A stretch of DNA of 64,000 bases, from NCBI RefSeq assembly GCF_949628265.1, contig NC_088786.1, positions 4,960,001 through 5,024,000 of the forward strand, given 5' to 3'. Every line of letters begins with the position of its first letter. Positions within the stretch are counted from its first letter, which is position 1. The notes under the pieces were generated by a model that had not been told where the DNA came from, ran no database searches, and was given only the letters and a program-made list of their open reading frames with translations. Origin of the DNA: Cloeon dipterum (lineage: Eukaryota; Arthropoda; Insecta; Ephemeroptera; Baetidae). The position numbers were made by a program, and so were the translations under genes. Below, one piece after another: positions 1 to 64,000 of the stretch.

Positions 1-61
1 AAGCGCTACCAACTTATGCAAAAGCATGAGTTTTTTGAAACTGTAAAAAAAAGATTCAAAC

Positions 62-1662
62 CTTGATCTGTTTCTTCATCGTGATGCAGAACAAAGTGAT
101 GAAGTACATGACAAGGATTGGCCAGAACACTGGGATGTTGAAGCAGTCGAACATGGTGCACACCATAGCAATCAGGGTGGACTTGCTCACCGAGTACCAG
201 AATTTGAACTCGGGCAGCCGCCGGATGAAAGGTCTGAACTCCTCGTTATTACTTGTTGGCAGCTCAGGACCGTCATCTGCAAAGTTCAGTCGATTAATTG
301 ATCTGTTCCCACTTTGCTGTTGTATACATTACCATCAAATTCTGATAAAGCTGGATCTATTTTTGGTGATAAGAATGCTATGAAGAGGTTGAGGTGGTAA
401 ATTCCCAGTGCATAGGTCACAATGTACCATCCCTGACAAATCAAAGAAAGCAATATTAATACTCGATTCTCAACTCACATTGAAAAAACAATTGTGCGGT
501 TAATGTGCTTTGTTATAATAACAGATCCAAATAAAAGTCGGATGCGTTAGTTGTGTTACCTGCAACCAAAAAACTCTAGCAAGGAAAAGGAGAATTAGGA
601 TGATTGCGAAAATCCATCTGGCGTTTGTGTAGGGAGTAACATCATCCAGTTTCTTCTGGTACATCTGCCAACACAAAACACACAAGGGTAAACACGTGCA
701 CATCTACCTGACATATCAACACCCTGAAGACCAGGGTGAACAAAAGAGCCCCAGTGATGGCCCAGCGAACTTTAGTGTGCGGCGTCCAATCGTCTAGTAG
801 CAGTTGATGCCACTAAGAAATCAGCCACACCACAAAGAGAGACCATCATTCAGTAAGGTTGTCATTTTTGTCAATACAGACAATATTTTTCAAATTTGAA
901 TGACATGATTGTTTCATTTTCTGATTTATTTATTAGTAGCCTACTTTCTTTTAATATTTTGCTGTTTCCATTTATTTCACGTAAGAGATTTTAATGGATA
1001 TTATGCGATGAAAAAACTTAAATGAAGATCCTTTCTATATAACAGAAGTGTGAAACAAATTTTTAGTAAGTTTATAGGTCAAAAGGAACTTTGAGCTCAA
1101 ATGCTCACAAAATTGACCGCCATACAAATTAAAATCATTAACTCTGCTCTACTTACGTTCCTTAGACTAAGAGTAAAACTTTTAAATTTTCATAGTTTAT
1201 AGTAGCTTCAAAATTATAAAACCCAAAATTCAAGCGAACCAAAAAAAATCGGTTTTATATTGGAAATCGTGTTTTTAAAGTCTTCAAGTGACAACAATTT
1301 ATTATGATTAATGATTCTCACTTAAAAAAATACATACATATGTGTTTGTCAATAATCACAAAAAATGACTTGTCGAAAGAGATTAAAAAGTGAGAAAGGG
1401 CACCACTTCTGGCATACACCGTGTTAAGACTTTACTCTGTGAAGAGCAAACCCGAAGTGGGCCCATAAATTTCTTGTTCAAGATATAATATCTCATGAAT
1501 ATAATGCTGACCTCTAACTGCTAATTTGGTGTCTAATTAACTTTGAATCTTTACGATAGGAACATATTATAACAAAAAATTTCATAATACCTGTTGAAGT
1601 CTTCTCCAAGCCAGGACGACCGCGCTTGGTCCTGAAGTCCCTTCTGCCGGTTCTTGCAACAT
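62..1662 (-). CDS. Rer1: Rer1, ER/Golgi retrieval receptor (3' end outside window)
   Basis: Rer1 is a four-membrane-span Golgi protein that returns ER membrane proteins and unassembled subunits to the ER. Coding exons in transcription order are 1662-1591 (start codon at 1662), 664-560 or the alternative 812-708, 432-333 and 276-62; the last 30 or so residues lie beyond base 1. Recognisable family signatures are LDDVTPYTNARW before the first span, GWYIVTYALGIYHLNLFIAF, EEFRPFIRRLPEFKFW and FWPILVMYFITLFCITMKK. Frames join cleanly (phase 0, 0, then 1). The start exon encodes MLQEPAEGTSG followed by VVLAWRRLQQ, matching the position of the family's VVYRFFTRLGQ segment. An acceptor at 1683-1684 shows that at least one 5' non-coding exon lies upstream. 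The second coding exon is duplicated (separate entries). Identification is strong; the 5' UTR is not resolved. Confidence 0.93.
560..664 (-). CDS. Rer1: Rer1 alternative exon 2a (proximal copy)
   Basis: This 105-nt exon encodes 35 residues, beginning MYQKKLDDVTPYTNARW and ending in the hydrophobic first span with RVFWLQ. It is flanked by a cag acceptor and a gtaac donor, in phase 0 at both ends, and joins directly to GWYIVTY of the next exon. It is one of two homologous exons; see the pair at 708-812. Confidence 0.88.
708..812 (-). CDS. Rer1: Rer1 alternative exon 2b (distal copy)
   Basis: This is a second 105-nt exon, phase 0 at both ends, with a ttcttag acceptor and a gtagat donor. It encodes WHQLLLDDWTPHTKVRW followed by a hydrophobic span ending RVLICQ. 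Aligned without gaps to exon 2a it shares Q3, L6-D7-D8, T10-P11, T13, R16-W17, R30-V31 and Q35. The KVRW form resembles vertebrate RER1 at least as well as exon 2a does. Only 43 nt separate the two copies, too short for a normal intron, so they are expected to be spliced alternatively rather than together. Confidence 0.82.
813..1590 (-). other. Rer1 intron 1
   Basis: AT-rich intron between the start exon and the duplicated second exon. I see no further coding segment on either strand. Confidence 0.7.
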
Positions 1663-1682
1663 TGTGTTCTCTACACTGGGTC

Positions 1683-3112
1683 CTGAAACGAAATAAAATA
1701 TTGTTAATTTACTAGCTGGATTTCTCTAAATATTTTTCAAACGTGGAAAGTTTCTTTGTATTGCAAGTGGGAGTGTCCACATTCAATATTTTTAGTGTCA
1801 TTACATATTTCCCGGTGAATTATTCACACAAGGCATACCGCTGATTCGATTGATTTATCGACGCAAAGCCAGTAAAACGCTCAAGTCGCTCCACAAATTA
1901 ATTATCAGCGATAAAACGGTGGTCTTCCCCTCAATTTCCGACACAAAAATCGAACTAACACCTCTGTAGCATGACAAAGGCAGGGTTTCAACGGCAGGAA
2001 TTTGGGCGAAGTATGCCGTTCTCTCAGAATTTAAGAAGCGATAAATGAGCTTTGCCTCACCTGATAATTCCTAGAGATAATTTGCACCGCTCGTGATTCA
2101 CCTAAGTACTCAAAATCACTTTCATTTACGCATAGTGAAGAAACATCCACGTCAGTGACACCATGATCAACACCAGCAGGGTATTTTGCTCAGCGCAGAT
2201 GGTTACGCACATTGTCGATGCTACACCAGCGCCACATTCAAATTGATTTGGCTCCATAAATGCGTGCAATGCAATGTTATGCTGATGATACGATGCATAA
2301 TGTACCAGATTCTCTCAATAGTTAATTCCCCTTCTGATTTTTGCAATGAAAAATACTTTGGGACTAACCAGACTGCTAGTTTTCCTCTCTTTCAAAAAGA
2401 AGAATTAATTTGCAATATGGTGTGACTCAACATTCTTTTGATTTGCCAACGTTTCAGCGATTTGATCGCTTCTTCGTATTGCTCCTTACGCGTTACAAAA
2501 TGTATATCACCAAAATATACTTCGCATATTTTGGAAACATTCCTGTCATTCTTCATCTGATTTACCTCATGAAAGAGAAAAAATTGACATCACAAATGCA
2601 TAAAATTATGCTGCTGTACATTTTCTCAGAGGTTGACGAATTTTCTTTCATTACCTTTAAAATCAGAATTGATATTATATTATCTCCTTTGTAAGTTTTC
2701 ATAGGGACATTAACCATTCTCTAGCGTTGATAATGGTGAAAAAATTATCAATGTGACACTTCGATTTGAAAATAGGATATAATTAATCAGAAAACACAAA
2801 TAAATCCACAAATTTGGTAGATTTAATCTTGATTAATTTCAGAACTAAATCCTGCTCATTCTGAAACATGTATCATTAAACTTTCAACTCTTTACCGCAA
2901 AGCACAATATTTAAACTGAAATGCACTAGTTCAGGAAAAAATGAAGAAAAAAGAAATAAACAGTCGATTATGTTACTAACATAAAATGAATAATCGTGAA
3001 TCCAGTCAAATTACTTGTTGAGAGTCGGTTTAACACGACTCAGTCTTAAAAAATATGAACATGTGCTTTGGGAATAAACTTGATGAACATAAAAACACAA
3101 ATAGGAACAACA
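1683..3112. other. Intergenic region between Rer1 and the Tudor gene
   Basis: Apart from the Tudor-like remnant at about 2050-2250, this 1.4-kb stretch contains only short AT-rich open frames without domain features. The Rer1 promoter and 5' UTR exon(s) should lie here, as should the 3' UTR of the Tudor gene. Confidence 0.6.
2050..2250 (-). pseudogene. Degenerate Tudor-domain fragment
   Basis: Read on the minus strand, this stretch gives VDHGVTDVDVSSL followed by about 25 more open residues and a gtgagg donor-like site. VDHGVT is identical to the Tudor core encoded at 5684-5873. Upstream the frame is broken: the segment before the core continues as CGAGVASTMCVT in one frame and as a stop-containing reading in another, so a frameshift or stop interrupts the domain. 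It lies downstream of the stop codon of the Tudor gene at 3113 and has no visible partner exons. The likeliest reading is an old duplicate of a Tudor exon that has decayed. Chance resemblance is possible. Confidence 0.4.
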
Positions 3113-6100
3113 CTAGTTGATCCTAACCATGTCCAGATTGTACAAGGGGGGTTGATCGTTCGTCGACGAAAAATTCTTAGGCGTTAGTAGCTCTTGGTCC
3201 ATTTTAACAGCCATTTTTAGGCGGTGGAAATTACGAGCGTCAGTCTCAGGTTTGTTCCACCACTCCCGGAACTCCAACGCCTCTCCTAGGGTGCCTGTGT
3301 CCAGGAAGCGCATAATCTTGAAGTGGTGGGACAGGCCAACGACCTCAGCTCTGTACCACAGGTTGTCGATCATGTTGAGAGCAACGCATCTTGTGCCTAT
3401 GGTGGTTTTGGTCAAAGGCGACAGGTTAATGACTTCACACTGCAGATTTTGAGTTCGTTTCTCAGCCTTTGATTTCCTAGCCACCCAAACAGAGCCATCT
3501 TCATCTCTGAGGACAAATTATTTTATTCAAAATTGTATGAAGACGTGCATGAACATATATTAAGTCAGTCGCATTTAACTGACACTGAGTATGTGAGAAA
3601 GAAAAAATGCTTAACTTACATAAAGGTGACATGCACTTTGACTAGATATCCGGCTGCTTCAAGTACATTGATTCCATTAATCCAGAGGCCGAGAAGGGCA
3701 TCTTCCTGGATCAAAGCGTGCGACTCTTTTCCTTTTGCTAAAATTTTCTTAATTTTAGCAAAGCTCTTTTCTGAGATCTCATCCTTGACGAGATCAAAAG
3801 GTTTAGCCAATGGCGGCACCATTTTCAGCAGGCGGCTAAGGTGCACAGCTGTTTTAACTTTGCTCATGTCGACATTGTAGGCGAGGTCTACGAGGAAAAA
3901 TGTCATCGGGTGAACATTCACCACCATTGCTCTGTGCCATTGATCATCGACTCGGACCGCACACATTTCTCCCATGACGGGGTTGGTCAAGGCAGGCAGT
4001 GAATTTCGATCCAACTGGTGGAGACTGTCACTCATCAAATTAAACGACGCTGTGTCTTCCACCAGCCACACTCTCTGTGGCAGTTCGATGTCCAACACGA
4101 TCACTGCCTTTTTCACTGCTGTTTTTGCATCAACTTGCATTCCTTCCTAGTAATCAGAAAATAACTAAATTAAAAATCACTAAATTTTAAGCGAGATATT
4201 TAATACAAATAGCTCTGCTTAGAGTGGATTGCCCAAGGATGATCTCTTATGAGATAAATTTAATTGAACTGCAGCTACTTCATCAACAATCTGCGGCTAG
4301 TTCTGCGGCGTGTTGTACTTTATATAGCATGTACAGTACTACTGATGAAGCGTGAACGACCAATAAAGCTTTTATCCAGGATGATTATTGAGATTTAATC
4401 ATGTTTAAAATTTCACTCCGAGCCACTCGTTAAATTCGCGCCATAGGTTTTTATCCATATGAAATTTACAATCCAAGATATGGTCAAAACATTTGAAATC
4501 ATTTAGATGATGACTTTATTCAACACAAATGGAGTACAACTGACATTACGTACATAACTAAATTAATGATAACACTTCAATTATTGAGTGGTTATAAAAA
4601 AAGTAATTAATAAAAAATAATTAAGAAAAACAGCGATTCAGAATGAAATCACCTGAGAAGCAGCTAGCCCAACAATTTTGTTGCCATCAGCGGTGATTTT
4701 GACATGCACCCTGCAGCCCTCCTTCAGACCCTCCAGGTTAGCAGGCGCCAAGCAAAGAAGGGTGGCGGCCGCTTTGTGCTTCAAATCAGAAGACATTCGA
4801 CGCACTTCTCCAAGAGAACCCCTGTGGCCAACATCAATGAACAGTGCCCTGCCTCCTGGAAGGATTTCGGCCCGCATCCAGTGGCCTTTGCTGAAGGCCA
4901 GGCACATCTTTTCCCCGTCCAGTTGTTCGCTGCGCGCATTCTGGGCTTCTTGGTCGATTTGAGCCTGCAGTTTGGCAAATTCAGCATCTCTTGAAGTCAG
5001 TCTTACGTAGACCAGGCTGGAGGACTGGACGTAGGTTACTGTGCCCAATTCAACGCCTTCTGGTACACTCTTGGGATCGGTGTTGATCTTGGCGGGCTCG
5101 CTTCTTGGCTCGTCAACAAAGCCTCTCGCAAGAGTGGCTGCCACGCTTGGCCTGCTGCTAGATTGAGAGATTAAAATTAATTAAGATTTAAAAAAATAAA
5201 ATAAACCAAAAACTTACTGGGCTACTGATGGAGCTACAGAATTGAGGCCTGCGTGTCGGCTGAGGGTTGCTCGAGACGGAGGAATTCTCATTTGACTCTG
5301 CTGGTCAAGTGAAGGGCGCATACTGATTAGACTGTGGCCTTGTAAAGGGCGAAAAGGAACCGGGCTGGAGCCTCGTGAAGAGCGATGCAAAGTATGACTC
5401 ATCTGACTGTCGTCTTCTGATGGTTGATTTCCAACGCAGCTTTCTTCTCCGTCCTTTGCAAGCCCCACAGCTGGTATGCCATCTACCTCTCCAAGCACTG
5501 TTATCAGGAGGTATTTGCTCTTTGGCCAAACTGGCTCTCTTGGAGCCAGATCGCAGAGAATAGCGAAAGCAGGTTGTACCATAAAATGCTCAGGCAAGTG
5601 ATAGAGCTGAGAGAATGGGATTTCCTACGATTTGGTATATGTTTTAATAATACAGCAAATTTTATTAAAATAACTTTTCCTACCTTAGTGACGCCATGAT
5701 CAACAAAGAGGCAAGTTGCATGAGTGGACATTGAGCTGGCTTTCAGGATTTTGGCCCTGCGCACATTATTGTCAACGACAGCCAACGCAAATTGGCCTTT
5801 TTTGGGCTTTATGAGAGGTTCTTTCCCGACAAGGTCTTTCAATTGATTTTCCATGTTGAGCAGATCAGCACACCTGAGAATTGCCTCAATTTTATTGACT
5901 AGCAGGTGAGATATTTATAAGTAGAAAAACCTTTCTTTCAGTTGTAAATAGACTTGTTTTCCTGAAGACAAAATAGGTTTGACTTCGTAAGTCATTCCCT
6001 CCTGCATGGCCAAGATATCGATGTTGGTCTTCCGCAGCAAATCAACAAGGCCGCAGGGTCCAAAGGTAGCGTTGAAGACTGATTCGTTTTCTTGTAAAGG

Positions 6101-8373
6101 TAATAACTTTCCATTATCAAAAATTTTAAGCACTTCAAGACAGCTTAAATTAACGCAATATCAAATGGACATTTGTGACGAAAAACTGAGATTTACAAAC
6201 CTTCAATAATGACTGCGCTGTACTTGGTTCCAACCTGGGAGAACAGCATGACGTCCACTTTGTCTCGGAGTCCCTTAAGCCGTGCAATCTCGTCCTTGGT
6301 CCAGTCAAGACGGTGTACTCCTCTCATCATGCAGCAGATTGCTTTAGGGGGAACGGAAGCATCCTCAGGATCCAACAATTTCATGGGCCAATGCGACACT
6401 CCTTTCCAACCACTGTCTACTAGGAAAACCTCAGTCTTGCCATCGTTGTAGACAGCCTTAACAAGTCCTCGCTGCCACTTGCCGGCAACCTCGATAGCAA
6501 AGGCAGTGTTTTGCCACACGGCAGGGAATGCTTCCTTTGGTTTACTCAGGTACCTACAGGTCAAATCCTCTCGGCAATTAAAATTTAATATAGATACAGG
6601 CGCTGAATCATGTGTGGAAGTACCAGGGTTGCAAAAAATCTTTTAAAAAAAAACTGCAGTGCATTGGTAAAAAGCTTTTTTTATCAATTTAAACCAGTTT
6701 CTTGCAGGCAAAATGTTTGCACCTCAGTTTTCAATAATTTTCTAATTAATAGCTCATGACGACTTAAAAAAATTTAAGAAAGTAATTTTTGGAGAAATTG
6801 AGGCAGTTTAAAAGAAAAAATCTGCCCAGTAGAGAAAATTTTGACCACTCCAACCAAAAGATTTAAATTTTCACATGGGAAAAATGGAATACATTAATTT
6901 CAAGTCTCTTTACGCAAGAAATTGGTCAAAATTGAGTGGTAAAAACCATAGAAAACCGGGTGCTGAGCAAATGCAACCCTGAACATCTCAAAGTTAATTG
7001 TTAAATACTTTTTTGTTATTTTTTTATTTTATCCCCATATAGTTTAATATATACTCACTTGTTTTGAATCATAGCAAGGAATTTGTCTTGCATCAACTTA
7101 TCAGGTATGATATAGAAATTGTCGGGATTGTCCACATGGCTGATGAAGCTGCGGAACGGATTTCCAAAGAACTGACTCACATCCAGCTGGGAAAAGGTGG
7201 CCCTTGGTGGAGAAGCGCGCGCAGATCTAATGGATGGTGGCGAATGGTCACCTGGTCCCTCTTTACCCCACAGCCAGTTTTGATCTTTGTACTTGAGCGA
7301 ATTTTTGTTATGGTCACGCGCATTCATGATCGTAGATGGAGCTCTGTAAATTAAAAAAAAACTTTCCAAGGGCGAAAAATAATTGCAAAATAAACGCACC
7401 TGCTGCTGGTAATTTTTGGCTGAACAGAAGAAGAGGTAGCCCTGTTGTAGCCTCTCAGCATGCTGTCAGACCTCATTTCTGGGAGGCCGACGACCTTGTT
7501 TCGACAGTAAGGCGCTGGCTTGGAGGTAGTGTCGTACCCTTTGGAAAGCAATTTGCCATTTCTTTCCCCATCTAATTTAATATTGCCAAAATAAAGTTAG
7601 TTAGAAACGTAAAAATCTGGAATGTAATAATTGTAGTATAAGTCCTTACAGTGAGAAGTGTAAGATGCGCCATCCACTTCAGTAGGTTGAAAAGCATATT
7701 CAGACTCTTCATAACTAAAGTCCGATCCGTCATGCCGCTTTCTCATCATTTGGTTCTGCTGGACTAAAAATTGGAGGAAATAACGGTTGAAATTAGATAA
7801 CTTTGAGATCTCTTACTCGACTCAAAGAACTTTTCATGGTGAGGCAAAGTGATGCTTGGTGTCGGTGGAGTTTTTTTAGGAATTTGGTAAGGGGAATTGG
7901 AAGCGTGGCACTCTCTCAACACAGCAGCCACGTCCCTTTTGATATCTCCAACTTGCATTTGCAAGAGAACCAGTCTTATTTTCCTTACATGACCTACTAT
8001 TGCCATCTCAAACTGGAAATAATTAGAGGTGTATCAATGAGAGCAAAGAAAGCACTGTGAAATCAGATCATACATGTCCATCAAGGTCATCAGCAAGCCG
8101 AAGGAAATACCTCGCAACAGGCAATTCCTGAACTCCTTGCAGCTGGCACTGAATGGTGGAACCATCCTCCAATTTCACAGAGAAAGACCACGGTCTGTCA
8201 TCAACGTTCACTGTGCCAATTTCGATCTGCATGTATTCGTCTGAGCCTGAAATAAATAAAATATTTTGATTATTTAAATTTGAAATAAAAAGAAATAGAT
8301 GTGTATTGGTACCACTTCTTGAGGAACGTCTACTTCCATTGGCACTCAGTCTTGAATGCATCCGCGAACCCAT
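3113..8373 (-). CDS. Multi-Tudor-domain protein (five Tudor domains)
   Basis: A 13-exon gene of about 1,192 residues: 8373-8313, 8246-8074, 8012-7817, 7763-7650, 7571-7400, 7343-7059, 6553-6201, 6132-5931, 5873-5684, 5624-5218, 5157-4653, 4146-3620, 3506-3113. Summed exon length is a multiple of three. Tudor cores are visible in exons 7 (WQRGLVKAVY, EVFLVDSG), 9 (RRAKILKAS, FVDHGVT), 11 (WMRAEILPGG, LFIDVGHRG), 12 (WHRAMVVNV, FFLVDLAY) and 13 (WYRAEVVGL, FLDTGT). The N-terminal third is polar and low-complexity, with no RING, MYND or KH motif that I can see. In insects, multi-Tudor proteins mostly serve the germline piRNA pathway (nuage). Five Tudor domains recall the RNF17/qin group, but the ortholog cannot be fixed by eye. 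The frame is open upstream of the chosen ATG to an acceptor at 8424, so the true start may lie in a further 5' exon. Confidence 0.85.
6624..6981. mobile_element. Non-autonomous inverted-repeat element (MITE-like), copy 1
   Basis: A 358-bp AT-rich element in the intron between Tudor exons 6 and 7. It begins CAGGGTTGCA and ends with the exact reverse complement TGCAACCCTG. It has no coding capacity. Most of its interior is repeated at about 10446-10810 in the same orientation, for example the shared stretch GCACCTCAGTTTTCAATAAT. No clear target-site duplication was found. The structure is that of a MITE derived from a cut-and-paste DNA transposon. Confidence 0.8.
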
Positions 8374-10390
8374 TTTCCAAGTGTATTTAGGACCAAATTT
8401 AATGAGTTTGCTGGCAAGATCTGGAACACAATCATAAAAATATTTGATTAGATAATTTCAAATCGGTTTGGGCTTGAATTTGAACGGATCTAGGAATCTA
8501 GGTTGTGGGATTTCATATTTGTTCAACTTAATTGAGTGATAATTCTTTTTTCATGATGCATTAAAAATTTTGCTCAAGAAAATTTGGTGTGCGGCCTCCT
8601 CTGAACTGTAGCAGTAAAGGTAAAAAAAAAGTTGAATTATTGAAATTTTTTATTCGTGTTCTACAGTGTGTAATTTGATGCATTACCCACATATTTTTTA
8701 AAAAATTCGCCTCAACTGCATTCCAACAGCACCGCATTGTTAACAAACCCAATTCAACAGCAAAGCACATTCCAAATTGAAGAAGTTGAAAATTAGTTTG
8801 CCGAAAGATCAGTTTGAATTCATATTGCATTCGATAATCCAATCATTAAAACAATCGCACACTAGTCTCACTTTACATGAAATTTAAAAGACCATGGCTT
8901 ATTTTGACAACTTAAAATTTTTGGTGATTTTTAATAATAAAATATTTAAGGAATAAATAATGTGTTGGTGGTAAATCAAATCTCACGCAAATAAGATTAT
9001 TTTTACTATATTATAAAACCGTTTGAAGTAAAAGATTCCAGATTCAGATACATACACTCTTGACGCCCCTTGCACAAATCAACCACAATTTTATAGCATT
9101 AATCATCCACCATGCAACATACATAGTATTTTACTCAAGAAAAAATACCAGGAACCAGAAACTTCGGAAAGTGTTTAACAAAAAGCCAACAAGCTGCCTG
9201 CCAAAATTCTGAAAGGTTTCAACTTGAAATTGAATTAGTGATTTATGTACAAAAGCTTATTATGTAAATAAACTGATGTACTTTTACCAGTAGTAAAGTT
9301 GTTTTAAATTAGTCACAGGGCTGGAAGCTATGTATGATACAAGCTAGAATGCAACAAGTCGTTCTCGCATACTACATTGCCGATCCTTTCCTGGAATCCC
9401 TGAAAAAGGAATTCGTGTAAAAATTGGAAAAATTGTTCACATATAGATGAACCTCCATCATCAGTAAGAATTAAAATATAATACATAAAATGCGTAACTA
9501 CATAATAATATGTATGTATATACTTACATACTATTTTATTGGCGCACGACAGTGGAGAACGACTTGCCCGAAATAAACAAAATTAAAAGTCGAAGTCTAC
9601 TCACTCTCGATCCGTTGTTGTCAACAGCTGCTTGGCTGCTTCTGCTACCACTAATTTTATTATTATAAGCTAGGGAGAGGGATGGTGCGAACAGCCACCT
9701 GATTGAATTGAATACATACATAATAGGAATATTCTGATGTGAGGTTGAGGAGAAAAGGAGGTGGAAGCGGCAGTGGAGAGGGTATGAAGACCATGACTAC
9801 CACAAACGCAATAATAATAGAAAATCGAAATCGGAACAATTTTATGAAAGATCCAGTTTTTAATGCCCACGAGATTGATGAAATTCACATATTATTACAT
9901 ACCCGATAAATTCGCGCGTCATTATTTTTTTCCATTATTTCAGATTTTCAGTCAATTAAACATTACTGATGGTTCACTTTACAATAATTAGTTATAAACT
10001 TATCATTAAGTCATGCCAAGTAATACTGCAAATCTCCTATTTAAATTTTTTGGTCTCACTTCTCCTTTGAGTTTTGATAGCAAATTTTTAATTTTACATT
10101 CTTGTTTTTTTCTTGGAATGGTCAATACACAATACATTAAATAGAAAATTTAAAAGCAAGAATTATAATGGTTGTTTATTCTCATCCAAGTCCAAGTCAC
10201 AATTAGGCGTTAATGGGAATTATTTTTCTGCGTTTTCCGTCTTATATAATCTGACATTTTTGAAGTTATTCTTGCCGCCTTTTACCGCCTATTGTTACAT
10301 TCATAGTGTTTCACTCAGGCCCGGACTGGCACCAAATTTTTTACCGGGGACTGTTGATTTTCGCGGCCCACCGAGCCACCGCAGCCCACT

Positions 10391-10407
10391 ACCCCCCCCC
10401 CCCCCCC
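10391..10407. repeat. Poly-C tract
   Basis: A run of about 17 C residues (exact length uncertain by eye) next to a GC-rich patch containing ggcccggactggcacc, in otherwise AT-rich DNA. The patch may be a fragment of another repeat. Confidence 0.75.
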
Positions 10408-10445
10408 GAACTTTTATAATTTTCCATTTAAATGAAAGGTAGTTT

Positions 10446-10810
10446 CCTGCGCGGTGCAGTGGTAAAAACTTTTTTTTTCAATTTTTTACCATTTTCTTGC
10501 AGGCCATATTTGCACCTCAGTTTTCAATAATTTTCTAATTATTTGCCCATGACCTCGACTTCAAAATTTTTTAAAGAACCATTTGGAGAAATTGAGGCAG
10601 CAAATGGCAATTTAAAAGAAAAAAATGTGTACAGTAGAGGAAATTTTGACCACTTCCGACCGAAAATCTTAGATTTTCATAAGGTGAAAATGGAATAAAT
10701 TCATTTCTTGAATTTCTTGCGCAAGAAAAGTGCAAAATTGAGTGGTAGAAACCGTTAAAAAGCAGTGGTGAACAAAATCGAGTGGTATTATTAAAGCAAA
10801 TACAACCCTG
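10446..10810. mobile_element. MITE-like element, copy 2 (left end lost or diverged)
   Basis: Same orientation and about 75-80% similar by eye to the element at 6624-6981, sharing ttttcaataattttctaatt, ggagaaattgaggcag and gaaattttgaccactt. The right end reads ACAACCCTG. The left terminal repeat is not recognisable, and unrelated GC-rich sequence with a poly-C run abuts it. Confidence 0.72.
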
Positions 10811-11005
10811 ATAGCGAGCTGTTTGTTTTTCCGCGTTTCTACAGAAATAATGTCCTGCTCAGCCACTTGTCGGGAGAGGAAGCTCATGAATTAGGACTAC
10901 AACCAGTTGCCGAAACTAGTTGAGCAGGATATTTCTGTAGAAATACGGAAAAATATAAAGCTCGCGCTATTCACCGAGGAAGCTGCCATTCATGTCAACT
11001 GATTT

Positions 11006-11025
11006 ATATATATATATATATATAT
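11006..11025. repeat. (TA)n microsatellite
   Basis: About ten TA units within intergenic sequence upstream of the lectin-domain gene. Confidence 0.85.
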
Positions 11026-11289
11026 TCTTTCGGCTTAAAATTTTAGCTTTCAGTCAGTACTCAGTAGAGGACCCCAGTACTGTAGCCCCCTGCCTACCAA
11101 TGGTTGAAAGGTTTGACGCATATACATATCATTTCCGCTTTTGCCGGCTTCGTGGTATTATTTCCTACATGTTTTCTATTGTTTCATATATGGTAGCCGA
11201 GGTAATGAGAGTCTCATTCCATCAGCGTAAACAGCCTCCAACCAACACCTTCACACCCAGAAATTTTTCACTCTCAGAGCTGTGCGATC

Positions 11290-14200
11290 ATGTTCAAATT
11301 TTACTTTTATATAGGCTCTCTAACATTATTGCTTGGATATGTGGTTTGATTGAAATTCTCCGTTGTTATCGCTCCTTTTCTAATAATATTTTTATAATAA
11401 ACAGATCAGCCTGTCCGTTTTTGGTCCAACAAAGCTAATCAAAATTAAACTTTCGCTTGGTAAGTTTTAGTCACCTTTTTCACATCTACTTACTGCTTAT
11501 TAAATATTTTGCTTAGGGCGCTATAACTCAAGACGATCACACATAATAAAATGCTGTGGGAAAACATCATGCTCTTCAATAAAGAAACATTGGAGAGAAA
11601 ATCAGAAAAACAAAGTTAATTCCAATAAAGCACGCAACATATATAGTTGACACATTTTATTTTAAATATTTTAGACAGCTCAACCAGGCGAAAAGTCTTT
11701 TTTGAGTAGTTTACCGACGAAAGCTTATTCAGCTATCACTGACAAGATTACAACCTCTGGTGAAAAGATTCCTCCATCAGCGCCTGAAATAATTACAGGT
11801 GATTAAATCTATAAATAAGAAATGACTAAGTACAACGGGTAGATGTGCCTCAAAATTTGGACCACAGACCCGTCAGAAGGAACGTTAGCATCGTTTTCTT
11901 CGCTACCAATCACAAGTGGTGTTTCTACTGCTTCAAGAATAACGGACAACTCAATAATTCCAACGATTGATGTGACCGCGGCCACCTATGCAGAAGCAAG
12001 TGTGACAACCACGACTGCGAGCACCGTGATTTCAAACCCATCTACCGATTTAACGACAGCTGTAACGACACCCACAACACCATCAACTCCACTACCCACT
12101 ACAACTTCTAGCTGCGCCTGTCCTACTGCAGCCTGCGCTGTCGCGGTAAAACTAAGAAAACTAAAAAGTTTAAAAATTTTCACGCACTCGGAAATTTAAT
12201 TTTGAAGGCGCTCAAAGAAACAGAGAAGCAGAAGTGGAGTTGTAACTTTGCTAATTTCAATTTGGTTTACTTTAAAAATAAAAATATTGACACAAAGCGC
12301 CGGATGGAGTTTTTAAACCAGCCTGTGGAAAGCAATATTTCATCAGTACAACACTGGTTATATAGAATTTAATTAAGTCTGCGCATCTTTTTATTTGATT
12401 AATATCTGTTTGAAAGAAAACACGAAATGATGCTGCCACGGAGTGTTGCAAATTTGACATGAAGCTGCTGACAGTAGACGATGGCTTGGAGCTGAGTTGC
12501 TTAGCTTCCATGAACGACAGCAAGTTTTCATTAATACGAGTCTGCAAATGCAAAGGCCAACGAAAGCATTCATTTGCAGTTTTTTTAAAGAAGACCTCGA
12601 GCTTTTGGACTTATGGCTCCAACGAGGGTTGCGAATCAACTCATTTTTGGTGTCCAGCTCGCACGCCTTTGGACTCGGTACTTTGGGCGGCCGCTCAGCC
12701 TAGCGCCCCAGCAACTAATCGTTGCGTTTCAATCAACCTTAAGACCAACGCAAATGCAAGCTTGATTGACCAGTCTTGTTCCACCACCTTACCATTTATT
12801 TGCAAGGCATTTTAATTCATAATTCAAACTAGTGAAATTATTCTAATGACAATAATCGCAACTCCGCACAGACTGAAATGCCTGCATGCAAAGCCACGTG
12901 TCCAAGGAATTGCTCCCAAATAAAAGACGTAAACTTGCGAAGCAAAATTATTTTTACATTTTAAGCGAAATATATAATTTACCTTTTTTTTCCTTTACGT
13001 TAAAACTTACAGGGGAACCTTTTCAACAATAACGGAGAACTGCTAGGTATTAAGAATTTGATTTGAACACTAAATGAAATAAATAAATGTCAAATTATGG
13101 TACACTTGTGTATTAGTGGATGCTGTACAGAGTTTTCATGCATATAGTTATGTTATGATTGATATGTTTTTAATTTGTTCAGACGTCAACAAGTATGGAC
13201 GTTGGGCGGGCGGAAACGGTCGAGCCTATTTGTATGGTGCTATAGACAAGGTTGGTATGCAAAATACGGTTTCTGTTTAGTTGTGCTGTGATATTGCTAA
13301 GCGAAAATGGCACAGAAAAATTGGAATGACGCATATGCATTTTGCTGTCGGCTGGGAACGGAACTGGTCCGAATCGAAACCGCTGATGAAATGACGACCA
13401 TCATCCAGCTAAATAACAACATTAGTATAAATCAATTTATTTGTTCTTCTCTGTTAATTGTTGTGAAACTAAAAACTAAATTTCCTTTTTTTTATTTAGC
13501 CGAACTAAAATATACACAAAAATTCTGGACCTCAGCAAGCCAACAAGACTGTCCTTACCAATTTGAATGGTGTGACAGTGGGATAGCTTTAGCGCCAATT
13601 GATACCAAATGGTCCAATCAATACAAAATGATTTTAACAACTAGATTAAATATCAACTGCGTCTATAGGGCGCTAGAGGAGCCGAGTTTTGATACTGGGC
13701 AGGAATTCTGCGTTGACGTGAATCTCGCTACTGGAAGTCCATCAGGTAATGGAGTTTTGGAAGACCTTACTTGCTCGAGCACGCTCGCTTTTATTTGCGA
13801 AGTAAGAATATGAATTCGTGCAGAAGCTTTATATTAATTTTGAATTAAAAGATGCCGTTTCCAAAAATGTGCCCAAAGATCACTTGCCCTGATTATGAAT
13901 GTGTTCTTGACGTATGAAATACCGACAATTTTACTAAATATAAAGGTGTGGTACAACTAATTTCTTTAAATTAAAAGCCAAAAAAAGTAAACGAGTCTGC
14001 TAACTGGAGGGCGACAACCGGCATGTTTCGCAGCGCTTGCAACAGACAATACTATCTAAGTGCCGACAAGGTATTTCTTTTCAAGTGCGAGAAGATGCCA
14101 AATCTTAGCGATTAATTTGACAGAAAACTCAAAAAGACGCAGCTGCTGAGTGCTGCAAATATGGTCTTCGGCTAGTGTCCATTGAGACGCTCGACGAGCT

Positions 14201-15427
14201 TAAATGCCTGATCGAAATGAACAATTGTTAGCGCGAGATTTTATTTCCAGCGTTTGACTAACCTTTTTTCTCTCCAAGGGTTCGTAAAAAATGCATTGCT
14301 TTATTGGACGTCGTTGTCCAATGATGGCATTGGATGCGTCCGTTCGCACGGTTGGTGTCCAGAGGGATCGCCTAACTCCAATGTCATACCCTGGGCCTCT
14401 GACGCACTGCAGTCGGCCGAGACGGAGAATTGCGCTGCTCTTTTCCTTTCCAATAGTGTCGTTAAGACCTCTGTGTTGCAGGATTATCCTTGCGACACTC
14501 AAAATTTCTACATGTGCGAAGTACACGCACTTCTAGATTTCAAGACTTGATTTATTTTAAAAGATTCTTTTTCTGCCGATCAGGGGGACATACAGCCCGA
14601 GTGCCAACCCAGCTGCCCTTACACAGATTGCACAAAAAATGTAAACTATTGTGTCTCTTCTTGATATTTTAACAGAGCATTTTATCCAGGTTGCGCTTTT
14701 TGGACCTGATGACAAGTTGTTGAGTTAGTGGATTCAATGCATTATATAAATATAATTTCATTGAAAATAAACTCTATTTTGTAGATCCAACAATTTATGG
14801 CACCTGGAAAACTGCTTGTGGCCGAACTTACATGTTTAGCACAGATTCCGTATTTATAGATATAAGAAGGTTGCAATCAGTTCATTTAATTTTGATTTTT
14901 CATAATCAAGCGAACTGTGGAAGGAGCATGGAATCTGTGCTGCAGCATTGGGATGAATTTAATTAGCGTTGAAACGGATCAGGAGCTGAAGTGCTTACAC
15001 GATCTTAATAATTGTGCGTATATATATACTGTTATAAAAGGTTCCCACTCATCGAAATTGGTACAGCCGACATGAAATATGCCACAGAATTCGTAACAAC
15101 TGGAAACTCATTCGGCTGTCCTTTCCTATTTGAATTCTGTGGAACTGGAGCTCGTATTTACAAAAACGATACAAGATGGTATAAATTGTGACCGTATTTT
15201 GATTTAAAAGATGCTACATGAATTAAAATAGGGATAAACCTTATGAGCCGAATAACAACGGAGGCAGCCAATACTGCTTGTACCTCCATTTAGCAGTTGG
15301 CGCCAGTTACGATGCCTCAAACCTGTGGGATCTTGGCTGTTCTGGCCAGAGCAAATATATTTGTGAAGTATTATGTTTTATTGTAAGTAATCATATAATG
15401 ATTTTCTTTTGAAAGGGACCAATTTGA
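11290..15427 (+). CDS. Secreted Thr/Ser-rich protein with four tandem C-type-lectin-like domains
   Basis: Proposed single gene. Exons: 11290-11343 (signal peptide, MFKFYFYIGSLTLLLGYV), 11405-11459, 11517-11614, 11675-11798, 11877-12145 (Thr/Ser-rich mucin-like stem ending CACPTAACAVA), then four repeated units. Each unit has a Cys-Pro linker (CxxxCPxxC type), usually a 34-nt microexon, a strand exon, an exon with the CC..G..LV.IET..E....NN motif, and an exon with FWT/YWTS...WC and a final C..(F/Y)(I/M)C. Units are at 12208-12806, 12872-13801, 13852-14520 and 14584-15367, followed by 15416-15427 (GPI, stop) and an AATAAA signal at about 15429. Phases agree throughout. Only unit 4 carries a canonical EPN sugar-binding tripeptide (YEPNNNGGSQYC); units 1-3 lack it, so most domains probably bind protein or nothing. 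Likely extracellular, in immunity or cuticle/mucus; function not established. Unit 1 may instead end at a TAA at 12813-12815. Confidence 0.72.
12208..12241 (+). CDS. 34-nt microexon of lectin unit 1
   Basis: Flanked by a gaag acceptor and a gtaact donor, it encodes ALKETEKQKWS plus one base (phase 0 to 1). It has the same length and phase as the microexons at 13013 and 14690. It supplies the single base needed to enter the next exon in frame (SPDGVFKPACGKQYF). Confidence 0.6.
13013..13046 (+). CDS. 34-nt microexon of lectin unit 2
   Basis: Located between the linker exon 12872-12928 and the exon 13193-13250. It encodes GNLFNNNGELL plus one base, phase 0 to 1, with acceptor acttacag and donor gtatta. 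Confidence 0.65.
14690..14723 (+). CDS. 34-nt microexon of lectin unit 4
   Basis: Located between linker exon 14584-14640 and exon 14785-14849. It encodes VALFGPDDKLL plus one base, phase 0 to 1, with acceptor tatccag and donor gttagt. Its ..LF....LL pattern matches the unit 2 microexon. In unit 3 the equivalent residues appear to be fused into the exon 13978-14070. Confidence 0.6.
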
Positions 15428-15839
15428 ATAAATAAACGATATCGCGGATAAGACTACCTACGCAAAACAATAGTTTTGTCAAAATATGTATATGCAAGCA
15501 TGGTTGTTTGTTACAGATTGACACCAAATAAAAATTAAATATTTGACCTGCACTTGTACTAAGTTGAAGTATTTTTTTCCAAGAAAGGAAAGTACTGTGT
15601 CGTGTAAATTTATTACTTTTTCTCAACGAAGTATCTCCGCTCGAGTGCATTGCACCATTCGTTTAATTTTATTGCTGCGTCTGGTGCCGATTACGTGTGC
15701 GACTGACTGAGAGGAGCGCCTCCTCTCGGCCCTCTGCCGAAGAGAATCAAATCTTCAGGGTCAGCCGGCCGCCTAGCCGGAGTCTGCTTGTTGGACTTGG
15801 CAGCTCACGCCAACCAGTCGCAGTCAGTCTGCTTTAACA
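15428..15839. other. Intergenic spacer with polyadenylation signal and transglutaminase 5' UTR
   Basis: AATAAA at about 15429 is a plausible poly(A) signal for the lectin-domain gene. From about 15700 the sequence becomes GC-rich and leads into the start codon at 15840, consistent with promoter and 5' UTR of the transglutaminase long isoform. Confidence 0.5.
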
Positions 15840-18800
15840 ATGGGCAAGGTGTACTCGCGATTGAGGGACAGGGTGTTCAAACCCAGGCCTGCCCCTGTCG
15901 AGGTGGTGGACGCCCCCAGCGTCCAGCCACGGCCACCCCAAGCCTCTGGTGAGTACCACGAAAACAACGTGCACGCTATCACGAAATCCTGCTCACGAGA
16001 TTCCGTGCCTATGCAAATTTCGCCACATTTTTTCTCATTTGAGGGAATATCTCGTTATTTATTTGGACGAGTGGGAAACGAAGTCGAGAGCAAAATTTGC
16101 TTTTTATTAGTGGCGCCTGATGCAAGCAAAAAGCAGGTTTCAAGGGCACCTTTTTCAAATGTGAGGAGTAACGAGATTTTAACGAAGCTGAAAAAAGAAA
16201 TGATTCTATATACTGTGCACTCGCTGACATTCCTGACCCGGCGCGCGTGAAGAAACTTTTAACCTCCACATCAGCAGCCTCCAATGTAGCAGACTTAAAT
16301 TGAGCAAATTGGACTGAAATAGCCAATGAGTAGACCAGCACCCAACTCCAGCTTTTTTTACTTTATAATATTTCTCATTTCTGAAATCGGTTTATTGATC
16401 TCATGGTTATTATTTTAAAATTTTAAACAATTCAATTCAAAGTTTTATTTGACCCTCTAATTTTTAAAGAACAATACATTGCGTGTAGTTTCTAAACTTG
16501 TTATTGGAAGGTTATTAATTCATGTGCACTGGTAGTTGGCGAGGCATGTCGTTCGTGCCTAGAATACAAATTTTAAAGCTCAAGATGCTGATTCTAATTT
16601 TAAAACTCCATTAACCCATATCACCCCGCAATGTCCAGCATTTGAGCGTGCAGATTCATAAGCTCCACGAGAAACCTCTTTTATTTGTTTCTAAATATTG
16701 ACGTTCGCGGCTGGCGAGAGTAGAAAACTGTCTGCTTTTAATCCTTTCGCTCCACTCAGTCAGTCAGAGGAAGTTTAAGCTGCAGAGATAAGCAGCTAAA
16801 TTTTTTCTAAATCGCAAAAGCCCACTCATAAATATTTTTAAAACACCAAAATCGCACAATTCGCCGACGCCTCAACGAAAAGATTGCTATTACCTTCTAA
16901 CTTGCATGACCAACAGTCCAAAAGACCGGTTGTGAAATTTTGCCGTTGGCCATTTCTTGTGTTTGCAGTGATCCTCAAGTCGCCCGAAGATGCTTTTTCC
17001 CTCAGAAAAGGTTGTTGCATATTTTTACTAGCTGTACAATTGAAATAAGAAAAACCATTAGTCGCACAGTTAAATTTTAAATGATGTGTTAATTAAGAGC
17101 AATTACCAGGTTGGGTGTGACATATTCTAGAGCAATTAGCTCATAGAGGAAGTGGGATGCAAAAGTGACATCACTTATCTGGTTGAGTTAGCTATTATCA
17201 TCGCCTTTAAGTAAGTGAAGCAGTTTCCTATGCACATACATAGGCATGTGACTACTCCTCGGCCAAGAGCACAAACAAACATGAAGCGAAATGTTTGCGA
17301 CGCACAAACATTAGGCTAGACCTATTTCTCGTGTCATTTTCATTCCGCCCGCCTTTGTGAATGAGAGGTGTTCACTGCGGTATTGAGTCAGGTTATCTAG
17401 ATAAAAAAAGTGCAAAAGTCACCGCGCCGCATACCACGCGCCTGGATTAAAAAATGCGAAGGCAGACGGTGACATCATTCCTTTTATCGCGCTCTTAAAT
17501 CCGATTTAAAAGGCTGGATCAATTGCACTACACGACTTTTCTTCGAAGTTTACTCATTATAGCTATTCTCGTTTCCTCGTCACAGTCGGCCTTTATTCCG
17601 ATTTAACTAGCACGACACAGGTGCAAAATTTGTGTTGTTCGGAATACTTGTTGAATTGTTTATCCTCATACTAGGTCTGTACTTTCATGTTATTAAAAAA
17701 TTCGTCAAAATTAAAAAATATATATATAACGTGTGAGGAAAGGCAGCATACCTGGCTAACAGCTCGTTGAGACTTTACCCAGGAGGGCAAAGCCGGCATG
17801 GGCCTATTCTAGAAGAGTAACACATTAAAAATTCGCACTCACATACGCCTTACACACCGCTGTAATCTGCGCCGCCGAACAGTCCTTCATTGCGGGTGGT
17901 GTAGCGCAACGTCTCGAGAATCAAACGGGTGGATGTTGCATCCGCGGTGTTTAATTCCTTCTAAAAGTTGAATATGACATATCCACGAGTAATTTAAAAT
18001 TAGATGTTGATTTAATTCCAACGATAGCTTTATACTATCTAAAAGTCCTCGCTGCAATTTATTCGGGCTCAGGAGACAACAAAAACAATCGATTTGGTAA
18101 CATATTCCCTAAATCGGCGGGCGTAGGCGAATTATTATAAACAAAGAATTAACGGCAGGTCTCTCACACGCAGCGAGTCGCGCCATCAGGTAAAAGGTTG
18201 CGCGGAGGTGGTCGTCCAAGGCGAGCTGAAGGCTAAAGACGCGAGCAGCCGGCGCCGAGGCTCACTATAAAGTGAATCACGAAACTGCGGGAATATCGCC
18301 AGAATGCATCTCCCGGCCTCGCTTGCAGCCGTGCACTTTATATATTGAGGCGGCTTTTCGCGTGCGTGCATTTTCAACAATCCGCTATGGGTGTATCCCG
18401 CATATAGAGCGCGCGGCTTTTGTACAAACGCGACGGACGTGCTCGCTCGAAACAATTTGGAGCGTGAGCCGGTGTGTAATTGGGATTTCTGCGGAGGGAA
18501 CAATTGCACTGAACTTGCCAACAGGATTTTAGTGCTGATTGCGATGGCACAACAGCGTGCTACTTGATTGTCAAAATGTGTTGTAGCTTTACTAAGTCAG
18601 CAACTTTCTACACCGGCAAATTCAATACGAACAGATGTGATCAAAAAGTAACAAAAATGATCTCCTGAACAATTTTGACAGTTGAATTTCACCAATTAAA
18701 GTAAATGAGCTTTACAGAAAATTATTGAGAATCCTTTTTACCATTACTTGTCTTGAAATGCTATCTAAAAATCAGGAAAAAACTAAAAAGATTCTCTTAT

Positions 18801-21800
18801 TGGACACCAGAAGGTTAATTTGGCTCATAATTCTCAAACCATTGATCAGATCGCGACGAGAAGAATCAAAATCATGCGAAAAAATGACTGACGCAATACA
18901 TTAAATTTTTCGAAAAATGCGGCAAAATCTGAAATTTAACTGTTACCCTTGCTCTTGATTCATTACTGCACATTGTGGTAATAAATTGTTGCTAAATTTC
19001 ATAAACAATAAACTCAATACTAAGTAACATTCAATAATTCCAAATAAAAATGCATGCATTCAATAAACGAGGATTAATTTCTTGATATTTATTTTCCTGT
19101 GAAGAATGCTGCAAAAACCTCAAATGATTTTTCAGCACCAAATTTTTCCTTGCCTGTCTGATATTTCGTCAGTTTGAATAAAATAAATTTAAGCCAGTCT
19201 GTTGATTTATTCAATGGTTAAGAAATTTGCCTGCTGTTATAGGTAATTGCTGCTCGCGCGTAAGAAACGAGGTTGGATGCGTTTACTCGCGTCGGGCCAA
19301 ATTAAGCCCATCGCACCATAAACGTTTACGCAGCTTTTGAGAATGTGCGTACAAGGCAGGTGCACTGTCGGTGCTAATTATTCCATCTTCGCAGAGAACA
19401 AGTGAAAAGGCGGAACGCGGCTGCATTCCAAATTGGGATTTTCCTTTCGCAGAATGGAGCGTAATTGCCGCATTCAGATGTGGAAATTTCGGGCGCATTG
19501 AGAAACGCCGCCTTAAAATTAACCGTCCGCAGGCGTCTTGCAGTTTGTCGCTTTTCAGTTAATTAAGTTTGCCGGTTCACGAAATTTTTAGACTCGACTC
19601 AACTCATCCTGCAAAAAGGGCTTAATGTAAATAATTACGGCACAATCAGCATGCAGCGAGCGTACGTTGTAAAACTAAAAGCCCGAATAAAAAAGTATCA
19701 CGCTTGCCCTGCAAAACACACGAATCGGCAATCGCGTGATCAGTGTGATAAAAGTGCAAAAAGCGGCTCGTCAGCAAATATCCGTGGATCAATGCAGAGC
19801 AATCTCGAATTTCAAACCAGACCCGACTTTTTCTCAACCCCCCCCCCCTACCCGTTCCGGCACACTCGCCTATTTTGTTCGCCGTGCAATAGCTCCTGTT
19901 TCTCATTCTCACATTCGACCGCGACCTAACATGTTCTGGTCTGGTTCTTGGCGTCCCCGGGTCCCCGCGGGGACCCCCGTGCGTTCGCCCATTCGCTTCC
20001 ACCGCAACTGGAGGTCAGAGGTGACAGAGAAGCCGTCACTGCAGGTGCTGAGCGTCAACCCTTTGCTGGCTGAGAATGGCAAGCCGCACCACACGGCCGA
20101 GTTCGACCTGATGGAGAGGGTGCAGGCGCCGCGGCTCGTCGTGCGCAGGGGCCAGCCCTTCGTGCTACAGCTGGCCCTCAACAGGGGCCTCAAACCCGAG
20201 CAGGACGCTGTCTCCTTCATTTTCACCCTCCAAGGTACATGTTTTAGCCCTTTATTTTTTTTAACAAAATTTAAACCTTGAAATTAGTCGCTTTCTTAAA
20301 ATTGTACTCTAATTTTTTAATATTTAATATTCTCTCACATCGGGCGTTCAAGTCTCATCCACTGCGGCGTTGTCCAGCGTGGGCAATAGTATAGAACAGG
20401 TTACAGGGCAAGGTTGGATTAGGTTACCTTGAAAATTACACGCAGCTCTCATTCATTACTATTCCAAGCTAAATCTCCCCAGTGGGTGATGCAGATAGGC
20501 GTGAGAAGCAAAACAAATTCAAAACTTTTCGTGAGGAATTATCGCAAATTACTATATGCCACTTCCCAAATCATTTTAGCCTATAAATTTCCTTAATGTA
20601 GCGCCGTTTGGCGTGATTGCTGAACAGATTTTTTTTTATTCATGCAGGATTAATGTTTTATGGTTTCCCTCCTCTTTAAATTAAACTTCAACTGCAATGG
20701 TGATTGTTAAAACGCACAATAAGAAGGAAAGCGTTGAAACGAGTGACATCATTTAAGCTCCTTATTATAACTCGCATAAATTATATGTTGTCAATGAGCG
20801 TGTTGTTGTTTGAATGCTGAATAAAAAATAACGATTATGTATTCTAATAAATGGCTGCGAGCAAGTGTTTAACCTTTTTAGCAGATTTATGTCTGTCAGT
20901 ACTAAATGTAGGTAAACTTCGTGCAGTGCAAATTACCCAACTAATTTTGGAACCATGTTTTTCGTCTTTCTCACGACTCACAAATGTGTCTGTTGGCTCG
21001 CTGCTTTAACCGCAATTGGCTTTGGACAAATATATCATAGCATGTTTGTGCAACTTGAGTGACAAAACTAAATATCACAACCTAAAAAAGAGTCACATAA
21101 ATCTTGCATTTTCCACATCAGGCTTGAAAAAGCGCAAAGTTCGCGTGCGAGATTATTCATCGGAGAGCGAGCAGGGCGCTTCTTGCTTCCGTTATTGCCG
21201 CGAGCCAAAATACGTTTGTGAGTCGAATTCACCTTATATCATGGCATTCCGAGCCGCAAATGACTGAATTCTGTCATCATCAGGGGTGGAGAAGCCGACG
21301 CACGGACACAACACCCTGGTTGCCATCCCTCTGCTCGCACAAGGCACCAAACCGCAGTCGGCAAACGTGTGGGCGGCTGCTATCGATAAGAACATGCCTG
21401 ATGCCAAAGCCGTCAGGGTTCTTGTAAGAAAAATTCATTTAAAAATTGAAAACTGGTGATAGGTCATGATAACAGATGTTCAAAATGATCTATTAAAATT
21501 AAGAAAAGTAGACTGAAACTCTGTTATGACATAAAAAATCTGTAATTCTATCGTTTCGCAATATGGAGTTATATTTGAAATCGTATTTGCAGGTGACACC
21601 GGCGGCTGACTGCATTGTCGGCCAGTGGAAGGTGGATATTGACACAAAAAAGCAGGCAGATGAAGGTGGCGCCGTGAGTTTCACCCTGCCTGACCCAATC
21701 ATTATACTTTTCAACGCGTGGTGCAAAGGTAAGAGAGTAAAATTAAATAAATAAATTTCTCCTCCATTTGTTGAGCACATCCATTTTTAAATGAAAGTAT

Positions 21801-24286
21801 TTTTAAGAAGCAGTTGCGAAGATAAATGAAACAACTTGTTTTATTAAACACAAAGAGTCATTTTCTTGACCATGTTCCAGATGACACCGTGTACATTGCA
21901 GACGAGCATGCAAGGAACGAGTACGTCCTGAACGACACGGGCATTATCTGGCGCGGCAGCTACAACCGCCTGCGCCCCTCGGTCTGGCACTACGCTCAAT
22001 TCGAGGCTGATATGCTGGAGTGCTCCCTTCACTTGGTGGCCGTTGTGGGAAAAATGGGCCCTGCCTCCAGGGGTGACCCTATTCGCACCGCCAGGGCGAT
22101 ATCGGCCGCGGTCAACTCGCCAGACGACAACGGCGCCGTCATGGGCAACTGGTCCGACGACCACGGTGGCGGAACGCCGCCGACCAAATGGCTCGGCTCC
22201 AGTCAAATCCTCAAGAAGTACTGGAAGGACAAGAAACCGGTCAAATACGGGCAGTGCTGGGTCTTTGCCGGCGTTCTCACAACAAGTGAGTTTTTTTACT
22301 GCATCAAATTGCATGGTTTTGTCTTTTAGCATTTGAGCAGGACGATAAAAAAACCTGTGAACAGGAGGTAACAGTGAACCTTTAAGACAAGATTAAATAT
22401 TTCTTTTGATTCTAACTCTGTATGCATGATAACTTAACAATGTACGGAACATTTTGGCAATTGGATTGAATTGGACTAAATTTGAATCCAGTATTTTGGT
22501 CTAAAACCGAAGAATTACTCAAATTTATAAAAATTGCTTTTTAAATATTAATAATACATTTAATTAAGTGTATCAATTTTCGCAAGCAATAACCTAAAAC
22601 GGCTATTTTTGCAGTTGCCAGAGCTGTAGGCATCCCGTGTCGCCCTGTGACGAATTACTCTTCTGCCCACGACACCCAAAGTTCCCTGACTGTTGACTAC
22701 TTCGTCAATGAAAAAGCGGAAATAATGGAAGAAATGAATAGCGACTCAATCTGGTATGGCGATGCATTTTAATGTTAAAGGAAAAATATTACCAAAAATT
22801 AAAAAAAGGAATTTCCACGTTTGGAACGAGGTGTGGATGCAGCGTCCAGACTTGGGCCCCGAGTACGACGGTTGGCAGGTGGTGGACGCGACGCCGCAGG
22901 AGCAGAGCGAGGACGTGTACCGCTGCGGCCCGGCGTCCGTGGCCGCCGTCAAGAAGGGAGAGGTGCGAAAGCCGTTCGATGGCGCCTTTGTCTTCGCAGA
23001 GGTCAACGCCGACAAAGTCTTCTGGCGCTACAACGGACCCACGCAGCCACTCAAATTGCTCCGCAAGGACATGAAAGGGTCAGCGCCAACCTGAGTTAAT
23101 TTTATTTAAACTATTATATTTTTTATTTAGAATCGGCCGTTTTATCAGCACAAAAGCAATTGGGAGCACCTTCAGAGACGATATTACCGAGTTTTACAAG
23201 TACCCTGAAGGTTCATCTGACAAAATGGAACGAAATTATTTAAAAATTAAATTTTTCCTTCTGTATTAGAAAGCACGGAAGAGCGCGCCGCGATGTTAAC
23301 AGCCCTGAAGCAGAGCGCCTCGATGTTCAGCAGGTACTATCTGAACGAGGACTTCAACGACATGCACTTCGACTTTGAACTGCGCGATGACATCAAGATC
23401 GGAGAGCCCTACAGGTACTTGTAGAGTTCAGGCTGAACCGTCACTGTAATTTTATTTTGACAGTGTGGTTGTCGTGATGAAAAACCGAAGTCGCACCCAG
23501 AACCACACGGTGACCGTCACCCTCAGAGTGGACACGGTCAACTACACCGGGCGCATCAAAGAAGGCGTGAAGAAGGAAACTACTGACAGGCTCGTGAAAG
23601 CCGGGACTGGTATTTGAAACCAACTGTTTTGTTAATAACTTAATAATAATTATTGAAAATTAATCTAGTGGAGGAAATTCGAATGGACGTGTCCTACGAT
23701 GAATACGCTAGCAGTCTTGTGGACCAGGCGAGTTTCAATATCGCTTGCATGGCTGCTGTGAAGGACACGCAATACGAGTACTTTGCACAAGACGACTTCA
23801 GAGTCAGAAAGCCGGATATTAAATTTAAGGTTTATATGCCAAGATTTAAAATATTAATGACTTCTAAATAATCCTTCTCTTCAGATCGAAGGCGATGTGG
23901 TTGAAGGAAAAGAGTGCAAAGCGACAGTGTCTCTGACCAACCCCATGCCGATTCCTCTAAAAAAAGGTGTTTTCTCTGTGGAAGGGCCAGGAATAACAAA
24001 AACACTCAAGCTGAGACTGCCTGGGTAATAACCTATGCCAGCGCAATCGTTATCGCCTTCTTATTACCTCATCACAAAATATGTTTTCAGTGATTTGGCA
24101 CCGCAGGCTGTCGGAAGCGTTGGCTTCACTTTCACACCGATATTCGCTGGCAAGAAAACTTTGTCGGGCAAGTTTTCGTCTGATGAGTTGGATGACGTTG
24201 ACGGATACTTGGAGTTCATGGTCAAAGAAGTCAACGTGCCGACAGCAACAAACGGGGATGCTCCGTTGGCCTCATCCGAAATGTGA
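15840..24286 (+). CDS. Tg: Protein-glutamine gamma-glutamyltransferase (transglutaminase/annulin), myristoylated isoform
   Basis: Calcium-dependent enzyme that cross-links proteins through glutamine and lysine side chains; arthropod members act in haemolymph clotting, cuticle and the gut barrier. Exons: 15840-15948, 20019-20234, 21284-21423, 21593-21728, 21881-22285, 22615-22753, 22809-23078, 23131-23210, 23270-23414, 23464-23609, 23669-23829, 23885-24024, 24091-24286, giving 760 residues, close to family size. The N-terminal beta-sandwich is followed by the catalytic core with all three catalytic residues visible: Cys in [11 protein letters not shown], His in [10 protein letters not shown] and Asp in [11 protein letters not shown]. 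Two C-terminal beta-barrels follow, ending at LASSEM. The first exon begins [11 protein letters not shown], a fitting N-myristoylation signal (Gly2, Ser6, basic cluster), as known for annulin and fly Tg-A. Intron 1 is about 4 kb. The gene converges on AK1. Confidence 0.94.
15949..19930 (+). other. Tg: Transglutaminase first intron
   Basis: About 4 kb without supported exons. It holds one copy of the ~300-bp dispersed repeat at about 18765-19010, a GC-richer patch around 18180-18520 and a poly-C tract near 19842. The promoter of the short isoform should lie in its last few hundred bases. Confidence 0.6.
18765..19010 (+). repeat. Dispersed ~300-bp repeat, family A, copy 1
   Basis: Shares ctgaaatttaactgtt, ttactgcacattgt and gttgctaaatt with the copy at 27280-27575 in the same orientation. 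The 5' half is more diverged. No coding potential. Confidence 0.7.
19931..20234 (+). CDS. Tg: Alternative first exon of transglutaminase (non-myristoylated isoform)
   Basis: The same exon that is entered by splicing at 20019 extends in frame upstream to an ATG at 19931, giving [20 protein letters not shown] before the shared segment [17 protein letters not shown]. The resulting protein would be 753 residues and lacks the Gly2 acylation signal. The frame stays open further upstream to a methionine at 19736, so the start is not certain. MFW is preferred because the sequence between 19736 and 19930 is poly-C-containing and looks like 5' UTR. Two N-termini, one acylated and one not, match the known fly arrangement. 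Confidence 0.7.
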
Positions 24287-24964
24287 TTTTTTTCACGATT
24301 TTTAATTATACAGGATTATTATACATGCTTTTTTATTTAATGACACACAATGTGGTGCGTCGCAATTGTTACTTTTATATGTGAATTTTACCTTTGTTAA
24401 ATCGCCTGCAACGCATTTAAAAATATTTTTAAAATGTTTCACAAAGTATCTTATGTATAGCAGTGTTTTTTAAACTTGTTTGATCTGGCTTCGTTAGAAC
24501 TGTCTTAATCATATTTGAAAAAGAGTCAACTTGTATGTGCTTATACCCAATGTTTTCCCCAAGCTTAAAATTAAATGCTGTTTATAACGCAACATATGAA
24601 ATTCCACTTTCTCTTCAAATCTTATTATATATATATATTTAACTAATTTTGTCCTGTTTAAAACGCAAGAAAATATAAAATACGTTTTTAAACTTGCAAC
24701 AATTGTTTATTCTTAACTTGAAAAACAACAACTCAGCACTCTTGAGGAGAAGCTTAAATTTGCTTTGATGCAACTTTGAAGTTCAGCAAGCGCTTCAGTG
24801 AAAAGTTAAAAACAACTTTTCAACCTGCTGAAGGAAAATCACATTTTCATAATACTTTTTTGGTCTTCATTGAAGTTAATTTGTGTGCTTGTCTTGTAAG
24901 CGATCGACAGATTTTAAAATGACATAGGAATCTTTGGTTTTCTCACTAATCTCGGAATACTTAT
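24287..24964. other. Convergent 3' regions of transglutaminase (+) and AK1 (-)
   Basis: A 680-bp AT-rich stretch without genes. On the minus strand an AATAAA (plus-strand tttatt at 24706-24711) lies about 255 nt beyond the AK1 stop codon and is a reasonable poly(A) signal. Confidence 0.55.
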
Positions 24965-26875
24965 TTAAGCTTTGGCGGCCAACAAAGCATCGATGCTGGT
25001 TTCCACATCCTTGAAAATGTCGTCGGGAGCGCGCTCAGCATTGATCTGCAATTTGAGGATATTTTAATAATTTTTCTTCCCGTTCAATTATGACAAAAAA
25101 GATATTTTCATTTTCAGACTTACGTCTTTGCATTTGGAGGCGTATTTTTCTATGACAGGTTTCGAGTGCTGATGAAAGGTGTTGAGGCGCTTCTTGATGG
25201 TCTCCTCGTTGTCGTCGACGCGTCCGGAGCTCTGGCCTCTCTTCAGCAATCGCTCAGTCAAGGTGGCGTCAGAGCAGTTAAAGAAGAGCACCAAACTGCA
25301 GGGAGCCACCTCGCTCTCAAATTGTTCTCCCTGAGCGGCCTCGCGTGGGTAGCCGTCGAGCAGGTAGCCCTTTGAGGATGGCAGCTTCGTCAGCATCGCC
25401 TCCTTCAGAAGATCCAACACTACTTCCTAAAAATAAAATAAAATTCAACACGGATCTTATTTACATGGGTTTTGAATATTTATTGTGACACGGGTGACAC
25501 GTTAAAATCTTTTTATTGTGTTTTATTTTATTATTTAATCTTTTGATTGGTCTAGCCACACATTCTTCTGTTTTTATTTTTTTATTTTGAAGATTTTTAT
25601 TTATAAGAGCAATATACACAATTGATAAATATTAAACAAAAAGGTTCTACGTCAATAATTTTATCCATTAAATGTTTTTCCTACCAGTGGCACAAGCTCT
25701 CCACGTTCCATGGTGGCGTTTAATTGTTGGCCTCTTGGTGACCCTGATTGGACCTCAGCCCTGAGCAGGTCACCTGACGAAAGATGGGTGAAGCCGTACT
25801 TTGCCACGATGCGCTCGCATTGTGTGCCCTTTCCAGAGCCAGGACCGCCTGCGTCAAATTGTATCACCATGTTTTACTCAAGAAAGTTGCATGCAGTTAA
25901 ATTTTTTATGCGCTCTCGAGCAATAACTGCTTTTTGTTTTTTCTTTTATTTATTATACTGTCTCCAAAAAGCGTGACTTTAGTTTTCCAGTGAGGAAGAA
26001 AGTTTAATTAGTTGATTAAATAAACATTCAGCAAAGTCAAAAGGCTTAGATCCAAATAAAACTTGACAGAAATATGGAAAAATAGATCTTATATAGATTT
26101 CATATTCATGCAGAAGTCCCGATTTTCTCTCTTTTAAATTGCACGATTGCATGGCTCGGTATAGAGATCACAATGAATGATAGGTAAAGTTGCTTTAAAT
26201 TAAATTGAATACGGTTCGAGATAAGATAGCGAAGGACTAGTTTTATTAGGAGTTAACAATGCTGAGCAAATACGCGAGAGATTAGATCGAAAAACCAAAA
26301 TCGAGATGCTCACCAAGTACCCAAATGATGGGAACTCCAGATTCCCTCAGTGGGGTCGAGTCGATCTGCTTTCTCTCAATTTGAGCTGCCTGAAAGTGCG
26401 TAGGAGGAGTTTTATTTTTATTCTCACTTGTTGCGTGCGGGCGTTTCCAGTATATGTCTACAAATTCTTTTATTTCATAAATAAAAGCTGGTGGTCGTGC
26501 ATTAACTTCGGAACTAGTATACAGTGTATCAATTCCTCAAATCTGTGTGCGACGCAATTAAACAGGTTGAACGAGTTTGTTTTGCGATTAACGCGCTCTT
26601 GCGAGAGGCTGTTGCGAAATCCCTAGTATTTTAAATATTTGAACAGATTTTGCAGCCTCCCATTAAGTTCTAAATAAAGACACTCAATATCGGAGCTTGA
26701 GTAAAGAACACACTGAACCAACAACAACAAAGCCATGCTTGAATTTGTGTGGAGCAAGAATTTCAGTCAGAGCGAAGCCCCAGAAGGGGCGCCTGCTGAC
26801 CTGACCAGGCGCTCGGCTCTTTCAAAGGTCATGCAAAGGTGATTAGTGGAGCGGCGTGTGTGTAGCACTCACCAT
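24965..26875 (-). CDS. Adk1: Adenylate kinase 1 (cytosolic type)
   Basis: Catalyses ATP + AMP to 2 ADP. Exons in transcription order: 26875-26873 (the ATG codon alone, with a gtgagt donor), 26389-26314, 25848-25685, 25426-25124, 25045-24965; 208 residues, slightly longer than the usual 194. The P-loop [12 protein letters not shown], the AMP site [22 protein letters not shown] and the lid motif [16 protein letters not shown] are all intact, so it should be active. The N-terminus reads [19 protein letters not shown] before the first strand VPIIWVLGG. The P-loop is split by an intron after the first glycine. Its 3' end converges on transglutaminase. A second possible first exon lies 3.3 kb upstream (30172-30240). 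Confidence 0.93.
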
Positions 26876-27279
26876 GGTCACGAGTTCTCTGCGAAAGCGA
26901 TTCCCGTTCCCGCAGTCGTCGACGAGCGACTCGTAAAAAGCGGCGGCGGCGGCCGGTTGCTATTTTTGACGACGCTCGATCGCGCTCGCTCTGCCGAGGA
27001 AAGAAGAAGACACGCGTTTTCAAGCCAATGAAGAAGGAAGCCTCACTTCTCTCGTCGCAGCCCGCAGTTAGTTAGATAATAGTTAGTAAGCACCACACGT
27101 GGTGTCAAGTCGCGTGATTTTCGATGGGTTTCCTGTTTTTCATTGCAGCCGGATGCAACAATCAAAACCAGTATATAAAAGTAGTGATAAAATTCAACCG
27201 TAGTAAAAGTGTACAGAATATTTTTAAAAATTCCTTTTCACTTTTCCTTGAAATATCATGTACTATCTTAAAGTTTGTA

Positions 27280-27575
27280 AAAAGCTAAAAAATTTCCCAG
27301 GTTGCCGTTTTAATTTTTTAGAAGGAAATTTTGTATGCTTATCAAGCGGCGAGCCCTGTCTCCTTTCTGTAAAACCACGATTTATTTCACAATTAAGGGA
27401 ATTTTCCTCAAAATTCGCACACCGTTGGATAGATCGTGACAAGAGGGATGGAAATCAAGGGAATAAATCATTTAATTTTTCAAGAAATTTGGCAAATTCT
27501 GAAATTTAACTGTTCCTCGGTCCTGATTTAATTACTGCACATTGTAGAGATAAACTGTTGCTAAATTCCACAAAC
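27280..27575 (+). repeat. Dispersed ~300-bp repeat, family A, copy 2 (near full length)
   Basis: This copy aligns over its whole length with the reverse complement of 31858-32172. Shared landmarks are ctaaaaaatttcccaggttg, gatttatttc, ggatagatcg/ggatagaccg, ctgaaatttaactgttcct and ttgcacattg/ctgcacattg. No open frame and no obvious terminal repeats. Confidence 0.8.
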
Positions 27576-28679
27576 AATAAAATCGATCAAATTCTTGCTC
27601 TAGTCAACAATGCAAAATGTTCTTAATTGTTGGCATGTAATTTTTGAAAGGGTTAAAATGCTTCCAACCACTTTTTTTGAAAGAGCGTAAATTTGAATCG
27701 AATATATTTGGTGGCCGTCGTAAACAAACGGTTAGAAAAATTTTTCCAATGCATCCTTTAGTTAAATTGAAAAACGCATGCTTACTTTTTTATTATTCTG
27801 ATTATTTGTAATGCCTTCCCTATTAAATTCATGCTAAGATTTTGTAAATGTTTGAAATGTTGTCATCGACTTGAAAATAAGAGGCTGCAAAATGATTCAA
27901 AATGCTCAAAATACTTAAGAAAATAAAACATACGGTCTGCATTTTACGCAAAGCTTTTCATCTAAACAGGAAAAGATAAATCACACACACACACCTGTGA
28001 AAATTACGCGACTTTGACATCTGACTAAGGAAGTGAAGTGTGTGCAATGGAACGGAGCTGATGAAGAGAGACGAGCGTCAGCACTTCTTGCAATATATAG
28101 AATATTATAATAACGAACGTGCACACATGCGGGCGGGAAGCGGAGAGAACAGGCAGGCCGACCCTTTTATAGTAGGGCAAGTGTGATTGTGTTATGAAAT
28201 GTATATACATATATGATGTAATTACGCGTGGTCGTGGCGCGTCATTAAAAACGTCACAGACATAGTCTTGTACTCGGCGCACTACAAACAAACTTTCATT
28301 CACTTTCAAATGGCAAACTGCGCGCAATTTAAATTGAAAAATTGTCTCCATTTCCTATATACTCAGATTTTATCTGAGATTTCAGTTTCATAGAAGGCGA
28401 TATATTAAAAACAAAAATAAATTTGAAATATATATTTCAACGAAGAAAGTTATGAACCATTTTGACTTGAATCTGTAAATAACGACTTGAAAATCAAATT
28501 CAACCTTCTGGAGACTGACTTATACACGAGCAGCTTGATGCAACAAAGAAAATAAAAAGGTACTTTTATTGTGTTCCGCATTTAAAGTGGAATGATACTG
28601 GGCAACAATTGAAAATTATTTAAATTGTTGGATGCCATAAACAATTGATCGATTAACAATTTGTTCAACAATTTGCAAT

Positions 28680-28940
28680 AATAAAAAATGGACCATCCCA
28701 CAGTAAAAATTCAAATTTTGCCAATTTTATCCAAAATTTACAGTGCTCGAACATATTTTCTTGGCATATTCCGATTCCTCTCGTCGAGATCTGTCCAACG
28801 GTGTATGCCACTTATTGGGGAAACTCTTCGTTTTGAAATTAAATCGGATTTCAAGTAAGGAGACAGCCCTTACCATTTGAAAAGCACGGCAACTTCCCAG
28901 CCAGTTTTCTCGAAAAATTACAGTGCTTCCTAGGTCAATT
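28680..28940 (-). repeat. Dispersed repeat, family A, diverged copy 3
   Basis: Shares with copy 2 (reverse strand) the order gattcctctcgtcgagatctgtccaacggtgta, then a ttaaatcggattt-like segment and ggagacagccctt, then cggcaacttccca. Similarity is patchy, so the borders are approximate. Confidence 0.55.
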
Positions 28941-30171
28941 TAGGCTTTAACTGACTCCTAATGGACGAGTTTATGCATTGGCAACAAGCATTTTCCAGGC
29001 TTTGGCAGTATCATTCCTCTTTAATGAAACAGAAACATCACGGGAAATGATTTTCCAGACCGATAAGTTCTTACTTGATTTGCCTGTCATACGATTACCA
29101 CTTCCTTGTTTGAAGAAATCAAATGTTTCACTATAAGTCAGTTGACGTGTAATTATTACAATTATTGTAAGATCTGCAACGATTACTGTGGAAAAAATCT
29201 CTTTAAAAACTGAATAAAATATTCGATTCGGTTCTCAAATATTTAATTTTTTTAAAGGTGCAAGGTAGAATGACAGTAAGCGTATTTAAAATGAAATTTT
29301 TCCATGAAAAGCGTCGTAAGTGGTATTCATCATTTCTCGCTGACTTCCTTTCCAATCCAACATATTGCAATCTTTCTGGTCCATTAAATAAATGTTGTTA
29401 GCTGAGGCAGATAATGAAAGGCTGAATGTCGTGAGTGGAGCGCTTGCGCGCATATCTAATGAAATGCCCTCTAGACTCTAGACTGCTTGGTGCTGGGCTG
29501 GATAGTGACGACAATTAAACTCAAGATCGTCGGGAGCTACGACCTAAAATTTTGTACCGCGAGCGTCGTCCATAGCGCGAGCCGAGCCGGCCTTGGCCCA
29601 CAATTGAGCAGCGGTTCGTAGCCGCTTAAGTCTTTTTAACTCGCAACAGAGTCGAGCGTTTTTCCCAACGACTTGATCGGTTAGGAAAGGTCCAATAGCA
29701 CTATAATGCATCTAAAAATTATGACGACTAAAATTCTTGGGTGCACCAATTTGTTGGAAGCAGTTTAAAATCATTATATTGCAGAATTAAAAATGAACAG
29801 GAAAAATTAGGTTTAATTTTTTTTTCTTCCATTCTACTTCACTTTAAATTGATAAATGCTAATCCAGTAATAAAAATTATTTTAATTTAAATTGCATAAT
29901 AAAACTGAATAGCTCTACTCTACGTGGAAAATTAAATAAGGATGACCAGCTATTAGCGGAATTTTGAGAGAGACATTCAGTTTTTTACGTTTTTTCATTC
30001 AATTCAACGATTAATTTGCGTGTGTTTATTTATATCCTTTTATTTACATCTTACATCTAGTTGTTTTTGGAAATTGCCAAAAGCTCAGGATTTTCTCTTC
30101 CTTTAAAACAGTTAGTTTTGATTCCCGCGTTTCCGAATTTTACTTGTGAACCAAAATAAACAAAATTTTAC

Positions 30172-30240
30172 CTGCGCTCCGTAGACAATGAGGACAAGGA
30201 TGAGCGGGTCACGCCATCCTTTGGCGATCGGCGCAGCCAT
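30172..30240 (-). CDS. Adk1: Possible alternative first exon of AK1 with hydrophobic leader
   Basis: A 23-codon open exon starts with ATG at 30240 and ends in GCGCAG before a gtaaaa donor, in phase 0. That is exactly the phase needed to join the AK1 second exon at 26389. It encodes MAAPIAKGWRDP followed by the hydrophobic stretch LILVLIVYGAQ, which could act as a signal anchor. The nearest downstream minus-strand gene is AK1. The exon might instead belong to an unrecognised small gene. Confidence 0.45.
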
Positions 30241-30824
30241 GCGGTTGCAAGGGCACCATGCAGGACGCTAGACACACATCGCCAGAAAAGCACGTGCAAC
30301 ACAGAAAGTGCAAACGGAAATTAAAAGAAAAGAGTCTTTGAGCAAAACACAATAAACCGATTTCTCGCGTAAGCTCACCTTATTGCAAGCATGTGAGCGT
30401 AAGTGATAAAAACAATGTGTAACACAGACTTCAACCGTGACGCGGATGGAATCAGTACATGTGCAATATAATCCTTAAATTGAAGCCAGGTAAATATTAA
30501 CTTGAACTTGTCTCGTAGCATTCAGTGTAAAAACATTATGATTTTACCAAGCTGTGTTTATTATTTGATCTTGATTATTTATTTACTGGAAAATTGGCAG
30601 AATGAATATAATTACCGAGTGTTTGATGAAAATTATTCATTGGGAATTTATATTGGAATATGGTATGCAAGGCGGGAATGAAAAAAAGAAATGATGAATT
30701 TGGAAAAGAATCCAATTGAACAAATCAAACTCTTAAAACGAATAAACAGCATTGAAAACATTCCAAGTCCAAAGCTATATTTAAAAAAAATCTTACAAGC
30801 TTGCAGTACTTTTGATTATGTTTT

Positions 30825-30980
30825 TTTGGCTGTTTTGAAATCCTCTTGTCGAAATATTCCCGACGGTATTTGACCTCTTCTTTTAGCAAAATAAATCCGA
30901 TTTTCCTTGGGCGCAGACCTTGCTAAACCATGCCAAAACCACCGATCTTTGCAGTAGTTTTTCTAAATTTATTCTAACTA
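30825..30980 (-). repeat. Dispersed repeat, family A, partial copy 4
   Basis: Only the middle of the repeat is recognisable: tgaaatcctcttgtcgaaat, ccgacggtattt, aaaataaatccgattttcc. Weak but in the same order as in copies 3 and 5. Confidence 0.45.
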
Positions 30981-31857
30981 GGTAAATTTTATACCTTTCC
31001 AAAAAGAGGCCCTTTTAAATTTAAAAATAAAATGTAAAGTATGTCAATCTTTTGTCTTTTATTGGCTAAAAATAAAAATAAAAGTGTGAAAGCAGCAACA
31101 ACGGTTGGTACAACTCGCAAGCTGACACAAGTAACATAAGGCACAATCTTTTACTTTTGAAATGAAAATAAATTTTTAAAAAATCGTAAAATGGGAAAGC
31201 ACGCAAAAAGACTCACGTGTGCAGGGGCTTGGGTTTTGTTGTCTTGACCAGAGAGCGAAAATCAGATGATGTGTTCGGGGCTACAGATCAATACTGCGAT
31301 CAGTGCGGCGCGGTGCGCTGGAAACTGAGGCAGGGGCATGCGCCCCTTCCACCGCGCCAAACTGCTCTGTTTGCCCTCGGAAGCGAATAATCAGCAAATT
31401 GCCCGAGCGGTAATTTACTGCGATCGAGGTAAACATTCAAGAGCGAATATCGCGTGGTGCATTGTATTTGAAGATCAGTGGCAGGTTCAAGGCGGCCCCA
31501 TGTTGCCTTTCAAGTTTCAAGCCACGGTTTAGTGATTTATTTAGTGAGTGTAATGTGAACAAAACTCGTTTTATATTCTCCACTGCGAACTCGTGAAACA
31601 CGTTAACAATACCATTGCTGTTATATTGCTCCTAGAAGAATGGATATAGCCACCTGCACGATTGTGAGCTATAAAATAAATTCAAACTAGAATAGACTGT
31701 TACTCTGGTTGTTTCACCATTTTCCCTGCTTTGCTCTTGGATTGTAGGAGATTATAAATAGTAATTTTTTTACCATTTTAAATTAGAGCTTCACGTGCAT
31801 TAAGAACATTTTGCACTGTTGACCGTAGCAAGTAATTCATTGAGTTGATTGCTTGTG

Positions 31858-32172
31858 AAACGTACTAAGCAACAAGTTTATCTCTGCAATGTGCAATAAT
31901 GATATCAGGAACAAGGAACAGTTAAATTTCAGATTTTGCAAAAATTCTCGAAAATTTAAACGGCTCTTCTATGTCTTTTTGCTTGATTTCAATTCCTCTT
32001 GTTGCGGTCTATCCACCAGTGTACGAATTTTGAGCTCAATTTCCCTTCTGGAGAAATAAATCACGATTTCCAATTAGGAGAAAGCGCTCACTGCTTGATT
32101 AGCATGCAAACCTTTACTCTAAAAAATTTAATCGGCAACCTGGGAAATTTTTAGCTTTTTCCTAATTTCTAT
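31858..32172 (-). repeat. Dispersed ~300-bp repeat, family A, copy 5 (near full length)
   Basis: Best match to copy 2 in opposite orientation, roughly 75-80% by eye over about 300 bp, from aaaaagctaaaaatttcccagg to gataaacttgttgct on the reverse strand. Confidence 0.8.
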
Positions 32173-32242
32173 TGTATTAAAGGTCAATTTCTGTAAAGAT
32201 TGTCTTTAATAATCTTAAATACTCTCGTCTTTAGTAAAATAT

Positions 32243-32821
32243 TCAGTGCTTCTTATCGTAAGTGTCCTTTCCCTTGTAGTTGCCGACATAGCCAGTGTTT
32301 TCGCGAATGTCCTCGCGTCCCTGGCGGCCTCTTCCATGTCCATCAGCGTCGAAGCGCTCCCTGTGTGCCCCTGTGTACTGTGACGCGTCCGTCAAACGGT
32401 CGACGCCTCCAGTCTTGACAGCCTGGGTGGCGCCAGCAGTGCCTGGAGGGCCGCAGTCGACCAGTCGCTCTCTGATCTCGTCAGGGTCCATTTTATTCTT
32501 GAACTCCTCCAGGTACCTAGGAAAACACAGAATAAATAATTTTATAAACTCTCTTTGTGTGGAATAAGTCTATTTTTTGTCATAGAGGGGGAATTCAGGT
32601 GTTGATCTGATTTACCTGAGAAAGGTGGGGAAGTCCATCGTCTTAGACTTGAATTTGTTGAATGCGATTCCTGTGTCAGTGGTCGTGATTTTCTTTGCAA
32701 TAACATTCGCCTGTTTGAACCACTTGTCCGCGTTCTTCAGCGTAATGGTTGAGCCATTGTTCTTGGAGTCCCCGAATTTGGCAAACAACGAAAACTGTTC
32801 CTGCAGCTGCGCCTCAGACAT
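32243..32821 (-). CDS. ringer: TPPP/p25-alpha family protein (ringmaker-type)
   Basis: Tubulin polymerization-promoting proteins bundle and stabilise microtubules; the fly member ringmaker acts in axon outgrowth. Two exons, 32821-32616 and 32516-32243, give about 159 residues, near the length of short TPPPs. Visible family features are an N-terminal [44 protein letters not shown] and the diagnostic C-terminal core [39 protein letters not shown]. The chosen ATG follows a tag acceptor-like site, so a 5' non-coding exon is likely. It lies between AK1 and the AK5-like gene on the same strand. Assignment to the family is secure; the fly symbol is given by family resemblance. Confidence 0.92.
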
Positions 32822-33703
32822 CTACTCACAGACATAAATATTTCGATTAATCGCTCTTCAATAAATAATCATGGCTATTCTTCCACCTTGTCTTGGGGGA
32901 ACGAGAGAAACCACAAAATGCTGTTCAATTCGGCTGATTTCAATTTTCAGCGCAACAATGAAAGAAATTCAGTTAGATCGTTGAACAAAAGATAATTCTG
33001 TTGTGCATTGTTTTAATATGAAATATATTAAAGCCAGTAGGGAATATTTAAAAACAAATTTTGAAAATTTGTTCCCGTTTTTTTCATTCAAAGTCTAACA
33101 GGCTGGAAAAATTAAGAAATATCAAAAAAAAATTGGATAGCAAATTTAATTGATTTTAATAAAAAAAAAACATTTGAAACGACTGTTGTTGCGGCTGTGG
33201 AAATTGCAAAAGTATGAAGTTTGTTGCTGTTTTTTTCCAATGAATATACATTTCAGGCTAATTAGCTTCCATATTAAGAAAGTGTCTTAGGTCGTGTGAT
33301 ATCAGTAAAATATGGATTTCAAACAACATCAATATTTATTTTGATATTGAAAAGAAATGGTAATGCACTTACAAAGGATTTATAATCTAATTTGACACCT
33401 ATGTATACAGCAGTATTTGGACATTTTACAAACATGAAGTCTTCAATAGGTAAAATATGGCAATCAGTGTTAACCCGAAATTATGTCATATACACATCAA
33501 ACTTTAGAACAAATAATACGTTTCAATTATCAGCCAAAATTGAAGATATTTTTTTGCCATCATATCAGGTAATTTGATTTATTTGTATGTAATATGACTG
33601 CAGAAATTTTCACGAAGAAAACGCGACGATATCACAATTGAAAAAGCGACGAGGATGAAACAAAAACCACGTGACAGTTTCATCTTGAAAAGACGAATAT
33701 TTC
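32822..33703. other. Intergenic spacer upstream of TPPP
   Basis: AT-rich, with no supported coding segment. It should contain the TPPP promoter and the 3' UTR of the AK5-like gene. Confidence 0.55.
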
Positions 33704-36700
33704 TCATGCAGCGCCAAATTCCTCCAACTCTGCGTACATTTTCCTGATCGAGTCCCTGGAAGGCCTGCGAGCGCCCAGAAGCCCCGCGTTGCTGAAAGCA
33801 GCTGACATCGTTTCGTTTCTAATGGCGCCGTTCGCTTGAACAGGACGCGTCAAGTCCGTTCTTGGGTTGAGATCTTGCAGAAGCGCCTTTAACACAATCA
33901 TCATTGTTCACATCTCAGAAAGAGACAAATTGCGGACCTGGTGAAATTCTGCACCCGTGGTCGCCGGCAAAAACTCTGTTCCTGTCCCAAGTGCTGCGTT
34001 TGGCGCTCCGTTCACATTTTCGCCAGCCTCTGCCTTGCTCATCAAACCGGCAAGGATGGCACTGAAGTCCTCCAGCACGGCAGCACTGTCCGTATCCCCG
34101 TCAACCTGGACATTAAATTGTTTTAAGATTTCGTGTTTGAATTATAAAATGGTCTTACGATGGTGAGTCGGCCCTCCTGGTCTAGTTTCTTGAGCAGCGG
34201 CAGCGTGAGTTCCCTGAAGAGTTCAAGTCTCCTCCTGAAGGCAGTCACCGAGTCGTCCAGTCGACCGCGACCCAGCTGTAGTTTTGAGCAGTCCAGCAAA
34301 ACTGCTGCAGGCCTTTGGTTGAACTGAAAATTCACAGTTTATTTTATTCCAAATATCATTAAACAGTCACTGACCTTGTTTTCAAAAGCTTTGAGCTGCT
34401 GCAAATCCCTGGGGAATCCTGCGATTAGCAAGCCACGCGCTCCCGCTTGAATCGACATTTGATCGCCTAAAACGCCCAGCACCGTATTCTGCAAAAACAT
34501 AATCCTGTTTTATTTTATTTGTCTGATATAAGTTTAAAGAAAATCGAAACATCGCTAAATATAAAAATTGATTCAAAAACTTTACAAACTTCATAATACC
34601 AATTTTTTGGACAAAATCTTTCAATTTTTTATTATATTTCCTAATAAAAAATGTAATGATTTGTTTTGGTAATAAAAACTAAATAAATAAAATCCTTAGC
34701 GGTTGTGGATATACCTTAGAGCAATTTATTTATTTATTTTTTAAAATAAATTTTAAAGGAATCTCTTATGAAATTACTAGTACTTTAGTTTTTATTTAAT
34801 AATTATAAGAAAATAATATGTTAACCAAATTCACAATTTGCGAAAGCCCTGCTTAGCGTTTTAAGCCGCCAACAGATTCCGATTTTAGGGAACTTCTAAT
34901 GCAATTTAGGACTCAGTGGCCCTTGAGTGGGCTGGGTCCCTGTGCGGCCTGGTGCGCCCATGTTATCCGTTCGCGGTGTTATTGGGACCCGGGTTTCAGC
35001 ATTCGTGCTAGTGCAGTGCGCGCCCTTCCCGGTCCTCGGACAGGGATAAAAAAGAGCAAAAAAAACCCCTTAGAATGTTTTTTTTCGATGAGCTTAATAC
35101 CAAAATCAGTTCAGCCAATCACCGAAGAAACGTGAAAAACAACTTATTGAAATAAACAACGAAATAAAAAATATTTCCCGACGATTCTACGGTGATTGGA
35201 TGGGTAGCAAATTAAAAAATATTTAAATCCCAGCGGAAGTGCCTTAAATTGAAAGTAACCGCTGGCGCCATCTATTGGCGGCTTCGAACACTAAGGGGCT
35301 TTTGCAAATTTAAGTGATTATTTATATTTTTAAATCGTCAATTAAAACGCACCTGAGCAGCCATTTCTCCCCTGGCAATGCTACCCCTGAGCTGCTGCTG
35401 AGCAGGGTTGGCGGGGGCTGCAGCGTCCCCCGCAACGACCCTGAGCTGGCGACCGACGCTGATGAGGCCCCAGCCCGGCGTCCTGCGCAAGGCCCGCTGG
35501 CAGAGGGCCGTTTTGTTGCTGCCCGGCCCTCCGATGACGAAGATGGTGGGTGGCGTGTCGGCGATGATCTGCGTCACCTGCGGGGCCGAGTGGTCGGGGA
35601 AGGTGACGGGTGGGCCCGTCAGGGCCAAGGGGCCCAGCGTGGGGGTCTCGATCACGGCGGCCACCCTGGACTCGGTCACTTGGACTGACTGCGTGTTTTT
35701 TGGCGTCAGCAGCTGCATCACCGTTTCTTTGAAATCGCGATACACCTCCTCAGGGTTACGCTCGCCGTCGACCTTGGGAAAAAGCGGAAAAAGAGTTGTA
35801 TAGTTATAGAATAATCAAAAGGAAGGTTTTTGGTTTGAAATTAAAAGTTTGCTGATGCCCCTATTGACATCAGAAGTGCATCTTTAAAAGGTAAATTTAT
35901 TTAAAATTCTTTATGCCCATCAAGCTCTCTGGAAGAAATAAAATCTCGACATTGTTTTCAATTTTACTGTCACGAGAGTGTACAACAGCCCCATGAACTA
36001 GGGCTTCAGTTATAGGTAATAAATTGGCGCTATTTTCAACGAGAAAAGACATTGTTCTGCAACGGAATATTCTTAGAGTGGCTTCTTCAATTGAATTCCT
36101 TTTATTTTCAACGATTTAAAAATTATATAATTAATACGGCTCATGGGGAAAAAAGGTGAAATATTTCTTCTTAAGAGTTTTATTTCCATGAAATACTTAC
36201 AACAAGGAGATGACCTCTCTGGTCAAGGTAATCTGCGACGGGCATGACACTGCGGTAGAAGTTTCGCAACTCCATCGTGGCCAGGGACAGAACAACGTGG
36301 CCTAGCTTTGCTCCATACTCAACCTGACGAGCCAGGACCTTTTGCCGCCAGCTGAGTAAAACGGCGCCGTTCAGAACCTGGATCTGGATGCAAATACATT
36401 TTTCAAGACTTGAAGACAAAACAGCTTTTAGTTGAAACAAATTTTGAGCATTTCAAATTCCAGAGAGGTGAAGGCCAGTTGACATTATTAATCAATATAA
36501 TAAAGCCAATCCGGTCTAAGAAGTGTGATGCAATAAAAATAACAAATCGACCTTTTGATTCAAAGAAAGAGGCCAAGTTTGACAAAAGGAATCAGGTCAA
36601 ACGCCAGCACCCCCTTTTGTGTTTTACTAATTCATCAAACGCGGCAGTGCCAACAGTCAATATGCCACTTTCCTGTCTGCTGCCGCAAGAATAAAGGATC

Positions 36701-39141
36701 ACCTCCCCAACCTCCAACGCGAATTGAAAAAGACATAATTTCGTTATAATCGTGATTAATAATATTCGACGTGAAGAGCGCGGTAATCGTCTGGGAAATA
36801 GCTATGCGAGGCCTGACGGACAGGAGAGTGCGTGTCGCCAGGAAACGTGGCAAAACAAATCGATTTTGCAATTCGCGCGCGCCGAACTAACGCTTCAATT
36901 CGTTGAGCGTTGCATTGTGTGTCCATTTCGGAAAAGTGCGACACCAAGGGCAAAAAACAAGCCTTGACCTCCCAGTGCAAATAGTGAATTATCTAATCTT
37001 CAAAGGAAGACAGAAAGGAAAATAGGAGGCCAATCCTACATTTAAAGTGGACAAAATCGATGCCATCGATCAAATCATCATATATTTTTGTTCAAACGTC
37101 AGGAATTTTTCAGCACTAAAATTTCAATGAGACATTATTAAAATAGAGTTCTACAGGCCATCAATTAAAATCATTTCGCAGTTAGACAATAGCAAGTAGT
37201 AGTAGTAGTTCATTGCGTTTAATGTCTGTGCAATTTAGTAACAGCTAAATTTCAGATTTTGTTCAATTTCTCACAAAATAAAACAGGGTTTCAATGCTTT
37301 TTCAGATTGATTTCGATTCCACTCGGGACGGAAAGGCGTTTTACGAACATTATATGGCGAATAGCCATTATAAAGTGAATTTTATATTATATTAAATCCC
37401 CTAATAAGACCCGTTTTAGTTATTTTTTAAAGTTTAAAAGAAAAATAACTGACCTTATCCGTGTACTCGGCCATGTCCCGCATGCTCCTCGGGAACCCGG
37501 ACACCAGGTAAACTTTGGCACTGGCCGCCATCTTCATCTCAAGCATCAGCACCTCGGTCACAGCCGTGCTTGGAAGTTGACTGAAGTCGGTCATTTCTGG
37601 AGAAAAACCTTTGATACAGCAGGCGCTGCGTATTTATTTTAGTTAAATTTACCGTTGCCGACGGCGAACTGTTGGAGCAAATCAGTCATGTTTATGTGGA
37701 CGAAACCACGTTTTTCCGACGCCAGAGCATCACAGTGCGTCACTTTTCCGCTCCCAGGCCCGCCTGAAATGCACAATTTGGTGTCACTACGAAGGATGGA
37801 GATGTGAGAGTTACCCAGGATAAAAATGACTGGCACGCTTGGTGGCTCGAATTTAATGGCCGTATTTGGTCCCTGTCTGATGGTGCGTCTGCTGATGAAG
37901 CGCGGCTCGTCCTCCTCTTCGTCCTCCTCGGCCATCCCTCTCCGGCGCTCCTCGAACGACGTCTCAGAGCCTGGACGCGGCTCTGAAAAAATTTAACGGA
38001 AAAGAGACTGCAGAACGTTCGAGAAAAATATTTAGGGGAGCAGGCTGAATAATTCAGGAAATTTGGGTGCAATACACGATTGAGGAGGGAAAATTCGATG
38101 TCAACATGAAAGAGTCTCTTTTGATAAATAATTTAGTAGGCCTCAAGGTGAACAACCCGGCTCGTCATCGTCTTTGGATAGCGCAACTCTAATTTGATGG
38201 GCCACTCCTGCGTAGGTAAACAATGGAGAAAGGTGGCACAAGCGGTTTTTGTGAAAGCTTCACACTCTCCGCCTCCCGGAATTTATTTATCGAACCATCA
38301 TTGCGCTTTTCAATCGATAAAAAATACTTTGATGCCAACTTATTTTCTTTCCTTCGACTGTCGCTTGACCTTATTACGACATAATTATATTATTCTGAAA
38401 AAAATGTCATTTGAGGCTTGTTGATACAGTATCTATATTATTTTTCAAAAAAGAGGCTGTTCATTTAAAATTCATAAGATTCGGACAAATTGCACACCTT
38501 TCATCCCAGTTAATTCATGTTTTTAAGTATATCAAAGGAATAATCTAAAAATTTTAAAATTGTCTTCTTAACTTTTGATCAAATTGATTTATTTTGGTGC
38601 TTTGTGAATTTTTCGTTATCGATCCTGGTCCATGCTATCTTAAGTTTCAGAGTTCAAACGTTCAAATGTGACAACTTGATGAGGCTTGTACTGCGAGCTC
38701 GTTACTTTTCGTTCGGAACGACTTTTATTATTTAACAATCGGATCTACAGAGGATTAAGTTGAGCTGACTGTATCTCAAAAAGTTTTTATTTCAATGATG
38801 CAGTTGAGTTGATTAAAATGGAGTGACACTTTCTATTAAATTTTATGTTCAACTTGCACACCAAGAGAAAAAACAATATCAATGTATAATTTATAGTTTT
38901 TAAAATCAATTATTCGCCTATAAAACAGTAAAACAAGCTCTCTGGCAAGCTTATCAATTTTTTCTTTTAAAATTTGAATGTCCTGCTCAAAGCCTGCCAA
39001 AATCACGATGCAACCCGCGTCACTGTCGTGCTCAACAAGTAGCCTAACCTCGGACCAAAAATAATTAAACACCCCGGCCGCGACGCGAATGGTGGTCAAA
39101 GTAAGGAAATGGGACGTACCTGTGTCGAGGCAAATGCCCAT
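33704..39141 (-). CDS. Double-lobed adenylate kinase, AK5-like, with lipidation-type N-terminus
   Basis: Ten exons in transcription order: 39141-39120, 37982-37815, 37763-37653, 37596-37454, 36383-36201, 35772-35353, 34488-34375, 34323-34159, 34105-33938, 33886-33704; 558 residues, with total length in frame. The first 22-nt exon gives MGICLDT, a Gly2/Cys4 arrangement typical of myristoylated and palmitoylated proteins, then an acidic region (AEEDEEEDEP). Lobe 1 begins VPVIFILGGPGSGKVTHC; its AMP-site segment reads NMTDLLQQF, so the usual Arg is missing, and the GRxDD lid motif is absent. Lobe 2 has GGPGSNKTALC, ISVGRQLRVV, IAGFPRDLQQL and GRGRLDDSVTAFRRRL, so it keeps more of the catalytic set. 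Most like animal AK5-type proteins and the fly double-AK gene CG9541 (recalled, not searched). Enzymatic activity is uncertain. Confidence 0.87.
34835..35310. mobile_element. Inverted-repeat (MITE-like) element in AK5-like intron
   Basis: The left end AATTTGCGAAAGCCC..TTAGCG..AAGCCGCCAA and the reverse complement of the right end AATTTGCAAAAGCCCC.TTAGTG..AAGCCGCCAA match over roughly 35 bp with a few differences. The interior of about 400 bp is non-coding, with a GC-rich patch (cccgggtttcagcattcg). No target duplication is evident. Confidence 0.7.
37190..37400 (-). repeat. Dispersed repeat, family A, partial copy 6
   Basis: Retains gtgcaattta, gctaaatttcagattttg and gatttcgattccactcgggac in family order. 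It lies in an intron of the AK5-like gene. Confidence 0.6.
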
Positions 39142-40948
39142 AACAGCGGGTCATGCCCGCCAGGTGGAGCGCCGAGGTGCGAGTGCGCGGCTTGACTCGC
39201 GGCTGAAGGTCCGCGTGTGTCCCATCGCGCCGCGCATGCCGATCGAGTATTTGCAAAATGCATAATTGATGACATCGAGAGCCGGCCTCACTTGTCAAAC
39301 AAACCCTCTCGCCGCCCTTTCTGACACCTATAATTGCAATGTGCAATTATATTATGCGGCGAAAATTGATGGGCCTTTTTATTCAGACTCACCTTCCGCT
39401 TCACCAAAAATTACACTTAATTGTTTCTTCAAGGTTAAAGTTAGATAGATCCAATAGTGGCACTTAAAACCATTTTGTGGCATTGAGAATTTTTTTCGGT
39501 ATAGCTTACAATATAAAAGTGTTTGGGATTTTATTGAAAAAATTACGTTTTTAGGATTTTTCATCCATTTTTTATTTTCAACTTTGGCTTGAGGATTTTA
39601 TACATAGAAGATGATTTGTGGAGTTACAAATCGGTTTAAAGTTGAAACCGTCGTGGATGGCAGAGTAGTATTTTTTTTTTAGATAAGTTTTGTAAGTACA
39701 ATACACGAGAATGTTTTTTTTTTCAATTTTTTCGAAGATACAGAAGTGAGTTGTTAAAATGGATAGCACGGTGGGAGGATTACACAGAAGAAAGCTCTTT
39801 CATTTAAGCATTTGATTCAATGTGAAAGGCATGTTGATTTTTGCAAAAAAGGAGCTGTCAAAACGAAGCAAATTGTGTGTATAATTATTTTAAGGCTCGT
39901 CGTCCCCTCGTGAGGAAAAATACTGACACAAACCCGAATCCCAGTTAGTGCTGCTCCACACGAAACATGTAATAGTTATGCTTGTTTGCGGTGCTCTCTT
40001 TATCGATATATTCTCAAGAAAAATACCTTTTCCCTAATCATACGCACGCAATATGCGTTACAATTCATTCTGTTGTGTGCATTTTTGTGATAATACATAT
40101 TTTACGCGCATATAATTAATTTTATTCTAATATTATATCATTTGCCAGAGCTGCTTGTGTTTTCTGCGCTAATAAAATGGCCTCGCCGAAGGCGAGTGAT
40201 CACAGGCCCAATCTCCATGTCAACTAATCCAATCCGTTCTCACCACAAAAGTACATATATTAATTACAAATCTGCAACTATATGGCAGCACATCTTAATC
40301 ACAAAACGTGTGTGGTTCATACACATAAATAATGCTTTCCTCACAGGTAAAAAGGTGTTTTATTGTGGTGGCACATTATATTCTTATTCAAATGGATAAA
40401 ATATCTGAAACTCAGAAAAAATAACGAAAACAAAATAAGGTACTCTTAAATGCTGCTTAAGTTGATGATATATTTTTAAATATTCTTCACGTTAATCAAC
40501 ATAGATCACAAACAAAAGGAAAAGACGTTTCATTGAACATAAAAGGTGAAGGTGGTTTGGTAGCTGCGCCCTCTTGCTTGCCATTGTGTATCATTTTTCT
40601 CCTGCTTTCAATGTACTCTACAAAATGTAACACAGAGACAGAAACTATTCTTACAAAGACACACTAACTTGCAAAACCGATTTACCAATATTTGAGCTTC
40701 ATCAGTCAATCCAGTTTCTGTCTCAAAAGCGGCGATTTTTTTAATTTATTTCGATTTGTGACAAAAGGCAATATTGTTGTTAGTGCAATAGTACCAACTA
40801 TTGCTCTCTTACTCAATTAAGACCAGTATCATCACAATATTTTTCAATCAAGAGTGCACTCCTCAGTGTGCGACAATGTGAAGTATTCTCTAGCCTCTAC
40901 CAATGGGAAGATCAAAAGAAATTTATTGGCAGTAAAAACAAATATGTG
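39142..40948. other. Intergenic spacer between AK5-like gene and TTLL5
   Basis: About 1.8 kb, AT-rich and without supported genes. The promoter of the AK5-like gene should lie just right of 39141, where the sequence is GC-rich. The 3' UTR of TTLL5 lies at the right end. Confidence 0.55.
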
Positions 40949-41133
40949 CAGGGTTGCCAGGGCCAGTATTAGAACAGATAAAGGAATTACAAGGTTGCAA
41001 AATGTAGCCGGAGCAAAGCTGAGAGCTTAATAGTTACATATTTTACTGTTTGATTAGTCCTGAAGACAAACACACACAACCTTGAGTATCACAACAATAG
41101 AAATGAAAAGGAACTGGCCGGCTGGCAACCCTG
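40949..41133. mobile_element. Short CAGGGTTGCCAG inverted-repeat element in TTLL5 3' UTR
   Basis: A 185-bp element bounded by CAGGGTTGCCAG and CTGGCAACCCTG, a perfect 12-bp inverted repeat that continues with one gap (GGCCAGT / GGCCAGT). It ends 13 bp before the TTLL5 stop codon on the plus strand. The terminus CAGGGTTGC is shared with the element at 6624-6981, so both may use the same transposase family. Confidence 0.75.
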
Positions 41134-41145
41134 TGAGCAGGACTG

Positions 41146-44100
41146 CTAGTCTCGCCTGAGCGGCTGGAGCAGCCTGCGAACGACCGCCTCCTCCTCCTCC
41201 TTGGTTTTGAAGGCTCCAGCGAGCCGTGGCAGCGACCTGTGGCCGCTGGGGAAGGGCAGCGACTTCCCCTTAGGCGGGGCACCGCCCACCAGACTCTCAT
41301 CCCTGATGCTGTCGCCGGACAAGGAGCGTCGGTTGCGCGGCGAACTCTGCTTTTTGCTCCTGACAAATTCGATCCTGATGCTGCGGTCCCTGCTGAGGCG
41401 CTCTTTCGCCCCCTTTGCCTCCAGGCTCAGGATGTTGATGTCGTCTTCGGTGGCCATTCGCTGCGCTCTCTTGTACGCACCCTCCTGAAGGCTGATGCTC
41501 TTCCGCATGCCAAACACCTGCTGCCTTATCTGTGGATTTTTGGTTGGAAACAAATCAATTTGTGTTACTGGATTAATTTTGCAAAATTCGGAGACAATTT
41601 TAATTATTTTCATTTAATATAAAAAAGACGATTGCAGCGTTTTTCTTTTTTTAATTTTGCCAGAAGGTGAGAGATTTAACTATGGCGTCAGGGTAGCCCT
41701 TGAGCGATAGATATATTTAAATCCACATTTGTAGGCACTTAACCGACGCCAGCGTTTGATCTGCGAGATTGTCACACTGTTGGATCGGCAAAGTCGTAAG
41801 CTTTAAGAATAAGTTCAATTCAAACCTCAGGAAACGCCCTGATGTGCCCATAATCGCGTTCCTGGGCACACTATTGACTTCCAAAGGGTTGAATTACACA
41901 TACTACTGAAACTCTCGACTTAGCTGATTCAAAGGTGAGCATATCTTGCTGATCGAACCAATACAGAGCCCGACAGCGTTGGTAAAGTGGCAACATTAAT
42001 TAATTTAATTATATTGATCACTTGAGGACTACCCTAACGCCAGGGTTCGATTCAAAACCTGTTCTGGTGTTTTTTTCTCACCTCAGGGATGACCCCAACA
42101 TGTTCTACCAGCAATAAATTGATCAATCAAGCAATTTTGATTTTTCAGATTTTTTTAACTTATTAACCGTCCATATCACAAAATAAAAATATCACCCTCT
42201 TGAAATATTCTACACATGTTACAAACACTTGGAGCAACATTTATGTCAGACTAAGAAAAAACAAGAATTAATGCCGTTTTAGAGATATCAGAAATAAAAA
42301 TATTTAAATTTTGATTTTTTTTAAAAAATGTGGTTCAAGTTTAAGAATTGCAAGCTGCCTGATTGTGTATCTTTTGGCACAAAGTTTAACGTTGAAGCAT
42401 CATTAGAACTAAAGACATTCTCATTTTTCTGAAATAAACGGCGTTATTTTGAAATCTCTTTTTCACTCTTAAGAACATACCAAAAAATCAGGACGGTGTT
42501 ATCTTGTGGAAAAACCCATGACGTAAAATCGTGGTATACCTGCTCGTCTTCCTGCTTTGGCAGCACATTGGCACCAATTGTGATGATCTTCTTTGGCAGC
42601 TCGACCTTGGTATCGCCAGGCTTGCTCTTTTCTTCAATGTCTGGTGTCTGGCTGTCGAGGCTGCGTGACTTGACCTGTGGCGGTCTTTGGTGGCCGCTGG
42701 GCGATGGTCGGCGGGCCACTTGCAGTTTCGGTAGGGTTGCGGTCGGTTTGATAGACTTGTGACTGCGCACACACTCGCAGTCAGACGCGTTGGACATGTC
42801 GGGCAGCGATCTCAGAAGACCCACTGACCTCAGGTCGGCCACTGGCTGCGTTCCGCATCGCCCGAGGTAAATGTGCGCGCATTTGTACAGCCGAGTCTGC
42901 AGGGTCAGCACCTCTTCCAGCTCAGGTTCACTGATGACAGAGGACAAATCACAAGGTTAAATAGGACGTTGTAACTATCTTTTAAAAAAATAAAGATTAA
43001 TAAAATTAGAATTAGTTCCTTGACGTTTTAATGATTTTAAATTTGAATTTACCCAATAAAAAATTATAAGAGACATGCCTCTTTAATAAACCCTTTTTTC
43101 ACAAAACAAAGGAAAATCTAATGAAGGTTACAACGTAAGTAATTGCAAATGACAAACATTTATACACAAAACTACTATTCCATTTTTTTTTTATTTTTAC
43201 GTTTTAAAAAGCAATAGAAATCGTACTTAGCGACTGCCAAAAATCTTTGGAAGAGTTGAGAGGGCACATTGCTGGGCCCCTCTGCAACATCAGCGTAGAG
43301 ATCGGTCTCTCGGTTGTATAAATAAATGAAGTCATTGAGCTGCTTGGCTATCACAGCAACACGGTCCTTGCCTGCCAACTTCCGACTAGGAACCTGAAAA
43401 TGAGCCGCCCCATTGAAAAATCGTTCTCTTTGGATCAATAAAAATGCACAGCACCTTTACAAAGTATGGAGTTCTCAGGTTTGAGGATGCTTTTTGTAAG
43501 AACCTGAGAATAAGTTCAGCGTGAGTCTCGCAGGAAGAGAAGGTGGGGCCTGCGAGCCGCCGCAAAATTGTCGCCAGGTACAATCCAAACGCTCGACGAG
43601 ACTGACTTTGACTACAATCGCAAGATAAAAACTTGGAATTCGCAAAGAAACAAATTTCCATTGCTTCTCACTTTAAGCAGTTTCCGTTCTCAAGAGATTG
43701 CCGAACTTGCTCTCTCAGAGCGCTCACTTGTTGGGCGTCCTCGGCCGACTCCAGGCCAACACCTTCAATTGAGCATATTAAAATAGTCACGATTTAATTC
43801 TCAAAAGCCTGATATTGTCGGGTCAGAAAAAAATTTGACATTTAAAACAAACCTTTGTCGCCGTCAAGCATGAACGCCGCCCTGTGTCCCCTGAGGAGGG
43901 CCCGCTCATACCTGCTGAGGCGGTCCACCTTGGGGGTGCTGGTGCTTTGGTCAGGGAAAAGGTGGCGCTGCAGCAGCAAGTTCAGATTGTGCACGGCGCC
44001 GAAAGGGATGGAGCTGAGGGGGGAAGGGGTGCAAGGTACGCCGGTCGTGGGATCAAGGAAGGCGCTGTACCGCCGCCAGCTCTCAGAAGAGGGGAAAATG

Positions 44101-46616
44101 CGGACGAAACCACCGCGCCTCTCAAACTCTGCCTTGACGCTGCGGACGAGCCGAGATTCTTCTGGAGTGAGGCTCGGCGTGCTTGCACTCAATCGACCAG
44201 AGGCGCCTTTGGACTTTGGCAGCGTGTCTGCAGATTGTACGCGGCGGCACTGCAAACAAATTGTTTCAAACGTCATATTAATATATTTTAGATTTTCTTA
44301 GAAATAAACAGGTTCATATAATGTACAGATTTTACCTCACAAATTAAAAGTGGAGTTGTGTCAGGGTTTAACCCTGACGATAGGCAGCAATCAATACAAG
44401 CTATTAGTAGCAAGATATACCACGAAAACCTCAGAAAGATGAGAGCGAGATTGCAAATATTCACTAAAACAGCGTTAGCGATTTTGTTAATGTCTCGCAA
44501 CCCACGTACATTATTGATTTGTAAAATTAATAATCCAAAACTTCATAGAAAACTATGGAAACATCAAAATAAACTCTAAAAGGTAGTATTTATAGCATGA
44601 ATCATATTTTCTTGCAGCTAAAGCCAAAGCCACTTCTCCAATATTTTTTTAACAGAGCCAAGTAGAAATATAATTTTATCCTGAGATTCCCAGCAAACAA
44701 CCATAAGGGAATATATTTTATTTTGTAAAGATATTTTATTTTGTAAAGATGCTCAGCCGCTATTGACTTGAAAAGAGAAATGTTAAGCCCAGTGCAAGGA
44801 AAAACGATATTATGTGTGGCCTGTGCCGCGCATCTATTGTTATATTCACGCACAACATCGACCCTTCTGGAAGCAATAAGTTTAAAACATCTTCGCGCAC
44901 AAAAGGAGAAAATTTTAACAATAAACAGTAAACAGCGTGAAAGAAATGTCCTAATCCCCTAAGTGACAAAATGTGAAGCAATAAATAACTGCGTTTTTTT
45001 CTTGTCAAAAGTTTAATCCCTTACATTCACGTAACACAGCGTAAAAGGTAATAATGCATGAAAAAAAATGTTTGGAATTATACATTTCGACAGTTGAGTT
45101 CGAACATTTTGATCTTAATAATTCCTTTTCTATAAAGTTTACGATCAAATTCAAGCCTCTTCTATATTTAAAAAAAAACAATAATAATAAAAGACTTACA
45201 TTGTTCAGCTTCTTAAGAAAATCCTGAGAGTAGGAAGTTGTTTTGTTGGTGCCTTCGTTTGCACGTCGCAGCATTGGATCAACAGCAGGTACGCCTATAA
45301 GGGTGAGTAGATCAGAGAGCATGGCTGACTTGACCCTGACGTCAAGAGGAGAGTCACAGCCCAGGGACGGCGAGAGGTTCACTTCCAACAGCCAAGGCTT
45401 CAGAGCCGTGTCAATCAAAATGTCAAACCCGTACAACTCTGCGGAGCAAACAATAAATATTGCCTGTGATTTGTAAATACCTTGGATTTTTTTACCAAAA
45501 CAGTTGTGGGTATGTGGAACAAAAAGCTTGCAAGCTGCCACAATGGGGGGAGCAGAGGAAAACACAGCCTTCACGATGAGCTCTTCGATGCGCTGCATGA
45601 GGAGAGCCGTGTCGTGGCCTTGACTTTTTAGGTGACGCAGAAGGGCACTCAGGGTCCATTTGTGGCCTACGTCCTCGGCCAAAGGATCGTCACTCCTGTT
45701 ACAAATAAATATTACGTTTTGAGCAATTTCGCAGTGTGTGCTTGACTCACTTTATGTAGTCAGAGTGGTACTTGTTTATCGAGTAGTTGCAGAGGTGCAT
45801 ACAGGGGTTCCACAGGTGTTTTCCAGACGTGTCGTACTTGACGGTGGCGAAGCGGACCAAGCCCTCCTCGTACAGGTAGATAAGCATTGGGTCGTAAGAA
45901 GTCACGACCACATACAGCCTCAGGTCGCATTTGTGGCCGTCGACCAGCAGCGGATTGTCAATGTACTTGGCCACGATCAGACTCTCCTCCAGAGGCACTT
46001 GTTCAGGCTGCAGTTGGCAATTTCCAATCAAAAACACGATTTTTAAGTTATAATGCGTGACTCACGCTGCTGACGATAAAGATGCCCCTGCCTCTGGAGG
46101 ACGCAACCGGCTTGACAATCCAAGGTCCGCGCTGGCGGTAATGGGCGGAGCACAGGTCCCTGAAGTCGGTGGGCATGACGAACGTCTGCGGAATGAAGTC
46201 AAAGTTCTTGAGGCCCTTCAGGTGCTGCATTTTCTCAATGTTCTTGTACAGTCTGTCCTTCCGGGTCAACTCATAGGATCTGCGGAACACATAATGTTAA
46301 ATTAAAAATCCTTCTTAGTGTAGCATTGATGATTAATTTCGGATTTTGCACATGGATATGACTGATTGTTTCGTTCTCGTGAACGAGAAGGCCAGCAAGG
46401 TTGACATTGCGTGCGTGCGCGCGAGGAAAACTTGAAGTGTCAGCGAATGACAAGTTGGTGCATTTTGGCAGCAAGAAAAGCAGCGCGAATCCAGTTACAG
46501 TAAACGCACCTTGGGAAGTGGTTGACCCTTTGATACGGCGTCAGGGCCCGCAGCAGATGTGGCTTTGGGTGTATGCCAGTCCACAGTAGATTGAAGTCAG
46601 GAATATTTTGGTGTAC
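41146..46616 (-). CDS. TTLL5: TTLL5 tubulin polyglutamylase (N-terminal exon(s) not found)
   Basis: Tubulin tyrosine ligase-like enzyme that adds glutamate side chains to tubulin, mainly in cilia, sperm and neurons. Exons in transcription order: 46616-46510, 46279-46066, 46007-45751, 45695-45496, 45438-45200, 44249-43853, 43762-43672, 43611-43455, 43393-43227, 42930-42540, 41529-41146; about 867 residues. TTLL5-type signatures are [54 protein letters not shown] (ATP-binding), [14 protein letters not shown] and [21 protein letters not shown] (catalytic end of the TTL fold). The C-terminal half is a diverged, low-complexity tail, shorter than in vertebrates. The first listed exon starts directly at an acceptor, so one or more exons with the start codon lie further right and were not recognised. 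The tail ends [20 protein letters not shown]. Confidence 0.92.
41684..42041. mobile_element. Inverted-repeat (MITE-like) element in the last TTLL5 intron
   Basis: The left end GGCGTCAGGGTAGCCCTTGA matches the reverse complement of the right end GGCGTTAGGGTAGTCCTCAA, and the similarity continues for about 35 bp. Length is 358 bp, non-coding. It contains an internal 8-bp stem (tgtgccca ... tgggcaca) near 41850. Confidence 0.72.
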
Positions 46617-48471
46617 CTGAAATACCAATCACTCTCCATTACCAATAGTGATAAAATAATTGTTTATAAATATATTTAAGCCTGAGACAATTACTAAAAA
46701 ATTAAAAATCAATATTTTTGGGTCGATCGCGTAAAAATATAAAACAAAAAATATATTTGAAACGATAGAGAAGATGTACTTCCTCTCCTGCACTCGATAA
46801 ACTTGACAAGATACGCTATAAACACAATCGTTTCTGCAAACATGTCGTGCAGTTTATGCACCTTTGTTCGCTGGATTGAAAGAATAGATTTCTTTTTTCC
46901 ATTAAATTGTCAGTTTACTCTCCACTATAACGCAGACAAAGCAAACATCAACTCTGCCTGTTGAATGGGATATATTCTGTTTTATTTGACAACTTGCTGC
47001 TCACGAAGTCAACGCTCTTTTAACTCTCTAAAGAAGAAGAAATGGGATGGGACATGCAGGCCGGAGGTAGACGAAAGAAAATTTGCACGCGAATGTAAAA
47101 GCGAGAAGAGGAAGTGGCCGTGTGGCGAATTCAAAAGGTCAATGTTTTTCACGCTCAAGAAAACGCTATATACCACTAAATCAGCAGCGGCAGTAAACCA
47201 CCTCGGTATTTCTACACTTTAAACAGCTGAAGTAAGAGATATTTTTTCTTATTTTGACCTCAACCTAACAAATCACTTAACTGAAAACAACAATTTATTG
47301 GATTTTTTTTAACGATTTGCAGACAAATTTAATAAAAGAGTTTCTAACCCAATATTTTTCTACTCTCACGCAAGAGCCGGCAACATTGTTTAAAGTGTCA
47401 AAAGTTTATATAGGTGAGCCCTAGACTTCTGAACAAACAGCAGTGCGATTTGTGAAACTGCACGGCACCGAATATGCTAAATTTAATCCGCTTCAAGTAT
47501 ACAAGCAGAGAGGCTCTTGCTGCCATCAATTTTTGTCGCCGCTTTCTCTTTCCGCAAAAATGTGAATATGAGCATGTTGCAGAACACGCATTCGGAGCTT
47601 ATTTTGAACTCTTCCGGAAAACTGGTTTCAAACGCAAAGGAATTGATATCCCGCTTTTCAACAGTATTCAGTCTCTAGCGCGCGGTTTCCTTTGGTTTGG
47701 CAAACTACTCTACAATCTCATGTATTAGCACATAACATTTCAACTCCTAATCCTCAATTTTGTTAAGTGAAGCTAACAATTTAACTATTTAAGGAGATGA
47801 CTTGGTTCCGGGTGCTATTTCAGATAATTAAGTTTAAGGGCAACGGTAAAAATACATCATAATATGCCGTCTGGAAAATACTTTCTGCATAAAACTATCA
47901 TTCCCTCTTGCAAGCCAATGTACTCGTCTAAATAAGTAACAATAAACGATTTTTCAACACAAAAGTCTAAGACAAGCAAAAACTCGACTTCAGCAGAAGC
48001 TGCGTTAAACAAGGAACACACATCAAAGCATCACGATGGAGTCAGAGGATTGACGCAGCAGGTAGCGGAAACAAGCCATGCAGCAGCAACGGTTTACTCA
48101 TTCACTACAATTTATTGGCAGGCTAGCTAACTAAATTGGATGAAAATTCGCTGCCTGGTTCGTCCTCTTCCGCGAACGCAGATGCTCGCTCACGTCAGCA
48201 AATTGGCGCCCGGAATACGGCGGCCAATAAATCGAAAACAATAAGCGATCGCGGAGGAAAATACGGAGACAATAGCGCAGCGAGTGCCAACTGCGCAATT
48301 TCTGAGCGCAAACGTTTCTCGCTGCTGATAAAAAGTATGGAAAACGAGTGTTTGCATTTTTCCTCGAGCCGTTGGCTCTGAAATATAAACGGACGGATAA
48401 ATAAAAAGCTGTACTTTCGCTTGATCGCATCTGATAATGAGGCCCATTACTCGGCACTAGTTGCATATGTA

Positions 48472-48484
48472 CACACACACACAC
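48472..48484. repeat. (CA)n microsatellite
   Basis: A short run of about six CA units. Confidence 0.8.
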
Positions 48485-51400
48485 AAAGTGATAACAACAG
48501 AGCTGCTGCTGGTAAGTAATTTCTCTTCTCTCAGTCAGCGGCGCGAAAGTGCGTTAATTCGTTCCATTGCTGCCTGACTGTACACAACATACAAATGTGA
48601 CGAGTGTTGCATTGAATCGGACAACAAAAGGCTGATACGAGAGTGTCTGGCAATTACGAAGCACTTTTTTGTTTTTTTACTGCACGCGAAGCGCACACTA
48701 AGTGACAGAAACGCCGTCAGAAAGAAGTATATCGTGGATTGAAATATTGTCGTTGCGTTGATGATACTATGAGGGGTCGTGCAAAGGTTAAAGACGTCAT
48801 TATCGGAAAAAGTGAAGAACACACATATATGCACCAAAACTGCTTGTTTTTCTCGGCGACATCTCACATTCTTAACACGGCTTTGTAATTTCAAGAAAGA
48901 CATTTCGAGCCAACAGACGATTGATGTGTTTACGAAATAAAGGTCAATTGGATGAAGTGAAACGTGAACTCTGTAAGTGAGCTACAGGCAAGACAAAGGA
49001 GAACTATCGGCGGCCGGATGCGGCCTCAGTTTGGAACAAAAGCCCTGAGCGCACCTGCACCTGCACTCCGGCCAGGCCCAGCGCAGAAAAGGCGTGAAAT
49101 CCGCCTGGTCTGGAGCTACTTTGCTTTTGTGTTTACATATTGTCGTCACGTGGCCCGGCCAGCCCAGCCGACTTTTGCATTTGGCCAGAAAGGAAGAGTG
49201 CATGTTTATGTTTGCATGTTGTGTACCTGTGAAAGTGAAGGTTGTTGATGTTGTTACGCGATTTCGTTTTCGCGATGATCGCAATCGCCACGGCGACATC
49301 GAGTTTAATCTCCGGCCTTAATATTTAAGAGAGATAGGGTTGATTGGATAATACATAGCCTTATTTGATCAAGCCCGAGCAGAAATTCCTGCTGTTAACC
49401 AAAGTGGCTGTCATTGAACTTTCAACTTGTTCCTTATACTGAGTGAGTTTATTGAGGTTCGTGTTTTGTTTGTAAAAACTGCGCGCGGGTCAACAACTCG
49501 CGACGGGATTTCCATATTGCTTGCTCTTGAAAAATTGGTTCATGGGTGGTTCTCACAGCCTGTTAAGACAAACTGGAATGGAGCGGTCTTGATGGTCTTT
49601 CCCAGTGAAAGGCGAAATCGAGTATTAAATGCGTTAAATGTATTGTTAATGCGAGTTCCACACCGGTGTAATTCGGTTTGTTTTAACATTAAAAAATGTG
49701 AAGTAACAACAGGGAATCCCTTGAATAGTTTCAAACGATGGCTTTGTGGACAGTTGCTCAATTAAGATAACCTTAAAAAACTCTTAATCCCGAGACGCAA
49801 TTATTTTAAGCTTTTATGTAATGCGTTCAGAGAGACGTTGATCGCGTCTAATTAAACGAAGTAGCTCCGAAACTGGGTTATCACTTAATCAATGGCTCCA
49901 AATCGATAATCTCTTCTTCGCCCTTGGGCTGATTGCACGCGCGCCAACAATAAATTTGTCGCGAGTTGCAAATCCGCCAAGACTCATCGTTTTTGCTAGT
50001 GGTAGCGGATTGTGTATAACATGTAGGTAGTAGCAGTGAGTTCTATCAAGGTCGTTTCACTTTAAGCCGAATTAGCATTCAGTTTGCGCCGGCAGTTAAG
50101 TGGAAAAATGAATAACGCACAACAGTGGTGCGCGCGAGTCGAGTGCCAAAACCGTGCGGGCAGAAGTGTGATTTGAAATTGACGCTGCAGCTTGAAGCAC
50201 ATTGTACAATTTTCTCCTGGGTTCGAGGAAAGAAAGAAAGAAAGGGTGATATCATTCTTTTGGACACTACTTGCGCTATTAATGCGAACGCTATACGCCC
50301 GATGAAAGGAAATCCGCCCAGCTCGGAAATGACCACTAGAAATTTCTAATCGCCAGCAAATTACAGAACACTCTCAATTTCTGTTTTGTTACCGGAAAGC
50401 GGGTGATAGGGTTGTGCTTAAAATTGTTTTAAGTAAACCACTAAAATTAAATTTATTTTATCATGTTTTCTATTCGTCAAGTCAAACACACTGTTTTTCA
50501 GTAAAAAGCCATGTGACTCAACACAGCATTCGAATTTTTGTTAACGTGATCACGAATTTCATCAAGTTTAATGTTGATATGGTAAAAATGCTTGCGTTTA
50601 AATATTTTGAAAATAAATGAACTTGTTAAAATATATTTGAGATAATTTTAATTTAATTGATATCAACAAAGGGTCAATCTAAATCAATGAAATTTGGACT
50701 TCTCCCTTGATAGTCAATTTCTCGTCAAGATTTTAGTAAAATTTTGTCATTTTACTATGTATTTGGGATTTATTTGTCGAAAAGTTCCAGAAAATTCTGT
50801 AGCACTCTACTTAAGTCAGCTTTCTTTTTATTGTTTTCCTGATCACGCTGATTAATCGATTTGGTGGCGGTCAAATTTCTGGAATTCGCTAAATTTTGTG
50901 CTTGAATGCAATATTCATGCTTTTTTTCCTACAATTTGACTGAGCATGAGAGACTTTCTAGTAAAAATCTTGTGCTGACGGGCTGAAAAGTTAACTTCCG
51001 CAGTGCTTCCTCTTCTCGCCCCCCTAACTTACCCCTATCTCGGGAATGGTCAAACATTCCTTTTCCAAATGTCTAAAAATGTTATTTATTGCTTGGGCTC
51101 CCTGCTGCGAAGCATATGTGCCTGCCACCCGCAAAGCCATTCAGCTCGCCCCCATAACAGCATAACCTTGATTCTTTGTTAAGAAAGAAAAGCATTCCAC
51201 AAAATTTTCTGTCTTCTTCCACCCGGTTACTTCCACCCAGGTTACTCGTTCAAGCAGCAGAGAATTTAGTTTAGTGCGAGCAGCCAAGCCGATCACTTCT
51301 CCAGCCTAAATACTACGTCTTTCACAATACACCAAAGCTTCCTTCCTTTAGGTACGTTTTTTGGAATTTTCCATAGCTTTGAAATTTACTATTAAGTTGC

Positions 51401-53583
51401 CGTTCTTTTTCACTGAAATTTCGGCTCCGATAAAAAATATTATGAAGGAAGTTGCTCAGTATTTGTGCATTACACCTTTTCTGTTTTGTCAAACATCATT
51501 CCAACAATTAAACACAACGAGATCGATCTATTTTTTGACCAAACATTCCAAATATTAAATTAAGTTGCTTTTTCGCATTTTCGTGTTCAGGATAGTACGT
51601 TCTACTTACCGCCACATTCAATTAAGCTCGATTACACACAGTGTTTGCGAGTGATCCATTAGCAAATTGCGGACAATTTGGCGGATAGTACAATATGTTT
51701 GTGTTTGGCAAAGGGGCGGCTCGCGTGCAGTGCAGCGCGCTGCTGTCCAATTAGCCGCGAGCGCACGTTGCGCACGTTAGTGTCTTAATGAAATGTTTGT
51801 GCATCTCGCATGCGAGCACACACACACACACCAGCCAGAGAGTGCATCGGCCGGCCGGTGAACAGAGAGCCAACTTGTCTGGCGCGACCGCTTTTAATTA
51901 TCCACCATTTCTATTTAATTGGCGGTGATGCGCGCGGCTCGCGAGGAAACAAGTCTCCAGCAAGTCTGGCGAGCCTCTGCTCCACTTTCACCCCGCGAGC
52001 TGCTGGAAACTCGCGTACGTAGCAACGGACGTGATTCACTCGCTTCAAAATAATTATACAAATGCAACGCGGCGGGCAGGTAAACACGTAATCAGCGCCT
52101 ATGGTTTCGTGTGTGAGTGTGTGTGTGTGTGCGGTCTATTTTGCGGAGAAAGGGGGAAACTGGTCGGTATACTGCTGCGTGGGCCACGATCCTCCGGTAA
52201 TCATGTCAAGTGGTTAATACACTTGATTAGACGAGTATTTCAGTAAAAACGGCAAGAAACATTCATGACCTCAACTTTCTTGGCTTGAAGGAAACATATT
52301 TTGTGACACGACATCCGAGTAAAAGTAGAAAAAGTCTCAAATGAATATTTTTCATTATATATTATCAGACACTGATGGAAATTAATGTTAGAAACAGTTA
52401 ATTAACTTTTTATTCTAAAGAAACACGCAAGCTCAAAGGGACCAACATTTTTAAAAATTTAATTGACTGCTTTGAATTAGAATTGTAAATTTAGTTTATA
52501 TTAAAAAGCAAAGAACAATTTCGGCTTGTGGCTTGATCAAGAGTTAAATGAAGTAGGTTTTCAGGTAAGCCATAATTGAGACATGACTGAAATTTCGAAA
52601 TCTTCCTGCAGCAAGATAGATGTATGTGTGGCCATTAAACTTTCGCAATTAGCATCTTTCTTTTTCATTCATGATCTGCTTTTGCCGGCCACGCTGAGCA
52701 GGTCGTCTTGGGCTGCTGGAAAGTGGGAGTTGGCCGTGTGTTTCGTGCGCGCGCACCGCTTTTAAAATCAAGCGAGGCAATACGTATTAAGCTGGCTGCG
52801 TTCGCGGCGAGAGGCCAGTCAGTCAGTCAGCGCGGCGCTTCAAGTGAACGTGCGGTCGATACAAGCTCCAAATCCGTATCATTTCCATGTGAACCAGACG
52901 ACAACAAAGTAGCAACAGAGATACGACCTGACCGACCGACAGCAGACCGTGCCTCCACATCTCCTTGTTCTCATTGCAGACCAGCTTTCTGAATGAATTT
53001 CCCGACGTGGTCAGTATTCCCGTGCAAACACTAACCCACAAATTTCGGCTGTCTCGCGATTTTTCACTTTATTGCCACAATCAAGCCGGTTTCAAAAGAG
53101 CGCCGGATTTCTACATTATTTCTAGAAAGTCTGTCCGACGTTTGACACTGGAACACGTGCAAAACAAACGTTTGCATAGCGGAGCGACTAATCGCGCTCT
53201 TTGATTAGCTCCCCCTTTCTTTGCTCTCGCCTCGCTCGCTCGCGATTGCACGGCTCCTAAATTTATTTCGATGACACGGGGTCAGAATCAATATCAATGG
53301 ACGCACGTGCGAAGGGAAAATAAATGTGTCACTCCGGCTGCTGGAGTTGGAGGCTACAACACTTGGAGGCCTCTCTTCGTGCAGCAAAATCGATACTCGC
53401 CGCCGCCAAATCCGCCTCTCGCGCTGCTTCCTCCTTTTGCACCTGTTTACGAGACGAGCACACACGGATCGCGACCCATAATTGCACACTTTGTTACTTT
53501 CCGCGAGATTAATACGCCAGCCTACGGTACACCGGCACGCACGCACTCTAATTGCGCAATTACGAAAACCGAGTTTGTTGATG

Positions 53584-53602
53584 TTATTATTATTATTATT
53601 AT
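53584..53602. repeat. (TTA)n microsatellite
   Basis: About six TTA units within a GC-richer neighbourhood. Confidence 0.8.
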
Positions 53603-56600
53603 TTGCGAGCCGGCCGATCGCCCGTCAGTTTTGAGGCACCGCGCGAGCATCACCCGCCGAGAAACTTGTTTTTCAGACACATGATCCGTCCAACAACCTG
53701 TGTGGCAATGCACAAACGGCCGGCACGTACTATTTCAAATTAAGGAAGCTCGCAGACAGTTCACTTCCGGTTCCACTCAATGAATGAACTTACGGGAATG
53801 AAAAAGACAAAAAGACGTAACTGGAAAGCCACACAGCAGAGGCATTTTAGTGGTTTGCCTGACCGAATGGAGATAGCTGGAAATGTCATTATAATTTCCT
53901 AACACGATTGCACAAAGCCAACGATCTCAATTACTTTTGAACGAACTCGAGCAGTAAGTTGAATCATACAGCAGGGGCTATTATTTTAAGGAAACATTTC
54001 ACTTGAGTGCGTGTGCCTGCGTTCGTAATTTTTTCCACTTGAGAGAAACGAAGCGATGCAACCTTCACGATTTCCGAATCGTAAAACACACGATTGGCAG
54101 CTGGCGCGCTGTTGAAACGAGAACCCTCTCACTCGCGGCAGCGTTATCATCATTAGGGCGCACGTTGCGCGTTTTGCTCAATTTGCTTCTTTCCTGCCGG
54201 AGCAAAGAGAGAATTGAAGGATGCCCATAAATTAACACGTTTCTTAAAGACGCAATAAGAACGGGTTCTTCGCCACTGCCGCCGACGCCGCGTGCAACAG
54301 TGTTTCCCAGTGAAAATAATATAAGGAAAAGAAACTATGCATACTAAAAGAAATTTTTGCACTTTGCTTCATCAAAACAACTCAATTTTCCTTCGACATT
54401 AGATCACTGTTTTTAATTAACTCATCATTTTATTAAAAACAACGGCTGTGCAATTAGAAGAAAACTTCCTGGTTTCAAGCTGTAATTAATTGCATATAAG
54501 TTTTACCTTTAAACGTTAAATTTTAAAAATTGAAAAACTCGCAGTATACAATAAAGAGCATTTGCATTTGGTTTATTTCTTTAAACGCAATTAATATAAA
54601 AATGAACAAAGAAAGGAATTATAGCAAAAACCAGAAACAAATTGTTAGTTGACTCTTATCTTAATCTGTTAAGTAAATTTATTATTTACTTTCCTCATTC
54701 CTTATTTAAATGTCAGTTTAGCATTTTTTAAACTAGTAACAAATTAATCACACAATTTTGCTCCCTTCACAAAATTTAAATAAACAAATCCATCCAGAAG
54801 GTTAGAGGAAATGCAGGAGATGAGATTTTAGAAACGCAGTCAGTTCAGAAGATCTGTATGGTGGTGCGAAAAGGAGGAAGGAACCTAGACCTAAATTCGA
54901 ATGTGTGCGTTTGGCCTTGTGTATGGAAATAAAGCTGCGGCGGTGGCGGCGCGCCTCTCTGACTTTTCAACTTGGACCGCGCGCGACGCGAGGCCGATTC
55001 ATATGAATACACACATCCGAGTGAGACACAAAGCGCTCGAAAATTTTTTTATTCAAGACCGCCAGTCGTCGGCCGACTTGTCTGTCTGCATTGATCGAGG
55101 GTCGCGACGGTCAATATCTTCCATTTTTTAAGTGCACGCGCGAGCAACCGCCTTCAATTGCCAGGATTAACAAGCAGAATGTGACATCACGCGTGAGGAT
55201 GATGGAGGATCATAAATCTCGCCGACACTGCTTGCAATCATAGCCTCGCAAGTTTCAGATGAAAAACAATCGCTATAGCGAGATAGTGCTGCATTATAAT
55301 ATAGTTGCCGTTTTTCAACCGGTGCGAAAATCCTTGACGCGTGCATGCTTTGATGAATATTGCGTTCTAAATTAGGGTTCCGAGTCTAAATAGGAAAGCA
55401 GGTTTTTATACCTAGCCCGGAAGACCTGCATTTATTCGTAAACAATCTATAAAAAGAGTTTTGTAACTGCTATTATAGGAAAACAAAAGTGCTCCTAATA
55501 AGGCCATTTTCTAGCCCGTTTATTTTCTACTTTTTAAATCAAAATTAAATTTTGTATCGTAATTTAAAACTTATTATTCATTAAATTAGCACCTCTTATC
55601 CACTGCGTATGTACTTGCAGGTTAATTTGACTTTAAAGACAGTCGGAAGACTTAAAAACTAGTGATAAGCTATCAGACTGGAACTGTCTAGAAAGACAAA
55701 AACAATTCGATTTCCCGCTGCTCGAGAAACCTTGGAAAAGCAGCAGGAGACAATGTTCTCGAGCTTCTTCACTTATTTATTCGACGCCCCCTGCTTTTCC
55801 TGAGTGATTTCGGTGGCGTGCGAAAAACGCGGAAGGTGACCGTGATCCACGCGAGTGTTTCGATGGGCCTTGACATCTGCGAGCATCGCGTTTTTCCTCC
55901 GTTCCGATTACGTGCTGCCGAGCACACACACAAAACTATTTTCATCGCAGTTAACGTTTCACTCTTTCGATATATTAGACGTTTCTGTCGCGTGCGACAC
56001 GATTTGGTCATATTGGGGAGTGAAATTTGGCGACAGTGCCAGTTAACTTTGATGTCTCAGGGAAATTTTCCCATCTAAGTAATTTGATTGATTTCTAAAT
56101 TATTGGTTAAGTCTACGCAACGCAAGCGTTACGTCATTCTTAAAATGCTTGTTATTTGTTTTATTCTTACACGATACTGCTTAGAAAATTAACCGCAGAA
56201 GCAAGAAGTAAAGGAAAGATTTAAATTTGCGTAAAATTTTACACGTTGATTCGCTTTTCTAGTTGTGGAGGAGGCAGCACAATATTGAGAGAAGGAGAGG
56301 GAACAATGACAATTTTTTGTTTCCTTAACTAAACGGTTCTATGGTATGAAGCAGTTGTCGAGGTATAGGAACCCTCTATTAATATGATAAATAATATCCT
56401 CGAAAATTTACACAGCCTATCCATTAAGAGAAGCAGCATGGAGCCTTGAACATATTATTGTTGTTGTGCTTACAAAAATCTTACAAATAAATCGCGATAT
56501 TAGCTCTGGGTTCCATAAGAGTATTAAAAATGTTTCTCATGCTTGAAAAAGTTATATCTTAATTTAATGTAATTTGCAAGTTATCTCCACTTCTAGCTAT

Positions 56601-58204
56601 CTTTCCCAATGACTAATGAAGTTGAAACCTTCTAGAGTAAACAATTTTAAGTACTTCTTTTGGCAAAACTGCGACTTAGTTACGAGTTTCGGTTGAAGCA
56701 CGTTCAGCGACGGGCATACTTTTTGCGGCTAGGACAGAAATAAACCAAGAAGGCACTCAGGCGCCTTTTTGAAAGTCGACTCATATAAACATGGGACGAT
56801 TTTAGTTGCCAAAGGTTGTTGCACAATTAAAATAGCGAGACGAGGCTAGCGATTATTTCATAGAAACGAAACGCACTTATATGCGGTGGAGGTTTGCCAA
56901 GAATTGATCAAATTTCATTCTCACTCTGAAGTTATACGAGTGTATTAAATGCAAAGCAATCAACCGCGGATCGTTATCCGTGCTGTTTGCATAAGCTTTG
57001 AAAAATGACCGATTTTCGAAATTAACAATTTTGAGAAATTTATATCCGCTTGATCGATTTAACGATCCCTTCTTCTGCCTCACGCGTTTCGCTCGTAAAA
57101 CGAGAGTCACCAAATCCGCCTTGTAAAGAGACTATCTAGAGCTCGGGCCGATTTAATACTTTGAGAAATTTTGTTTAAGAGCTGAGGAGATTTGATTTTT
57201 TTCTTCTGCAGATATGCAAGTAATTTTATCACTTGATATTTTCATAAACAAGAGATTAGTTATTTTTGATAACATAATTATATGGATATTCATTCGTTGT
57301 TCAAAGGCAAATTAATGTCACGACCTCGAACTACAGCCAAAACAGTTTTTTAGTACGCAGTAAAATATAAGCATCTTCAGATATTAAATCGTTCCCACTA
57401 ATTTCTTCATTCCTTTGCGACGCATATATATGATTTGTACACACTAAACAAATAATATTGATAAAACATATTCATAACACATTTCGTCTCAGGAACTGTA
57501 TATCCTCCATTATCTCATCCGATAAGGTATTAAATATTCGACAGTATTTTACATCATTGTGGGTACGGCCAGTGCTGCGTAGGCGGCTCTGGTCGACCGA
57601 CCAGGAGACGAAATATATTATGTGTGTTGATTTCAATGCACGCAGTTGCAACGTGCGTTGACCCAAATTCGGCGCGCACACAAAATTGAATAGCTGCTGC
57701 TCGTGCTCATACGCACGGCTGGAAAAGCTGCTTGACACACAGACTGCGTCTACCTCGTTTGGTTCAATTATTGACACAGCGTGCAAATAAAAACAAAAAC
57801 AAACTCTCTTTTAATTTCCGTCTCGTCTGTCACGAACGTTATCAGAATCAGAAAATATTATGATTTCACGCTAGAGAGACTTTTGTTCTTATCGGTCACA
57901 GTCGAAGCAAACAAAAGGGAAATCTAATCTCACACTGAGGGTGTTAGCCCCTTTTTTGGGTCGATTAATTGGATTTCGGCTCGTCACGTTAGGGTTATGC
58001 GAAGCTCCGAAAAAGAATGAACCCGGCGTTTCCGCAAAATTCGTGTGTGCATGGCGTAAGGGTAATAAAATAATACGTTTTCCCATCCAAACCTTCCTGA
58101 AAGTCGGCAACCTTGACATTCCTGTTCGCTTGACTTGCTCAATTGGCGATGAATTAATTTTATTATTTTTCTCTGCGTTATTACAGAGAGGCCGTGCAGC
58201 TGAG

Positions 58205-61200
58205 ATGCCCCAAAGAAAACAGCCGAGATCGCTGAAGACATTAAGCCAAGAGTGTATTACATATCATCTGGCCGTCACCTGTCGCAAGCTGCAGGTATGA
58301 TCGGGCTGATTAATTGAGCCTCATTTCACTCTCTCAGGCCCCCGGCCCCACCGTCGTCAGACTGACTCACAATCAGCCAGTCAGCAGGCCTAAGGTCACT
58401 GCGTGACATATTACTTTCCACCAGCAGTATTAATTGCGCCTTTCGCATCGCGTAATAATGCACAAACACATATACGTACACTCGCTCATTCCAGCGGATC
58501 GAATTGCGCGCCTTTTTACTATGCCTCGCGTAGTAAAAGCAGTGTTCTTACATGTGCATACGCTCAAAGTGGCAATCATCCAGCTTTTCCATTGATCAGG
58601 TTGAGACAACTAAGGAGAGACGCCACGCACACTTAAATTGCTTTCTGCTAACAATAGTCTCTGGAATTACATCAGCAATTAAATTCTCCATGTTTGACAC
58701 CTATTAAAATATACAGCACAATTCTCATTAGTTTAATAGCGCAAATTATAATTTTTTCCTTTTCAGGCGGCGGCTCAAGATGGTGCGGCACCGCAAGTTT
58801 TGAGCCTGACCAAGAAGAAGCTGCGACCTTTGTTCCAGAACAATCTACCAGGCCCTATCAGGACCGACCTTCTGCGTGAGACGTCCCGCATCCTCAACTC
58901 GCCACCCTCGGACGGCTCCAGCTCGCCAGGGGCGGGTCCGGCGGCCCTTTATCTGCTTACGCTGCTTCTATCGCCTGACGTCAAAAGTTTGCGCATCGAA
59001 TTGTGCTGCTACTACGGATGCAGTCACCAGGTCAATAAATACCCATTCGATTTTCGTGACTGAATCGTCATTTACAAATAAGAAATTCTGGGAAAGTAAA
59101 TTTTATGCAGCCCAGATTTTAATTTGGTATAGCCACTCTGCCTTTCTCAAAATATCCATTCGTTTAAAATTCGCAAATACTAGCAAAATCGCAAGTCTGG
59201 CATCCTTTCACATTTACAACTGAGTCCCGGCTGGCGCAAATTGGCGCCGTGCGGCTTTTGCAGTCCATAAAATTAGATTTTCAAGTGATCTCACACGCGA
59301 GAGGCGTGGTGAAAAAGAGATTAATTAGCCCCCGACCTCGAGATTCCGCGCGCTCGCAATTCATCCGTTGTACCGTGGATTCAGCTTTACAGCTTTATTG
59401 AAGGCAATAAAATTATACTCGCAAGCTGCTCAGTCTGGCACGCTGCCCGAATTCCGCGGATGCAAATCGGCAGCCGGCTGCTTGATCATTCGCCGGCCAG
59501 CACATTTTTGTGCATTGAATTCAATTAGCCGGTGACTCGCACTTTGCTCGCACTCAGCCAGCAGGCAAACACTTTTCGGAAAGAGGGCCGTTGACACCAA
59601 AAGCAGCGTTTGCCACGCATTGCGAATACGCGCATGGACAAAAAATTTGTTTGCTTTGTAATTTACTCGATGACAAAACTTTTGAAACGTGTTTTTTTTT
59701 TCGATTTCAGGCTGCGTTGTTGCGACTGCTGGCGCAGGAGGGCACCGGACTGCGAAGCCTGGAGATCGCGCGGACGGCCCTGCTTCGGCTGGACAAGAGC
59801 CTCCTCAGCTCGGCCTTGACCGCGGCTCCCTCGCTCAGGAAACTGGTCATGCGAAACATCGCCAACGACGCAATTTTGAAGGTACTATTATTTTGGTAAC
59901 TGAAATTCCAAACCGACTGAGAGCCAGATTGAGTTGCAGAGCGGCCGCTGCTAAACGGTCGCGTCACAGTAATTGGCAGTCGCTGCTTTCACTTTTCGTG
60001 ACTAATTGCTGTTTAATTTGCATCTAAAACACACCTGCTGAATATTTTATACATGCCCGTTTTATTCACCGTTTCACCTGCTTCGAGGACAGTTTATTTT
60101 TTTTTATCTACTTGACTTAAAGTGAGCACACGACTCGTCAGTGTATGTCTGTCAAGTGTATGTAATCGGAGGCTCCTTTTACACTTTTGCAATTAGACGA
60201 CGTTATGAAACTAAAGAGATGCAGCAGCAAGCAGCGGCTCTTGACATTTCATCCGAGTGCCATTTGCTCTTCTCTTCTTGTTTGCCGACCCAATTAGGTC
60301 CAGTTTATATTTGCACGGTCAATCCTCACACTCAGTTACACTCAAGGCTTTGTAAATCGAACCTTCATACTTGCAATTAGTTATGACTCGCCACGCGCAG
60401 CCGCTAATCTTCTGGCGTCATTTTGCTATTTTGAAATAGAAAATGCTAATTTGGAATAACATTGGAATGTAATTTTCAGATCATTGGAGCCAGTTGTCCA
60501 AATTTGGAGGAGCTGGACGTGGCCCACTCGCGTCAGGTGACCGATAATGGTGTGCAAGACCTTCTAGTCAGCGTTGAGTTTAAAGACAAGACTTCACCCG
60601 ACCACAACGAGGACGCCCAACGCCGAAAGTCGCCAGTACAACGATGGGGGAAGCTGCGCATGCTGTCAAAGTTGGTGCCGTGGATGAAAAGCGAAAACTC
60701 AGGTTGGACGGATTTAAATTGCCAAAAACCTCTGCCTTACCTAACAAATTATTTATATTTTTTATCAGACAAGCACAAAAAGGTTCTGCTTCACTATTGC
60801 GAGAGACGCAACCCGCTCTGCTCCTCTCTCCACACACTGGACATCAGCAACACGGGGGTCAGCACGACAGGGGTGCTACTCGCCCTGAACCACGCACCCA
60901 GATTACAGTCCTTTGGTGACTACGCGCACACTGGCACTGCTCTGGAGGCTTTGGATAAGACCCCGGTCCAGAATGAAAATCGCAACAACAGGTGAAGAAA
61001 CGTTTTGCCCTGAAAATTTATTTAAATAATAGATTCGTATTTGTGTGTTGCAAAAAAATGTTAAAAAGTCAAATATATCCTGTGTTTGACACTTCCAATA
61101 AAATTAAAATTGTGGTTTGCTCATCTAGGTTCCACCTGATAGCTGCAAGGGTTGTGAGAGCCACCCAGAACCGTTTAGAATCGATCATACACCACTGCCC

Positions 61201-62043
61201 TGAACTAAGAACGTTAGTGTTGGATGAGCCACGCCTGCCTGCCTCTGCTCTGCAGATCATTCCTAAAGGGCTCCGCATTCTGGCCATCCATTCTGCGCCA
61301 ACAGATCCAAATTGGCTCAACTGTCTGTACTCGCATCTCAGGAGTAGTGGTCAGACTTTGAAGGAGCTTACCCTGAGATTTAACTTTGTGAATCCCGGCA
61401 CCCACGACGAGCCCCGGCCAGTATGCAACTTTGATCTCTCACAGGTACTGAAATAATTTGTGATTTAGTACGGGTTTAATGCTTTTTAATTTCAGGTTGT
61501 GGATTCGTGCCCTGAGCTGAAGAGTTTGGTGATTGATGGAGTGAACGTCATTTGGGACTCCGAACAGAACATCACCTTTGCAGAAAAAAAGCCATTACCA
61601 CAACTAAAATATGCGCACTTGGGCAGAATCGTCAGTGCCCAGGCCGTCACTAGGTTGCTCCGGTGTGCACCTGACCTCAGGGTGTTACACGCCTTCTGTT
61701 GTCCTGACCTACAGGACCGTGAGTTGAGGCATCTAGTGCCTCACATGAAGGTATATACTCAGAAATTCTTTCGGATTCGTGAATAATGCCAATATTAATT
61801 TAATATTTGCAGAAGCTTGAGTGTTTTTACATTTATGAGGCACGTCAGGTGAAAACCTCTGGATCTGTAAACGCGCTGATCGGCGCTTGTGGCCAACTAA
61901 GCCGACTGGGCAACCTGGCCACGTGGGGCCTTGACTGCGAAAGTTCGCGCGCAGTGCACAACGTGATCAACTCGGGTCAGCTGCAACTTGAGCTTCTCAA
62001 CGGCTCCCATTGGTTCAACTCCACTTGCGTTCGGACAGTTTGA
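58205..62043 (+). CDS. Leucine-rich-repeat protein (FBXL-like repeats, no F-box seen)
   Basis: Eight exons: 58205-58294, 58767-59030, 59711-59881, 60480-60702, 60769-60991, 61129-61444, 61496-61750, 61813-62043; 590 residues in frame. The protein starts MPQRKQPRSLKTLSQECITY and contains many amphipathic leucine-rich segments of the RNI/FBXL type, such as LRSLEIARTALLRL, LRKLVMRNIANDAIL, CPNLEELDVAHSRQVTDNG, SSLHTLDISNTGVSTTGVL, CPELRTLVLDEPRL and CPELKSLVIDGVNVIW. Such solenoids bind partner proteins, often in ubiquitin ligases. No N-terminal F-box consensus is apparent, so a ligase role is only a possibility. The start codon exon follows a ttacag acceptor, implying a 5' non-coding exon upstream. 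AATAAA at 62190-62195 is a plausible poly(A) signal. I do not recognise the ortholog. Confidence 0.85.
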
Positions 62044-62625
62044 GTACCTACGCAGGTGCAAAAACTAAGGCTGTGTTTTATGTGTGCATTTCTCAGCAGT
62101 GCCAATCGAGTAAAATATTGTCGGGTAGTGAACAAAGAGTATATCAATCCAAAATAATGTGTTCCCCAATGAGCTATTTTCGCTGTAGAAATAAAACTTG
62201 ATGTTCGCAGATAATTGTTGTTTTGCTGACCTTTTGAAAACTAGGAAAAATCACAGTCCACCACAGAATAATTTAATTTTTAACAAAATATCGGAAAATC
62301 TTTTAATTCAGAGAGGAGATAATTATTTATGTTGATGCATTTTTCCTGACTATATATAGATTTTAGAAACGTACTAATTCATTTTTGTGTCAATTTACCC
62401 CTTAATTACTTGACATCCATTCCAATGCGTATTTAAAGTGTTTTTTTTTCCAGGGGATTAGGACAAAAAAGAGTCACGCCAACCCATTAAAGCGTAGATA
62501 ATCCACATTGGGGTTGGAATGATAAAATCAAATTGTACGTCATACGCATCGGAAAAAAAATTATTTTGCTGCCCCTTTATGTATTGAAGCTTTCAGTATC
62601 AGTGGAGCTCCCAAAGTCGAGGGAA
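62044..62625. other. 3' UTR of the LRR gene and promoter region of the ionotropic receptor
   Basis: Contains AATAAA at 62190-62195, followed by AT-rich sequence without a supported gene up to the receptor start codon. Confidence 0.55.
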
Positions 62626-64000
62626 ATGCATCCAAATAAACCAACCAGGGCGTTGCTTTTAGCCACCTGCTTCTGCTTTTTGTTTTTGGTTGCAGCGGCC
62701 GTTGGACAAAGAGCAACCTCCGATGACGGATGGAATGAAGAAATTTGGCTATCAGCATGCGAATTCATTCTTCAGTATCACGCACAGTGGCCCATCAGAA
62801 GGACTGTCGTAGTATACCACCCACTTAAAGGGAGAGGTAAGATTTATTTGTAAATTTTACGTATTAAGTAATTCGTGGATTGCTGCAGAAAATTACTCAA
62901 AGGAATTGGCGATGAACTTTTTTGTGAGGCTTTCAAAGGCTGGCGTCTCCACCAGTTTTGTGCGTATTCCCGGTCCTGGTGCAACTTCTGTGCTACGTTT
63001 AAAAGAGGAAAATCAGCCACCAGTCAACTGCATTTTAATGCTCACGCCAAACGATGCAACGTCTGGATTTGTTAGAGAAGTAGGTCACAATAATTGTTTA
63101 GACCTACCCCTAATTAAATAAATTTAGGCAGCAGATTTAGGTGGTACCACAGGCGATTCGATTCAATGGTTCCATTTGAGATACGGAGACCAGAGAAATT
63201 TAACTGCTGACGTTGGGCTGCGTTCAGACACTATCTTAACGTCCGCCTATTTTACATCAAAGGACTACGCAAATTTGTTTCGCTGGAACGGACTCCAGCA
63301 TGTTGAGAAATCGTCTTGGCAGGGCCCTGGAAGAATCCCTGCTGACATAACAGATCAGCCAAACAAGGACTTGACAGGGCAAAAGCTTAGTGTGGCAGTT
63401 TTCGACGTACGTTAATACATTATTACAAAAAAATACTTAAATAATTTTAACACGATAAATTCGCACAGGATCCTCCTTTTGTATATATTTCCAATGCAAG
63501 CGCCAGTGGAGCTATAAACGAGACTCAAATAACTGGATGGTTAGTCGACATTTGGAGGGATCTTTCGAACATTTTAAAATTTACGTTCGTATTTAACATT
63601 TTTTGATAAGTCAAGGTTAACTTTTAAATTCAGTTCATCTTTCTACAGGCCAACGCGAGTAGATGCCAACATTGGAATCTTTAAGCGAGCCGTTGAGGAA
63701 CTTAAATCAGGAAGAGCCGACGTAGTTTTGTATCCGTTTGTGGTTACTGCAAATGTTCTTGACGCCGCCGAATTTTCAATGCCAGTTATTAATTTGAGGT
63801 TAAGAAGTTCTCCAGGGAAATTAAGAAATTATAATTGGCTTTCTTTTCAACAATGCCAACAGGTATCGATTTCTGCTGCCTCGAGTTTCTGCAACATCAA
63901 GCATCGACCAATTTGTCCAACCGTTTCAAATACTTCTATGGAGGATAATTGCTGGCATTTGGACTCTGGCTGTCGCTTTAATAACAATCGCCTACATACT
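62626..64000 (+). CDS. Ionotropic receptor (divergent IR family), 5' part
   Basis: Ionotropic receptors are insect chemosensory or hygro/thermosensory cation channels related to ionotropic glutamate receptors. Exons: 62626-62836, 62889-63079, 63128-63406, 63469-63584, 63649-63798, 63863 to beyond 64000. The chosen ATG gives a signal peptide (MHPNKPTRALLLATCFCFLF). A start 31 codons upstream is in frame but would bury the signal. The ligand-binding lobes show DPPFVYIS, ITGWLVDIWRDLSNIL and the S1-type motif LKSGRADVVLYPFVVTANV. A first membrane span starts near 63930 (IIAGIWTLAVALITIAYI) and is cut by the window end. The pore and remaining spans are outside. The binding-site Arg expected after the second lobe strand is not evident, typical of divergent IRs. 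Subfamily not assigned. Confidence 0.8.

Follow-up and report, generated by a model that had tools for sequence, protein, structure and literature searches.

Tandem homologous exons in known systems and in Rer1

Potential steric interference between neighboring exons, taken as a distance of less than 50 nt from donor to branch point, was reported in a human survey for 57 of 629 clusters (9%; PMC5740500), and two to six relay exons were reported for the muscle myosin heavy chain gene in the arthropod species studied (PMC2257972). Like sterically enforced mutually exclusive pairs, the two exons described here are adjacent, homologous, and in frame, and only a short distance separates the first donor from the likely branch point used by the second exon. 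They differ from those pairs in that the gene is Rer1 and in that they are known from sequence alone, with a branch point that is predicted.

The genome examined here also carries a myosin heavy chain gene, inferred to be of the muscle type from its relay array, with seven tandem relay exons on the minus strand (locus L017, C1:23761540-23765164). Matches to these exons lie 320 to 519 nt apart, which implies that exclusion there is not by space, and share a mean amino acid identity of 88%. The Rer1 pair resembles arthropod relay exons, the classical example, in being tandem and homologous, and the known relay cases choose one exon per transcript; unlike the relay exons, the two Rer1 exons are only 37% identical. 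The relay exons are identical at fractions of 0.90, 0.94, and 0.57 of first, second, and third codon positions, respectively, the same order as in the Rer1 pair, with far less divergence. The relay array and 94 matches to the cuticle protein family Chitin_bind_4 indicate an arthropod genome; a search for COX1 gave one match, below its cut-off (33.4 versus 34.8 bits), and one for odorant-binding proteins gave a single match (E = 1.6e-4) that is interrupted by two stops.

Rer1 is a protein that retrieves stray membrane proteins from the Golgi to the endoplasmic reticulum. Its gene occupies the start of the window (the whole 64,000-nt stretch of DNA that was analyzed) on the minus strand, with five coding exons (1, A, B, 4, and 5) inside the window. 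Exon 1 (coding part, positions 1662-1591; ATG at 1662-1660, MLQEPAEGTSGPSAVVLAWRRLQQ) ends at the donor CAG/GTATTA and is followed by an intron of 778 nt (1590-813). Next come two putatively alternative first-membrane-span exons, A (812-708) and B (664-560), of 105 nt, 35 codons, and phase 0-0 each, with the translations WHQLLLDDWTPHTKVRWAITGALLFTLVFRVLICQ and MYQKKLDDVTPYTNARWIFAIILILLFLARVFWLQ, respectively. Between them lies a GT...AG spacer of 43 nt (707-665) that holds the exon B acceptor, its tract, and the likely branch point, for which the A at position 689 (GTTTAC) is the likeliest candidate predicted by motif. Exon 4 (432-333), which starts GWYIVTYALGIYHLNLF, and exon 5 (276-62) are common to both isoforms, and the last two coding exons lie on the same strand beyond the window start (locus L004; window-relative positions -769..-843 and -1543..-1575). 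In gene order from exon 1, the introns measure 778, 43, 127, 56, and 830 nt. The first-pass annotation of this DNA had described a minus-strand pair of 105-nt, phase 0-0 exons set 43 nt apart, and its coordinates, strand, lengths, phases, and spacing all agree with ours.

Both exons are open, with AG before and GT after each, and the joins 1-A-4-5-6-7 and 1-B-4-5-6-7 each give a 199-aa Rer1 frame without an internal stop. We consider it quite likely, on the comparisons set out below, that an old tandem exon duplication has left Rer1 with two isoforms, each of which would contain one of exons A and B but not the other. The duplicated exon would encode the first membrane span together with the residues that lead into it.

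Two further features touch the ends of the gene. A little upstream of the Rer1 ATG is a TTTCAG, which may be an acceptor; if so, Rer1 would have a further 5' UTR exon. At the other end, reading through past exon 6 (in L004) gives a protein that ends in DAAKVNK followed by a stop, and splicing to the last exon gives one that ends in DAAKPEAAPLVAEI. The C terminus of Rer1 may thus also vary, by read-through versus splicing at exon 6.

Homology of exons A and B and probable selection on both copies

Each of the two exons matches the Pfam Rer1 profile (PF03248) alone. Exon B does so at an E value of 3.4e-7 (30.7 bits, profile positions 9-43) and exon A at 5.3e-5 (23.6 bits, profile positions 10-43), the latter score being just below a cut-off of 23.9 bits that is meant for whole proteins. 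When joined to their neighbors, exons 1+A+4 score 84 bits and exons 1+B+4 score 91.6 bits, so that either isoform exceeds the profile cut-off. Identity between the two translations is 13 of 35 residues, and their BLOSUM62 score of 58 lies beyond all 20,000 shuffles of exon B (mean, -30; SD, 13; maximum, 41), which rules out chance similarity. The homology proposed in the first-pass annotation is borne out both by the separate Pfam matches and by this comparison with shuffles. When the window was compared with itself by tblastx, the pair was one of 15 same-strand matches within 1,500 nt at an E value of ≤0.01.

Comparison with the presumed Rer1 segments of other organisms places A and B at similar distances from human, yeast, and Arabidopsis (15, 14, and 14 of 35 residues identical for A; 15, 13, and 14 for B). 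Both exons presumably retain L6, D7, T10, P11, R16, W17, and R30, and Y2 of the human, yeast, and plant proteins is presumably retained in exon B and lost from exon A. Hydropathy, scanned in windows of 19 residues over either exon together with the start of exon 4, peaked at 2.31 for B and 1.86 for A.

A and B qualify as a mutually exclusive pair by the criteria that are commonly applied in computational prediction. Those of the Kassiopeia predictor (PMC3923563) concern neighboring exons of similar length, compatible splice sites, the same phase, and sufficient homology. A and B adjoin each other, are equal in length, have GT-AG sites, and share their phase, and the ratio of their BLOSUM62 score to the self score is 58/196 (30%) or 58/184 (32%) against a default of 15%; this ratio is our own calculation and not output of the Kassiopeia program. 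The first-pass annotation had described tandem duplicated, apparently mutually exclusive exons; an old duplication, two copies apparently constrained as protein, and the predictor criteria support this, and the exclusivity is likely rather than certain.

The pattern of divergence between the two copies is that of coding sequence. Identity at codon positions 1, 2, and 3 is 16/35, 23/35, and 9/35, and agreement at third positions is thus at about chance level. When neutral drift to the observed DNA identity was simulated, with all change loaded on one lineage, the observed protein similarity was reached in 0 of 20,000 runs from B and in 0 of 20,000 from A, suggesting that both exons have probably been kept as coding since the old duplication. 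A frame free of stops survived in 4,718 of the 20,000 runs that started from B and in 4,209 of the 20,000 that started from A, and an excess of second- over third-position identities of at least the observed 14 arose in 13 and 12 of 20,000 runs, respectively. The dN between A and B is ~0.69; dS was uncomputable (returned as -1), as expected where silent sites are saturated. Neutral derivatives of B held at the same amino acid identity of 13/35 (60 sequences) kept a mean of 68 of 105 bases, compared with 48 of 105 observed. Among the 30 stop-free neutral derivatives of B, out of 60 made, that were scanned with Pfam, one matched Rer1 at an E value of ≤10, and exon A (5.3e-5) was the best Rer1 match of the 31 sequences scanned (A plus the 30 derivatives). 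On the strength of the drift simulation and the Pfam scan, we reject the view that exon A is a long-neutral relic. Selection has probably held both A and B at the protein level after an old tandem duplication.

Genome searches revealed neither a second Rer1 locus (E ≤ 0.001) nor near copies of exon A elsewhere. A search of the 190-Mb genome with the Rer1 profile at an E value of ≤0.001 found a single locus, with three exons matched; exon A was not among these matches, and a diverged single exon elsewhere could likewise be missed at this threshold. The exon A protein, searched against the genome at an E value of ≤10, found only itself, and since it did not find exon B, only near copies are detectable in that way. 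No further copy of A or B was found by tblastn between window positions 1 and 6,000, which include the 778-nt intron, or in L004 (E ≤ 5), with the exception of a 9-residue match in L004 (388-362). Searches with Rer1 exons 4 and 5 against viral contigs and genome contigs gave one 26-residue match each (L046 and L047), around which local tblastn for Rer1 yielded only short weak pieces. Among solved structures, the single match at an E value of ≤1 (E = 0.051) is labeled as a hypothetical protein and not as Rer1.

Spacing, splice sites, and the probable choice between exons

To set the 43-nt spacer against the introns of the same genome, introns were measured between neighboring matches of myosin-head and kinesin profiles no more than 400 nt apart, a limit that leaves long introns out of the sample; the kinesin step used 75 of 84 matches, those within 20 regions, and the stretches used for both profiles came from five sequences of 33 to 43 Mb. 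From 97 pairs, 67 were kept by rule and 66 were clean, with exactly the predicted length and good sites; the one removed from the 67 was a 34-nt candidate (L011) with a perfect donor inside it. Another 27 pairs were set aside for a length off the profile prediction or for weak sites, including candidates of 37 nt (L043; predicted, 40), 47 nt (L019; predicted, 50), and 52 nt (L015; predicted, 46). The remaining three had no GT-AG pair, one of which (in L031) appears by eye to be an intron of ~64 nt. Strong GT..AG pairs counted de novo across the window were too few to be informative.

None of the 66 clean introns is as short as the spacer, which falls 3 nt below the minimum. The shortest of these introns measure 46, 49, 49, and 50 nt, and 35 of the 66 are no longer than 70 nt. 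The 46-nt intron belongs to a kinesin gene (L029, offset 582, plus strand) and ends in TAGTAG; use of its first AG would give a 43-nt intron and one extra residue. That the spacer is below all 66 clean introns makes steric exclusion likely. Given the 3-nt margin and a human 43-nt intron, in ESRP2, that is reported to be spliced (PMC4463651), the spacer is likely, not certainly, too short to be an intron. The first-pass annotation had held it to be too short for a functional intron, which would enforce the choice of one exon; the comparison with the 66 introns favors this view, and the same margin and human intron keep it from being certain.

The position of the branch point bears on the same question. 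Within the 43 nt of the spacer, A occurs only at 0-based offsets 2, 4, 10, 18, and 41, and the predicted branch A at 689 lies 18 nt from the exon A donor and is the last A ahead of the terminal AG. Exclusion would therefore be mainly by space: with the exon B branch point ~18 nt from the exon A donor, splicing of A to B would be hindered. Among As that lie 12 nt or more from the intron end, the last one is 18 nt from the donor in the spacer and at least 28 nt from it in the 35 short introns, a difference that is partly due to the spacer being short. Of 36 short introns, a set that includes the 34-nt candidate, 15 also have their best branch motif within 20 nt of the donor, and the motif score alone does not separate the spacer from them. 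Likewise, the distance from donor to branch point is below 50 nt in the spacer at any position, and many normal short introns in this genome share this property, with the branch point being predicted. The reading frame is kept with both exons or with neither, so steric exclusion would have no frameshift or nonsense-mediated decay safeguard behind it.

The splice sites of the two exons differ chiefly in their acceptors. Both donors rank near the middle, since 30 of 66 leave-one-out scores do not exceed that of exon A and 28 of 66 do not exceed that of exon B. By the same measure, the exon B acceptor is good (42 of 66), and the exon A acceptor is very weak (1 of 66); 31% of all AG dinucleotides on the minus strand of the window score as well as the latter. 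An acceptor this weak would suit an isoform that is regulated or minor, or an exon that is seldom included. Exon B, with its strong acceptor, is probably the usual or default choice, and exon A would then be regulated, for example, by tissue or stage. UG-rich runs precede both acceptors on the minus strand, at 813-840 (UUUGUGGUGUGG) and 665-690 (UGUGUGUUUUGUGUUGG). These runs are possible candidate sites for a CELF/Bruno-type regulator.

The weak exon A acceptor, the 46-nt intron, and the occurrence of similar motif scores in 15 of 36 short introns all count against mutually exclusive use, and they lend some weight to other readings. Exons A and B could be cassette exons that can be included together, with the spacer as a true short intron and with Rer1 proteins that have a doubled first span or none. 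A frame that stays intact with both exons or neither, the average exon A donor (30/66), the 46-nt intron of this genome, and the spliced human intron of 43 nt (PMC4463651) are all compatible with that arrangement. We nevertheless judge it unlikely, in view of a spacer shorter than all 66 clean introns and a likeliest branch A only 18 nt from the donor; moreover, by general membrane-protein reasoning, an extra span is predicted to flip the remaining protein to the opposite topology.

A dead or dying exon A, with exon B alone in use and no second isoform, would account for the acceptor (1/66), for a Pfam score below that of B (23.6 versus 30.7 bits), and for the presumed loss of Y2, which is kept in B. 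Yet the exon A frame is open, equal in length, and flanked by both splice dinucleotides, its third positions are at chance level while second positions are conserved, and neither the drift runs (0/20,000) nor the neutral derivatives (1/30 matching Rer1 at an E value of ≤10) reproduce what is observed. We regard this reading as quite improbable, although the selection tests are blind to a very recent death of exon A. It is very improbable that A and B belong to transcripts from different promoters, with the choice made by transcription and not by splicing: exon B does start with an in-frame ATG, and the 778-nt intron lies before exon A, but the acceptors of both exons allow an in-frame join to exon 1, and exon A lacks an ATG. 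Mutually exclusive splicing of A and B is the likeliest reading.

Possible meaning of a first-span exchange in Rer1

Rer1 is generally regarded as a single housekeeping receptor. With A and B as alternatives, two forms of this receptor are probably made. Two studies (PMC11335228, PMC3891995) describe recognition by RER1 of polar residues in client membrane spans, as in DAP12, and its binding to PEN2 and nicastrin; in the available text of the former, this recognition is not assigned to the first span of Rer1 itself, and RER1 is cited as being considered a housekeeping gene in the mouse choroid plexus (PMC11335228). We speculate that the isoforms differ in first-span membrane packing or in cargo contact, and a change in cargo choice through the exon swap is likewise speculation. 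It is possible, and we offer it tentatively, that a regulated, space-enforced swap of the first span makes arthropod Rer1 a switchable receptor and sets, according to tissue or stage, which membrane proteins are retained early in the secretory pathway.

The two span versions, both apparently under selection and carried on a Rer1 that is identical elsewhere, amount to a natural swap experiment, and a comparison of the cargo retrieved by each isoform would reveal whether the first span joins in cargo recognition. The pair would also offer a compact test of spacing-based exclusion, as the shortest introns measured in this genome exceed the spacer by only a few bases.

The accessible portions of the open-licence literature on Rer1 splicing contained no description of two first-span exons, and a search there for mutually exclusive exons in cargo receptors gave nothing related. 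They report exon skipping in mammalian RER1 on loss of exon-junction proteins (PMC7470949) and cancer-linked RER1 splicing events whose type is not stated there (PMC11591948); other mentions of Rer1 were in a gene list of a Qki5 study and in a fish expression list.

Other parts of the window contain coding-like sequence as well. Upstream of Rer1, also on the minus strand, are two Tudor-domain open reading frames (3616-4140 and 4638-5144). On the plus strand, positions 12414-15370 hold coding-like segments that are similar to one another and arranged in tandem, and an open reading frame among them (13307-13813) matches Lectin_C.
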